A stretch of 64,000 nt of DNA from Polytrichum commune (taxonomy: Eukaryota; Streptophyta; Polytrichopsida; Polytrichales; Polytrichaceae), in the NCBI GenBank assembly GCA_950295325.1, contig OX485805.1, positions 22,865,501 through 22,929,500 on the forward strand, given 5' to 3'. The position numbers and the translations under genes were made by a program. Within the stretch, counting starts at the first letter, position 1, and every line of letters begins with the position of its first letter. Under the pieces are notes generated by a model that was not told where the DNA came from, did no database searches, and worked only from the letters and a program-made list of their open reading frames with translations. Positions 1 to 64,000 of the stretch are shown piece after piece.

Positions 1-984
1 GCAAGTTTGCAAGATGTTCCAGTGACAAAGAAGAACCAAGAACATGGAGGAAATTGATAAGTGACAGAAATTTTCACATTAGTAATGTGATAAAAATCTG
101 ACACATAGCAGTTTAATTTCACAGAAGCAGAAGAAGATAGATAGCATGAGAGAAGTACGAATGTCTACATCCACATGGGCGACATTCTAAGACAGTCAAA
201 TGTAGTAACCCCGCAAGCCTGGATTGATGTATGACATGTACGGAGAGGACCTGACAAACGAATTAGAAAATATCCAACTCCGTGCGGGATACGTAGCATC
301 CACTACCTGGCTGAAAGAGTGTCAAACTAGAGACTAAAATGTGAGTCGGGCGTAATATGGACACTTCCAAAATACCTATGGGGTGCGCGAAACCACAAAG
401 AAAAAAACAAAAACAAGGACGAGAAGCTTGCTGCTCTTGGTCCAACAATTTTCTCACACTCTGCTCCTCGTCACCAGCCCGGAGGCCAGAACGTCAGAGT
501 CTGAAGCCACCAATATTGCATCAAGAAGTACTAGGAATGATCGAAGTACCACTCCGACCCAATTAACATCAACACCGCAAGGTAAAGGCTGAACCCGAAG
601 AGCACAAACTCAAATCAAGTCTCTGAAACGGAACTCCAAATGAGTACTGTGAGCAACAACAATATGACAACAACTAAAATTCCTCCCCACTCACAGGTGC
701 AGAAAGCGTGGAGGAACCAAAAGGGGACTAGAAACAGGTTGCAGCTACTTGTGACGACTGCCTGGAGGCAGACAGGAAGGAAACTGGATGGAGGAAAGAG
801 CGAATGGGAAGTTGTTTGGTGCTTTTCTTGTGTGTCTGTGCTAATCTGTCTGCACAGAGCTATGAAGAAAGTTAGTGAGTGACGAAACCAAAAGGCGAAG
901 AGAAGCTGGAATGGGAGAAGAGAAGAGAAAGAGAAGAGGTGGGGAGTGCATGAGTACCGTAGTACTCTCGAGTCTAGCTAAGTT
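1..984. other. CpG-retaining stretch, possible gene interior on the minus strand
   Basis: Unlike most of the window, this stretch keeps many CpG dinucleotides (for example around 240-300, 350-360, 480-600 and 950-970), as unmethylated genic DNA would. Read on the minus strand it lies downstream of the transit-peptide-like ORF at 985-1170, so it could hold introns and further exons of that gene, running off the left edge. I could not fix any exon: short frames are open on both strands but none is recognisable. Confidence 0.3.
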
Positions 985-1170
985 TTAGCCAGGAAGAAGA
1001 AGACGAAGAGGGAATCTAACGGTTGGGAAGGGTGAACACAAACCGGAGGCTAGCTGGTAGCTTTGAGGGGAGGGGAACTTAGAGAAGGCAACGTGCGCTG
1101 CGGAAAGAAGGGAGGCTTTCATGGCTATGGCGATGGCTTGCCATTGGAAGGCAGCAGGAAAGGCTGCCAT
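985..1170 (-). CDS. Possible first exon of a plastid-targeted protein (unidentified)
   Basis: A 61-codon minus-strand frame starts at 1170 with ATGGC in a good plant initiation context (GCGG before the ATG). The peptide opens MAAFPAAF, is rich in Ala, Ser, Leu and Pro, has several Lys/Arg and not one Asp or Glu, which is typical of chloroplast transit peptides. The frame closes at 985, but GT dinucleotides near 1020 and 1043 could be splice donors that end the exon earlier. The surroundings keep CpG, and a TATA-like box lies about 100 bp upstream. No mature-protein domain is visible, so the function is unknown. It could be a chance frame: a pyrimidine-rich strand often gives Ser/Leu/Pro-rich peptides. 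Confidence 0.3.
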   Translation of the reverse strand: MAAFPAAFQWQAIAIAMKASLLSAAHVAFSKFPSPQSYQLASGLCSPFPTVRFPLRLLLPG

Positions 1171-1266
1171 CCGCCTCGATTCCTCATCATCATTTTCAAC
1201 GCTTGTCCTAAAACCACTTTCCCCTGGTCTTCCCTAGCCTGCCTGGTCTTCCCACCTTGTACTACA

Positions 1267-1274
1267 TACATATA
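1267..1274 (-). promoter_or_regulatory. TATA-like box upstream of the minus-strand ORF at 985-1170
   Basis: The minus strand reads TATATGTA here, about 97 bp upstream of the ATG at 1170. A start site about 30 bp downstream would leave a leader of roughly 65 nt. This is inferred from spacing only. Confidence 0.2.
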
Positions 1275-1517
1275 CTACCAACAATTGTTTGTAAATGCGC
1301 CCATATATCAATCGAGCCCAACAACTTCTTCCTCCTTTTCTCACCCAGGTGGGCCACTTCCTTCTTCCTTTCTTCGATTCACCCCGCACGGGGTGCCTCC
1401 CTTTTTACTCCACCAGCCTCGCTTATCACGGTCACGAGCGGTGACCACTTTACGTTCTAATAAAGGCCCACGCCCAAATCGCCTTAAGATGTCATTGCAA
1501 TCCAAGAGCTCCATAGA

Positions 1518-1519
<2 letters not shown>

Positions 1520-1569
<50 letters not shown>

Positions 1570-1570
1570 A
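1520..1570. repeat. (TA)n-(TG)n compound microsatellite
   Basis: About 17 TA units run directly into about 7 TG units. Nearby frames that read YIYIYI or THTH are products of this repeat and are not genes. Confidence 0.97.
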
Positions 1571-4423
1571 TCTCTCATGGTGGCTCTGATCATGGGAATG
1601 GGATGTTTGTGGAGTTGGGATTGATCACACAAAATACCAGTCGTCCATGTGTTCCAGTTCATAAGATTATAGCGTAAATGGCATGTACACTGGTATGCAA
1701 AGGGAGAGGTGGTTGTTTGGACAAAAAACAAATCTTCTATGACCTTAGGGGTTAAGGTAAGCGGGTTTTAATGGACACTCGAATGTCCGAATGCAATTCC
1801 TCTACCAAGACCTATTTGAATACTCTTACATGTGCTCCAAGTTCATATTAATTCCTTGTTCGATTTCAAAGTGAAGATTGTCAAGCTCATTATATGGTCT
1901 TATGGTTCCCCCCCCCCCCCCTCCCCCTCCCCCTCCTCATTATGTTGATAATTGAGACTTTAATGGTTAACAAATTTTTGAGCATGCAACAAGTCCGATA
2001 TCTATTAAACGCACATTTTTTTGGTTTATGTTTTTAGATCCATGCGTGACCACACACCACTAGACATAGGTGTTTCATTAAGGAAAGCAAGCAAGTAAAA
2101 CACGCACACCTTAAACTAATTAGGTTTTGGTTCATGACAACTATCATTGGGGTGTGGTAAGAACAAACCCCTCCCATGTTTGTTGTTGTTTCATTCTTAT
2201 GGAAGAGTCATTTTACTACACCTCATCAAGCCTCAGTTATCGTGGTCACAATGATCACCCAACCAAATAGATTTAGGTTTGTGACAACTATAGCAAACAT
2301 CTAATTTACGGTGGCATTACATTCAGCGTGCCATATTGATTAGAGTGATCCTTGTGACTTGTCAGTTAGCACCAAGTGTCGTGTGACACCCTCTCTAGAT
2401 GCCATCTAGTGGTTTCTAGATAATTAATGTGGGTTGACCATGAATAACGTGGGCCTTATTAAAATCAAGTGTTTAATGTACCATGGGGGTGTGGTGAGAA
2501 CATGTCCGACCCAAGTTTGTTGTTAATTAATTCCTATTGGGTCTCACTAGACCTAATCGGGCTAAATATAAAATAAAATTCATAACCTATAGAATGTTTT
2601 CTTTGCATTTTCACCCTCCTTCTATGGAATACTAACACAAAACTTTACCCAAGCTAGTAGGATCGGGATCCGCTTAGTAGTACTAAGTTCTTTGCATATT
2701 GTTTCTCCTCATGATAAATAGGTTAGCCTTGTCGTAATGTAAGTTGTATGTGGCCCTATTGTGAGCACTTTTAACAATTTTGATCATGAGATTGGCTTGG
2801 GAGTTGTCTCATCCAATTAGCAAGTACGAATCACAAAGGTTGTCATTTCAAGTTTCAATATTGAAATTGAGATGCAAAGGTTAAAAGAGGCCAATACAAA
2901 TATATTTCTAATCCTCTTAAAGGAAAACATGTGCCCTTCCACTTGTGTTCACCATTGAAGGTTCATCAACCCTACACAATTTAAGCTCAAGTTTGAAGGT
3001 TATGTCGGGGCAAGGTGGAAGAACTTGAGCCTTTGCACATGCCTAAAATGTTGGAGCTTTGATTCATGGATTCATTTTCCAAGTTCAAGCATGACCTTGA
3101 GCTTGTAGACATCGGACTTGAAAATTCTACAAGTTCAAGATTAAGCTTGAACTTGAATTATGATCCAAAAGAAGCAAGAACCAACCTTGAGATGAAGTTT
3201 CACCACACAAGGCACATGTACATGATCTAGAGATGCAAGCGTGAGCTTGACTTCTGTTAGTGTTTGGCAAGGGCATGTACCTAGAATGGTCGATATATTT
3301 TGTGCACACAATCATGATATAGTCCAATCTCATTGTAACACACATATTTTGGGGGTCAATTTCATGCCATGTATCACTCAAAATTAGGCGCATGATTTTG
3401 AAGAACGAGCACATACGGTCTATTACACACCTTAGTTCCAACAAATTAAAGGTAGATATGTATTAGGGTCTGAGTCCAAGGAACTTGGGAATCAAAACAC
3501 CCCTTAACAAACCTTACTTTTGGACTCAAAATTGGACCCACATAACATTATTTAGTTGCATGGTTGTGTTCCATCCTTTATATAGCATTTGACATGGGTC
3601 TCCGTTGTCTTACCTTCATAAAAAGAAACTTGGAAAATAAGAAGAAATTGACATGGGGTAGGAATAATGAACATTGTCGGCATGAACAATAAGACTATTG
3701 TAAATAATGTTGGTGTTTTCAATGATAGTGTTGTTATGAATAGTATTTTTAGTGAATAATACCAGGATGGACAATGCTAATTATGAATAGTGTTGGGATG
3801 AATAATGATTCTTATGAATAGTGCCAAGACTATAACTCCACCCAAATTTCCAAGTGTCAACTTGAATGTATAAATAATAAAAGAATATTCTTACTTTGTT
3901 TGGAGGTTCCACAAAATATAATTGTCATGTTCTAGGATCATGAACAAACCCACATGGCTTATTGATGTTATGCAAACTTTAAATTTGATTTCTCTAATTC
4001 AATGGACCTTGGATCTTGGATTGGGACCCCCAAAATTTGGGCTGAGAAAGTGGTGCCACATTATCGCCACTTCATTCTTCTCAAACGTTGGGCTCAGACC
4101 CTAGTGTAGCCCCTTGGGTCAAGTTTCATAATTCTTTGGTCTTGGACCCTAGTGTGAACCCACCTAATGCCAGCCTCTCTTAGCATCCAGGTTTCTTCAC
4201 AAGTGAGATCATCTTGTCATAACTTCACTTACTGGTTATTGGTGTGCTTTAACAGACATGCTTCTGTGTCGACACTTGGAAGGATTTTCATTCACAGTGT
4301 CATAGTTGGATTACAACTAAGTGAACATCATTTCACCAAACTGAACTATTCCCAATGAAAGACAAATATAGAGAAATCTTAATGTGCATTGTGGGTTGTG
4401 CTTAATTCAAGAGGAAGTTTATA
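1571..4423. other. Intergenic DNA with degraded dispersed repeats
   Basis: No gene seen. A 14-base C tract at 1908-1921 continues as a pyrimidine run to about 1937. A degraded copy of the dispersed repeat described at 13430-13760 lies near 1980-2100 (words such as ACCACACACCACTAGA). A degraded relative of the 54.3-55.3 kb repeat lies near 2750-2900. At about 3655-3835 a sloppy low-complexity repeat of ATGAATAGTGTTG-like words occurs. The ORFs at 3127-3444 and 3922-4104 match nothing I recognise. Confidence 0.5.
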
Positions 4424-4815
4424 GGCCACTTTGCACTAGAGGTTGAGGGCCCTTGACCATGATAAACAAACTATGCAATTGGTCAAGAAGTTGGAGACGG
4501 TCCAAGTTTAAATTACTTCAGACCTTGAAGGCATGAGGGATCCATGAAGTTCAAATAGATGGAAAAATATATATATGACATCAGGCCTACCTTTTGGAGG
4601 TGGATCTAATGCAAATTCCGGCAAATCATGAAACAATATCCATAGTTTGTTATGTAGAAATTCATGTGGACTTTTCATCCATGATAATTTTTTTGGGCCC
4701 TTAGGCCTTCACCTTCTAGTATGAAGGGAACTTGGATGGTCTCGGCCTTTTCGACCAACAAGAGATCTTAGAATGCAATGGTCACGGGCCTTCAGTGTCA
4801 TGTGTGAAGTGGCCC
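4424..4815. mobile_element. MITE, GGGCCACTTTACAC family (copy 1)
   Basis: The left end reads GGCCACTTTGCACTAGAG, and the right end in reverse complement reads GGGCCACTTCACAC. TAA follows the right end. The left flank (TTATA) is mutated, so the 3-bp duplication is not clean here. Two better copies lie at 13999-14510 and 22771-23268, and 5' pieces at 19146 and 46072. No coding capacity is seen. The TTA/TAA duplications of the better copies suggest a PIF/Harbinger (Tourist-like) origin. Confidence 0.65.
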
Positions 4816-7451
4816 TAAGTATGTCCGCATTAGAGTCTCCCTTCCAAAAAATCAAGCACCTAATATACATGTGAATGGGGAGTGATTTACTTCACAAAGA
4901 AACAAAGTAGGGATTGTGCACAAACGTTATATTCTTGGAGCAATGGCAAGGTTGGATGAAAAACACACTTGATGTGACCCTGAAGCTATTGTAAAGAAAT
5001 GAGGCCAAGGATTTTTTTGGTGTCTCTGTAAACTTATCTATTAGGAAGGTGACGATACAGTAAACTATCATACAGCCCCACAAAATGATTTATGAGATGA
5101 CATGACTTTGGAAATGCTATTAGAGATAGTGGGGTTAGTGTAGTGGGTTTTCAGTGAGATTGGCCATCAAGGTTTAGAAGATCCCCTTCATCCACAATGG
5201 ATGGGTTCACATAAAACACCACAAACCCCAAACTGAAAATTGAAGCCAACAACAAAACCTAGAGACAAAGTTTCACGAGACCTAGCCGTGAAGGATATGG
5301 TGAAATGGATGATGTTATTGTAGAGCTTGGATATTATCATTATTTTAAGTTGAACCAACCCCTCTATTTATGTCATAACCGATCGCTCATCGAAGTGGAG
5401 GGCGTAGTTTGGAGTTTGTGGCGTCTTATGTGAACTGACAACGAAGTTTTCTAGTTCCACGTAGCATAGTTCATCCACAACCTATAGTTCACATCCATAA
5501 GCACGCTGGTAATGTTCCATAATGAGTGAGATTCGATGCAAGTCTTGTTGCTATCGCAAACTTGTCATCACTTCGCCTCTCATCCAATACATAGTCCATA
5601 GACCCTCAAATTCATCCAATGACATTAAATCAGGATGAATCAACCAGAAACCTACAGGGACATTTTTTTACCGTCCCCTCCTTGATCATAACATTACCAA
5701 GCAACTACATGATGATTTCTTTCCAAAGAAAGAAGCTGCGATCCCAAAAACTATCATAGTTTAAAGTTGTTTGTCGCAAAGTTCACACTACACAGTTTGA
5801 GTGCTCCCTGTAAACGAGGAATCCCGGAATCAAAGGATAAACATGCTCATGTGATACCTAGTCTCATGGAACGCAGCCAAAGAGCTATGTAATGTTATGA
5901 TAAGTGTTATGAACTAAAATCTAAAACTTGGGAAAGACAAGGTGTTAAAAACAACAATACTTCCATGAGTGCTTGCTTTTATGTGTTTAGTTTCGTAGTA
6001 GGCTTGTTGCAAGGAAAGGAATTGGGGCAACCAACCACACCACCACAACGCTCCAATGATTTCCCGCACGGACTTCCGAGGCTGTCGTGCTAAGAGACCA
6101 ACTTGAGTTACCAACATCATGAGACTTTGATCGGGGCAAAGTGAGCTCAACAAGCTACGAGGGTAGACACCCGCAAAGCAATCACTCGGTGTACTTATAA
6201 CTTCTTTACAGTGTTTGTTACAGCCGTGAAAAGACACAACACTTTATACATGTGCATTGGTTGGAGTGAACCAAATCTCAGTGGCACATCATGTAGTCCA
6301 AAAACGAAGTGGGATTGGGACTCAAATAATAAGGGACTCGAAGTCCATGTGTTCACATTATAAGGTATGGTGGGTGTCGTTCGGTTTGCTTTTCGTGTTC
6401 TCCCAGCTTCTACCGATGAGATTTACACGATGAAACTTGTGTTGCGCTAGAGAATGTATGATGAAGCATCAACAAAAAAAAATCAAATCGAAAGTTAGAT
6501 CTCCCTTTATTTGGTAATGGTTTATTGGAAGTGCATGTTTGTTGATTTTTTGACTGAATGTAAAGTTCCTCCTAAATATGTACAAATTTTGAGACTAGAG
6601 TAACCCATAATCTTGAAGACATATTCCATTTTCTATTAAACATGTGTCTTCATGATGTTTACCCATATCTAGTACGAAGTTCTCGGAGGTTAGTGTTTGA
6701 ATCGTATTTAATGAGTGTTTGTTTGTGAAAAACCGAGGTTCCACACAAGAGACTACTAGGATTGTGGGTCATGGACAACAATGAAAATCAACATGTGGAG
6801 ATGCCCTTGACAGTCGCATGGTTATTCTGATTCTCATAACTTTTGCATCTTTACGTCAACTTTGAGACTCTTCAAATGCAAATCTTCGTGATTCGGAAAC
6901 ACTCACATGACGAAGCAATTCTCAAACCGACTCAACGGTCCTATATGTATTTGGATTTGAAAGTATCCTCCATAGAGTTTGAAGTTCTTGACGTCTAAGT
7001 ACACCCCACTAAACCAATTTGAGGTCTCTCGTGCCATTTCCGGAGTGAAACAATCTAAACATTGTCAGTTTCAAGCTATAGAACAGTTTGTCGCATTTTC
7101 ACCTTTTCAGTGGATGAGTCTAAGTAAACACCAAGTACAAGGAGAGCCCCTCCATGTGCCTTGGGATCCATGGAGTCTACGTAAACCCATCCATCATAAA
7201 CTATAGGGGCTCCAATAAAAACAAGCCCCCCTACAAGGTCGAGGCCCGTTTCATACCAACTGGACACCCCTACAACAACTCAGGGTCTCCGATGTTATTC
7301 TTGGAGTAATCATATACACACCATAACATAAACCAATATGAGTTTGCGTAGAAACCTCCATGTGAACCTTGAGCCCCCTCCAGATAGGGCACATGTTCCC
7401 AACACCTATCATTGGGGAGAGTAAGAACGTTAAAATACGTGTAGATTCCAT
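4816..7451. other. Intergenic DNA, nothing recognised
   Basis: AT-rich and CpG-poor. Short frames occur on both strands (5914-6237 minus, 6979-7206 plus, 7251-7532 minus) but show no domain, no codon bias and no splice-compatible structure that I can support. No terminal inverted repeats were found by eye. Confidence 0.5.
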
Positions 7452-7945
7452 GTGCTTCTTTTTGAAGGCGACGGAACACCTAAATCGGGAAGGAAGACCT
7501 TGCATCCGTCTGAATGCAATATGAACCCACAACGCACTTATACGGGCGGATTTTTACTGCACCCCACATGGCAGGCGTTATTAGGGAACGAAATCCCTCC
7601 AGATGCTTTGTATGTTGATCCTGGGACTCGTGACCAATCTCCTCATATCGAGCATCCGGAGCCTGCCAGAAGGTGGAAGTTAATGAGAGGAGGCGAATAT
7701 GCCACTGATACAGTGTGTGTGTGTGTGCACAGCAGCAATCTTGGAGGCAACAGGTCAGGTAATAAAACAGACGCGGGTGGAGAGATTCCCGAGCGAGGAC
7801 TGGATAAAATAGGGCCTCGCCATTGAATAAGCACAACAAAACGGGCCTGCTTGTGCCAGGATTCACATCCAAAAATACCTTACCCGCGCGGCCTCTGATC
7901 GATGTAAGGTAGCCGAAGCAGATGACTACACGTACATGCGCACAG
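7452..7945. other. CpG-retaining island, possible exon of unknown gene
   Basis: This 500-bp stretch keeps CpG and is richer in GC than its neighbours. A 124-codon plus frame (7452-7826) and a 130-codon minus frame (7480-7872) overlap fully. The plus-strand peptide (with HPTWQALLGNEIPPDALYVD) looks less repetitive than chance frames nearby, but I recognise no family. A (GT)n tract at about 7711-7729 interrupts it. It could be a decayed gene, an exon, or a young insertion not yet depleted of CpG. Confidence 0.25.
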
Positions 7946-7949
7946 TTCT

Positions 7950-8030
7950 ATGTAAGAGAAAGGTATTGCAGCCTGGCCTGGCTGGCTCGTTGCTAGGTAG
8001 AATCAGAGTCGATTTACCAGATCGTATGTG

Positions 8031-8062
<32 letters not shown>

Positions 8063-8950
8063 CGCGGCTGGCATTGCTAGACTGTGAAGTCAACGGCATA
8101 GTGAAGCTTTGCCGGCCTCGAAAGGCATCGCATGTTTGTATGAGCTTTGTGGGGTGTTAGAACGGGCAACTACGACAGGTTCCATTGGAAACGAGCTCAT
8201 TTTGAAGAAAGGATTTCCAAGGACCTTGTTAAGAAAATCAAGATTTTGTAAGATAAGGGTAGCTAGGTATAGTAGGAGTTGATCACCGGATCATATGTGT
8301 GGTTGGCATTGTGGACTATGAAGTCAATGTCATGGTGAAGCTCGCTGGCCTCAAAGACATATCATGCACGAGCTTTGTGGGGTTCTAGAACGGGCAACTA
8401 GGGCAGGTTCCATTGGAACCGAGCTCTCTTTGAAGAAAGGATTTCCAAGGACCTTGCTAAGAAAATCAAGATTTTATAAGATGAAGGTATTGAAACCTGG
8501 CTAGGTATAGTAGGAGTTGATCACCGGATCATATGTGCGGCTAGCATTCTAGACTGTGAAGTCAACGCCATAGTGAAGCTTTGCTTGCCCCCAAAGACAT
8601 CGCATGTACGAACTTTATGGGGTTGTAGAACGGGCAACTACGACATGTTCCATTAAAAACGAGCTCGCTTTGAAGAAAGGATTTCCAAGGATTTTGTTAA
8701 GGAAATCAAGATTTTATAAGATGAAGGTATTGAAACATGGCTAGGTGTTTTAAGAGTTGATCACCGGATCATATGTGCGGCTAGCATTCTAGACTATGAA
8801 GTCAACGCCATAGCGAAGCTTTGCTGGCCCCAAAAGACATCACATGTACGAGCTTTGTGGGGTTATAGAACATGCAACTACGACATGTTCCATTGGAAAG
8901 GAGCTCTCTTTGAAGAAAGGACTTTATTAAGAAAATCAAAGATTTAGCAC
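7950..8950. repeat. Tandem array, ~238-bp unit, four copies
   Basis: The word GATCACCGGATCATATGTG recurs at 8281, 8519 and 8759, with a diverged form at 8011, giving spacings of 238, 240 and 270 bp. Each unit also carries GAAGTCAACGCCATAGTGAAG, then a TTTGTGGGG block, GGGCAACTACGACA and GAAGAAAGGATTTCCAAGGA. The first unit is longer because a TA/TG microsatellite has expanded within it. The last unit decays near 8950. No coding role is seen. Confidence 0.9.
8031..8062. repeat. (TA)n-(TG)n microsatellite inside the first 238-bp unit
   Basis: About 11 TA units followed by TG units. The other three units of the array read only ATATGTG at this place, so the microsatellite expanded after, or independently of, the array amplification. 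Confidence 0.95.
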
Positions 8951-10244
8951 CTCCTTCGTGGCATTACGCTTTGGACAATTTGGATCGAACATAAAGATAG
9001 GGTGTTCAACCAAGAACAATTGGCATGAAACCAAGGTCGAACACCTTGTTTGGGACGACCTCGTTGTGAATATCAATATGGCTTGGGCTAGGCTGGTTAA
9101 ATTGGTTAAGATTAGTGTCTACTCAGTCGAAAAAAAAGAGAAAGAAAAGATAGAAGTATATATGTGGCCCTATTGTGGGCATTTCCATCACCACGGACAA
9201 TTTTGGCCGTTCATAATCCGGAATCATCTCATCTAGTTAGCAATGTAAGTCATGCATATTGTTTGGAGAGGAATGCCCATGTAATAGGGTACATTTTGAT
9301 CAAATGTGGAATCATCTACAAGCGTGACAATTTCACGGTCAATAGGAATCGATAGCTCCACTGTCACTAGTTTGTGCAGTGATTTGTTTCCTCGGTGGCT
9401 TGGGGATGGTCCTTGGGGATGGTATGGGGGTTGTCTTCATTGATAGGTAGCGTGGTCCATGGTTCGCGGGAAAGGGGGGTCTTGTTATTTTGTCATCTTT
9501 ACGTGGTTGTGTGACATGTTTGAGGGGGGCCACCTTCCCTTGAAGTGGGCGTGTTTTCTTGGTTCTTCACCCATTTTTGGCATTGACTTGTTGCATTTTG
9601 TCACAAAAAAACTAGAATACATATATAAAATTAAAAATTAAAAATCATGAATATTGTCATTTTTTTTTAATCAGAGTTGAGATCTAAAAGTTTGTCTCCC
9701 TAAGTGATCACATAGGCCCTCCCAACCATGTTCGCAATTAAACTTTGAATGGTTGAATTTCATTTGAGCACATTGTCCAATCTCATCTTCACACATTTCT
9801 TTTTGGTGTCCAATCTTTAAGTACGAGCCTTGTCATAAACCACGCAAATGTAGGTGTCTGGTTAGGAAGAGTAACTACTTGAGGCTCATGTACCTTAATC
9901 AATGTAAGTCCATGGTATGTTTAACAAATTATAGGTCTTTACAATTGTAGTATTGCATAAAGAAAGATGACACCAATGTTGCTATTGGCATGAATTATGG
10001 TGTTGCTTCATTTTTTAGTTGGTTTGTATCTATGTGTAATCCCCAAACATGCATTACAAGAATAAGAGCCCCCCCCTCCGACGAATACTACCTCATCTCA
10101 AAAGTGAACACCTAGAACAGGCGTAGACAAGATGGCCAACACCTATCTCCCTTAAGGGCAAGCCCCTAGGTTCCCACATGGTTGATTGAATATATCCAAT
10201 TCACCAGGACACCCCCAGTATGATTGGGTGGATCATGGGTGGTA
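8951..10244. other. Intergenic DNA with degraded dispersed repeats
   Basis: No gene seen. Near 9165-9300 lies a degraded relative of the 54.3-55.3 kb repeat (GGCCCTATTGTGGGC, then CTCATCTAGTTAGCAA). Near 9740-9910 lies a degraded member of the 13430-13760 repeat family (GTCCAATCTC followed by GTAGGTGTCTGGTTAGG). An 8-base C tract is at 10069-10076. Confidence 0.45.
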
Positions 10245-10363
10245 GGGTACACCAGAATTCAAGTGCTAGGAAGGTCACCCATCCGAGTACTATTATAGCC
10301 TTTGGTGGCTCAACCCTAGAGGTCCCATGGGATCCGGGTCAAGGCCTTGGGTTCAATCCACCC
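10245..10363 (-). pseudogene. 5S rRNA-derived sequence (possible Cassandra-type TRIM LTR)
   Basis: Read on the minus strand, this 119-nt segment follows plant 5S rRNA from end to end. It starts GGGTG-GAT, has CCGGATCCCAT at the usual place, a diverged box A (GGGTTGAGCC...AAAGGC), then AATAGTACTCGGATGGGTGACC-like sequence that matches the internal element and box C, and ends GGTGTACCC. Its length matches the ~120-nt gene. Divergence is too high for a working 5S gene, and only one copy is seen. Plant Cassandra TRIM retrotransposons carry a 5S-derived promoter in their LTRs, and a G-rich run just beyond the 3' side (opposite 10069-10076) could be a polypurine tract, but LTR ends and a primer-binding site were not found. 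A lone 5S pseudogene or a 5S-derived SINE remains possible. Confidence 0.75.
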
Positions 10364-10759
10364 TTTATAGTAGTAAAGTTATTGCGTTATTTGATGTAAC
10401 GAGTTTTTTCTTTTTTTACAAAGGTTACACTAGATTTTCTACAACCCTACAAATGTCTTATCCGCCGCTAACTTGAATTTGGTGTAAAGTGTGAGAAACA
10501 AGGAGTGAAGTAAGGGAGTAAGATAGCAACTTAAAGGTGCCAATACATCTGAGTCTGGGACAATCTCCAAAATCTTGGTTGTACTTAAATCATTCTCATC
10601 ACACCATTCATTTATTAGATTTCTTTATCAAAAAAACTTGACAATTGATGGAGCCTATACATACACTTAAATACAGGGCAACTAAATCTACTAAGCCAGT
10701 GACATTCAAAATTTTAAACAAGGTCATTCTCAAACCTTCATCACGATTCTTTACGGAGG

Positions 10760-10829
10760 GAAGTTAAGATGTGAGTGATGAGCGGTGAGTAGTGAGCAGT
10801 AACAAATGAGCGTTGAGTGGTAACATGTG
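10760..10829 (-). repeat. Degenerate heptamer minisatellite (CTGCTCA-like), decayed copy
   Basis: On the minus strand this reads as variants of CACTGCTCAC/CACTCATC repeats. It shares its flank with the better copy at 45404-45496: both end in an AAGTTAAGAT/GCTAAGACAT-like word next to GGGAAG. The two loci are therefore relatives in opposite orientation. Confidence 0.7.
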
Positions 10830-12631
10830 ACTGATGAAGCCAATGTTAGTAACTACACATGGTTTTAGGGTTTGTACTCTAAATTTGACAATCCTTTAAT
10901 TACAACTTTTCAATCATAAAATACTAACATTTTGAATGAACCCGAGTAAGGTGGGCTCATTACCAAGCATACATTTGAAAATTATCGATGCATTTTTAAT
11001 TTTTATCATACAAGTTTACACCGATACATGTCACTTATTGACATTCTCAAACATGCGGTTGAACATAACACTTGGAACAATACTCACACTTTACAACACT
11101 GACAAGTTCAAGTAGTTGCATGACCTCGTTGAAGGTGTACATTGGAGAATATATGAACTTGTCATTGTCGTAATCCACCTTCCCCACAAATCTAAACACA
11201 TAACCAAGAGGTTTGCAATACACCCATTTCCTTTATTTTCCCAAAACTTGAGAGGACATTTTCATGAAGTCTGGACATGTACAATATGGGATGTCACCAA
11301 TGGTGATGCAATAAGAGATGTCCTCCTTGAAGGCAATGCGTGAGGGGCACACCCTTTGGAATCTTTCTATTGTACATGCGACCAAAGGGTAATTTACCCA
11401 ATAGGTATTACCTAGGGTTGGGGGATTATCATGGACCCTATTATATTCTAATTCTCTAATAATTGGGTTTATTGGGGCCCTAGTAGTACTTACAATTATG
11501 GTTCCTCTATAATTAAAGGGAGGCTATACTAGTTACAAGTTGTAGAATTGTGCAAAAATTGCAACGAAACATTAAATGTGTAAAGAACATCCTTTGCTCT
11601 TGCTCAAGGGCAAACATCAATTGTACATGGCCCCAGAAGATCATGAAGGGTCTCAAAACCTCAACTTGCTATCTAAAATGATGCCATCAATCTGCATGAA
11701 GAAGGATGTCAGGGCAAGGGTGTAAACCAAGTCATCTAAAATAGGTTCGATTAATCTTTGCTCCTCCTTTGTGCAACAACTTTGCGCCCCTTCCCTCCTC
11801 TAATGTCGCACCTCCACCACCTCCACCACCTCTACAACAACAACTCACACCCAACTTGCCCACACCCCAACCTCAACTATCCCAACACCCAAACATGAGT
11901 CCAAATCCCTTATCCCAATTGCGAACAAATGAGCAACAAAACATAGTTAGGGTTAGCCTACTTGTGGAAGCATCATACACTCACTAAGTCACTTTTAGCC
12001 ATCAAGGAGATTTTGGTGATGCATATGGGATTTTCTAATCACCACAAATTTCCATCCATGGACCCAACTCCAACCAAAATGATGGAGATACCAAAAAGAC
12101 ATATGTTAAAAAAAAGATTGGACTATGTGCTCAAAATATGTTTAAGCATTCTAAATTCAAAAATCAAGGTCTAAGCTTCTTCCTTGCGATTGTAGTGTTG
12201 GGGTCAAGGTCTTGGCTAAAAGTGATTTTTTATGTAAATTGTAAGCTTGAGTTTTGGGTGGTAGCAAACATATAATATATCACCTTATGTGCGTCCAAAT
12301 AAACTTTATAGGTAAAAGTGTCATAGTTTTAGGATATTAGTGCATGTAAAATCATGGATATTTTCTTGCTCACTGCTCATATGATATCACTCCACTCATG
12401 CATGTAGTGGACTCTTGTGTTTGATGTTTAAGAGCAACTTCAATGTAATATGGTTACTCTAAATTGGTCATCTCGCCAATTCACTTTCAAAATTTTGGGA
12501 TTTCAATGTTGTATGTTCTCTCACGTATAAGTACACACCTATATATCATAAGTTTTCATTACCCACCAATTATTAAGAGAGAGACAACCCTCTAAAGTTC
12601 ATCAACTCAGAGTTCTTGAGGGTGAGAAAGG

Positions 12632-12654
12632 ATATCTATCTATCTATCTATCTA
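12632..12654. repeat. (ATCT)n microsatellite
   Basis: Five to six tetranucleotide units in a row. Confidence 0.95.
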
Positions 12655-13429
12655 AATGCTGCAAAAACTAAGATACATGATAAGAGCCTATCATTTTCAT
12701 TCAATGGTGGGGTTTCCCATGAACGTTCTCATTTTGAGGGAAAAGAAAAGAAAAGAAAAAAGCAAATTTCTCTAAAAAGTGAATCACTAGGTCCAATGCT
12801 ACTTTGGAAAGGCAAACCTAATTAGGGTTTTTGTCCCATCTCAAACTCTCAATAGGGAAATACTTACGGCTAGGGTTAAGGTAAAAATGATATCTACATA
12901 CTCACTTAACTCCTAACCTAGTGGCCTAACAAACAATGTTTTCTTGCTTTGCTCATATTCTTGTAACGTTGGCTTGTGACAACATAGCATGTGGATTATA
13001 GATGTGGGCACTTGATGTAACCTCACTAACCTCACATACTTTGCTTTGTGGGTGTTTTTGGATCGAACACATGTGAGGCTAAGAATTTCAAGCTTATCTT
13101 TGTTTTCAAACTCATTTTGGTAGCTTTGTTTGTTAAGGGTCACATTTGTTTATCTTTGATTGTTTGGAGGACTATCTCAAATAACTTACTTTTTATCTTT
13201 TTATGCCATTTGAAAGTTTAATACCTTGAGGAACAGTGTGTTTATCAACATGAAAACTTAGCACATTGTTACTTATTTTTCAAAGGATGACACATGAGCA
13301 CTAGAAAGCTACATAAACATGGTATAAATGTTATCAAAACCATAACTATTGATTTGAGGTGAATGGTTGATAAATTATTGCTTTGACTTCACTATGGTAA
13401 GTTAGTCTTGAACAAACACTATCAGCTTT

Positions 13430-13760
13430 TGCACCCACCTCTCGTAGGATATGAAACACGCAATCAATGGAAGATGATTAGCAATTTCAAATCAAAGTGG
13501 TAGCCTTATCATTTTAAAAGTTCACATGAATATCATACTCATTAGCAAAGTGATGATTACCTCTCTTTGTTAATGACCATATAGGTCTCTTCAATTGTGT
13601 CCATTATTGAACCTAGTATAACTGACAACTTTTGAGCATGTAGTACACATGTAATTTTAATTTGTTTTGAACACATGTCTTTTTGCGTCTATTCTTACAA
13701 CCAAACCTTACCACACACCACTAAATATTCGGCGTCCGATAAAATTTAGTAACCGAATCA
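13430..13760 (+). repeat. Dispersed repeat, ~340 bp (copy a)
   Basis: Shares a long ordered series of words with 15610-15960: CACCCACCTCTCGTAGGATA, AAACACGCAAT, GATGATTAGCAA, CAAAGTGA, GACCATATAGG, GAGCATGTAGT, then ATTCTTA and the ACCACACACCACTA region. Shorter, more decayed pieces of the same family appear near 1980-2100, 9740-9910, 31630-31830, 47690-47840 and 63390-63580. No coding sequence and no clear ends were found, so the class is unknown. Confidence 0.7.
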
Positions 13761-13998
13761 AGCCCACTTAATTCCTAAATGCTCTTGGGATTTAAAAGTG
13801 GTTTGCCATGTAGTATTTTTGGTGGGTCCCCAATGGTGACTTGGCTTCCACCTCATGATTGGAATCTTCATGGGGAGTATGTGAGAGGTGGCTCTTTTGA
13901 TACATCACAAACCCATGCCTTTGAAAGTTTTTTGAAATGTGGAAAACATGGGACTTGGCTAGTGCTAAACTAGCTTGAGATGCATTGCTGGCTACTTA

Positions 13999-14510
13999 GG
14001 ACCGCTTTACACTTAGAGGTTGGGCCAATTCGTTGTGCAAGAGGCTTGAAATCCTCACTTTTGATTGCCCAAAAGGTTGAAATCGGCCCCAAACTCTTTA
14101 TACCTAAAGGCTAGGCCAATTTGGTGGTATGAAATTTTTTAATCAAAAAATGCATGGTATGAAACGCCCTGAGCTCGTTGAATTGCGTGCACCCAAAATG
14201 GAGGGCCAATTCTTGGCCTCGGGGTCAGTGTCACATTTCAATAAAAAAATGTATTTAATCAAATATGGTTTTTTCAGCGAACTATATTCATTGGATTATG
14301 TGGAGTTATGAACGACTCTATGCTAGATTATGCTAGATCCATTGGATTATTCTAGATTTATTGAATCGGCCTAGCTTCTTGGCCCTAAGACCTTTACATA
14401 AGGAAAAATTGACCCCCATTATAATCTTATTATATTTGTAGTTGAGGTTGGCCTCCAACCCAAAGAGGGCTTAAATTTCATGCAATCGGCCTCTAGGTGT
14501 AAAGTGGCCC
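13999..14510. mobile_element. MITE, GGGCCACTTTACAC family (copy 2, both ends intact)
   Basis: Left end GGACCGCTTTACACTTAGAG; right end in reverse complement GGGCCACTTTACACCTAGAG. Direct TTA duplications sit at 13996-13998 and 14511-14513. Length is 512 bp. The inside is AT-rich with no coding frame beyond chance. Inverted ends plus a 3-bp TTA duplication indicate a non-autonomous PIF/Harbinger-like element. Confidence 0.85.
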
Positions 14511-15609
14511 TTAGTTTGGGATTGCAAATCTAAAACTTGTCAATTTGGAAATGCTATTTATGCACAAGGATTATATCTATTATATTCGGAATTATGATTT
14601 ATTGAGTACAAACTTTTGCACTGAAAGTTCTCTTTTTACAAGAATCTAGGGTACTCGTATTGCAAGAAGGGTCCACCTTGTGATCAATTCCGAATGGGAT
14701 CATTTTTGCGAGCATAAAGCTCTTGTGCCATTCTAAACTATATAGGGGACCTCCCAAGCACTCAAATGTCTATAAGCCCCCTTAGTAAGTCTCATCATAA
14801 AATTATAATTATATTTGTGTGTTGCAAGGGTTCAAGGGTGACTTTACACCTTCCTCCGACATAAGAAATGTGGTTCAATTGACTTGAAATTATGTAGACA
14901 CGTACCTATGCTACATTGGTTATCCAATTTAGTGTATGTTATTATTTTGAGCTACGCAAGTGCTATAACTATTCAATAAGATGCAATATTTTACCAAGCA
15001 AAGTCATTTATGCTCTATAAACAACATATTGAACTTTTGCTCATTAACATTGAACTCATGAGTACGATGTTGTTTGCAATAAGTACTTCCAAATAGTAAC
15101 ATGCATTCAATGGGATTATCAACATACTTACTTTCAATCAACTTGGTCGAACTTCTCAAATTTACGTAAGAATTGGCGGGAAAGAAACAAACTTTAGCAG
15201 TGGTCAAGGGAAACCCAAAATCAACCATTATGGGCTTGAACATGTAAGGGTTAAGTTACTTTAAGTTTGGCAACATGTTCATGATCACCATGAAGGATAT
15301 AGAAGCAAGATGTTTTGCATTCATTTTTCAAGCATTGCAAACATTCTTGATTTGCCCTTGGGTTGCGATGGTTTGCCCCAGGTGGTTGTGTCTCTAATTC
15401 CGTTCTTGCAATTGAATTTTCAATTTGTGCCCCCCCCCTCCCAAAAAATAAAAAAATAAATGCAAATGTTTAAAGTTCACACTAGAAACATTAAGCTGGA
15501 GTTAAAATTGTGAATGTTTTATTGATTTGTAGCCTTTATATGTTTCTATAAGTGTTCTACCCTTGATACAAAGTCCACCTAAGGTAAGCGTCCCTTAATC
15601 GGACAATTT
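14511..15609. other. Intergenic DNA, nothing recognised
   Basis: AT-rich, no gene, no repeat ends seen. A 9-base C tract is at 15430-15438. Confidence 0.5.
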
Positions 15610-15960
15610 TCTTTCAGACACCCACTTCTTGTAAGATATGAAACACACAATTAGTGCGAGATGATTAGCAAATCCAAATCATGCTTGTAGCGATGTCCCT
15701 TGTAATTTTTAGAGCTCATCCAAATATCTAATCCATTATCAAAGTGAGGAATCTCATTCTTGTCAAATGGTGATATAGGGTGCTCCTAATTAAGTTGACT
15801 ATTGTGTCTAGAATGGTTGACATGTTTTGAGCACGTAGTCCAATCTCTTTTAAACATGTGTATTTTTTTGGGTATCCATTCTTAAATCCATACCTAATCT
15901 GACAACGCTCAAAGATAGATGTCTACATATTAGGGATGTTGAATTAATACGCGTGTACCT
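15610..15960 (+). repeat. Dispersed repeat, ~340 bp (copy b)
   Basis: Direct repeat of 13430-13760, about 2.2 kb away, in the same orientation, with many substitutions and small indels. It shows the most complete form of the 3' words: GTAGTCCAATCTCTTTTAAA and ATTCTTAAATCCATACCTAA. Confidence 0.7.
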
Positions 15961-16952
15961 TATTACATGGGGACATCGTGTGTTGGGAGAGAGGGAATTG
16001 TTACATGCAAGCGTCTCTATTAGGTGTGAGGGCCATAGCCATGTCCATGCCTCCTTGATCTTCAAGCCTTCCTCTTAACCGGACAATGTGAGTGTGAGAT
16101 CATTTAATACCTACGTGGTAAACCTAACTTCATTTAACGTTGTAGGTCATGAAAATGTAACAATGAGAGGTTGGGAGGTCAATTTGAATTTGGGTCTCCC
16201 TGCACATGGTTTCCAAGCATCCCATGATTATATTCCTAGGGCCTATAAAACAAACACACAATGTTGAATAATGTAATGACTCGTATTGTTTGCTAGTTCT
16301 CTTTTAAGTACGTGGTGCAAGCGATGTGACTATGAGAGAACCACACGCCACACCCCTTACACTATACCCACCTATATATGCTTATTGGAGAATATCGTTC
16401 ACCTACCAAGCACTACACATGACCAAAAAGTGAGTCCCGCCCGGCACAATGTAGATGAATCCAATTATACTATTCCATGTTCCGACGTTCGTCAACTTAG
16501 TTAAGTACGTAATCAACTTATAAGGCACCTATATATGTAGTTCTTTAAACACCAAATATATATAGATGCTTCACAAGTTCCCAAAAAGAATAAACTACAC
16601 AGTCCGTGTACATATGTTGGAGGACAAAACCAAGTCAACCAATTCATAAGTTAGATCATAAATGTGACACAAAAAGCTCAAGGATGTTGCAAAATTAATA
16701 CACATAAGGAATGCATGAGAGTCCTATTCATGGGGCCCTTCAACACTATATATATATATGTATATGTACATATATTAAATGCACAATACTAAGCCTATCT
16801 TTGTAATGGGTAGATCATAGATCTCAGAAGCTGTTATTAGCTGCCAAGATCTGCCATGGTTTTAGTAAGAGATTTTGAACATTTCTTAATATTGCTGTTC
16901 TGTCCGATCCTTTGGTCTGAACTTTGAAGTAGTTCTTGTGAGGACATTTTAA
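15961..16952. other. Intergenic DNA
   Basis: No gene seen. A short imperfect TA-rich microsatellite lies at 16747-16775. Confidence 0.5.
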
Positions 16953-17341
16953 GGGCCGGTCCACATGGGTTCCAAGTCCTAAGTCTCAAGTCGCTTGAGG
17001 TCAATATGTGCAATCTCAACTGTTGAGAGCATGGAAGTTGGGACTTCACACGGGGTCCCAAGTCCCAAGTATGACATGGATGCCTGCATGGTAACACTTT
17101 TTGGAGGTGAGGTTTGGGACTTGTGTTGCCAGTTGGGTCGAGCAAAAAGCCAGACCCAAGTCTCAACCCAAGTCTCACAAATATTTTTGCATAAAATAAT
17201 CAAGATCCGACTTCCATGATAATTAACGATATTTTAGTGGTTTCTTGAGGCTCACAAGTTGGGACTTGGCCTCCATGTTGTGATTTACTAACATACTTGG
17301 GACTTAAGACTTGGGACTTGGGACCCCGTGTGAACTAGCCC
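16953..17341. mobile_element. MITE, GGGCYRGTYCACAYGG family (copy 1, both ends intact)
   Basis: Left end GGGCCGGTCCACATGGGTTC; right end in reverse complement GGGCTAGTTCACACGGGGTC, followed on both sides by further CCAAGTCC words that extend the inverted repeat. Direct TAA duplications flank it at 16950-16952 and 17342-17344. Length is 389 bp. Plus and minus frames inside (74-113 codons) are mirror products of the inverted ends. It is Tourist/Harbinger-like by its 3-bp duplication. Confidence 0.88.
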
Positions 17342-17344
17342 TAA

Positions 17345-17800
17345 GGGTGAGGCATCTATATATGATAAAAATAAGAGAATTTGCATTTGTGTAAGAGGAT
17401 TAATAGCAAGGATTTTTATTTTATTTTTCTTGTAATGAGAAACAAATTCCAAGGAGAATGAAATAACAATAATAATAATAATAACTCATGAGTATGCAAA
17501 ATTGTTACAGACTTTGAGGCGATAAAGTTAGGGTAATACATGAGTCGATTTATAAGTTAACCCATAGTTGCTCATCTAAATGCTAATGCTTGGCTACAAT
17601 AATTGTCAAAACTCTAATGAGGGTTATCAATCACAAGCCGCCACCACACAAACATTAACTCTATTCGCCTAAAACATATAGATCTCATTCATGTCAACAT
17701 TACATGGCCCTAGTGAGCGGTGAAATGGACACGGTCGACTATGAATGCCTTGACTTTACTTATTTTAGATGAAGGACACTAGCAATTCTAAGATGCACCC
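17345..17800 (+). repeat. Dispersed repeat pair, plus-strand member (partner 29440-29890)
   Basis: It aligns over about 450 bp, in inverted orientation, with 29440-29890. Shared words in order include GTGAGGCATCTATA, GAGAAACAAATTC, AAGGAGAATG, GTTAACCCA, GAATGCTAAT-like, TTGGCTACAA, ATCAATCACAAGCC and GTCGACTATGAATGCC. The MITE at 16953-17341 has inserted at its left edge. An (ATA)n microsatellite at 17466-17487 is present here but not in the partner. No coding sequence is seen. Confidence 0.75.
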
Positions 17801-17856
17801 CTACTTTTATGTTCTTGCATGAAGAATAGTTTTGGTCTCCGGAGGTTGTGTTATTT

Positions 17857-18000
17857 GGGCTAGTTCATATGGAGTCCCAAGTCCCATTCATGTTAGCAAA
17901 TTCACACCTTTAAGCTTCAAGAAACCATTAGAACAAGGTTATTATCATTTTAGTTGGATCTTGATTACTATATGCAAAAATATTTGTGGGACTTGTCATA
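17857..18000 (-). mobile_element. MITE, GGGCYRGTYCACAYGG family (copy 2, one end only)
   Basis: It starts GGGCTAGTTCATATGGAGTC and follows the reverse complement of the right half of the 16953-17341 element (shared words CAAGAAACCA, TCTTGATTA, TGCAAAAATATTTGTG) for about 145 bp, then the match ends. It is in opposite orientation and truncated. The 61-codon frame over it is not a gene. Confidence 0.75.
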
Positions 18001-19145
18001 ACATTATTCATGCTTGATTATGTAACCTTGTGTCGAGTGTATGATGCTACGCAACTCGTGAGTAGACTCATCAAGGCCTAGTTTATCTAAACATCTAACA
18101 AGGAACGTCATGGAGAACACCAAACCTCAACTGCTACCCTTTCCTTTATTAATAAAAGAACAAAAGGATGCCACCGTCATCTCTCTTGATATCATGTGTC
18201 ATGCACAAATGGGAGGTTCTTTAGGTTGGACAAGCAATGTAATTCAAATCCCTCCCACTAACACATGTCACTACAAGCATGTGAGTTCTCACTAATTGAC
18301 CTCCATCATTGGAAAAGTGTCCCACGTCATTGAAAAATATGCAAAAGTATCACCATGGTAGATCTGCTAGTGACAAAGGATGATAATTGAAAAAGTGTCC
18401 TACGTCACTTTAAAATATTCAAAAGTATCACTATGGCATATTTGCTAGTGACAGAGGATGATTGCCAAGGACTCATATGTTGGTAATGATATCATAGATT
18501 TCCCAAAGCATTGAAAATTTTGAAATTACTTTCACCCATACATTTTTGTTTCAAGTAGCCTTAACCTCTATCTCAAAAACAAAAAATGGTATGTACTGGT
18601 TATGTGCTCCCTCCAAAGTCTTGAACACATGGAAATAGTAAAACATCAAAACATTGAGAAATATTAAGTAAGGGGATCTTAAAAATATCATAAGGTAAAT
18701 ATTATTGCATGTGTTTGGGATCTATGATTGGTTTGGGGATGAGTTTCACAAAATACCACAAGGCCTGAGCCTAGTTTTTGAGTTTCAGCCATGGATTTGT
18801 GGTGTCTAAATAACCTCATCTATTACGAAGGTGAAAATGCAAACTATGTTATAGCTTGAAAATTACTATTTAAAGACCTATGTGACTCCATGAATGACAT
18901 TAAAGATCTTGAGTGAATTGGATAAGTTAGAATTGGAATGATTCAACCCTCAACATATAGAAGACTCATTTAGAAAGAACTCTCCATACATGATGGCAAC
19001 ATTTACATGTAAACCACATATCCTAAGAATGCCAAACTTACAAGAAACATTAGCTTTGTATTTAGTCTGCTACATTTGCATTTGGGTTCATGTAAAGTCC
19101 CAAACCCAAATAATATGGAAAGTATGTTCAAGAACAAATAACTTA
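18001..19145. other. Intergenic DNA with a short tandem duplication
   Basis: At about 18311-18475 an 88-bp segment (GAAAAGTGTCCCACGTCA ... GCTAGTGACAAAGGATGAT) is repeated once in tandem with moderate divergence. Nothing else is recognised and no gene is seen. Confidence 0.6.
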
Positions 19146-19255
19146 GGGCCGCTTTACACTAGAGCTCGGGGGCCCTTGACTCGTGATACACAAATCAAGT
19201 GATTGATGGTCCAAGTTCACTTTACACTAGACCTTGGAGGCTTGAGGGACCAAAG
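19146..19255. mobile_element. MITE, GGGCCACTTTACAC family (5' end fragment)
   Basis: TTA at 19143-19145 is followed by GGGCCGCTTTACACTAGAGC and GGGCCCTTGAC. No matching right end occurs in the following kilobase, so this copy is truncated. A second ACTTTACACTAGA word at 19220 suggests an internal inversion or tandem end. Confidence 0.6.
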
Positions 19256-21137
19256 AGATTCTAATGAATGAATATCCTATATGGCATCTTACATGGCATC
19301 ATAGAGAGAAATAAACTTCTTGAGCTATAAGGTTTTCCCAATGTTCTCACCTTCAACCCACTTGCATGGGTGCCACAAATCCTTGGATATTGTTGTTGAA
19401 TCCATACATATCTTAACTTTTAGTTGGCAAAAGTTGCCTTCAAAGACCAATTAAAGCCGACCTTCCTTATATTCAAGAAAACATCATTTGTGATAGTTTT
19501 GCGTATCATGTGACATTTTCACAAATACCATGTTTAAGGTAGTAGTGCCTTAAAGTAACACCTTCATTTTGGCAACCTATCTATTCATCTTTGAACTATC
19601 AACAAGTGAGTGCAATGGTGTCATCAAATAAGTCAATAATAAAGTGAGTAATTAGTCATATGCTTCATTAAGTACAAAATAACACCACTTTGACCATTCA
19701 TAGTAGCAATGCAAGAAGGATGCAAGAATGATCTAAGAAGAGCACCAACTTTGATCAATCACAATGGCGAATCGAGGATTTATCCACTCAATCAAGCGGT
19801 GTGAGAAGCAATCCACAAAAAGGGGACAACATCTTCATTTCAAGGACTCTCACCCCCAACATGGCTAATTTTCTGGTGATTCTCACCTAGCAATCCAACA
19901 TCAATGGATCCTCGTAAGCGATTAGTAAAAATCTTGTTATGTTAAACAACTTTGCGAATTTCCGTAGTCTTTATTATTTTCTATAAACATTACATAGACT
20001 CTTTATAATTTTGTAAATCTCTGGGGAAAATTTTGAACTTTTCCCAAGCAATTTAACTTGCCTGAAATATAAAAGTTTAAGGAAGTATCACTTTTAGGCT
20101 CAACAACCTCAACTTGAAAGATGCAAACCATTCCCAAGCCCCACTTGTACCCATATTTTGCCTTGCCACAACAACTATATTGATTATGATATTGAGCGAT
20201 GGCCACAGTATTTTCCTATGTGGTCCACATGTGCTTGCAGACTAATAAGGTGCATGCCACACGAGAGCCGGAGGAACTTCCTCCAACATGGCACTTTGCT
20301 TTTAAAAAGTCTCCTTTTCCTTGTTTCTCTCCTTATACTGTGGAATTCCGGGCACTAGTGCCTGGTAGTTGTGAACTACATTTATTGTGCCATGTCACTC
20401 TACTTTATTGCCAAGTAGATCCTGAAGCAACATCCAAAGCAAAATCCAAAGCTAAAAAGTCATTGTTGCCACTCCCCATACTTCCTCTCATGTGGCAACC
20501 ACTTGCTCATTTGAACCAATGCTATTCATCCAACTCACTGCCGTTCATGCAAGTTTCCTCCCGTGTGGTTTGGGCCTAACTTATAAGTATTATGACCCAC
20601 ACTAATTGCAAATACCCTCACTAATTGCTCACAGTTGACATAGACTTGTGGCAACCTAGTATAGTTTCGCAGGTCATAAAACTTGTGGAAAGTGTGTGTA
20701 GAACATTTCAAGGGAATCTTGTCAAACCCTAAAATATCTTTTCCTTTCACCACACCAATTTAGTCGCAAGTTGTGTGAAAAGTTGGCCCATGTTGCATCA
20801 CAAGTCCTACTAATTAATTTCCTAGCCATGCACTAGATACGAAAATGTCTGTACAATGTCAATGCCCTACATGCAAGCATCTATATCTCTATATATATAT
20901 ACATACGTTTTCCAACCATATCCCACTACAACAAAGTTAATTGTAAAGTCTCAACTAGGGACCATTGTTGGATTTTGGCCCCCATTTTTGAGTGCTAGGT
21001 AGGCAGGTTGTCAACTAACGTAGAGATACCATAACCCATTAACCCCCCTCTAGCCGTGCACTAGACCGCCGTCATAATGGTGAAGTGCCATTTCTAAAGC
21101 CGATCATGGCTCGGTGGCAACTTCAATGCGTGTACAC
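19256..21137. other. Intergenic DNA, one anonymous 126-codon frame
   Basis: A plus frame at 20199-20579 opens MATVFSYVVH and carries a Lys/Ser-rich patch (SKAKSKAKKS). I recognise no domain, and a 66-codon frame overlaps it, so I do not call a gene. A TA-rich microsatellite lies near 20888-20906. Confidence 0.4.
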
Positions 21138-21140
21138 TTA

Positions 21141-22308
21141 TAGGCTGCCCACACATACTGGTGGTGGGTAGCAATGAACGGGCGAACTCCGTTCACTGCC
21201 ACCAGTAAGTGTGGGCGAGAACCGGGGAGAGCCGGCGGTTAGTCCACATGAACAAGTTGATTTTGAGAAATTACCTGGTTGTAGTTCAAGACTTCAGGAG
21301 AACTTGGTACCTAAAGTTACAAAGTTGCACTGGTTGATTTTGAGAAATAATCCGGTTGAAGTTCGAGACTTCACGATAATTTTGTACTTTAAGCTACAAA
21401 GATGAACCAATGAGTTTGAGAAATAACACGGTTGAAGTTCGAGACTTCATGGTAATTTTGTACCTTAAGTTACAAATATGAACGGGTGAATTTGAGAAAT
21501 AACCCAGTTGAACAAGACCCCACAAAACTTATCAAGCGTTCTAGAGGAATATAGAGAATATACCTCAAATTCATAAAGAAAAAACCGAAAGTTCACACAA
21601 CATGTAACCAATCGGACTTGGAAAGAATAGAATTTTAACCGATCATGCCAAAAAAATCTCCATGGACAATTGGTCAAATTTTGATATTTAGTGTGACTTA
21701 CTATTTGGATTCACAAGGTGCTATATGCTTTTACTCATGAAATAATTTTTTACCAAGTAAAGTTGTCAATGTTTTATAGTGTCCAAACATCATTTGTTGG
21801 TAAAATATGAGATGTACAGTACATAGATATAGCATTGCGTAATTCCACGTAGTAAGCTTTGCCTAAATATCATATTTAGTGTAGTTATAGAGAGATACGA
21901 ATTCGTGGCCTCTATGTAGACTCACTCATTGCGAAGGTGAAAACGTAGCGATTTATCTCGCTTGAAATTATCTAGAAGTGAGAAATTATCTCGCTCGATA
22001 TTATGTAGTAGTGCGGAATTATCTCGCTTGAAATTATCTAGAAGTGAGAAATTATATCGCTCGATATTATGTAGTAGTGTGGAATTATCTCGCTCGAAAT
22101 TATCTAATAGTGCGAAATTATCTCGCTCAAGATTTTCTTATAGTACAAAATTATAAAGGTGTGTGAAATTGTTGATCACAACAACGAACGAGCGAGTGGC
22201 AGGACCTATGCGACCACTCGCTGCCACTGCTATAAAGTGATAAAAAAGCTCAACCATGCTGGTGGGAGTTGCCGACTGGCCTCACCACCAGCAGGTGTTG
22301 GGAGGCTA
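21141..22308. mobile_element. Composite DNA element, TAGGCNGCCCACAC ends (copy 1)
   Basis: Left end TAGGCTGCCCACACATACTG; right end in reverse complement TAGCCTCCCAACACCTGCTG. TTA duplications sit at 21138-21140 and 22309-22311. The first ~75 bp fold on themselves (GCCCACAC...GTGTGGGC), and the last ~120 bp contain two further hairpins. Inside lie 76-bp tandem units related to the small dispersed element at 46911-47123, then a 33-bp minisatellite (about 21955-22150). The site TAA at 21206-21208 is empty here but carries a 1375-bp insertion in copy 2 (32330-34667). No transposase is seen, so it is non-autonomous, Harbinger-like by its 3-bp duplication. Confidence 0.85.
21955..22150. repeat. 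33-bp minisatellite (ATTATCTCGCTYGAAATTAT)
   Basis: Six or so units alternate between two forms, one ending TCTAGAAGTGAG and one ending TGTAGTAGTGYGG. The frame over it (LSRSEKLSRS...) is a product of the repeat. It is absent from copy 2 of the host element. Confidence 0.9.
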
Positions 22309-22311
22309 TTA

Positions 22312-22770
22312 GTGTAGCCAATGGGAGTCAAGTGTTAATGTACTCATGAGGTAATTGATTTAGGCAATGTTTTGTATAAAAATGCGGATTACCGTGTTCG
22401 GTGTAGGGAGAATGTAGTGAACGAGTAGGGATTTGAACAACTTTCCACTTTGAAAAATTGTACCATTTTTTTTGTAGGGCAAAAAAATATGAAACAACTT
22501 GTATGCTTCATGAATCCTTCTCGTCTATCTTGGAAATTACCTCATGATTGTCAGACCAAATCTTCAATGCGAATCACCTTATTTTCACGGGTTATGGTAT
22601 TTCTACCTTATATCGGTTCTTTAGAAACAAATGGGGCATTGAAATGTTGGATGTCACCCTCCTTTGCCCTAATGTTAGTGATCCCCTTATTTAGCCTTCA
22701 AAACACGAGTCTGGCTACATGATGACACCCCATGTGGGTAGGATGCTTTAATTCATGTGGGGCTCACTAA
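22312..22770. other. Intergenic DNA between two DNA elements
   Basis: A 90-codon frame at 22450-22722 is unrecognised. Nothing else is supported. Confidence 0.4.
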
Positions 22771-23268
22771 GGGCCACTCACGAGTCTGAGAGCCCGTGAC
22801 CATTACACTCCAAGCACTCTCAATGGTGGAAAAGGCGGAGCCGGTCCAAGTTCGCTCCTTCACACGACGCTTGAGGGACCAACGGAGTATGTGAATGCAA
22901 GGTGGATGTAAAGTCTACATGGATTCCAATAGGCATCGAATGGATTATGTTTCATGGTCACTTGGACTCTTTTCAAAAACCACCTCTTGGAGGTAGGCTT
23001 AACACAAAACCGGGAGACCATGACACTCCGAACAATCACAACCATTGGTTTATTCCGTTTTATCGTGTGTGAGGACTCCGCATGAATCAAAATTCATTGA
23101 AATAGCATTTGGTTGAGGGCCCGGTCACATATGACTTCACACTACACTTGAGGATCTGTGACCACACTACATAATTTTGGAGGTGTGTTTGGGACTGCCT
23201 TTGGACACGTTCTTTTGGGCTCTCACAATTTCATTGTCATGGCCCTTGGCTCATGTGTGAAGTGGCCC
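22771..23268. mobile_element. MITE, GGGCCACTTTACAC family (copy 3, both ends intact)
   Basis: Left end GGGCCACTCACGAGTCTGAG; right end in reverse complement GGGCCACTTCACACATGAGC. TAA duplications sit at 22768-22770 and 23269-23271. Length is 498 bp. The inner GGCCC...GTGACC words near both ends are also inverted copies of each other. No coding content. Confidence 0.85.
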
Positions 23269-23271
23269 TAA

Positions 23272-24494
23272 CAATGTCCGACTCTGACCTTTGCTGGTCA
23301 TGTCTATTACAAGGAATTTATTTTAGTGTCCCTAGCCCTTTGAAATTGGGGAACATGTGTTTGAACTGGAAATCTTGCAAGATTTTCATGCCCAATTGGT
23401 CCGTAGACTTAATGATAGACTTAAATACATTACACAACATGATTAAGCAACTCAAGTGAGTTCTCTTCAAGCCATCCTTGCATGGCAACACGGAATTTGA
23501 GTCATGGAATATCTTTGCAACACAAAGGAGGCACAAACTCCACATTGCTATTGAGCCCTCATACTTTCAAATGAGGGCTATCTAGAATTATGTAAAGGCA
23601 TGATTCATTCTAATTTCAATGTCAAAATGATTATATAAGCCTTACATATGTAGTATTTTTCAAATCGTAAATGTATTTTCACTCCCATGATATTGTTAAA
23701 AAACGTCAATGTTCAAGCATCAATGTGAAGATGAGCTTCTTCTCCTTATCTTGAACCCGTGATATTGTATTTAGTTTGGATTGTGTGTGTGTGAGAGAGA
23801 CAAAGAGTTATTTTGTCATAACTATAGAGAGTCCAACCAATCAAGAGGTGGACATTTTTAAAGAAATGTAACAAAAATAGAACTTACCATTTAAAAATAT
23901 TTCTAAGTAAAGAATGCACTTGTACCTTCGATAAGAAGTTGATGGCCCCCTCCCATCCCCCCCACACACAAAGTATACTTGTAAAATAATGTGTCCTTGA
24001 TTTCCTCTACTGCATTTTTGACCTTCAATGTTTATAATAAATGCCTCCTTGAATTCCTCTACATTATTCTCTATTTTTATCCTTTGCGCTTTTAAGAGTT
24101 AAATTATGGTGTCAAGTTAACTTATAAAACCAATTCACACGCTAAAGGTAATAGACCGTACACTATCTACTTCTTGGATAAAGTGTAACCCTTGGTTTGT
24201 TGTGGTTGTTGTAACTGCCATGAAATGTAGCCTACTCAATTGACCAAGGATGATGGTAAAAAAAGAAAGCAATGAATGCCTTTTGTATTCCAATATACAC
24301 TTGAAGATGACGATGTTGCACTAGATTCAAGCAATCAAGAAGGAAGAGAGAAAGATAGATTCCCTTGGGTTTCCATAAGATGGTACATGAGTAAATGTCT
24401 CATTTCATTCCCGCATGGGAATGTGCTCTCAAGAACAAAGAAGTGTGTGTGGAAAACCATGTTTTCTTATTGATTAAATGCAAACTTGAGGTAA
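23272..24494. other. Intergenic DNA
   Basis: No gene seen. Small GT/GA microsatellite near 23784-23802 and a C-rich patch near 23946-23970. Confidence 0.5.
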
Positions 24495-24605
24495 CGTAAC
24501 ATTATTCAGATCCATAACAATGTTACGTGGGACTGACGTTATTCCATAGAATATTTCCAACATTCAGTCCCACATAACATTATTATGGATATGAATAATG
24601 TTATG
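24495..24605. mobile_element. Small hairpin element, CATAACATTATT family (copy 1)
   Basis: The two halves are inverted copies: ATAACATTATTCAGATCC / GGATATGAATAATGTTAT and GTGGGACTGA / TCAGTCCCAC. The whole 111 bp would fold into one stem. A cleaner copy is at 63752-63855. Target duplication is not clear, so the superfamily is unknown. A smaller hairpin (ATTCACTTGATT...AATCAAATGAAT) follows at about 24672-24710. Confidence 0.8.
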
Positions 24606-24764
24606 AAGAGGGTTTTCTTACCCACATGGATGAATTCACAATGTTATTAAGCATAGTGCACCTGCTCATTCACATCATAATCTTATTCACTTGATTATCG
24701 AATCAAATGAATCTTATAATCTTAAACGAGTGTTCAATTATAATGTTATTCAAGTCCATTCACA

Positions 24765-25640
24765 CCAACCCCACCATCACCCCCATACCACAAATACATA
24801 TAGCCTCCACCACACCATATAGACTAATTAGACACCCTCAACAACTAATCTCACATGGATAATACGAGATCTAAAAACATCAATAAAGAAAGAACATAAT
24901 AGACACATGGTCAAGAAAACTAAACAATATCACTATGTCGAAAAAGATGGATCTCCAATGACCAAATTCTTAATACTTTCCAACTCTTTTTGGCAGACAC
25001 ATCAAACCATTGATGCCCAAATCAGACAAATATTAAAGTCCAACTCAACCCGATACATGGGTTACTACATAAAGTGGCCCCAAAGGTTTTTTAGTCCTAG
25101 TTGCACAATATCAAAGTAATGACACGACACATGGCCACACTTATTGTTACTTCACAATCTTGGGCTCCTCAAAGGCCTCATAATAGCAAGACATAACGCC
25201 GTTGCCCAACAAATCACCAACTTACTCAAGACAAGTGCACACACTAGACACTACACGCTCACAAATATTGGCAACAATGAAAATCACTCCCAAGGTCACA
25301 TCAGTCCACCATGGCTCCTGCAATACTCATGCCAAATAACAAGATGCGCTTGTCTAGCAAGATCACACCTATATGATACTAAATATACAAGGAGCAACAC
25401 AAAAACAATTCAGCCCATTCTTACCTTCCCCTAACATAGCCGTCCAACTGATGGAATTCAAATTTCCGCAAGATTAATTTACAAACCAAGCCATCAAAAC
25501 TAAACTAGACAAATATAACCTTCTTATAACCGCAATCAAAGCACAAGGTTGGATCGTAGACTCATTCATAATCATGACCGCATGAATCCCCAGCTCCGTC
25601 TATACACAAGGCGTTGGAATATTAAATGAAACTTTATAGC
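24765..25640 (+). pseudogene. LINE remnant (C-terminal part of the polyprotein), degraded
   Basis: The plus strand is A/C-rich and G-poor like the LINE at 43800-45170, and the two align in protein space in the same order. Comparable blocks are FWQTH...ARYMG-type text near 24980-25080, then DTWPHLL, then GLIIARHNAVAQQITNLLK followed by TRHYTLTNIG near 25150-25280, PPWLLQYSC near 25308, and VQLMEF near 25443. These correspond to the region after RNase H, where related LINEs carry a Cys/His knuckle and an RHN motif. At least three stops or frame changes break it. It begins downstream of RNase H, so it is 5'-truncated, and its 3' end is not as well kept as in the other copy. Dead copy; no function expected. 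Confidence 0.75.
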
Positions 25641-26009
25641 AAAAGCATTAATAAACTATGGTGTGAGGTTCAGTAATGTTATGACATTTAAAGTTCAAAT
25701 GTTGAAGAAAAGGAAAAGTGCACAAGGATAGCTTGGTAATGTTTTTTCTACATCAGTGCAAAGCACGATGGAGTAATCTTAATGCTTGTATGAAGGGTAG
25801 GCAAGAAAGTGTATTTCTCATCCATTCATGCTAAAAACATACATGTCTCTTACATGTTTGTGGTTAGTCACTTCAAATATAACTCCCCGTATTCATTTAG
25901 GGTATTCGTAGCTAATTCCCGTGTTAAATTGTCTTTTAAGAAACCAACCTCGTACATACATATTATTTTTAGGCATGTGTTGTTAGATGAATGAGAGGTA
26001 TGCTCATAT

Positions 26010-26044
<35 letters not shown>

Positions 26045-26118
26045 GTGGATAGGAAAGAAAAGAAAAGAAAAATGTCAATGTTTGAATATTTTGCGTTCAA
26101 CATCTCCATACCATGTCC

Positions 26119-26158
<40 letters not shown>

Positions 26159-26659
26159 CAATGTATAATCATCTATTTTGTATTGGGTTTAGGTTAGTCT
26201 ATTTGGATCGGGGCTTGTTCTTTTTCTAGTTTCCTTTTGTTAAGGATGATTTGTGGAAGTTATGGATAAGTCATGGATAAGTTATGGATGGATAAGTTAT
26301 TTCCAAACCCAAGTTCTACTATTGAACATACGGTACATTAGATTTGCAATTCCCAATGGCTTGGTAAGTTTATATGTATAGGCATTCAAACTACATGTAA
26401 TGTCGCTTTAAACAAAACCATAAGGGTCTTAGTACGAATGCCAAATGAGAAGGATAAGCAAGGTAGCCGATTTTAGGGTTAACGAAACCCTTGGTAAAAT
26501 AAAATCAACTTTAATGAGTGTGAGAATGGGGTGCGCTTTATTCCTACTGAGATGGCTTCACAATTCCTCAACTTGGGGTCATCTCAACAGGAACTTAACA
26601 ACAATGTAAGAAGTTTCCATTATATATTGATGTTAAATATATGCCTGGTAAGAAAAGAA
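25641..26659. other. Intergenic DNA with inverted (CT)n/(GA)n tracts
   Basis: No gene seen. A (CT)n tract at 26011-26042 and a (GA)n tract at 26121-26154 are ~80 bp apart and complementary, so the strand could fold back on itself. AAAAG repeats lie between them (26052-26071). Confidence 0.85.
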
Positions 26660-27110
26660 ACTCCATTCGCCGCCCATTGGCGCCGGGCCCGGCTCATGAG
26701 GAGCGACATTACACCATAGCTCGAAAAATTACAAGTGAGTGCCGCCGCACCACCACAACCACTTGGTTTATTTACCCCGATCTTGCTAGTACATTGGTAC
26801 CATTTGCATTCAAAAAAACGGCCGAGGCCAACATGGGAGTAGAGGCCTAGTAAAAGGGATCCCCGTGCTATGTTTAGGACCGTATAAATATAAGGGGAGA
26901 TTTGGGCGTTGTTTGGAGGTACAATTTTAGGCGGCTATCCACATGGGGCACCTTGTCATCGTCCCCACAAACTAGGCCACCCGAATGATGGCCTTGTGGG
27001 TGTGCGCGGCTTCTTTGGGCATGATTCCCTTGTCTCCCGAGCACCCTTTTGGACAGACTAATTGCCTTTACAAATTTGGCACCGGGAATTTATGACATGG
27101 TTTAATTCCG
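26660..27110. promoter_or_regulatory. CpG-rich patch with TATA box at 26883-26890 (possible promoter or LTR)
   Basis: GC-rich, CpG-retaining sequence (GGCGCCGGGCCCGGCTCATG near 26690) leads to a good TATA box, CCGTATAAATATAAGGGG. No gene follows. LTR ends were not found. It may be the promoter of a decayed retroelement or of a gene that the next element has displaced. Confidence 0.3.
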
Positions 27111-27298
27111 AGCTTCAAAGTGACTCCGGTGTCACCCCCTTGCATGAATACGGTATGTATGTATTCAAGATGAACAAGCCCGCCTATTATTAGTTAATAA
27201 CGAACTCAACACAGAATGTTACAGGTGCAATGTTTCACCACAAAGGGACCAGCACCACTGGCTCCTTGTTTTCCTTTTGTGTTTGGCACCACGGCGAC

Positions 27299-28317
27299 GA
27301 AGGCCAGGGACAAAAAACCGTCCAAGTTATGTGTTTCTGGCTACTGTTCGGGTTGTTTGTCCCCGTTCTCCAACATCTACCAATTCAGGTGGAAGGATGG
27401 AAAAACAACGAAACTAATAGTCCACCCACACTCACTGGTGCGGGTCATCACTGAACGGTTCCTACCAGCAATGGTTACATCCAGTGGCTCTCACTGGCTA
27501 AATCAACTCTAAAAGTGGACCATGCTGGTAGGAACCGTTCACTGGTGGCCCCCAATGAAGGCCAAGGACAAAAAATTATCCAAGTTATGTGTTTCTAGCT
27601 ACTGTTTGGGTTGATTGTCCCTGTTCTCCAACATCCATCAATTAAGGTGGAACGATGGAAAAACAGTGAAACTATAGTTCACCCACACTTCTTGGTGCGG
27701 GACACCAGTGAACGGTTCCTATCAGCAATGGTTACATCCAGTGGCTCTCACTGGCCAAATCAACTCTAAAAGTGGTCCATGCTGGTAGGAACTGTTCACT
27801 GGTGGCCCCCAATGAAGACCAGGGACAAAAAAAACCGTCCAAGTTATGTGTTTATGACTACTGTTCGGGTTGTTTGTCCCTGTTCTCTAACATCTATCAA
27901 TTAAGGTGGAACGATGAAAAAGCAATGAAACTATTAGCCCACCCACACTTCCCGGTGCGGGACACTAGTGAACGGTTCTTACCAGCAATGGTTACATCCA
28001 GTGGCTCTCACTGGCCAAATCAACTCTAAAAGTGGTCCATGCTAGTAGGAACCATTCACCGGTGGCCCACAATGAAGGCCAGGGACAAAAAACTGCCTAA
28101 ATTATGTGTTTTTGGCTACTGTTTGGGTTGTTTGTCCTTGTTCTCCAACATCTACCAATTAAGGTGGAACAATGAAAAAACAATGAAACTAATAGCCCAC
28201 CCACACTTACGGGTGTGGATCACCAGTGAACGGTTCTTACCAGCATTGGTTACATCCAGTGGCTCTCAGTAGCTAAATCAACTCTAAAAGTGGTCCATGT
28301 TGGTAGGAACCGTTCAA
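27299..28317. repeat. Tandem array, ~258-bp unit = left flank + 5' part of a MITE, four copies
   Basis: Units begin at 27299, 27557, 27814 and 28074 (GAAGGCCAGGGACAAAA). Each holds ~119 bp of non-MITE sequence (…AAGTTATGTGTTT…GTTCTCCAACATCTA…) and then the first ~139 bp of the TAGCCCACCC MITE, up to GGTGGCCC. Only the last unit goes on to a complete MITE right end. Thus a MITE inserted next to the 119-bp flank and the flank plus its 5' part were then amplified. The 75-98-codon frames in the units are repeats of each other and not genes. Confidence 0.92.
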
Positions 28318-29296
28318 TACCGTAGTTTAATAGCAGGTTCGGCACAAAATAATTCTAAAAATAGATGCCTAAATTTTTGGAATATTATTGGCATTTTTTG
28401 CCGAAAATAAAATTAATTATTTTTCAAAATTGCCTAAAAGTAAGAAATTTTACTTCTCACTAGAGTTTTACTTACAATGGAAGCATATGTGAATTTTGAA
28501 GGAGAGAAGGTGCTCCTTTTGTAATCAAGCTCACGTACATTAGTCCACAAAGAATATGGTTTAAGAAGTAGCAAGACTCTAGGCGAGGCTTTTCAAATGT
28601 GTTGTACACAAATTTTTGGAGTCCAATTGAGCATAGAAGATGAAGTTTTTATAGAATTTTGTCCAACTAACAAAAGTTGAGAAATCAATCCTTCTTCCAC
28701 CTCCAACAAGTTTTGTGTCAAAAATAAGTCTTTATGCAAAAGATATGGACAAAACATTGCAGCCGTGTAAAGATCAAAAAATTAAAATGCGCTCATAACA
28801 GTTTTTTGGAGCTCATTTGTGCATAGAAGATCAACTTTTTTGGAATTTTGTTGGTCTAAGAAAAGTTTAGAAATCAAGTAATATTTCACCTCCAACAAAT
28901 TTTATGTCATTTGAAGACTCTATGCAAAAGTTATGCGTGTTATAAAAATGACGTCTAACTAGGTGCTTCACCTCAAAGTTTACATATCCCATATGCATTG
29001 TTGAACACAACTCCACTCTACTTGCATAAAGCACAGAGCATTCTCAACTCTTCACTCACATCTTACTTGTCATTCAATGCAAGAGAGATGTACAAGATAT
29101 AAGTTGAAATAGAAAATTAAAAATGAATGTAAGCTGAATTTTTAAAAATTAAAAGAGAAAATTGCCGAAAATATGAATATACTATTTTTAGGTGCCGAAC
29201 CTACTTTTTGAACTTTAATTAAATATTAGGCAGCAAGTTGCCTAACCTGCTAGTAAACTACAGTAGTGGCCTGCATCAGTAAGTGTGGGAAGGCTA
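28193..29296. mobile_element. TAGCCCACCC MITE, complete copy split by a nested element
   Basis: Left end TAGCCCACCCACACTTACGG; right end in reverse complement TAGCCTTCCCACACTTACTG. TAA duplications at 28190-28192 and 29297-29299. After removing the nested 944-bp insertion and its 2-bp TA duplication, 158 bp remain, exactly the length of the other complete copy at 55648-55805. The inside is a hairpin (CCAGTGAACGGTTCYTACCA / TGGTAGGAACCGTTCA). Confidence 0.9.
28320..29263. mobile_element. TA-flanked non-autonomous element (CYGTAGTTTAMTAGCAGG ends)
   Basis: Left end CCGTAGTTTAATAGCAGGTT; right end in reverse complement CTGTAGTTTACTAGCAGGTT. TA duplications lie at 28318-28319 and 29264-29265. 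Subterminal inverted repeats continue inward (GGTTCGGCAC and CTAAAAATAG on both sides). The middle contains a ~190-bp segment present twice (TTTTTGGAG…GCATAGAAGAT…CACCTCCAACAA at about 28611 and 28803). There is no transposase frame. A TA duplication is typical of Tc1/mariner-like (Stowaway) elements, but the ends are not a Stowaway consensus I know. Confidence 0.85.
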
Positions 29297-29299
29297 TAA

Positions 29300-31075
29300 G
29301 TTGATTCGGTTGGAAATAGTGGCTTGCAATTTGTGCAATATTTTCCAAAGGTGGAGTAGAGGAAATGATGAGTAATGTAAGCCGGTTCATACTTTTATTC
29401 CATTTAAATAATGAATTACATTTTCTCAAAGAGGCAAGTAAGTCAAACGCCCTACTTTTGTGGTAGAGTCTCCCCTAAGGTCCAGGCATTCATAGTCGAC
29501 TAGGTTCATTTAACTTCTCATTAGGGTCATGTAATGCCGACATGGATGAGATCTGTATTTTTTAGACGAATGGAGGTAAGGGTTATGTGGCAGTGGCTTG
29601 TGATTGATTACCCCCATAAGAGTTTTTGATAACTGTTGTAGCCAAGAATTAGCATTCAGATGAAGCAGTTGTGGGTTAACCTATAGATTGACTATGTGTT
29701 GCCCTAAAATTTATTGCTTCAAAGTTTGTAGCAATTTCTGTATTCATGTAAAAAAAATGTACATTTTTCTTCTTCTACATTCTCCTTAGAATTTGTTTCT
29801 CTTCACAAGAAAAACAATCCCTAGCTATTACTCCTAAGCAAATGCAAGCTTTCTTATTTTGTTGGTTATAGATGCCTCAACCTTAATTTAAGCATTAAAA
29901 TATCCTACTTTGTATATGAATGCACATGACACAGTTAACTCAATGGCACCCAAGAATGATGGCAAGTGCTGTGAAACAACACCTCTCCAACCAATCACTG
30001 CATATGTTTTAGATCACCACTTTTACAATTAGCCATTTTGGGTCCACACAAGAATCATCCTACCCTAGTTCAACGCACCAATAGTTCTCAATCATTGTTG
30101 ATGACAAGAGAAGGTAGGGGTTTGGCCAATGGATGAACTCATCCATCAACCATGACAATACTTGTTCAATTTTTCATAAGATGAGTCGTTTGAAAAGTTA
30201 CCATAGTGACATAAAATACCATATGACACTAATTATCATATTTCGTGTAGTTACGTGGGCTATACATATCGTGTTAAATTGATATGGTTATGGCTAGACT
30301 AGTATATAACACTTAAATGTCTAAGGGCTCGATATAGGACTTAATTACAGAATTTCTAGAAGTCCTCACCAAGTTAAAAATTCATGCAAGTTCATTTATG
30401 GGTTTCAACTCAACTTTATGTAGTTCAAATACTCTCTCTTTTGCATGGATTGGTCCTATAAGGCCTCTTGGAAGCTTAGTGTTTGAAAAAGACACCAAGA
30501 AGATATTGTTACAACGAGATAGGACTATGTTCTCAAAACATAGAGACCATTATTGGTTCAACAAAATTAACACAATTGATAGGCTTTATTTGTAAGTTGT
30601 GCATGTGGACTTTGATTCTAAAATTGAAATGACAAATTATGTAATTGGCAATTGCTTACATATTTGCCGAATGAATATGTCACCAAACCAAATTGATAAG
30701 GAATTTGTCGAAGTAGTTAGAAGTTAAACTTTATCAAATATGCCACAAAGTAGATTTCGTACCTCAATACTAGCCACCAAACCATATTACTAGCAATCAT
30801 ATATAGAATATGGCCAAATTGAGCATGACATAAAATTGTCACCGATTCATTCCATGTCAAAATCAGGTGCTCCGCTACCTCAACATAACACCACATGATA
30901 AGACAATATCAAGTCTTACTACAATTGTTTATGAAAGGAACGCCACTTGAAACTAATAATTATTTACCATGTACATTTTTTGTATTTGACTAAACCCGCT
31001 TACATGTAAAAATCGAGTGTTCTAGAAGACACTGGAGTGGAGCTGATGAAGTTGAATTCAACCTTGATAGCTAGC
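29300..31075. other. Intergenic DNA including the inverted dispersed-repeat partner
   Basis: From 29440 to 29890 the minus strand is the partner of 17345-17800. The rest is AT-rich DNA in which no gene or element end was found. Confidence 0.6.
29440..29890 (-). repeat. Dispersed repeat pair, minus-strand member (partner 17345-17800)
   Basis: Reverse-complement alignment to 17345-17800 over about 450 bp with roughly one difference per five to six bases, judged by eye. The partner copy carries a TAA-flanked MITE at its edge, while here the corresponding point reads TTAAGGTTGAGGCATC with no MITE. Confidence 0.75.
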
Positions 31076-31078
31076 TAA

Positions 31079-31310
31079 TACCAGGGCCACACCGGTAGGC
31101 CCAGCCATAAACACCAGCCCTACGTATTCTCCGGGAATACATGGCTGTGATTTCAAATGGTTGGAGCTACTGGTTGCAGGCTACCCGCCTTCTTCCAGCC
31201 ACTCCAGTAGCTCCAACCATCTGAAATCCTAGCCCTGTATTCCCGGAGAATACGTAGGGCTGGTGTTTCTGTCTATTGGAGCTGCTGGGGTTTTTGATGT
31301 GGCCTTGGTA
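31079..31310. mobile_element. Hairpin MITE with near-perfect ~65-bp arms
   Basis: Ends TACCAGGGCCACA and, in reverse complement, TACCAAGGCCACA, with TAA at 31076-31078 and 31311-31313. (TA duplications with ends starting CCA fit equally.) Inner arms 31109-31173 and 31203-31268 are reverse complements with about four mismatches, including AAACACCAGCCCTACGTATT and CTCCGGGAATACA. CpG is well kept, so the insertion looks young. One transcript would form a long stem of the kind processed by Dicer-like enzymes. Confidence 0.9.
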
Positions 31311-31313
31311 TAA

Positions 31314-32091
31314 GGGCCATCAAGGAGAATCTTGAAATATTAAGTGGCCAAATGCGTATTGGTGATAGGGATCTTAACACTCGAAAGGCATAGCACTTGA
31401 TTTCTTATATAATTGGGATGATTAAATTGTCAGTGGAAAACATCATTGTATATAAAACATGATATTTGGACAATATATGAGTATGCATGATATAGTTCAA
31501 GTTATATTTAAAGGGAGGGGTAGGCTCTTATAGGTGGGAAGGTTGGCTAAGCCATAGAGTGGTCAGCCAGATAATACGTACTACAAGAGTTGAAGTGCGT
31601 ATGTGTCGAGTTCGTTGTTTAAATACTTGTTTATTACATCCCTCTGATTGTGCTGACCATCGAATCTAGAATAGGTGATAAATTTTGGACAGGTAGTCTA
31701 ATCTCTTGTGCATGTCTAGCTTGTTGGGTTTTGTTCATATCTAAGTTAACCTAACCACATATCATTCAGTCAGATAGAGGCGTCTGGTTATGATAAATAT
31801 CTGAATAAAAGCAAGCGTACCTTATTTAGGTGAGAGAAGTATGGAGGTCCCCCAATTGGCCACAACCGAAGATTTTAGGCATGCACGTGATCATAAATAA
31901 GTTAGCAAAAGTGGATTGAAATCCGATCATGCATTCCCTTTTCTATTGGAGGGTAGCTCATGGAATGGCCCCCAAACAAATTGGGGGGTTGCTTCAGCTA
32001 CAATGTAGTGCTCCATCTGGCCCATATCTCAACCTTTAATGATCCTGCCTTTACTTTCCCAACATTAAGTCTTAAAGCCCTTGTTAACTTA
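31314..32091. other. Intergenic DNA
   Basis: Contains a decayed member of the 13430-13760 repeat family near 31630-31830 (GGTAGTCTAATCTCTTG, AACCTAACCACATATCATTC). No gene seen. Confidence 0.45.
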
Positions 32092-32616
32092 TGCCCCCTT
32101 CCCACCCGACTTTAGCTTAGCCTAAAAGTCCGTCTTAAAAACACGGCCTTCACACCATCAACACTATCTAGTCCCAAGCCTAGTTGGCAAAGGACGTGTC
32201 ACGGTTTAAAAGCGGCGGTTTTAAGCCGCAAGCACCGAACCTTTTATCGGTACCTACAGAGGACGCAAGAATGTAGGTCTTTTAAAAGTGTCACCTCCGG
32301 TCCTTGTGATTGGTTGCTTTTTAGTCTTATAGGCCGCCCACACATACTGGTGGTGGGCAGCAGTGAACGGGCGAACTCTGTTCACTGCCACCAGTAAGAG
32401 CGTCCCCACCAGGCTGGGTACCTGGCAGGTGAACGACACTCTGGGTCTATCGCTGCCGGGCCCGCCAAGTCCCAACGTCCATCAGTCACCGCTATCTGGT
32501 AAAAGGGTCCCGGGGCGGGCATTTCAGAGGAGTTCGTTGGGTATTTTCGCCTCGGTTACCGAGCTTCCCACGCCAACGCCATCACCCATAATTCCTTTCT
32601 ATGGATTTATTCTAAT

Positions 32617-32751
32617 ATGTCAGCAAGGGGAGAAGATGTGGCTGCAACGGGTGGGAGGACAAAGAAGGGCAGGAATTTCTGCCCGGAGGAGGAAGAAGTA
32701 TTTAATGTAGGGGTATTATGTCTAGATGTTAGATTTGAACACACTGTTTAA
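32617..32751 (+). pseudogene. N-terminal remnant of Harbinger ORF1 (MYB/SANT-like protein)
   Basis: ATG at 32617 opens a 44-codon frame: MSARGEDVAA, then GRTKKGRNFCPEEEEVF. The stretch RNF-PEEEE resembles the start of the MYB/SANT-like domain of plant PIF/Harbinger ORF1 proteins (typically R-NF/W-EED/E). After EEEEVFN the homology stops at a GTAGGG that could be a splice donor, and a TTGCAG acceptor lies at 33189-33194, which would give a 488-bp AT-rich intron. Spliced or not, the MYB helices are not recognisable afterwards, so the protein is truncated. In intact elements ORF1 binds DNA and helps the transposase. Confidence 0.45.
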
Positions 32752-33195
32752 TTATATAATTCCCTAATATGGTGTATTATTATGAAGTCTTACTATAGTT
32801 ATAACTCACATAAGGATTTTTTTTCAACCCTATGTTCATTATAAAAAATTAGCTCACCCTATTTTGTGTTTAAGGATTGCCTATGTTCATTACATGTTTA
32901 AGAATCCTATGGACCCTAGTTGCACTACCTGGGGTCTTTGTTTTTTACTTTCTACTTAATTTAATACACACTTTTACTTTTGAAATTGACATTTTTACAT
33001 TTAGGGTCACACTTTTAAATACACACTTTTACTTTTACTTTTAATACTTTTAAATTGAAAAGTAAAGTAAAAGCTTTTACAAGTAACTATATAATGAGGA
33101 TTTTTTATTTATTAAAATATATCCAAAGTATTTAGTGCCTTACATTCTACTACCTTAAATTTTATTAGTCTATAACCATTCATTTTATTGCAGAG

Positions 33196-33498
33196 ATGGT
33201 TGAGCTTGAGATACATGAGGCAAAAAAGCCTAGAGTTGCACAAGTCATTGCTCTTAACTTCATAGAATCTACAAAGATTTTAGAGTTAGTTTATAATTCA
33301 AATACAAAAGGTTGTAAACCTCCTGGACACACTCAGAAGTTGTATGATCGTTTGTATGTTATTCCGTGTACAAAAACCCTAGAGTGGCATTATTTCCATA
33401 AAATATTTATGGACGCAACATCTAGGGTAGAATTGACTGTTCATACAAAACAACAATATTATGTTCATTATTGCCCCCACATGAATTGGATTCGCTAA
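33196..33498 (+). CDS. Anonymous 100-codon ORF inside the Harbinger-like element
   Basis: The frame begins MVELEIHEAKKP directly after a good acceptor-like sequence (TTTTATTGCAG), runs open for 100 codons in AT-rich DNA and ends MNWIR. It has four Cys and several aromatic residues (YYVHYC near the end). I do not recognise it: it is not a DDE transposase and not a clear MYB domain. It could be a second exon of the ORF1 remnant read in another phase, or host sequence captured by the element. Confidence 0.35.
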   Translation: MVELEIHEAKKPRVAQVIALNFIESTKILELVYNSNTKGCKPPGHTQKLYDRLYVIPCTKTLEWHYFHKIFMDATSRVELTVHTKQQYYVHYCPHMNWIR

Positions 33499-33780
33499 TT
33501 ATCTCGTATTAGTGTAGTGTTTTATTTCTTTCCCGGGCGGGGCAATAAAATTCGTGTAGTGAAACCGGGCAGAAAATATATTCTCGGGCAGGGCATCGGG
33601 CAAGGCTTCGGGGCCTGCTTATCCCGGGCGGGGGTCGGCCTCGGAGCGGGTCTGCAAGCCGGTATGTACCGGGGCTAGTGGGCCTCAAGGGATGTGCCGG
33701 GCATCCCACACTATGCCGGGGCGCCACCGAGGCCATTATGCCGGGGCGGTGCCCGGGCTAGTGGGGATGCTCTAAGTGTG

Positions 33781-34240
33781 GGCAAGAACCGGGGAGAGCC
33801 GGCGGTTAGTCCACATGAACTGGTTGATTTTGAGAAATTACCCGGTTGTAGTTCAAGACTTCAGGAGAATTTGGTACCTAAAGTTACAAAGATGCACTGG
33901 TTGATTTTGAAAAATAACCCGGTTGAAGTTCGAGACTTCACGATAACTTGGTACCTTAAGTTACAAAGATGAACCGGTGAGTTTGAGAAATAACCTAGTT
34001 GAAGTTCGAGACTTCACGATAATCTAATACTTTAAGTTACAAATATGAACCGGCGAGTTTGAGAAATAACACGGTTCAAGTTCGAGACTTCATGATTATT
34101 TTGTACCTTAAGTTACAAATATGAACCGGCGAGTTTGAGAAATAACACGGTTCAAGTTCGAGACTTCATGATTATTTTGTACCTTAAGTTACAAATATGA
34201 ACCGGTGAATTTGAGAAATAACCCAGTTGAACAAGACCTC
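33781..34240. repeat. 76-bp tandem units within the composite element
   Basis: AAGTTACAAA recurs at 33881, 33958, 34034, 34110 and 34186 (spacing 76-77). Unit consensus: ATGAACCGGTGAGTTTGAG, then AAATAACCCGGTTGAAGTT, then CGAGACTTCA. The last two units (34035-34186) are identical, so amplification is recent. Copy 1 has three to four such units at 21215-21500. Confidence 0.95.
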
Positions 34241-34895
34241 ACAAAACTTATCAATCATTATAGAGGAATATAGAGAATATACCTCAAATTGATAAAGAAA
34301 AAACTGAAAGTTCACACAATATGTAACCAATTAGACTTGGAAAGAATAAACCCTAAACTGATCTTGCCAAATATCTCCGTGGACAATTAGTGAAATATGA
34401 TATTTACTGTGACATACTATTTGTATTTACACGGTGCTAGATCCTTAATATGCACTTGAACTTTTACCAAGTCAAGTTGTCAATGTTTCCCTAAACCCTT
34501 CACTATCAATGTAACATTTGTTGGTAAAATATGAGATGTACAGCGAACGGGCGAGCGGCGCGACTGCTGCGACCAGTTGTTGCCGCTGCCCAAAAGTGGT
34601 TCAAAAGAGTGTCCCTGCTGGTGGGAGCCTGCGACTGGCCTCCCCACCAGAAGGTGTGGGTTAGGCTTTAGTTACAAGGGCACGAGGAGCTTCATTGACA
34701 AAAGCTTACTAATGAGGTAGATGAGTGGTAAGGCATTTGGGATGGGGCAAAAAATAACCAGCATGTCATTGTTCGGTAGATAAAACAATGAACATGTGTA
34801 AAAGCTACATAATAAAAACTTACTAAAAAATTCTTGAGAGCAAGTTCTCGTAGGTGCATTGAGATAACCACGTGCCTCTGCTATAACCGAGGAAC

Positions 34896-37800
34896 TCTTT
34901 TTGTTATAAAACTTTCATGGCCGTTTAGACAACACAACTACTTGCAGCTTTGAGACCACCGTCAATCACAACCTAAGATATTTTTATGGTTAAACACATG
35001 GTTTCCACTAATGTCACTTATTTATGTGGTTTACAATTTGGAGTTACGTGTTTGCTATAAGTTATTATTTATTGAGAGTAGCCTCAAATTTTCCCAAGCA
35101 ACTTAGATAAATAGATAGAAGCACCTTCTTCCTAAGGAAACAAGCATAAGTAAGAGTCTTTATGACTTGGATTGCCTTGGTATCCTTAACACATGTGAAG
35201 GTTGCTTGGGTAGGAATGTTTTGGGTTGGGATTTTGAGTGTGAGGTTGTGTGCTATAAGGTTAGAGTTGCCTCAAGTGAGGGTTGTACGTGATGGAGAGT
35301 GTATGGCCTTTGTATTATGAATGTTTGGGTTTCAAAACCTTGAGAGGTGGCAATGAGTGACATGGGGTAATATAGCGCTATCACTTATCATTACTTCCAA
35401 ATATTTGAGTTTGATTGATTGAACTAAGGGGGTACATGTCTCCATTGTTCATAAGTAACTAATATCATGTTCCTTGATGCGCATCCTAGCTATTTATGAT
35501 ATTTGGGATAAAAGCGATACTTTCAATGAAAGTATTTTAAAAACACATAGCTCCAAATGGTAAACCATGCCAATAGATGATATTGGTGGAGTTGTATATG
35601 AAGAGTGATTTAATCTCACTGGTAATAGTCGTCCAAAATATGTGGAGTGAAGACTATGCTCCATGTGGTTAATCACCATGAGTCTGGTAATCCAAGCTAA
35701 CATAATACTATCTTGGGTTCACCAATTAATAGTACAATCCAAAAATAACATTAGCTTCTATTCCCTCTCAAGCCCCAAACCTAAAATCAACGATAGTGTT
35801 TTATTTGTGAACCAACTTACCATTAACCACAACAATAAATTTGCGAACTACAAATGTAATCAAGGTATAAATATATGCTTGTGGTTGATTGTGATGGTTA
35901 AACATAACCACGAATATCATCTATAACCACACCAAATTAACTCAAACTCTTTCAACATAGAGGGTGCTTTATCAAGCTACCCCAAGGTTTTCTACCACTC
36001 TAACCTACCATAGTGTACGAACGCCTCCCACACGATTAGATGGACCATTTGCATTGCCCACCAATCCTAATTGAAAACAAATGCATTTCTCTATTCCACA
36101 AATCCTTTGCGATGCTCTTATCAAACAAGAATTGGAACACACTAAAGGACTGCCTAGGGCCTTGATATGACCCCTTGGAAAATAACCTCCCCATCATGTT
36201 AGCATCGTATCTCCAAAGCTTTATGTGTAAGAGGACATTCAAAGAATATGTAATATCCATATTCACGGTAATACCATATTTACAATGCAAGTACATGGTT
36301 AGAGATCCTCCTATGCCCCTTGTTGATTGCAACGTCTTTTTGAAAGATAGACCAAGAGGAAAGCAACTTCCTTTGGATCTTAAGCTTGTGCCAAACAAAG
36401 TGCCAATGAAGGAGGGAAGTAGCCTCAACTTCACCTCAAGTTGGGTGGTACTTGATCCTACCATTTCTCATTGATTGGCTTGAGCAACTCCGTCCTTCAT
36501 AGTTGACCAAGTTCTCCCCATATTGGAATAGTCTCCATGTACTTCAAGAAGGCTTTACCATCTACCCACCGCCACCTTAACATGTCAAATGAAAGATCAT
36601 TCGTCTTCCTCGAAAATACGTGAAAACCTTGTTTCTTTTGATCACATGTAGTGGTACCAACTTTGGACCTACGCCATCAAACCACCAAAATTTGCATCCT
36701 CCTCAAGATCACTAAAGTAGCTCTATGTGGAGATATGTGCTCCCACCTTGATGTTGGATTCTTTTTTAGAGTATGGTTACCAATGTTGACCCAACCACAC
36801 TGAAAATAACAAAGGTGTGTGGCTTTCAAAACCCAAGAGGGGTGATCATCGCCATGATATTGGTAGAGACCAATTTCGATTGCTAAGAAGAGTTGGGGTC
36901 TAATGGGGAGGCATGGTTTTGTTGCCTAGTGATTGTTCAATCGTTGAAACATGGGAAGTGGATTTCCCCTCGCTTTGGGTTCAAAGGTGGCTACAAGATG
37001 TGGCACCGTGTTAAGCAACCATGGCATGTGATCGTGATCATGGTGGGATTGTTCATCTCTTACACATGTTGAAAAAGTCTCCAACTTTCAACTTTGGTGA
37101 TGCCTGGATCACCGAGAACTCAAGTTTGAAGTTATTTAGAACAAAACTGTTAACAATAGAACTTGGAGGTTGGATTGATTGGACAACAAGGGGAGAGTGC
37201 TATCATGTGAAAAGTGAGCGGTGAGGGCAAATATTTGGAATCACATCCAATAGTATCCTATACCCATGGTATTTTGCCACAAATAATAAAAACTCTTTAA
37301 TAACTAAATAATACGAGTGGAAATGTGTTTAAATATTTTTGTTAGATTCAACATTCAATTCTTCAAAACATAAAAAATGAAATGTAAGCACATTCCAAGT
37401 GATGAGCATGATTTAGATTTTTATTAGAATTTATGTAGGTTTGAAATGTGAATTGATGGCGTCATTTTGGGAGAACATAACTTAAGTTTTTGGGCATAGA
37501 TGGAAGTATAAGAGAAATTGCTCACATGAATCAATGTCCACTGGTTGTGGTAATTTAGAAGGAATCCCAAGATCCAAACATTGTTACACAACTTGAAGTT
37601 ATTATCCGAGTTATTATCACTTTGATTGTAAAGAAATTATCATAACGAAGTTGTTTGAACACATGGAGAAAATGGATATAAGGAAAAAATGTCAATTACA
37701 CACATAATACAATGGTCATTATGTCATTAATGAAGATGCAAAATTACAACCATTCCATATCACACACTCACACAAACACCTTTGTAGCCATAAACTAATT

Positions 37801-39341
37801 TAGCCTAATCATGAAGATCAAAGCACCATCTACCTCGTCATATATGAATGGGTGACAACCAATTTGTATAAACCTATGGCCAGAGACCAAAATCGTCGAC
37901 TGTGTCATGATTTGAGTGACACCCTTTGCATTTGGAGGCTTAACCATCAAACTTGGAGGAGAAATCATACCAAATTTTATTTTTTTGGTAGAATGATATT
38001 GTAAATGTTAGACTTTAAGTGGGCACTTCTTAACCTATGGATGTCAAATAATTAGGAAAATTTGGAGAAATGGGTAAATTACCTACTCAATCAATTTTGC
38101 CTTGCCACCTTCTTGACATGCTCTTTGTTGGAATTGACGGAGGCGGCAATTAGAGTTCCACCCAAACTAGGTGTTGGTATTATATTGCACAATGATGATA
38201 GGATGACATCGATCACTATAGAGTTTTCCTTGTACACGACTAGATGGCAGCTACTATGTCTACAAGCATGAATGGAGGCACCTAGTAATTAATGTTGAGA
38301 TAACATGAAATTTGCGCAAGCCATGAACAAAGCTATAGTGAAATCCATGTGGCTTGAAACACCTTGAAACTATGAGAGATACCAACATATAGATGCATTA
38401 GCATCAAGGACAAATGAATTAAACGTTATTATAGTCCTACATCTTTAATATTACACTTTTCGGAAACGAGAAAACTGTCGTATTATCTAGGTGTGTCATA
38501 TTCAATAATATGACAAATTGGAACTCTTTGTCATAATACAAAGTACATCATCAAAAGACACATAAGATATTTTGCCACATAAAATAATTCTTTCAAATGT
38601 CTTTACAAATATGCAAATTTCATTCATGAAATCTATGCAGTCGTGAAGAAGACAATAATAGTCCACTAATGTTGCCACTTCAAAATTAGCAACATATATC
38701 TTGTTGAGCTTCTCTAATATAACATGTACTTTCATTGTGAATGCAATGGTAAACTATGATGGGTTGTCCATAATCAATGCAACTAACAATTAAGCATGAT
38801 GTTGAACATATGATAGTTTCAGAGTAGGTGGAGGCCTCTCATCAACATCTAAAGAGTTTAATGGCATTGCATTAAGGTCAAAACTAGGTGGCTTTATTCT
38901 TTATCCCAAGGCCATATCAACCATATCCAACCTACAAGATTTAATGAGTCTCTTGATTAGGTCTTGAATAGAGAACCTAGTTCCCTTGTTTTTCTTCGTT
39001 TTTAACCCCATTTTACATTAAATTTTATTTTACCCACATTTCATGTGTGAAAGTTACATAGAATTTAACCAACTATGTACTTATACTTGTGTGGGATCCT
39101 CCATATATGCATTTATTACCTCTATACAATGACATTTTGGGGGTCCACAAGTGTCGTATTAATAACATCACAATCATATCATAGAGTTAGATTTTTACTA
39201 GAAAGCTTTGTTTGCAAAATTTGTGTCATTATATCAAGGTTGTTGTATTATCAAGTGTCATATCGAAGAGGTAGGACTATATGGCCTTAATTGGGATTTG
39301 CAATGATTCATAAGTTTTCTCTCTACCACCTCTCTGTGGCA
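34896..39341. other. Long intergenic stretch, nothing firmly recognised
   Basis: AT-rich, CpG-poor. The longest frames overlap on both strands at 36036-36474 (142 codons minus, 99 plus) without any domain I know. A short frame at 38062-38271 starts MEKWVNYLLNQFC and is also unknown. No element ends or tandem arrays were found by eye. Confidence 0.5.
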
Positions 39342-39834
39342 CTACATGCATGCCGATGTGATAGCATAGTAAATTTCCAAGGCCTTCACATCCATCTCAA
39401 ACTCTGCACATTTCTTTTTGAAAACTAAATTCGATTTGGGCTTTGAACGGAGAAACATTATGATGTAAAACCTCAAGTCTATGTAGCAGATCCTACCATT
39501 GATGGTGGTTGCATGTAACCACTTCGACATTGGAATACATTGAAGAGGAAAACCCTAAAGTATCAAATGTATCAAGGTTTAGAAGCAATTTTGTCAAATA
39601 TGTCTCAAGAGGACAACACAATGACAACTCGTTGAAACCCCACCGATTTTTTTTCAATACGAAATCATAGGAGGCCACAAATGTCCTTATATTAGAGTTA
39701 TCCATTAATTCAACCGGAGTTTTGGTAGGGAGTTGGTTGTTTGGCATGCATAACTTTCCATGTTTGGTAAGTTTTTCGTGCATGCTTGGAGTCAATGTTG
39801 AGGTTTGAACGAAGGACATTCCATATTGGTTCAT
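39342..39834 (-). pseudogene. Frameshifted gene fragment of unknown family
   Basis: Two minus-strand frames join across an overlap near 39493-39530: MNQYGMSFVQ…SSMYSN (39834 to 39493), then MSKWLHATTINGRICYIDLR…VFKKKCAEFEMDVKALEI (39530 to 39342). The text is balanced in composition, charged and long for AT-rich DNA, which suggests real ancestry as protein. One frameshift separates the halves. The first 45 residues are encoded by the left arm of the palindrome at 39699-40026. I recognise no domain. Confidence 0.4.
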
Positions 39835-40026
39835 TGGGTATCAAACTCATTTTGGCATCTCTTGGCATGCCAAAATGAGTTTGATACCCAATGAACCAAT
39901 ATGGAATGTCCTTCGTTCAAACCTCCACATTGACTCCAAACATGCACCCAAAACTTACCAAACATGGAAAGTTATGCATGCCAAACAACCAACTCCCTAC
40001 TAAAACTCCAGTTGAATTAATGGATA
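39699..40026. repeat. Large palindrome: two 160-bp arms, 8-bp spacer, ~96% identity
   Basis: Left arm 39699-39858 and right arm 39867-40026 are reverse complements of equal length with six mismatches and no indel. The arms encode the same peptide start on opposite strands (MNQYGMSFVQTSTLTP…PNNQLPTKTPVELMD), reading outward: minus strand from 39834 and plus strand from 39891. This is an inverted duplication of a coding fragment. A transcript through it would fold into one long stem. Confidence 0.95.
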
Positions 40027-40067
40027 TTTCTATTGTCTCCAACATATTTCTTTCTAGGGAAAAATAA
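39891..40067 (+). pseudogene. Mirror copy of the coding fragment in the right palindrome arm
   Basis: A 58-codon plus frame repeats the first ~44 residues of the minus-strand frame (with NMHPK for SMHEK), then leaves the arm at DISIVSNIF and stops at 40067. It is the duplicate end of the same unknown protein and unlikely to be functional by itself. The frame has stayed open since the duplication, which may just reflect its youth. Confidence 0.5.
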
Positions 40068-40689
40068 ATTCAAGGGGCCATCATCAATGAGATATGCAAA
40101 ATCAAATTGAAACATAATTTTAGTATTCTTTTGCTTGTGGTTGTTCCAAGGAGGGATGATATATGAAGACGATGAAACATTAGGCTTATGAAGACCTTCT
40201 AGCAAATATGCACTAAAAATATCAAATCCTTGAAAGGTACAAGCCACTAAAGAAACCCAATTTCACATATTGCCTAAACAATGAAGACATGTTATCTTTG
40301 TGCCAAAAGTGAAAATAGGATGATTATGGAAATTTTCAATTTGTTAATTTTTATGAGAAATATTGTTCAAATGGTAGAGAAACATATTAAAGTCACTATA
40401 AAGCAACCTTGGGCATTTGATAATTACTCAAAAAAAAGAATATTATATCTTGATACCGAGACTACAAATCTTACATTTTTGGGCATTCCAAAGATCATTA
40501 TTGATGTTATGTATTTTCTTTTTATCAAGATGTTTCCAACTGATCTAAACAATGAACAACCAACATTTCTTGGTGTTTCCCAAAAAACATGTAAGGATGA
40601 TATTTTGTTGTCCTGGATCCCAAACAATACATATCAAGATGTTGGACTTTTATACTCTCAAATAACAAACAAATCACTAATTTGATCAA
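40068..40689. other. Intergenic DNA with an anonymous 134-codon frame
   Basis: A plus frame at 40281-40685 (MKTCYLCAKSENRMI…) is rich in Ile, Asn, Phe and Lys as AT-rich DNA would give, and overlaps two minus frames. No domain is recognised, so it is not called as a gene. Confidence 0.4.
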
Positions 40690-41590
40690 GTTTCCCCCAA
40701 ATGACCCCAACACCGCTTCCCATGGGTGTAGAATAAATCACAAAAAAATGACTAATTTGTGCCTTGAATTCAAAGTACTAGCGTTTGAGATTTTGCCATT
40801 TTTTCTCACAAATATTTTTTACTTAGATTTGGTCCAATGGGCTCCAAACAACCCTAGTAGCAATTCTAAGCGTTGTAGAGTAAACGGCAAAAAATGACCA
40901 ATATGTGTCTTGGATCTGAAACACTAAATTTTAATCATTTTCCATTTCTACTTGCAAAAAAATGACCAATTTGTATGTCAAATCACAAACACTAAAATTC
41001 AATATTTTTCCTTTTTTTTTCTCAAAAAAATATTTGAATTAGATGTGGTCAAATGGGCTTCAAGTGATCCCAACATCATTTCTCACATGGTCTAGAATTA
41101 ATCGCAAAAAATGACCAATTTGTGTCTCCGATTCAAGTAACTAAAATTTAAATTTTTTCGGGTTCTTCTCACAAAAAATATTTGAACTAAATTCGGTTCA
41201 AAGGGCTCCAAATGACCCCAACAATGCCTCTTAAGGGTCTAGAATAAATTGCCAAGAATGAAAAAAATTGTATGTCGGATTACAAACACTAATATTAAAA
41301 AAAATAAAAATTCTTCATCCAATAAACATTTGAATTAGATTAGGTCAAGTGGGCTTCAAATGACCCCAACAACACTTCTAAGGGGTCTGGAATGAATCCC
41401 AAAAAATGACCAATTTGTGTCTTGGATCCAAGACACTAAATATCAAGATTTTTCCATTTCTTCTCACAAAAAGCATTTGAAGTAGATTTGGTCAAGTTGT
41501 TTTCCCCAAGGTTTAGAATTAGTTGTGAAAAATGACCAATTTGTGTCTTAGATCCAAGACCCTAAATTTCAATATTTTGGAAATCTATTT
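40690..41590. repeat. Degenerate tandem repeat, ~147-bp unit, about six copies
   Basis: AATGACCAATTTGTGTC-like words recur at 40749, 40895, 40973, 41112, 41259, 41407 and 41533; the common spacing is 139-148 bp (one unit is internally deleted, 78 bp). Each unit runs TTTTTCTCACAAAAA, TTTGAATTAGAT, GGTCAAATGGGCTTCAA, TGACCCCAACA, GGGTCTAGAAT, then the word above and ACACTAAA. Divergence is high, so this is an old array. Confidence 0.85.
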
Positions 41591-42585
41591 TAAGAAATAA
41601 ATTTGGAGTTTAATAAGGTTTTTATTCTCTTAAAAATCAAGAAAAAAAAAGTGAATTCAGTATTTCGATGCCAAAATACTAAATTGGTTTTTATTTTATT
41701 TTTTTCCCTTCTCTTGAGGATATGTTGAATTTAATGTGGGCAAGTGGTGTCCAAAATGATCCTTGTAACACTCACTAAGGTTGTAGGAAAGGTCTTCCAA
41801 CATGATTCTTGTGACTCGATGTTGAGTAAGTTTTTGTTTTTGGTTAGTTGGTTTTGTTTTCTTCTTCTTTTTCTTTTTTTCTTTTTTCACGTGCAATGAT
41901 GGCTAAATTGGTGTGACATGGGGAGTCAACCCTACCCCCACTATTTGATGGTTTATGCTGGGGGAGCCTTCACCCTAACCACACCATTTGAGTCATGCAT
42001 GCACACTCCAAGCACACATGTGAGGGCTTCTCTAAATATGCATTATGTCCATATTACTTACATATAAGCTCATGGATTAATTATACTATTTTTGCTACTA
42101 GAAGATGGTTTCTCGTGTGTCTCCAAATGTTTATGTAGTGTAAGATTCAACCTCTAGATAGGACCATGTATATTGAGCAAGAAATGTACTTTATAGATGG
42201 AGATGTGTCTTAAATAATTGTGATGCAAACAAATAATAATGAGGATGCTTTTATTTAGAAATTGTTGTCCTTGTTCATTTAGAGTTATAGGTCTTTCTAA
42301 ATCCAAGATGCAAGCTTCTAGTATCATTTTAACATTGAGTTTGACATGTCCATGGTTCAAATTCCAAGTGTCATCATTATTAATTTGGATTTTTCTTTTT
42401 CTTTTTCTTTTATGCAAGACATGACCGTAGACGTGCATAAATGCCAACATGCAACCTTGCATAATTGGTCCACAAGAAGAGGCTCCAACAATCCAGGAGA
42501 CAAATATCTTGTCTTTACGAAGGCACATTGGATGATTTGATCCAAGCCTTCATGCAAATTGTGAATTATAAGTCATGGTTGGAAG
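41591..42585. other. Intergenic DNA with CT/T-rich tracts
   Basis: TTCTTTTT tracts at about 41858-41887 and (TTTTTC)n at 42390-42412. A 124-codon minus frame (42154-42528) crosses the second tract and has no recognisable domain. Confidence 0.45.
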
Positions 42586-43301
42586 TTGGGTCCACTAGTT
42601 GGCCATGATTCAACATCATTGAAGCTCAACCAATGTGGAGATCCATGGCCAATGGCCGTGGTCATGAAGTCTTATTTAAGGGTAGAAGGTCAAAAAATTA
42701 AGGATTGTGCCTTGGAGGGCACAAAGTTGTTTGATTCCATCAAATGGGAATTGGCTTGCCATCCAGTGCAAAGTGTGACTCACATTGACGCGACAAAGTG
42801 AATTATTCCATTCCTTGCCCAAATAGTAAGGCAAAAAAATGATTATAAATAAATAAATTAAATCTAAAGGAGTCATTGAATTATGCAAGGCATGGTGTGG
42901 CACGTACCACATTGGTGTTGAAGATCAATGGCCCTAATTCCTAATGGCACATTATAAGGTTGTCACCCAACTCTACCAAGAGATATTGGGCAATGCAAGC
43001 CATTATAAGAACGTTGTGCAATGCCAAAGTGGGAACTAGCAAATGTGGCAACTATGCTCCAACATACAAAGAGAACAAGTTTTCTTCCACCAACAATGTT
43101 GAGGATGGATTTTGGTACGACCATGACAATGTCAAGTCTTGTGTGAGTAACAACAAAAATGAATATGTTATGGATTGGCCTATAGGACCCAACATTTGGC
43201 CATTGAAGGGAGGAATCAATATCTCAAGGGAGAAGGTATTTGGCACTAGTGTACACCCTATTCCAACTGCAGCAAAGGGAGGCAATTTTGCCTTGTTGTA
43301 G
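42586..43301 (+). pseudogene. Probable decayed coding region upstream of the SWIM-like fragment
   Basis: Two plus frames, 42586-42801 and 42960-43301, lie upstream of the SWIM-like fragment on the same strand but in different phases. The second reads RYWAMQAIIRTLCNAKV…GNYAPT…NVEDGFWYDHDN…NEYVMDWPIGPNIWPLKGG, a balanced, tryptophan-rich text unlikely by chance. They may be parts of one broken gene with the 43448-43780 piece. No domain is recognised, and no start or splice site can be fixed. Confidence 0.35.
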
Positions 43302-43447
43302 GCTCTCAGTAATTGGGACATTCCTTATACCTTGATTTCATTTTTGTATGCCACTAAACCTTGACGTGCATTCAACTTCCAATTTTTCATAGATAGTACA
43401 TCATAATCCAGTACCACCAAGAGCAAATCAAAAAAACAATAGGGAGG

Positions 43448-43780
43448 ATGACAAACTTATGGAGGGATACTATTGTTGTTGGAGCCACTACCATTCCGTA
43501 TTTAGGATTTGAAGATACCATCAACATCATCTCCGAGGAAAACAACTCCTAATGTGTCGCAACTGGTGACATCCCATAATGCACATGCCTAGACTTCATG
43601 AAATTGTCTTTCATGACTTTGGGCAATAGAGGAAAATGAGTGTATTGCAAACACTTGCACTGGTTTAGATTTCTATCCAAGGTGAATTACGACACCGACA
43701 AGATCATCCACACTCCAATACATGCCTACAACAAGATCATGCGACTATTTGAGGTTGTCATTGTTGTTGAACACATGTAG
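43448..43780 (+). pseudogene. Broken gene fragment with a SWIM-type zinc-binding signature
   Basis: One plus frame runs 110 codons with three in-frame stops (43550, 43577, 43637). It reads MTNLWRDTIVV…YLGFEDTINIISEENN, then CVATGDIP, CTCLDFMKL…GNRGK, VYCKHLHWFRFL and ends FEVVIVVEHM. CTC followed by YCKH fits the CxC…CxH pattern of SWIM domains, which bind zinc and occur in MULE/FAR1-type transposases and some plant proteins. The stop at 43637 sits where GKWVYC would be expected (TGG to TGA). It lies directly upstream of a LINE remnant. Parent gene not identified. Confidence 0.55.
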
Positions 43781-43789
43781 AGATGCTAA

Positions 43790-45170
43790 TATAGTTTTCA
43801 ACAAAATTGTACAAACCACCCAAAGAGACACACATATTCACAGACAACCTTAATAGCATATACCTAATCAACAACCACATCCAATACCCAACATCCCAAT
43901 ACCACCACCCAGATAGACTACTCATTGCAACCATTATACATCAAATATACTGGACCCCACATATGATCTATTTACACAAAGTGAGAGCACACACATGCAT
44001 TAAAGGCAATGAAATAGCGGATAAGCTAGCCAACGAGGGGACACTAAAAGAAAAACCAAACAATACACCACATATACACATAGCCCACCCTTCCTCATAC
44101 TGGCTAGCAAGCTGCCCAACAGCCACACATGATGGCGCCATTTGCAACCTCCGCACATTCATAACAAAAACCGTGAAACTTAATTAGCCAAAAGAAAACT
44201 CACATATGTAAACAAATGGTTAGCAAATAAACAAATCAACCAAAAACTCTTTAACTACTTTGGAAGAACGATCACGTGCCAGATACGCAAATCACCCAAA
44301 CTCTAAAATTTAGATACGCCCAATACATGGGTAATCGTAGAAAAAAATATATTTTGGCCCCTCAAATACCAAAACCCCAATTATACACTATGTCATAACA
44401 ACGATAGAGACTCATGGCCCCACTTACTATAAACATGTGAACAACCATATTTTTTCATTACAGGACTTCAAAACTACGAATTACAATGCACAACAAAGCA
44501 ATCCACTTCATTACTCAAACACTACAAGCCAATAAACACACTAGGTTCTTCACCTTGACAAATGCAGGTAATCTAAACAACCAACCCCCTAACCAAACAG
44601 TCCCATAATGGCTCTTTACATGCACATGCCCACAACAAATATGCCAATGCCAAGCCAAACTAAGACCAGACATACTGTGCATTATTGGAGCCCCCAACGA
44701 AACACAAACACCTATAACACCGTCCCCCAAATACACAGTCCAATTCATTGAATTCACATACTCTCATGATAGATTCCCAGAATAAGCCCTCACACACAAA
44801 CAAACCCCCTTATCACCATCACTGATGGAGTAAGAGGTGCTATACACGAGCACTCTATTGATCAATTAAACAAACTGAAAATTACAAAAGCCAACGTTAA
44901 AACCCTCAAGACAAGTATACACCAAAATGCCATCAAATACCTCACATACCTCGTCCTAAATAAGAGAAAATTAGATAAAAGACAACTCCATGTCCCCCCA
45001 CCCTAATGGAAAGGACTAACATGTAAAAACACTAGAGCCCACCTCCCAAAGGAGGCATAACACCCTATGTTGCATCACGCGACACCGCGATCAGTAAAGG
45101 GCTAACGCGCTCATATTCATGCCGGTATAACAGGACTGGCGTTATTTTTTCTTTTCATCATAACATTTCA
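43790..45170 (+). pseudogene. LINE remnant: RNase H domain to 3' end, degraded
   Basis: The frame 43807-44187 carries a ribonuclease H fold: FTDNLNSIYLIN (the second catalytic Asp region), then IYLHKVRAHTCIKGNEIADKLANEG, whose HKVRAHTxxxGNExAD is the classical RNase H C-terminal signature. After 44187 stops and frame shifts set in, but text continues: YTLCHNNDRDSWPHLL (Cys/His knuckle), NTLGSSP, VQFIEF near 44739, GVRGAIHEHSIDQLNKLK near 44838, NAIKYLTYLVLNKRKLDK near 44929, and GITPYVASRDTAISKGL near 45056. It ends with CCGGTATAACAGGACTGGCG and a T-rich tail near 45150. The 5' end is truncated just after the SWIM-like fragment. Same family as 24765-25640. Dead copy. Confidence 0.85.
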
Positions 45171-45403
45171 AAATGTAAGTTGATGACATTAATTATTTCT
45201 AGTCTACGTTGGTTGCACGCAATGATGTTTTGGAATATTAAAATAAAATCATCAATTGACTTAACAGTTTTCTAGTAGTCCATGGTAATAGGCCTCAGTC
45301 CGTTTTTAATTTTTGAAATGTTGATACTTTACAAGCGAATAAAATTAATAAACATAATACCAAAATTAAGTCATGACCCTTATATTTGACTTTATCGCTT
45401 ACG

Positions 45404-45496
45404 TGTTACTGCTCACTGCTCACTGCTCACTGCTCACATGCTACCACTCATTGCTCATTGCTCATTGCTCATCACTCATGTCTTAGCTTCCCTTGG
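45404..45496 (+). repeat. Heptamer minisatellite (CACTGCT)n / (CATTGCT)n
   Basis: Four CACTGCT units, a break (CACATGCTACCA), then four CATTGCT-type units. The break and flank are shared with the decayed, oppositely oriented relative at 10760-10829. It is not the plant telomere repeat TTTAGGG. Confidence 0.9.
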
Positions 45497-46071
45497 CAAT
45501 AAGGTATGGATCACCCACCTATACACTAGAGATTGCATGGCTCCTTCCAATAATGTGGAGGTTGATGCCTCCATTCTTCTTCTAGATGGTACATTCAACT
45601 TAGTTGACTAGCCAAAATACATTGTTTGAGCCATCCAACAACTTCATGATCCAATTTAACAATTTCTTCGGACCACCTCCCACCCACACACATTTGAAGT
45701 ACCAAATGCACAACATCAGGGCATGATTATAATAGGAGTCCTTCTTGCCAAAGGACTCTTATGGACATGAATCCAAATTGGCAAGAATTCCAAAGGTTAT
45801 GTTAGTGTTTAAGACTCTAGAATTTAAGTAGTAAATAGCCCTTGAACAACAATACTTGGATGTTGGTGTTGTTTGTGAGAATATTGTGGTAGAGTTATGT
45901 TTGCCTAATTTGTCATTTACATTTGATCTAGGGAACTGCAAACCTGACATTGTCTTGGTACTTTTAGATATAGGAAATATATAAAACATTCTTATATTAT
46001 GAATAAAAATGGCAGTACATCACAATCCTTGAACAAGACTAATATCATGTTCAATGGCTTAGGGCCAGTTT

Positions 46072-46140
46072 ACACTATGGACCATGAAGTCGGACCATAG
46101 AAAAGGGTCATCTTACACAAACACAATTCATGTTGTTTCC
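46072..46140. mobile_element. MITE, GGGCCACTTTACAC family (5' end fragment)
   Basis: CTTA followed by GGGCCAGTTTACACTATGG. No right end was found before the next element, so it is a truncated or strongly diverged copy. Confidence 0.5.
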
Positions 46141-46353
46141 AAGTGGTGGGTCGGTCCATTGAAGGCATGCCTCAAACACCCCGGTTCTGAAGGCATGCCT
46201 TTGACCCTGTACTTGGTGTTTCTCTTGTTGATGAAAAGTCTTTGGGTTTTGGGCCCTGCTTAACTTTAACTTTGACAGGCCCTTGCCAGGCTCACAAGCT
46301 TATTACCACCCTTATTACCACCCCTATTACCCCCCTTATTGCACCGCAACTAA

Positions 46354-46874
46354 TGCCCCCTTCCCACCTGACTTTAGTTAAGACCCAAAGTATTTCCTAA
46401 AAACCGGGTAAAGCTCCCTCGGTTATAGCGGAGGCATCCGACTATCCCAATGCACCTACAAGAACTTGCTCCGGAGATTTTCAAGTAGGTTTTAGTTAAG
46501 TAGCTTTCACACATGTTCATGGTTTTATCTACCAAGCAATGAATGTTGGGTAGTTTTTGTTCCATCCCCAAATGCCTTACTACTCACCTATCTTACCATC
46601 GGTTTTTGTTAATGGGGCTCCTCATGCCCTCATAGCTAAGACTAAAAAGCAACCAATCACAAGGGTGGGAGGCGACACTTTTAAGGCTCCTATATTCTTG
46701 CCTCATGTTTAGGTACCGATGGCAGGGTCGGTGGTTGAGGCTTAAAACCTCCACTTTTAAGCCATGCCACATCATTTGCCAACTAGGCTCGGCACTAGAT
46801 AATGTCGATGGTGTGAAGGCCGGTTTGTTAGAACCAACTTTTAGTCTTAGCTAAAGTCAGGTGGGAAGGGGGCA
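46354..46874. mobile_element. TGCCCCCTTCCCACC MITE (copy 1, complete, 521 bp)
   Basis: Left end TGCCCCCTTCCCACCTGACT, continuing TTAGTTAAGAC; the right end in reverse complement gives the same with one difference in this part. TAA duplications at 46351-46353 and 46875-46877. It serves as the empty-site reference for the nested locus 32092-34895. No coding content: its ORFs are by-products. Confidence 0.92.
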
Positions 46875-46910
46875 TAAGCACTGTTCCCGCACGATTTCCA
46901 CCCTATAATC

Positions 46911-47123
46911 GGGGAGAACCGGCAGTTAGTTAAAGATGAACCGGTTGAGTTTGAGAAATAACCGGTTGAAGTTCGAGGCTTCAGGAAAATTACCAATCAC
47001 TTTAGAGGAATTTGTGGAATATACCTCAAATTAATATATAAAAACTAAAGGATGTCAGCATGTAACCGGTTAGACTTGCAAACACTAGGATCTCAACCAA
47101 TTAGTATGCCCAAAAATCTCCCT
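46911..47123 (+). mobile_element. Small dispersed element with ACCGGTTGA words (copy 1)
   Basis: Runs from GGGGAGAACCGGCAG to AAAAATCTCCC. Order of words: ATGAACCGGTTGAGTTTGAG, AAATAACCGGTTGAAGTTCG, AGGAATTTGTGGAATATACC, ATGTAACCGGTTAGACTTG, TATGCCCAAAAATC. The ends are a weak inverted pair (GGGGAG…CTCCC). The same sequence makes up the core of the composite elements at 21141 and 32330, where its first third is tandemly amplified. Class unknown. Confidence 0.75.
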
Positions 47124-47846
47124 GTCACTGTTTCCACCAACTCATAATTAAGCAAATGCTCTTTGCAAATGCTCTTCTTGCTCACCCGATCATGAGACAT
47201 TTCACACTTGTACATTCAAGCATGCATGGTAACCAATCTCCAAAAAAACACCCACATTATGGCCCCTTCAATGCTCATGTTGCCTCCACATATGTCAATG
47301 TCTTGCTTGCCTTCGGCCTGTCATCTTATGCATTAAAGGAAAACTACCCTTGGAGACATCCCCTTTTGCCCCCTATCCACAATGCACCGACCGGTCCACG
47401 ACATTGGAACAATATGTAAATGAATTGATTTAGACATTCCCCCATCCAAAATCAAATCCCTTTTGGAAACAATCTTCATTAACGCCATTAAATTAACTCA
47501 CATATATTGTACTAAACAAAAGAAAGCTTGACAAACACCAAGCTCCAATTCCTTTAGATTAGCTCCTTCACAATACATTCATTGTAGGGCCCACCTTTTG
47601 GTAGATATGCATTACACCACTCCCGTCTTCCATTGCCTTGTGATAGTGAAACGACAATGACTAACGGATCTTCTTTGCGTCATTGACAATCATGATGTTC
47701 TTTTTCTTCTTCATTTTTTGTGGAACAATCAATAGTATTTATAAACATAATCCAATCTCTTCTAAGCAGTGTGTTTATAACACATATTCTTCTTTTGATC
47801 CTTACCCAACCATACACCAATCAAATATAGGCGTGCAACATTGAAC
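47124..47846. other. Intergenic DNA
   Basis: A decayed member of the 13430-13760 repeat family lies near 47690-47840. The 87-codon frame at 47156-47419 is unrecognised. Confidence 0.45.
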
Positions 47847-48063
47847 GGGGCGAATTGGCGATTAGTTACAGATGAACCGGTTGAGCTTGAGAAATAACCA
47901 GTTGAAGTTGGAGACTTCAGGAGAATTACCGATCATTTTAGAGGAATCTATAGAAGAATATACCTCAAACGAATAAAAACAAAACCGGAAGATGTCAACA
48001 TGTAACCGGTTGGATTTAGAATCACTCAGATCTTGATTGACTAACTATGCCCAAAAACTTCCC
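47847..48063 (+). mobile_element. Small dispersed element with ACCGGTTGA words (copy 2)
   Basis: Same order of words as 46911-47123, with GGGGCGAATTGGCG at the left and AAAAACTTCCC at the right. Length 217 bp. Confidence 0.75.
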
Positions 48064-49243
48064 GGGCACTAGTGTGCAATCAAGATATGTAGCCGAATAT
48101 GACACCCACAAACCCTTAGCCTAGCTAGTACCACATCTCACCAATTATACCAAGACATAAATGTGCACATACGAATCGCGCATTTTGTGTAGTTACGTAC
48201 CTTAAAGATTGGGGTTCACGTGGGGCTTTCCCACACTTTGCCCCGAGGGTACAGCCAAGATAAAAGCAGCGAGTCAATGTTGTTACTAGCTAGCACCGTG
48301 CCTGCTTCTTTAGATTCCCTACAAGCTTAACTTCTTGTGGAAATGAGAAAAGTGGCCACCCCGATCCAAAGGACCGTTGGCGTAGCTAAGCGGGGTCAAA
48401 ATTGGAGCACAACAACAAACAAACAATCCCCCCTCCCCCACCCACAAACCAAAGAAAGGGGGAACAAAAAAAAGGAGGGAAAAAAAGAGAGGAAAAGAGA
48501 GAGAGAAAAGGCCACGGTTTTCCTCTCTCACAAAGGCATTTTCTAGTTACAACATGATCCTAAACCAATAAAGCTTGATCCCCCCCTCCCTCTCTCCCTC
48601 GTCCGCAACTCTTCACTCCCCTCAATCCATCACCATCTCCACAAGTTGGCCCTACCAAGGTTGTTCGGACATCAAATTGCTTGAAGTTTGTGAACGGCCT
48701 TTCGTGGTGTAACGAACACCGTGGGGCTCGTACTTTTATCATATGTTGTCCTCCGGACGTGAAACGCACCCTTCACCCCAACCGGTGCACAATCGTACCC
48801 ACTTTTCCATGCGGCCCTAATAAGGGCGATACGGCATGGTGAGCTAGGGGAAAAAACACCTAAGGGAATCTAGTGTTGTCAAGCCCCCACACGGCTCGCA
48901 TAATAGACAAAGGAAAGAGTGGGAAGCCGGGCGGGGGGGTTTGTTGAATATTGTTTTGCATGGCATGAAGGAAATCATCCCGTACGTGCTCCCGACATCT
49001 TCATCCGTTTCTAGCTCTAGCATGGCTAGCTACAAAGGTTTTTGGTTGTTGAAGGTGTCACACGGTTTTCGATGTGGTTTTGGTAAGCCGCTTTGCCAAC
49101 GACCTACAACAAGACATATTTAAGTAATTTGGAACCAAACCCTATTCATGGAGGGTATGAATTACAATATGCGGGATAATATGGCACCATGGGGAGAAAG
49201 TTGTTCATAAATACTACAGGGTTTCATGAAAGATAGCTCAATA
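48064..49243. other. GC-richer intergenic DNA, no gene called
   Basis: CpG is partly retained from about 48240 to 49110. Low-complexity purine (48455-48515) and pyrimidine (48580-48600) tracts occur. Frames at 48319-48531, 48337-48546 and 48560-48769 are low-complexity products. A genic flank is possible but no exon is supported. Confidence 0.4.
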
Positions 49244-50230
49244 CATTCAAGACTCTATAAGTGTTACCCCTATAAGCGTTACCCCTATAAGCGTTATAAT
49301 TTCATATATGTTAAGAAATTTTACTCCCCTACAAAAACACGATTGGTAAGACTAGTGAGTGTTATGTGTTAAGTGTTATAACATGCTCTACTCCTTTCTT
49401 TGTTAATTGCACCTCTATAAGTGTTAATTTTGAGAAAATCAAGGTAATAATATATGAGAGCATACATTTTAAACATGCAATCACATTTAACCCGTATTCT
49501 TTGCAAACAATTCAAAATTGTTGGAGGCACACGGGTGTTCTTTCGATCTCTATTGAGAGGGAGATAGAGGAAGCTAGGCGCTTGGTAGAGGTTGATGAAG
49601 TTGCTACTCTACTTCATCAAATGACATTGTTGTCATCTGATGTGGGTGACGTGATGAATGCTCATGAATACCTCAAATATGAGATGAAGTTTGATCTAAA
49701 CAACCCCTATGAACCTACCGATGAGGAGTTTTTGGATATGTATTCCTCATAACATCAAGATATTGATGTTGATGAGGTTATGGTTTATGTGGTAGACGAA
49801 GTTGTAGTATTGAGTGTTGTTGAGCGTTCTCTAAAGACTTTGAAGAAATACTTTGAACAAAGACCAAATGATGCCCTATCACACATCAACATCATTCAAG
49901 GTCTCTAGAAGGAAATTTCATCTCATCTTTTGGAAGCTTCTCGTCATACTACTATAGACTCTTTCTTGCGGTTAGTTTAGTTGGAAGAATCTTGTCAAGT
50001 TATTATTATATAAATGATTTCTTTCAATTATTTTAGTTGAATTATGTATTATCATTTGTACTTTCATTTTTAATATAAAAATGTGTTCTTCATTTTCTGA
50101 TTTTTTTAAGTGTTATTTCTATAAATGTTATTAATCATCGGTATAAATTCTATAAGTGTTACTTGTTATAATTCTATATATGTTATTTTTTTGCTACTCC
50201 CGACCTGAAACATTTATAGAGTTTTGAGTG
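49244..50230 (+). mobile_element. pogo/Tigger-like (Lemi1/Emigrant-type) transposon, deleted copy
   Basis: Left end CATTCAAGACTCTATAAGTG; right end in reverse complement CACTCAAAACTCTATAAATG. TA duplications at 49242-49243 and 50231-50232. The ends resemble plant pogo-like Lemi1/Emigrant ends (CAGTAAAACCTCTATAAA, from memory). Subterminal CTATAAGYGTTACCC units (three at 49255-49297, weaker ones near 50110-50190) look like transposase-binding repeats. Inside is the C-terminal part of a transposase (49477-49980). At 987 bp it is a deletion derivative of a ~2-kb element. Confidence 0.88.
49477..49980 (+). pseudogene. C-terminal part of a pogo/Tigger-type transposase
   Basis: The frame reads AITFNPYSLQTIQNCWRHTG, which matches the TIxNCWRHTG/A block at the end of the DDE domain of pogo/Tigger (CENP-B-like) transposases. 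An acidic tail follows: EEARRLVEVDEVATLL, then NPYEPTDEEFLDMYSS, a stop at 49750, DIDVDEVMVYVVDEVVVLSVVERSLKTLKKYFEQ, a second stop near 49907, and finally RHTTIDSFL. The last piece resembles the PCNA-binding (PIP-like) tail QTTLDSFF found in this family. The catalytic Asp residues and the N-terminal DNA-binding domain are absent. Two stops make it a pseudogene; its parent would have cut and pasted at TA. Confidence 0.8.
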
Positions 50231-50232
50231 TA

Positions 50233-53200
50233 TGTAAAATTATGTAATGTGTAAGCAAAATATTATTTTATGGAGGGAAATGCATTATAGACTACAATCC
50301 AATGTGGTGATGGCAAGTGGCCATTGTCCTCCTTTTTTGGGAGTTCATATGAAAATCATTTCCATTGCCAATGGAGGAGGTCTTCATAAGACTGGGGCTC
50401 AACCCCCCACCCCAATCCCCCCCCCCCCAACACACACACAATAAGTGCTTAGTGAATGATTAGACAACATGGACGATCAAATTAATTGATATACAAAACT
50501 ATAGGTATATTTTGATGCTCTATAAATGCATATACTTGCCACTTCCACCCCCCCCCCCTTGAAAAGTTTTAGAGGTACATTAAAAAAATCTACTTATAGG
50601 GAGATTATAGGTGATTCCCCCCCAATTTAATACCCTTTGGTCATATGTGTATCCCAATTTCAAAACTAGGTGACCCACCCGAGTTGTTCATATACACTTG
50701 TGATTTAGTATAGGTGACTATGAAAGTAGGCTTGCAATCAACATCCAACGAAGGTAATGAACATGGGGCAATATACAACAAATATATTCCAAAAATCAAA
50801 CCACAATTTATATAGACATGCATCCAAACCATTGCAATTTCTTCTCTACATTTGAAGCCACAAAGTCTTAACCTTTCCTTTTTGGGACCCATTTCCCTTC
50901 TCTTTTCAAGTGATTGTTTGATATCACCAACGTTAGTGTCCTCGGAGTAGATGCCTTTGGAGTTTCTCTAGTCATTTTGCACATGCAAACAAAGCAACAA
51001 TCCTAAAAACATCCAAAAGGCCTAGTCTAGGCCTCCTCATGCATAAAAACATGCATTTGAGCTAGAAAATTCCATTCTTAGAAAATTATGTCAAAAATGA
51101 TCCTATTAATATACATGTATTTTTCAAATGCACTTTTTGAAACAATGGAATGCCTTATTCTTAATGTAGATTGTGGTTTAAATACTCAATTTGAGTGCTC
51201 TTGGATGCAAATACACAGTTTGTAACTAGATCATCAATGTCACATGAGTACAGTTTTATTTGATCCTTGACTTGAGATAATGTACAAAGTAATAATTCAA
51301 ACCCCCAGTCTTTTTAAATGTTGATTTTAAAACAATGTGAGGCTTGTAAAATATATATATATATATATATATATATTCAGAGGTGGATTCCTTAACAAGG
51401 TAGGAGTATCATTATAACTTTATTCTATTGAATGAACATCATCTTATGCCTATGTATGCCAACCATAGTGTGATTTGGAAGGGTTTTTCACTCATCCACA
51501 ATTTGCATTGAATTTGTAGTTGACATATTCTCATGGTTGCACTATAGTCATTATGTTATCTATTGTTTCATGTGACAATAGGCTCGTCAAACTTCTCATT
51601 ATAGTTGGGGGACCCTTAGCAAACAACAACTTTCATGGTTCCAATGAAAAATAGAGCATGCACCATGTGCAATGTGGACAAAGCATTGGCTTAATGATTG
51701 TTGTGTTAAATGTTTTACAAATTGCAATGCATGGCGTCATATGATGATTTTTCTACTAGTACAATTAATAGCCATTGGATGATACTTAGTGTACATGTAA
51801 AGGTCATGTTTTCACAATTATCAACGTATCCAACTAAGTTAGAGGCAAATTTGTTATTGATCAATATCTAGAACTTGTTACACACAATATTGAAATACAA
51901 CATATTTTGAGGGTCTTGATAACATGCCCCTTAAAAGTTGTTCTCAACTAAAATTTCCAAATAGTTATTTCTTGTAGAGTAGTACTACAACATGCGTTTC
52001 TTACTTACGTTTTGAGTTTGGATTTTGTTCCTCTCAAGGGTTGTTTACAATAGGGGTGATCATGGTCATTGTCATGGTTGAGGTGTATTATCTTTGGTTT
52101 TGCTTTTTTCTTGAAAATGCATGTTAAGGTTGGTCACAACTACGATATCATGCATACAATGTACCTTGCTACTTTGTGTGGTTGACCACTAAGAGTGTGC
52201 TTGTCCATGCTAATATGGCATCATTAGGAGGCAACCACTTAACACAATGTTCACACCACAATCCAACACCAAGAAGGAGAATAATCACTTTAATTTCCAC
52301 CAAGTCCAAGACTTAAGAGCCAATATTACCTTGATTATGATATGAAGACTGATCCCACTATCAAACACAACCACAACGATTTACAAACATGAGTGAATAT
52401 GCATTAAATTAGTTGATAATGATGGTTGATCATAATCACAACCAAAAATTATTTCAAAATAGGAAAACGCCCACCTTGTTCACATAGTCCGTATGACAAT
52501 GCCATTAAGCATGTGACAAATAAATCACATCTCATTTCAAAATGTTTGATTTGAAGACCCAGTTGACAAATTATATGATATTTATGATGCATCCCAAGTG
52601 ACACATGCTGAATGGGCCATGTTGGAAATCCAATTGTTTATTTATTTATTACTAATGTATAAAGTGTAAACAACCCTTGAAAGGACATGGCAATGGATTC
52701 CATAGCTCAAATCCATATTGCTACGACAATCATTACCAATGTTAAAGCTTTTGATCTAAGATGGGATGTGTTGAGGATGTCCTAGACTCAACAACCCACT
52801 CTGAACAAACTCCTAAAATTTTGCACAATAATTACATATTAATTAGAGGATGTCGATACCCTTGCAACATCAACCTCATGCGTTGCATTTGGGTCATTTA
52901 ACAATGAAGATGTGAACTTCAAACTTTTGCATACCTAATTCAAATAAGGCATACATTGGTGCATTAGAATCCCACTTTCAATTGCTAACAAGAAACATCC
53001 ACAATTTTAAACAATGATAGTAGATGCACTCAACGTTGACTACATGGACAGTTTGAACACCATCTACCTTGTGTGCATTTCAATAAAATAAAAGCACCCG
53101 ATTCCATTGACGACCCTAATTTTGAGACCTAGTTTTCTCCTAAAATGGACTGACTACATGCTCCATCATGAACACTAATTGTACTATTCTAAGGACTAAA

Positions 53201-53877
53201 ATCCCAACACACTAATTGTAGTTGAAGGAGACATAATGTCAACAATCAACACTATCCACTTTGGGGATGAGGGGAAGCTATGTGGCTAGGAAGGGTCAAA
53301 CGAGATTTGTGACTTTGAACATTTCTACATAAATATAATATGCTTTTATTCACGTGAACTCAATGTCATTGTTCTCAAAGTGTATTGGCGAATCCAAATA
53401 AAATGAATTGAGTGATTTGTTTTGGTTAAGGGACTGTTGTGTTCAAAATGTCCGCGATAGGGCTTTCTACTACCTCAACCCCTAAAGGCCTAGATGGACA
53501 TTTTGTTCAAGCAATCATCTTTCCCATGCAATACAAGTGTACATGCTCAAGTTATAATGCTACGATTTCAAAAATGTGGGCAACTAAACATTTTTGTGGA
53601 CAATCCTAACTTTAGAAAGCTTCCATCCGTACGATCGCATTTATCATAAGAGATGTCAGTTCACTGTAACAAGCTTATGAATTGGAATGAAGATTTTTCT
53701 TCCATTTTTAAGGGTTAAACCCATAGAGGTCAAACCAAAATTACTCCAAATTATCTGAAACAATTCAAACCAATTCAAAAGCGCATGTAAGAAAATCGAC
53801 ATCTCTCATGATATGTCTTATTACAAAGATCGAAACTGTACATATTCAGCCGACCACTTATTTAAAATTCTAGAAAA
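50233..53877. other. Long intergenic stretch with C tracts and a TA microsatellite
   Basis: C tracts of 12 (50417-50428) and 11 (50548-50558) bases and a (TA)n run at 51350-51376. No gene or element end recognised. The frame 50641-50892 (minus) is anonymous. Confidence 0.5.
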
Positions 53878-54349
53878 TTGCAACATAAATGTGTATGCTT
53901 ATATTGTCGGACATCAATGAATGGTCGGACCCAAAATCCACCTTGGCCTTTAGAGGCCATGCCTCTTGCTAATGTGAGGGCGGCTATGAGGGCATGCAAG
54001 AAAAGCTTGGGATGGGTGAAGGGTAACTTGTGTACTATGGTAGGTTATGACAAAAGATCTTGAAGGGGGCGCCACCAAGTCCGAAGCGGGGCAATGATTA
54101 ATAAGTGGCGCAAAAAGGGAAAGCGGGCGTGGCTTATAATTCCAATATGATTCATGGAGGCGGGGGGCGCGAGGCATAAGGCAATGGGCGTGCGGCCATG
54201 ATGGGTGGCGCGCATGGGCATGATGATTAGGTTGAAAGAAGGAAGGCAAGGCAAGGCTAGGCTTGGAACCGTCAGCCACGAAACCGGCCTCTCGTTGTCC
54301 TAACTTATATAAATTCTTCGAAACACCGGCCCCACTAGGCTAGCTTGCT
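53878..54349. promoter_or_regulatory. CpG/GC-rich patch ending in a TATA box (54306-54314)
   Basis: GC-rich sequence with many CpG (GGGGGCGCCACC, GGCGGGGGGCGCGAGG) leads to CTTATATAAATTCTTCG and then ACACCGGCCCCACTAGG, a spacing like TATA box to start site. Downstream is the CT-rich tandem array 54350-55310, which would form the leader. No coding region follows, so this may be a decayed gene or retroelement promoter. Confidence 0.35.
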
Positions 54350-55310
54350 AGCTCGCTACCCACCCGCACTAGTCTCTCTCTCTCTCTCTCTTTTCGTGCC
54401 CGGCGTCAACTAGACAATGAGTAGACAACAAGAAGTGAAGACTTACTAAGCCCCTAAGCCCCCTTTACACCTCGGTTAGGGAGCGCGCGGGCCTATAATG
54501 GACATTTCCAACTCCACATCCAACTTTGACCGTTGGATGGGATCACGAGTTGTCTCGTCCGGTTAGTAATTGTGAATCATGAACATTGTCGCTTCAAGTG
54601 TCAAAATTGAAGTTGAGATGAGAAAGGTAGAGGAGGTCAAAGTGAAGGTTCTTCTTTCTCTTAAACAAACTCTTACACAGACCCACTAGACTAGCTAGCT
54701 ACACTAGTCCGCCTCTCTTTCTCTCTCGCGTGAGCTCGCGTCCAACGCCAACTAGAGAATGAATCGACAACAAGAAGTGAAAAATTACTAGCACTCTTTA
54801 CACCTCAGTGAGGGTATGCGTGGGCCTATAATGGACACTTCCAACTCCACATCCAACTTTGACCGTTGGATGGGATCGCGAGTTGTCTGGTCTGGTTAGT
54901 AATTGTGAATCATGAACATTGTCGCTTCAAGTGTCAAAATTGAAGTTGAGATGAGAAAGGTAGAGGAGGTCAAAGTGAAGGTTTTTCTTTCTCTTAAACA
55001 AATTCTTACATGGACCCACTAGACTACCTAGCTACACTAACTTCTCTCTCTCTCTCGGCCGGCGCCAACTAGAGTATGAGTCGACAACAAGAAGTGAAAA
55101 TTTACTAGCACCCTTTACACCTTGGTTAGGGTATGCGCGGGCCTATAATGGACACTTCCAACTCCACATCCAACTTTGACCATTGGATGGGATCATGAGT
55201 TGTCTCGTCTGGTTAGTAATTGTGAATCATGAACATTGTTGTTTCAAGTGCCAAAATCGAAGTTGAAATGAGAAAGATAGAGGAGGTCAAAGTGGGGGTT
55301 CTTCTTTCTC
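54350..55310 (+). repeat. Tandem triplication, ~325-bp unit
   Basis: GCCTATAATGGACAYTTCCAA starts at 54491, 54824 and 55141 (spacing 333 and 317). Each unit has a CT microsatellite, GCCAACTAGAGAATGAGT-like sequence, CAACAAGAAGTGAAA, the 100% shared block TCCACATCCAACTTTGACC, then GTTGGATGGGATC, CATGAACATTGT and GTAGAGGAGGTCAAAGTG. Units differ at only a few percent of sites over the core. Older relatives lie near 2750-2900 and 9165-9300. Confidence 0.93.
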
Positions 55311-55647
55311 TTCAAAATAGTGACATAACATTAGCAAACATGAAATTTTAAACTAACCAAGTGATTGGTTGAGGCATTTTAAATTATCTTAAAGTGTTAG
55401 ATCACCTATGAAGGAAAGTTTTTAATGAAATGTGGAGATCGGGGACAAAGATCCTTAATCCAACTATGTGGATGTAGTGTAGCATTCAACATTATAATTT
55501 ATTTGCCAAGTCAAGTTCAAAAATGGTTTCAACTCATATATTTTGATACATTTCTTTCTATAAGGAAAAAGAATGCCTCCTCCTCCCAAGGAATGAGGGA
55601 TTAGTAGTTCCGTTTGCAAAGATAGGAGGTCCCAAAATCAAAACTAA
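55311..55647. other. Intergenic DNA, nothing recognised
   Basis: AT-rich spacer between the tandem triplication and the MITE. Confidence 0.5.
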
Positions 55648-55805
55648 TAGCCCACCCATAGTAATTGGTGCGGACTACTAGTGAATGGTGAGTACCAACA
55701 GTGGTTACATCTAGTGGCTCTCATTGGCTAAGCCAACTCTAAAAGTGGCCCTTATTGGTAGGAACTGTTCACTGGTGGCCCACACCAGTAAGTGCGCGTG
55801 TGCTA
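55648..55805. mobile_element. TAGCCCACCC MITE, complete 158-bp copy
   Basis: Left end TAGCCCACCCATAGTAATTG; right end in reverse complement TAGCACACGCGCACTTACTG. TAA duplications at 55645-55647 and 55806-55808. The inside is self-complementary (AATGGTGAGTACCAACA against TATTGGTAGGAACTGTT). Same family as 28193-29296. Confidence 0.9.
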
Positions 55806-55808
55806 TAA

Positions 55809-58537
55809 GTAGAAACAAATTTGGACAATTCTTGATGTCCACGTTTTGCAAGTATGTTGTATTTTTCTTATAGATTTACATATGATGATGCAATAATGGA
55901 TTTTTTTTGAAAAAAAATTGGTTGATGAAAATTCTTGGGGAATGATACATTTGACATCCTACAATGAGGAGTTCATGAGGAATAGAGAATATTGGGATGC
56001 AATTTAAAACCATGATGATGGGAAATCACAAAGGAAGATAGTTTTAAGACGCAATGTGAAGATGTAAAGCATATTTTCATCCAATATTGGCAGTTCATCC
56101 ATTTTGTAGGATTTGCAGGGATTGTTTTTGATAAAAATTTCTATGGAAAAATCGCATTTTTTTTAAAGAAATGCAAATTAGTGATAGATCACCGTATTAA
56201 ATATCACTCAGTAGGAGTGCCATAACTTGCTTTCAAGTGGATCAAGCTACGTTTGGTTCATTACACTAGTTTAATGTTTGCAGAGAGTGTGTAATTATAT
56301 ATGTTTCCAATGGTGGAAAGTAATGCATGCAAATTTGATGTGTATTAGTGATGGGATTGGGATATGAAATGTGAAAAGAGAGATGATGCTTGTTGTGCAC
56401 CAACATGTAGACAAGACACTTTCATCCTCAAATTTGGTGAATAGAAAACGGATATGGCTAAGCTACTAAGGGGTGTTGCCCCCCATGTCAACCCTTTATT
56501 GCCACAAGGAGAATTCCAATGCACTTTGAACTAATATACCACCATGTATGTTGACTCTTGAGGGTACGTGATTCAACCCATTATCACCAACATCATTTTA
56601 TAGTTGGCTGGTTGTATGTGAAGACCGCCTCCATCATGAAGACCATGTAGTAATTTTGTTCTTTCCAAATTGAATAGATCCGATGGTCGCAAAGGTGAGA
56701 ATCCCGAGTTGGGGTGGTTAGCGATTTTATTTTATTTTATTATTTTATTTTATTTTTAAAACATTTGCCTAGAATTGGATGAGATGTCAGATGGAGAAGG
56801 CCAATCAAAAGTAGAAAATTTGACAAATAGGTAGGTATTACATAGAAAACATATGTGAGATTTCAAATGTTCAAATTTGGAGGTCATATGCCTATTGTAG
56901 AGGTGGTCAAAGTTCAATACTGCATGATGAGTGTCTCTTGTGAGTTTGAATGCCAGTTTTGAAAGTTTTAGTGATCTCCTCCAAGCTTAATTTAAAAAAA
57001 ATCTAGGGCATCATTCTTGGTTGAATTAAAACAACATCAAACAAGACTTGCACCCATCTATTCTTGAAATATATTAAAGGACTTCCAACCCAAATGGGGG
57101 TTTTGAATAAAGATATGACTTGGCTCCTCAATGACTCTCCCATTTTGAAAGAGAGTACGTGGGGCTACTAGTGGTAATAAAGGGTTAAATTGAATTCTTA
57201 AAATCAAGATGCTCAATGCTTTTGTACGATGACAATGAGAATCACAAAATGGAGGGTGCAATGTGCTTGATGTTGTCCTTTTGAGTTCATTACAAACTTT
57301 CAAGTGTGAGAATATAATATTATATTTGTCTCAAAACTACACATGGTGATGTATAATGAAATTATGTAATAATACAACAATCATCATCACAAAATATTTG
57401 AGAACTAGTTGTATAATGTGACACATGATATTAAAAAATAGGTTGCTACTTTGAAGTTTGAATAATAAATTTTTGAAGACAAAATTACCATGTTGAAAGA
57501 ACATCATTTCCGATCAAAATATTATAACATAATAACAATGCCTCCAAATTTTTTGTAGCGGATTAACATTAACATACTAGTCTTTAGAAGGATATCAAGA
57601 GTGGTTGGGTTATTTTTAATTGCCTATTGTATCCACAAAATACGTGTGCATCTGAACATTAAATCAAAAAAATGTGGAATCATGTATCAAGAGATGAGCT
57701 AGATATGAAGTCACAAAGTACTTGATGCTTGATGTAGGGAAGCATGAGTGCAACATGTAGATGAACAAATAATTACATGTTGTTGCATATATGAACCTAT
57801 GTTGCATTTTTGTTGTTATACATGATCCAAGGTCCAAGAGACGAATTGAGTGCACCACAATGATAAGTATAAACCATACAATGAAGCAAAAGTTGCCTTG
57901 TGAAACCATCAAGAATAGCAACTCAAAAAGTTGTGGAAACCGAATGATTTGTTCACCTTGAGTCTCATTAGTGTTGAAGATTCACACTCCCACTCCATTG
58001 GTATTGTGCTCGCAACAAGCAAAGCTATATAAGATATTGCCATCTCAATTAAAACCTCTACATAAATTATGCCTTAAAAAAATGGAAACTCAAGTCTCCA
58101 TGTGACACACAAGTGCCACTTTCTTGCAAAGTGAATATTTTTTGTTAATTGCAAATCACTTACAAAAATTTGCCATCCCCACAAACAATCAATTGATTCA
58201 TATATACACACCGTTGACGATGGTCAATGTTTAGTCAACAAGTAGGCACGCTAGGGACACTTGCAATGATGCAAAGAGAATGGGAGACTAGGAATCTCAT
58301 TATTATAGGCAGGTGGGCAACCATGCCATGATTACCTTAAAATAATAATAAGGCAATATCAAGAAACTCCTCGCCATGCAACTTCAATGCATAACATGCA
58401 TCATCATAACCTAGTTCGGGTCGGGACCTATGAGTATGTACACACATGCTTTGAAGCTTCTTCAAGTCTCAATTTCACGGCGGAATACCTAAAAACTAGG
58501 CTTCGGCTTAATTATGGCTTCGTGAATTGCAGTGATT
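55809..58537. other. Long intergenic stretch
   Basis: A (TTTTA)n microsatellite lies at 56724-56757. No gene or element end seen; minus frames at 57058-57303 and 57664-57921 are anonymous. Confidence 0.5.
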
Positions 58538-58755
58538 GGGGAGGTTTTTGGGCATAATCGGTTGAGATCCTAGTGTTTCCAAGTCCAACCGGTTACATGT
58601 TGACATCCTTCGGTTTTTCGGTTTTCCTTTATTAAATTGGGGTATATTTAAGAAATTCCTCTAAAATGATCGGTAATTTCCTTTCGGTCTTGAACTTCAA
58701 TCGGTTATTTTCCAAACTCAACCGGTTCATATGTAGCTAACTGGTGGTTCTCCCC
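58538..58755 (-). mobile_element. Small dispersed element with ACCGGTTGA words (copy 3)
   Basis: Minus-strand copy of the 46911-47123 family, 218 bp, with the clearest ends: GATCGGGGAG on one side and, in reverse complement, GATTGGGGAG on the other. The inverted ends suggest a small DNA element. Target duplication cannot be told from the ends. Confidence 0.78.
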
Positions 58756-61700
58756 GATCATAGTTCCATTGTTGGTGTATCTTGTTTTTGTTTTTGGATT
58801 TTAAAATTTTTTTTGGAACAAATTAAAAATCCTTTGCTTGTGGAGGGGAAAAAATAAAACCCACACAAGGGGGAATCCCAAAATTGGGATCTGTGGAGGC
58901 ATTTAAGAAATACGACTCATGGATCATTGTTTCTCTAGTGTATAACAAGATTGCTCCTTTATCCTTACCTATGCATACATCAATTCCTACCAAATATGTC
59001 CAAGACATAACATTACTTAGTTGATGAGTTGTGTTGCTGGGCCCCGCAACAAATTCGAGAATAAAGCCTCTAGATGTTGGAATCCTAGTGCTCCAGACTA
59101 CATTTCAAGTCACGGTAGCTGAACACAACTCATCGGCTGAGTACTGTTATGGACATCTTGCTTGAGAACATCTTGATTTTGTCAAAATTTGCCTTGATTT
59201 TAAATCATAGTCTGGCTTGCCCTAATCCACTGAGTGGAGCAAACTGACTTGGAAGACTTTATGAGAAGGCCATTTCTCCATCCATTTTTATGGGTCGTAA
59301 CCACTAGGAGGAGTTGAAAAGTAGAGCATTTAAAGAGTTGTGATATACAATATTATTTTCTAGGCTTTTTTTTGAGAACTAGTACCAAAAAAAAAAGTGG
59401 GAGAGAAATTGTGAGCAATCAAAGGATCCCATCCATATGATTGAAAACTCAAATTGTCTTTGAGTTCTTCTTTGATACATTTATTGATGAAATTCATCGT
59501 GATCAAAAATCTAATTGTGTTGACAAGAAATTTATAATGAGTGGTTGAATATTTAGATACCATAGATTGGTCAAAATTTGCAAGCTTAAGATTATCTTCA
59601 AGTGATCACACTGTCAAATGTCACTTGAGATGTGAGCATTTTGTGAGGTATAGAAGATGCTTATCCACATAATTTCATGATCAAACATTTGAAGTAGATA
59701 GACAATTTCCATAGCTATGTATGGGAAACGAGTGACTAAAAACCATATTTCAGGCAAGATCCAAAGGAAGTTCAAGTCACGGACAAAAATAGAGAGGCCT
59801 TGTAGGCTTTAGGGGTTAAAAATGAGGGTTTTTGTGACACCATTGTGGAATATCTTCCATCTGCTTGTTGTTGTATTCAAATCTTGTTAACCAAATTTTT
59901 AGACCCACATTTTCGAGCTCCAAATCTTTGATCCCAATGTTTCCTCAAAAACTTTTCTCTATCTAAACTCCTCCCGATTGCAATCCATATGTAACATCGT
60001 GAATAAGTTGTACAAGTGAAACTGTCAATCACATTCAATCATGTGATTAAAACCATACAATAAACACATAAGGGACAATATATTGATAATGTTAATACCA
60101 TGATATTATATATTTTGGGGTGGAACTTGATTTTACATTAGACAACTTACACATTAATTTTACAAGTCTATCTTTTTCCTTCTTCATGAAATTAGATGGA
60201 GATAAAGAAATCGGTATATGCAAATGATACGATTATAGTTTGATATAGCAATATGTAAATGTTCGGAATCCTACCAAGTTCCACTGAAAACGTCATTTAC
60301 CCGTTCCAGGTTCACACATGAACTCGCGGCTATGATAAAGGTGAAGTGTCCCTCATTCATGCCAACCCTCACGGGCGACATCATCTCTCTCTCTCTAAAT
60401 GCCACTTTATAGCACAAGTACATTTGATGATCTGATGATCTAATTAATGACGGTGCTATTTCCGTAGGCCTCGAGGTTGGAGTACAAAGGAAGGATATCC
60501 TTTGACCGTAATGCAAAGTCCCCATGTCATCATTTCACTCCATTACTCGGTACGTAAAGCTCTTGACATGCAAGTCCCTCGTTCCATCATGGGTGTTGGT
60601 ATTGGGAACAACTTTGATGAATACACTCGGTACTTACTAGATTATCATTATCTTTTAGGTTAAATTTTTTTTGAAAAGGAATTTCCCCATCAAGCTCTAT
60701 CTCGATTCTTGTGACTTGTCCATGGGTAAGAAGTACTCGGATGAGGGAGCGAGGTGGCCTTGTTGTTACCACATCCCTTGGAGTTTGCACTATAGCACCA
60801 TTCCATGCTTCCAAGTTTTAGTTGCTTTTGTATTAGGCTCCGTTTGGTAGCCTTGTCTCTTCCAATCTTTCCCAAGTAATAATTGGCACCCCCCCCCCCC
60901 CCCCGTGGGAACGTGCACTCCAATATGTGCTCCCTCCCATTGTTTCCCAACCACTTGGCAAGGCCCACCCGTGACCAATGATACATGGATGATGGCCATG
61001 GGGTGGCACCCTTCGAATCCATGTTAGCCTTCGAGACGACCAAGATCATGAACACCTATCATGCAAGGGGATTATGACCCATATCATTGTTTGGATATTA
61101 GTCGTACAATATAAACCGCTCACACAACTACTTAATAAGCCAAGGACACACATTGTCCTCCTCTCCTCTCGCTTGTTCTTTGTGAACTTGGGCTCCATTA
61201 GTTTGAGGAGGCCATGAATGATGGAACATGGTTGGTTGTGAGTAACTCCTTCGAAAAAAGGAAAGATAGATAATAAGAAATCAAAAAGTAGCTTAGCGGA
61301 TTGGTTACAACAATCATAATCACCATGAACGTTCAACTCGACGCTAATGGATGCTATCGTAGAGCCATTAGAACTTAGTATACTAGGTATTCTCTCTCCA
61401 TTCGGTGTCACATCTCACATGATGTGTATGAAAGTGATCGACTAGGGACCGATTGAGATGACAACTAGTGGCACTTGAGAGATGGGTCCCGGAAGTGGTC
61501 CATTTTCGAGGGAAAGTGTGAACATGCTTTCGATTGAATTGACAACCATGCAAATTGAATGAGCTTGAAGAAGGGGAAAAAGTAGTTAGAATCCGCGACA
61601 AAATGATTCACTTCCGAATTGGGGCGAAGTCCGTCCTAGTTGTAGTCGAGCAAGCGAGCGAGGGAGGCTGACACATGAGAGTGAAGACTTTTGGCTTTGG

Positions 61701-62331
61701 GAAAGTGGGTTGGGGGGGGGGTGACGGAGTTGAGGATTGACCATAGATGGGCCAATGAGGAGGTCACTAAAGCTTTTGTGCCACTCCATCCTCTTTTTTG
61801 TGTCAGTCACTTATTATTCATTCAAGCTCCCAATCATCTTTGTCCACACTCACACTCCACTTGATGTTTCATCACCTTACTCGCACATTGACACAATTGC
61901 TTGACTCAAGTCTCAAGCACCGGATGTTTCAAGCAAAATTGAGAGTAAGAAGGACAGTATGTGAGTGTTATTCGATTTTTCTTCTTACAATGTTATCCGT
62001 TTCGTACGGATTTCCACATCAAAACTTGTGTTACAATAGCAAATCTACAATGAAGCATCAACAAAAATTGGTTCCCTCATTTTATTCACAAATTTCTCAT
62101 TCTATTTGTCACCTACATGCACATCCTTATCTAAGCAATCCTTGCTTCTCTCATCACTTGTGTATTCCCCAAATAGAATCTCAACCTCAAGAAAAGAAGT
62201 AAATTTTTCTCCTCAAAAGTTTTTAGGTTTTGGAACAAAAACAAAGGAATTCGTTCATGTTTGTTTATTTTGTTTTATTTTAGTGAGAGTGTGTGTGCGC
62301 GCGCGTGCACTACCACAAGTGCTGGAAGCTC
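58756..62331. other. Intergenic DNA with long minus-strand frames and homopolymer tracts
   Basis: A 16-base C tract (60889-60904) and a 10-base G tract (61712-61721) occur. Minus frames of 121 codons at 60690-61055 and 61046-61411 are adjacent; the first is crossed by the C tract (Gly run), the second reads ISVELNVHGDYDCCNQSAKLLFDFLLSIF. Neither is recognised. TTAGGCTCCGTTTGGTAGCC at 60836 resembles a plant DNA-element end but has no partner. Confidence 0.4.
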
Positions 62332-62677
62332 GGGGGGGGGGGGGGGTAAGTCATTGGTTGGAGTAGCAATATACGTGCAAACAAATGATAGGGTATTTTA
62401 AAAACATGGGAGCAAAAAATTATAATTGGGCTTAAGAGTAATATAGGGTATCAAAAATGGCACTGGACATCTTTAAAGTACTATAGGGTATGGAATAATA
62501 GGTCATTTGAAATTATAAGTAATGCAAGCCATTTTTCTATTGACCCAAAGTAGAAATTTACATAATGATAGCATGTGAAAAAAAATAAAAATTGAAAGTA
62601 ATACCCCCCTATAAAATAGTTGTTGTTCGCACCTATATCCTTAACTTTTTAACACACTGCCCCCCCCCCCCCCCCCC
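62332..62677. repeat. Poly-G (15) and poly-C (18) tracts in inverted arrangement
   Basis: G tract 62332-62346, preceded by GCTC, and C tract 62660-62677, followed by GAGGC, so CTCG(n) faces C(n)GAG about 315 bp apart. They could pair or form quadruplex/i-motif structures. A GCGCGCGT stretch precedes the first. Confidence 0.9.
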
Positions 62678-62865
62678 GAGGCTGGAAGTGGCAAATATGG
62701 GAGGTTCCTTCAAAAATTGGGACCCCTCCTTATTATTTGTGACTTTACAATTCTAGCTTTGGTAGCTCAATATTGGATGACAATATAGGATGAGATGAAA
62801 GACTTTTACATCCCAACATCTATCCTGACCTAAAAAACTAACATGATTGAAATTGGCCTTAGTAC
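62678..62865. other. Spacer
   Basis: AT-rich; nothing recognised. Confidence 0.4.
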
Positions 62866-63190
62866 ACCCCTCCAACCTCAATACAAAGCATTTTATTCAA
62901 ACTAGAGGAGGTTATTGAAGTTGGGGTTGAGATTGGGTGGGGATATCTTTGACCTCAACTTATAGTTGTCATTCAATATTGAGGTTTTGGGGTAATGAGG
63001 TTGGGGTCAAGGTTGGGATTGAGGTGGAATGTCGTTGACCTCAACCTATATTGTCATGCAATATTGAGATTTTGGGATATAGAGGTTGTGTTCGAGGTTG
63101 AGGTGGAAATTTGGCTCTTCTCCAACCTATGTTGTGATATGGTATTGAGGCATTGAGGTTGGGATGAGATTGGGGTGGCCTTGCCCTAAG
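62866..63190. repeat. Tandem repeat, ~84-bp unit, GAGGTTGGGGT-rich, ~3.5 copies
   Basis: CAATATTGAG-type words recur at about 62974, 63058 and 63140, each after CCTCAACCTAT-TTGTCATG and before AGGTTGGGG repeats. Outer edges (TTAGTACACCCCTCCAACCTC and, reversed, AAGGCCACCCCAATCTCATC) look loosely inverted, so the array may lie inside a decayed MITE. Confidence 0.75.
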
Positions 63191-63751
63191 AGCAACTCCA
63201 ATCCTATCATCACATCTCCCTCAACACACATGTAAGTGGATATTATCTGGGTACTTAATCACATCCTTCATCTCCAATGAGCAGAATTATAGACAAAATT
63301 GTGAGCATTGATGAACCTATCATAAAACATCAACAAAATTCAGATGGGATAACATACCTCCTTGATTTAGTTATGTTTATCAAAAGTGTATGGATGATGC
63401 TATTTTAATGAATGCATGGGGGTCCACCTAAATGTGTTGACTATCGAGTCTAGAGTAGTTAGTAGATTTGAAGACATAGTCCAATCTCTTTGAAACAAGT
63501 GATTTCATTGTGTATGTTCTTAGAAGTTAGATCCACACCTAACCTTAGATCACTACAAGATAAGTGTCCAATAAAGAAATGTAATCAAAGAAGGGCTCAC
63601 AAACCTTGCTTTATAGGGATTGAAGGCATATTGATCAGTAACACCACCTCATCCCATCGCATCTCCTTTAACATTGGTTTGCATAGATTTAGAGGGACCA
63701 ACACGTAGAGAACACACTATTTCAATTTTTGAATGGAAAAGATCATCTACC
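63191..63751. other. Intergenic DNA
   Basis: Contains a decayed member of the 13430-13760 repeat family near 63390-63580 (CATAGTCCAATCTCTTTGAAA, CACACCTAACCTTAGATCAC). No gene seen. Confidence 0.45.
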
Positions 63752-63855
63752 CATAACATTATTAAGATCCATAACATTGCTCTATGGGACTGACAATATT
63801 TTGCATAATATTGTCAGTCCCACAAAACAATGTTATGGATCTTAATAATGTTATG
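63752..63855. mobile_element. Small hairpin element, CATAACATTATT family (copy 2, near-perfect)
   Basis: The two ~50-bp arms are reverse complements with only a few mismatches: CATAACATTATTAAGATCC / GGATCTTAATAATGTTATG and GGGACTGACAATATT / AATATTGTCAGTCCC. Same family as 24495-24605, but fresher. No target duplication can be assigned with confidence. Confidence 0.88.
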
Positions 63856-64000
63856 CCTTGCTCAAGCCTTTTTCAAAGCGTTCTTTACCAATTCTCTCTT
63901 TAGAGTAATCATGAGTTTGCAAGGGCATAGTTAGGCAAGAGCTTAAACACTCAATGCAGATTGGCATGCCCCCCCCCCGATTTTTTAATTTTTTAATATT
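63856..64000. other. Right edge, poly-C tract
   Basis: A 10-base C tract at 63969-63978; otherwise nothing recognised. Confidence 0.5.

Follow-up and report, generated by a model that had tools for sequence, protein, structure and literature searches.

Introduction

By what route did a palindrome with a core of 328 nt come to stand in this part of the Polytrichum commune genome, and is it a small-RNA gene in its infancy, a mobile element, or a rearrangement of local sequence? The sequence-only reading had seen in it an inverted duplication of a protein-coding piece and a candidate young MIR or siRNA locus. The question is taken up here for the window, by which is meant the whole stretch of 64,000 nt that was analysed.

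Results

Geometry of the Palindrome

The palindrome stands as it was first described: two arms of equal length, 160 nt each, which differ by six mismatches and no indel and are separated by an 8-nt spacer. Its parts are as follows.

39699–39858, plus strand: left arm, 160-nt core; weaker similarity from 39693
39859–39866, no strand: spacer, 8 nt; the innermost 5 nt of the flanking arms are GGCAT and ATGCC
39867–40026, minus strand: right arm, an inverted copy of the left, 160-nt core; weaker similarity to 40032

The core arms mismatch at left-arm positions 39715, 39724, 39776, 39777, 39785, and 39799, that is, at six of 160 positions, or about 3.8%. A repeat finder stretches the arms to 39693–39858 and 39867–40032 (166 nt, 95%), and the 6-nt extension adds two mismatches, at 39697 and 39698. 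Outside the palindrome the similarity of the arms stops abruptly. None was found past the arms when the left flank (406 nt) was compared with the inverted right flank, where the gapped score was 22 and the threshold, the 95th percentile of 300 shuffles, was 25.

In an ungapped scan of all 64 kb, which reached up to 400 nt from each centre and listed scores of at least 24, the palindrome is the strongest of seven hairpins, scoring 136 against 49 for the next. Folding, which the sequence-only reading had proposed as a check, gave −279.3 kcal/mol for the RNA of 39680–40045 (z −32.8); none of 100 shuffles of this segment, with a mean of −83.4 and an sd of 6.0, is as stable. The palindrome is far beyond chance. 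Its CpG observed/expected ratio, 0.31 compared with a window median of 0.41, is inside the usual range.

Because chimeric reads can produce short palindromes with small spacers, an artefact of assembly or amplification that mirrored one arm has to be weighed. Such an origin is scarcely credible for this locus: the arms differ at six of 160 positions, whereas a fresh mirror copy would be identical to its template or nearly so.

The mismatches are scattered over the core, where a search for clustering turned up nothing unusual. The longest run that is free of mismatches, 59 nt, adjoins the spacer. Clean runs of at least 59 nt arise in 41% of 20,000 random placements of six mismatches; since runs this long are common by chance, there is no sign here of a protected block of miRNA size.

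Repeats in the Surrounding Window

The window contains many tandem and dispersed repeats, and CpG is depleted over its length (0.47). To the right of the palindrome, 40680–41620 is a diverged tandem array with units of about 148 nt. About 410 nt to the left of the palindrome, the segment 38430–39281 consists of some 850 nt between 29-nt inverted repeats (86%), and within it lies an inner inverted pair, 38533–38562 and 39222–39251 (70%); to judge from this layout, the segment may be what is left, in decayed form, of a transposon with terminal inverted repeats. An open frame at 43795–44184, one of ten frames searched out of 33 with at least 100 codons, matches the Pfam family RNase_H (PF00075, E 3.5e-6, 27.7 bits, cut-off 25.8) and is probably a retroelement remnant. 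The RNase H stretch, the CpG depletion, and the many repeats are in keeping with a eukaryotic genome.

Other hairpins are also present. The one at 31109–31268 has 65-nt arms that are 94% complementary and a 30-nt spacer, and no Rfam family scores at cut-off for it. Two foldbacks lie at 24497–24603 (40-nt arms, 27-nt spacer) and at 63752–63855 (arms of 49–52 nt with 0–6 nt between them). These two are alike, at 81% over 59 nt, and probably represent a MITE-like family. The presence of other foldbacks in the window indicates that this genome includes hairpin elements.

It is possible, though on the whole doubtful, that the palindrome is itself an element of this type. In this main rival reading it would be a foldback MITE, a non-autonomous DNA transposon that is nearly all inverted repeat and is moved by a transposase made elsewhere. 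The equal arms, the short spacer, and the abrupt ends fit such an element, as does the occurrence of other foldbacks in the window, including the related pair at 24497–24603 and 63752–63855. Excerpts of PMC3237417 and PMC3086885 report hairpin loci in plants that derive from transposable elements and MITEs, and stress these as sources of plant small-RNA hairpins; the foldback MITEs and TE-derived hairpins described there resemble the palindrome in being almost all inverted repeat and in their repeat-rich setting. Unlike foldback MITEs, the palindrome has neither a second copy in the window nor a convincing target-site duplication.

Both of these differences have to be read with some care. No second copy was found in the window, where blastn of 39300–40100 at E up to 1 otherwise gave only matches of 14 to 24 nt, with E 0.042 or worse. 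From one copy per 64 kb little can be said about how many the genome contains. By simple arithmetic, a family with a thousand members per gigabase would place an average of 0.06 copies in such a window, so that a single copy is weak evidence against a MITE. At the ends of the palindrome there is no target-site duplication beyond 4-nt matches: three direct matches, each of 4 nt, are located at the ends or beyond them, and seven others, 4 to 6 nt long, fall within the arms and stem from the arms' own ATTAATT. The TA found at both ends of the core is its own reverse complement and proves nothing; since the palindrome ends in TA, a TA duplication would be indistinguishable from the palindrome itself.

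Coding Potential of the Arms

Two stop-free frames bear on the proposal that the palindrome was made from coding sequence.

39496–39840, minus strand: putative coding frame, free of stops over 115 codons, starting in the left arm and running leftward out of the arm
39342–39554, minus strand: putative coding frame, free of stops over 70 codons, taken in the sequence-only reading as the continuation of the gene fragment; its frame differs from that of 39496–39840

That proposal holds in part. An inverted duplication is supported; its origin from a protein-coding piece is not, whether judged by Pfam, by PDB, or by the periodicity of 39496–39840. Searched against Pfam at E up to 1, the 115-codon frame gave no match, and its best match when the 115-aa translation was compared with PDB by sequence, at E 1.2, is taken as chance. 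Its three-base periodicity, 0.62, is below the median for 345-nt pieces of the window, which is 0.90. The frame is without coding signal. Frames of at least 115 codons are present in 17 of 300 random sequences with the composition of 38401–40680. Three of the six core mismatches fall at the third codon position of this frame, and six are too few to tell anything.

A MITE had been dismissed on the ground that the two arms share an encoded peptide start. The same is true of every palindrome with an open frame in it, because the symmetry of the palindrome opens a matching frame on the opposite strand. An open frame shared in this way does not speak against a transposon origin. The leftward continuation proposed for the gene fragment, 39342–39554, sits in another frame and gave no match in the Pfam search at E up to 1; its period-3 value, 1.55, lies between the 75th and 90th percentiles of 345-nt pieces.

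The window has 18 open frames of at least 115 codons, compared with an average of 6.7 and a maximum of 14 in 30 simulations, and this excess of long frames makes decayed coding sequence in the region possible. Eight peptides of the region, taken from 59 frames (six whole frames, one cut, and one with X at stops), were searched against Pfam at E up to 1, and seven of the eight gave no match of any kind. On the plus strand, 40278–40682 is an open frame of 135 codons with a periodicity of 3.4 (95th percentile 2.35, 99th 3.64), whose Pfam and PDB matches are at chance level only. Chalcone isomerase, considered for this frame, falls below cut-off (E 0.16, 11.8 bits, cut-off 27) and is taken as a chance match. 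A parent gene for the arms was not found by blastn inside the 64-kb window.

Comparison with Known RNAs

Nowhere in the window does an Rfam family attain its gathering score, and a tRNA search of the window returned 0 genes. A 32-nt stretch of the right arm, sought as an exact pattern, had 0 matches in viral contigs, a collection that is not expected to contain a eukaryotic host. By Rfam the palindrome belongs to no described miRNA family, and such membership is not required of a young MIRNA gene.

A relaxed Rfam search of the palindrome gave 13 sub-threshold matches, 12 of them to miRNA families, with a best score of 67.5 bits against a cut-off of 140. Two other palindromes of the window served as controls. 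For 31109–31268 there were six sub-threshold matches, all six to miRNA families (best 20.3 bits), and for 63752–63855 there were 20, including 18 to miRNA families (best 47.4 bits). The matches of the palindrome to miRNA families were set aside, as both controls give matches of the same kind, albeit with lower scores. Since Rfam scores rise with hairpin quality, we read them as marking a hairpin and not a family, the controls being imperfect in that they are shorter than the palindrome. As a counterpoint, the sub-threshold scores of the palindrome exceed those of both controls, but its stem is also much longer.

As modelled, the sequence can fold in such a way that a miRNA and its miRNA* would lie on opposite arms of the stem. 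According to an excerpt of PMC7284492, one prediction program restricts the distance from miRNA to miRNA* to 16 to 300 nt; the hairpin could satisfy this limit near the spacer, which decides nothing. Excerpts of PMC1790633 state that new inverted duplications may at first yield heterogeneous, siRNA-like populations, on the assumption of a functional promoter nearby, and that the activity of DCL1 is limited on perfectly paired dsRNA. By analogy, if the palindrome is transcribed, the nearly perfect stem, some 160 bp long, would more likely yield mixed siRNAs than a single precise miRNA.

These comparisons bear on the reading in which the inverted duplication of a coding fragment has given rise to a young MIR or hairpin-siRNA gene that regulates the parent gene. 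That plant microRNA genes can be born in this way is indeed accepted, as the sequence-only reading had stated: part of PMC1790633 presents evidence for 16 Arabidopsis MIRNA loci. The stability of the hairpin (−279.3 kcal/mol) is very high, as would suit such a gene, and the Arabidopsis MIR161 and MIR163 foldback loci described in the same source resemble the palindrome in having two long, similar, inverted arms that are capable of forming a hairpin. They differ from it in that their small RNAs have been sequenced and their parent genes can be recognised. The reading is made unlikely by the failure to find a parent gene inside the window, by a 115-codon frame that has neither a Pfam match nor codon periodicity and whose PDB match is at chance level, and by the absence of any Rfam family at cut-off, the sub-threshold matches being alike in kind, if not in score, on the two controls. 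Quite improbable is a newborn hairpin gene whose left arm is still joined to its source and whose siRNAs would target transcripts from that locus or from relatives of it.

Discussion

The reading toward which we lean, with confidence that is close to even, is a local inverted duplication at a single locus, about 160 to 166 nt in length, without assignable family and set in a repeat-rich region. Support for a local duplication comes from the near-perfect arms, the 8-nt spacer, the abrupt end of similarity, and the occurrence of one copy in the window. The lack of a target-site duplication beyond 4-nt matches, the missing coding signal in the 115-codon frame, and the scatter of the mismatches count in the same direction.

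The likeliest route to a local duplication of this form is fold-back synthesis or template switching. A nascent strand would have folded back, or switched template, at the short inverted repeat GGCAT–8 nt–ATGCC, and would then have copied its own arm; the two arms now differ at about 4% of their positions. The short pair GGCAT/ATGCC could have primed the copying of the arm. It also belongs to the arms, and thus may be a product of the event and not its cause. The birth of miRNAs by template switching is reportedly the subject of one paper. Template-switch palindromes, as presented in parts of PMC7954356 and PMC7202029, are like the present palindrome in that an inverted copy lies beside its source and starts at a short inverted repeat; the subjects treated there are short-range switches in the great apes and, in E. 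coli, quasipalindrome mutations.

Unless a parent gene and small-RNA reads come to light, the palindrome is to be regarded as ordinary. No putative function is assigned to it. Its interest lies in its form, for long, near-perfect hairpins are thought to be the raw material of plant small-RNA genes. If the palindrome were found to be transcribed and to have a parent gene, a stage between duplication and miRNA would be open to study.
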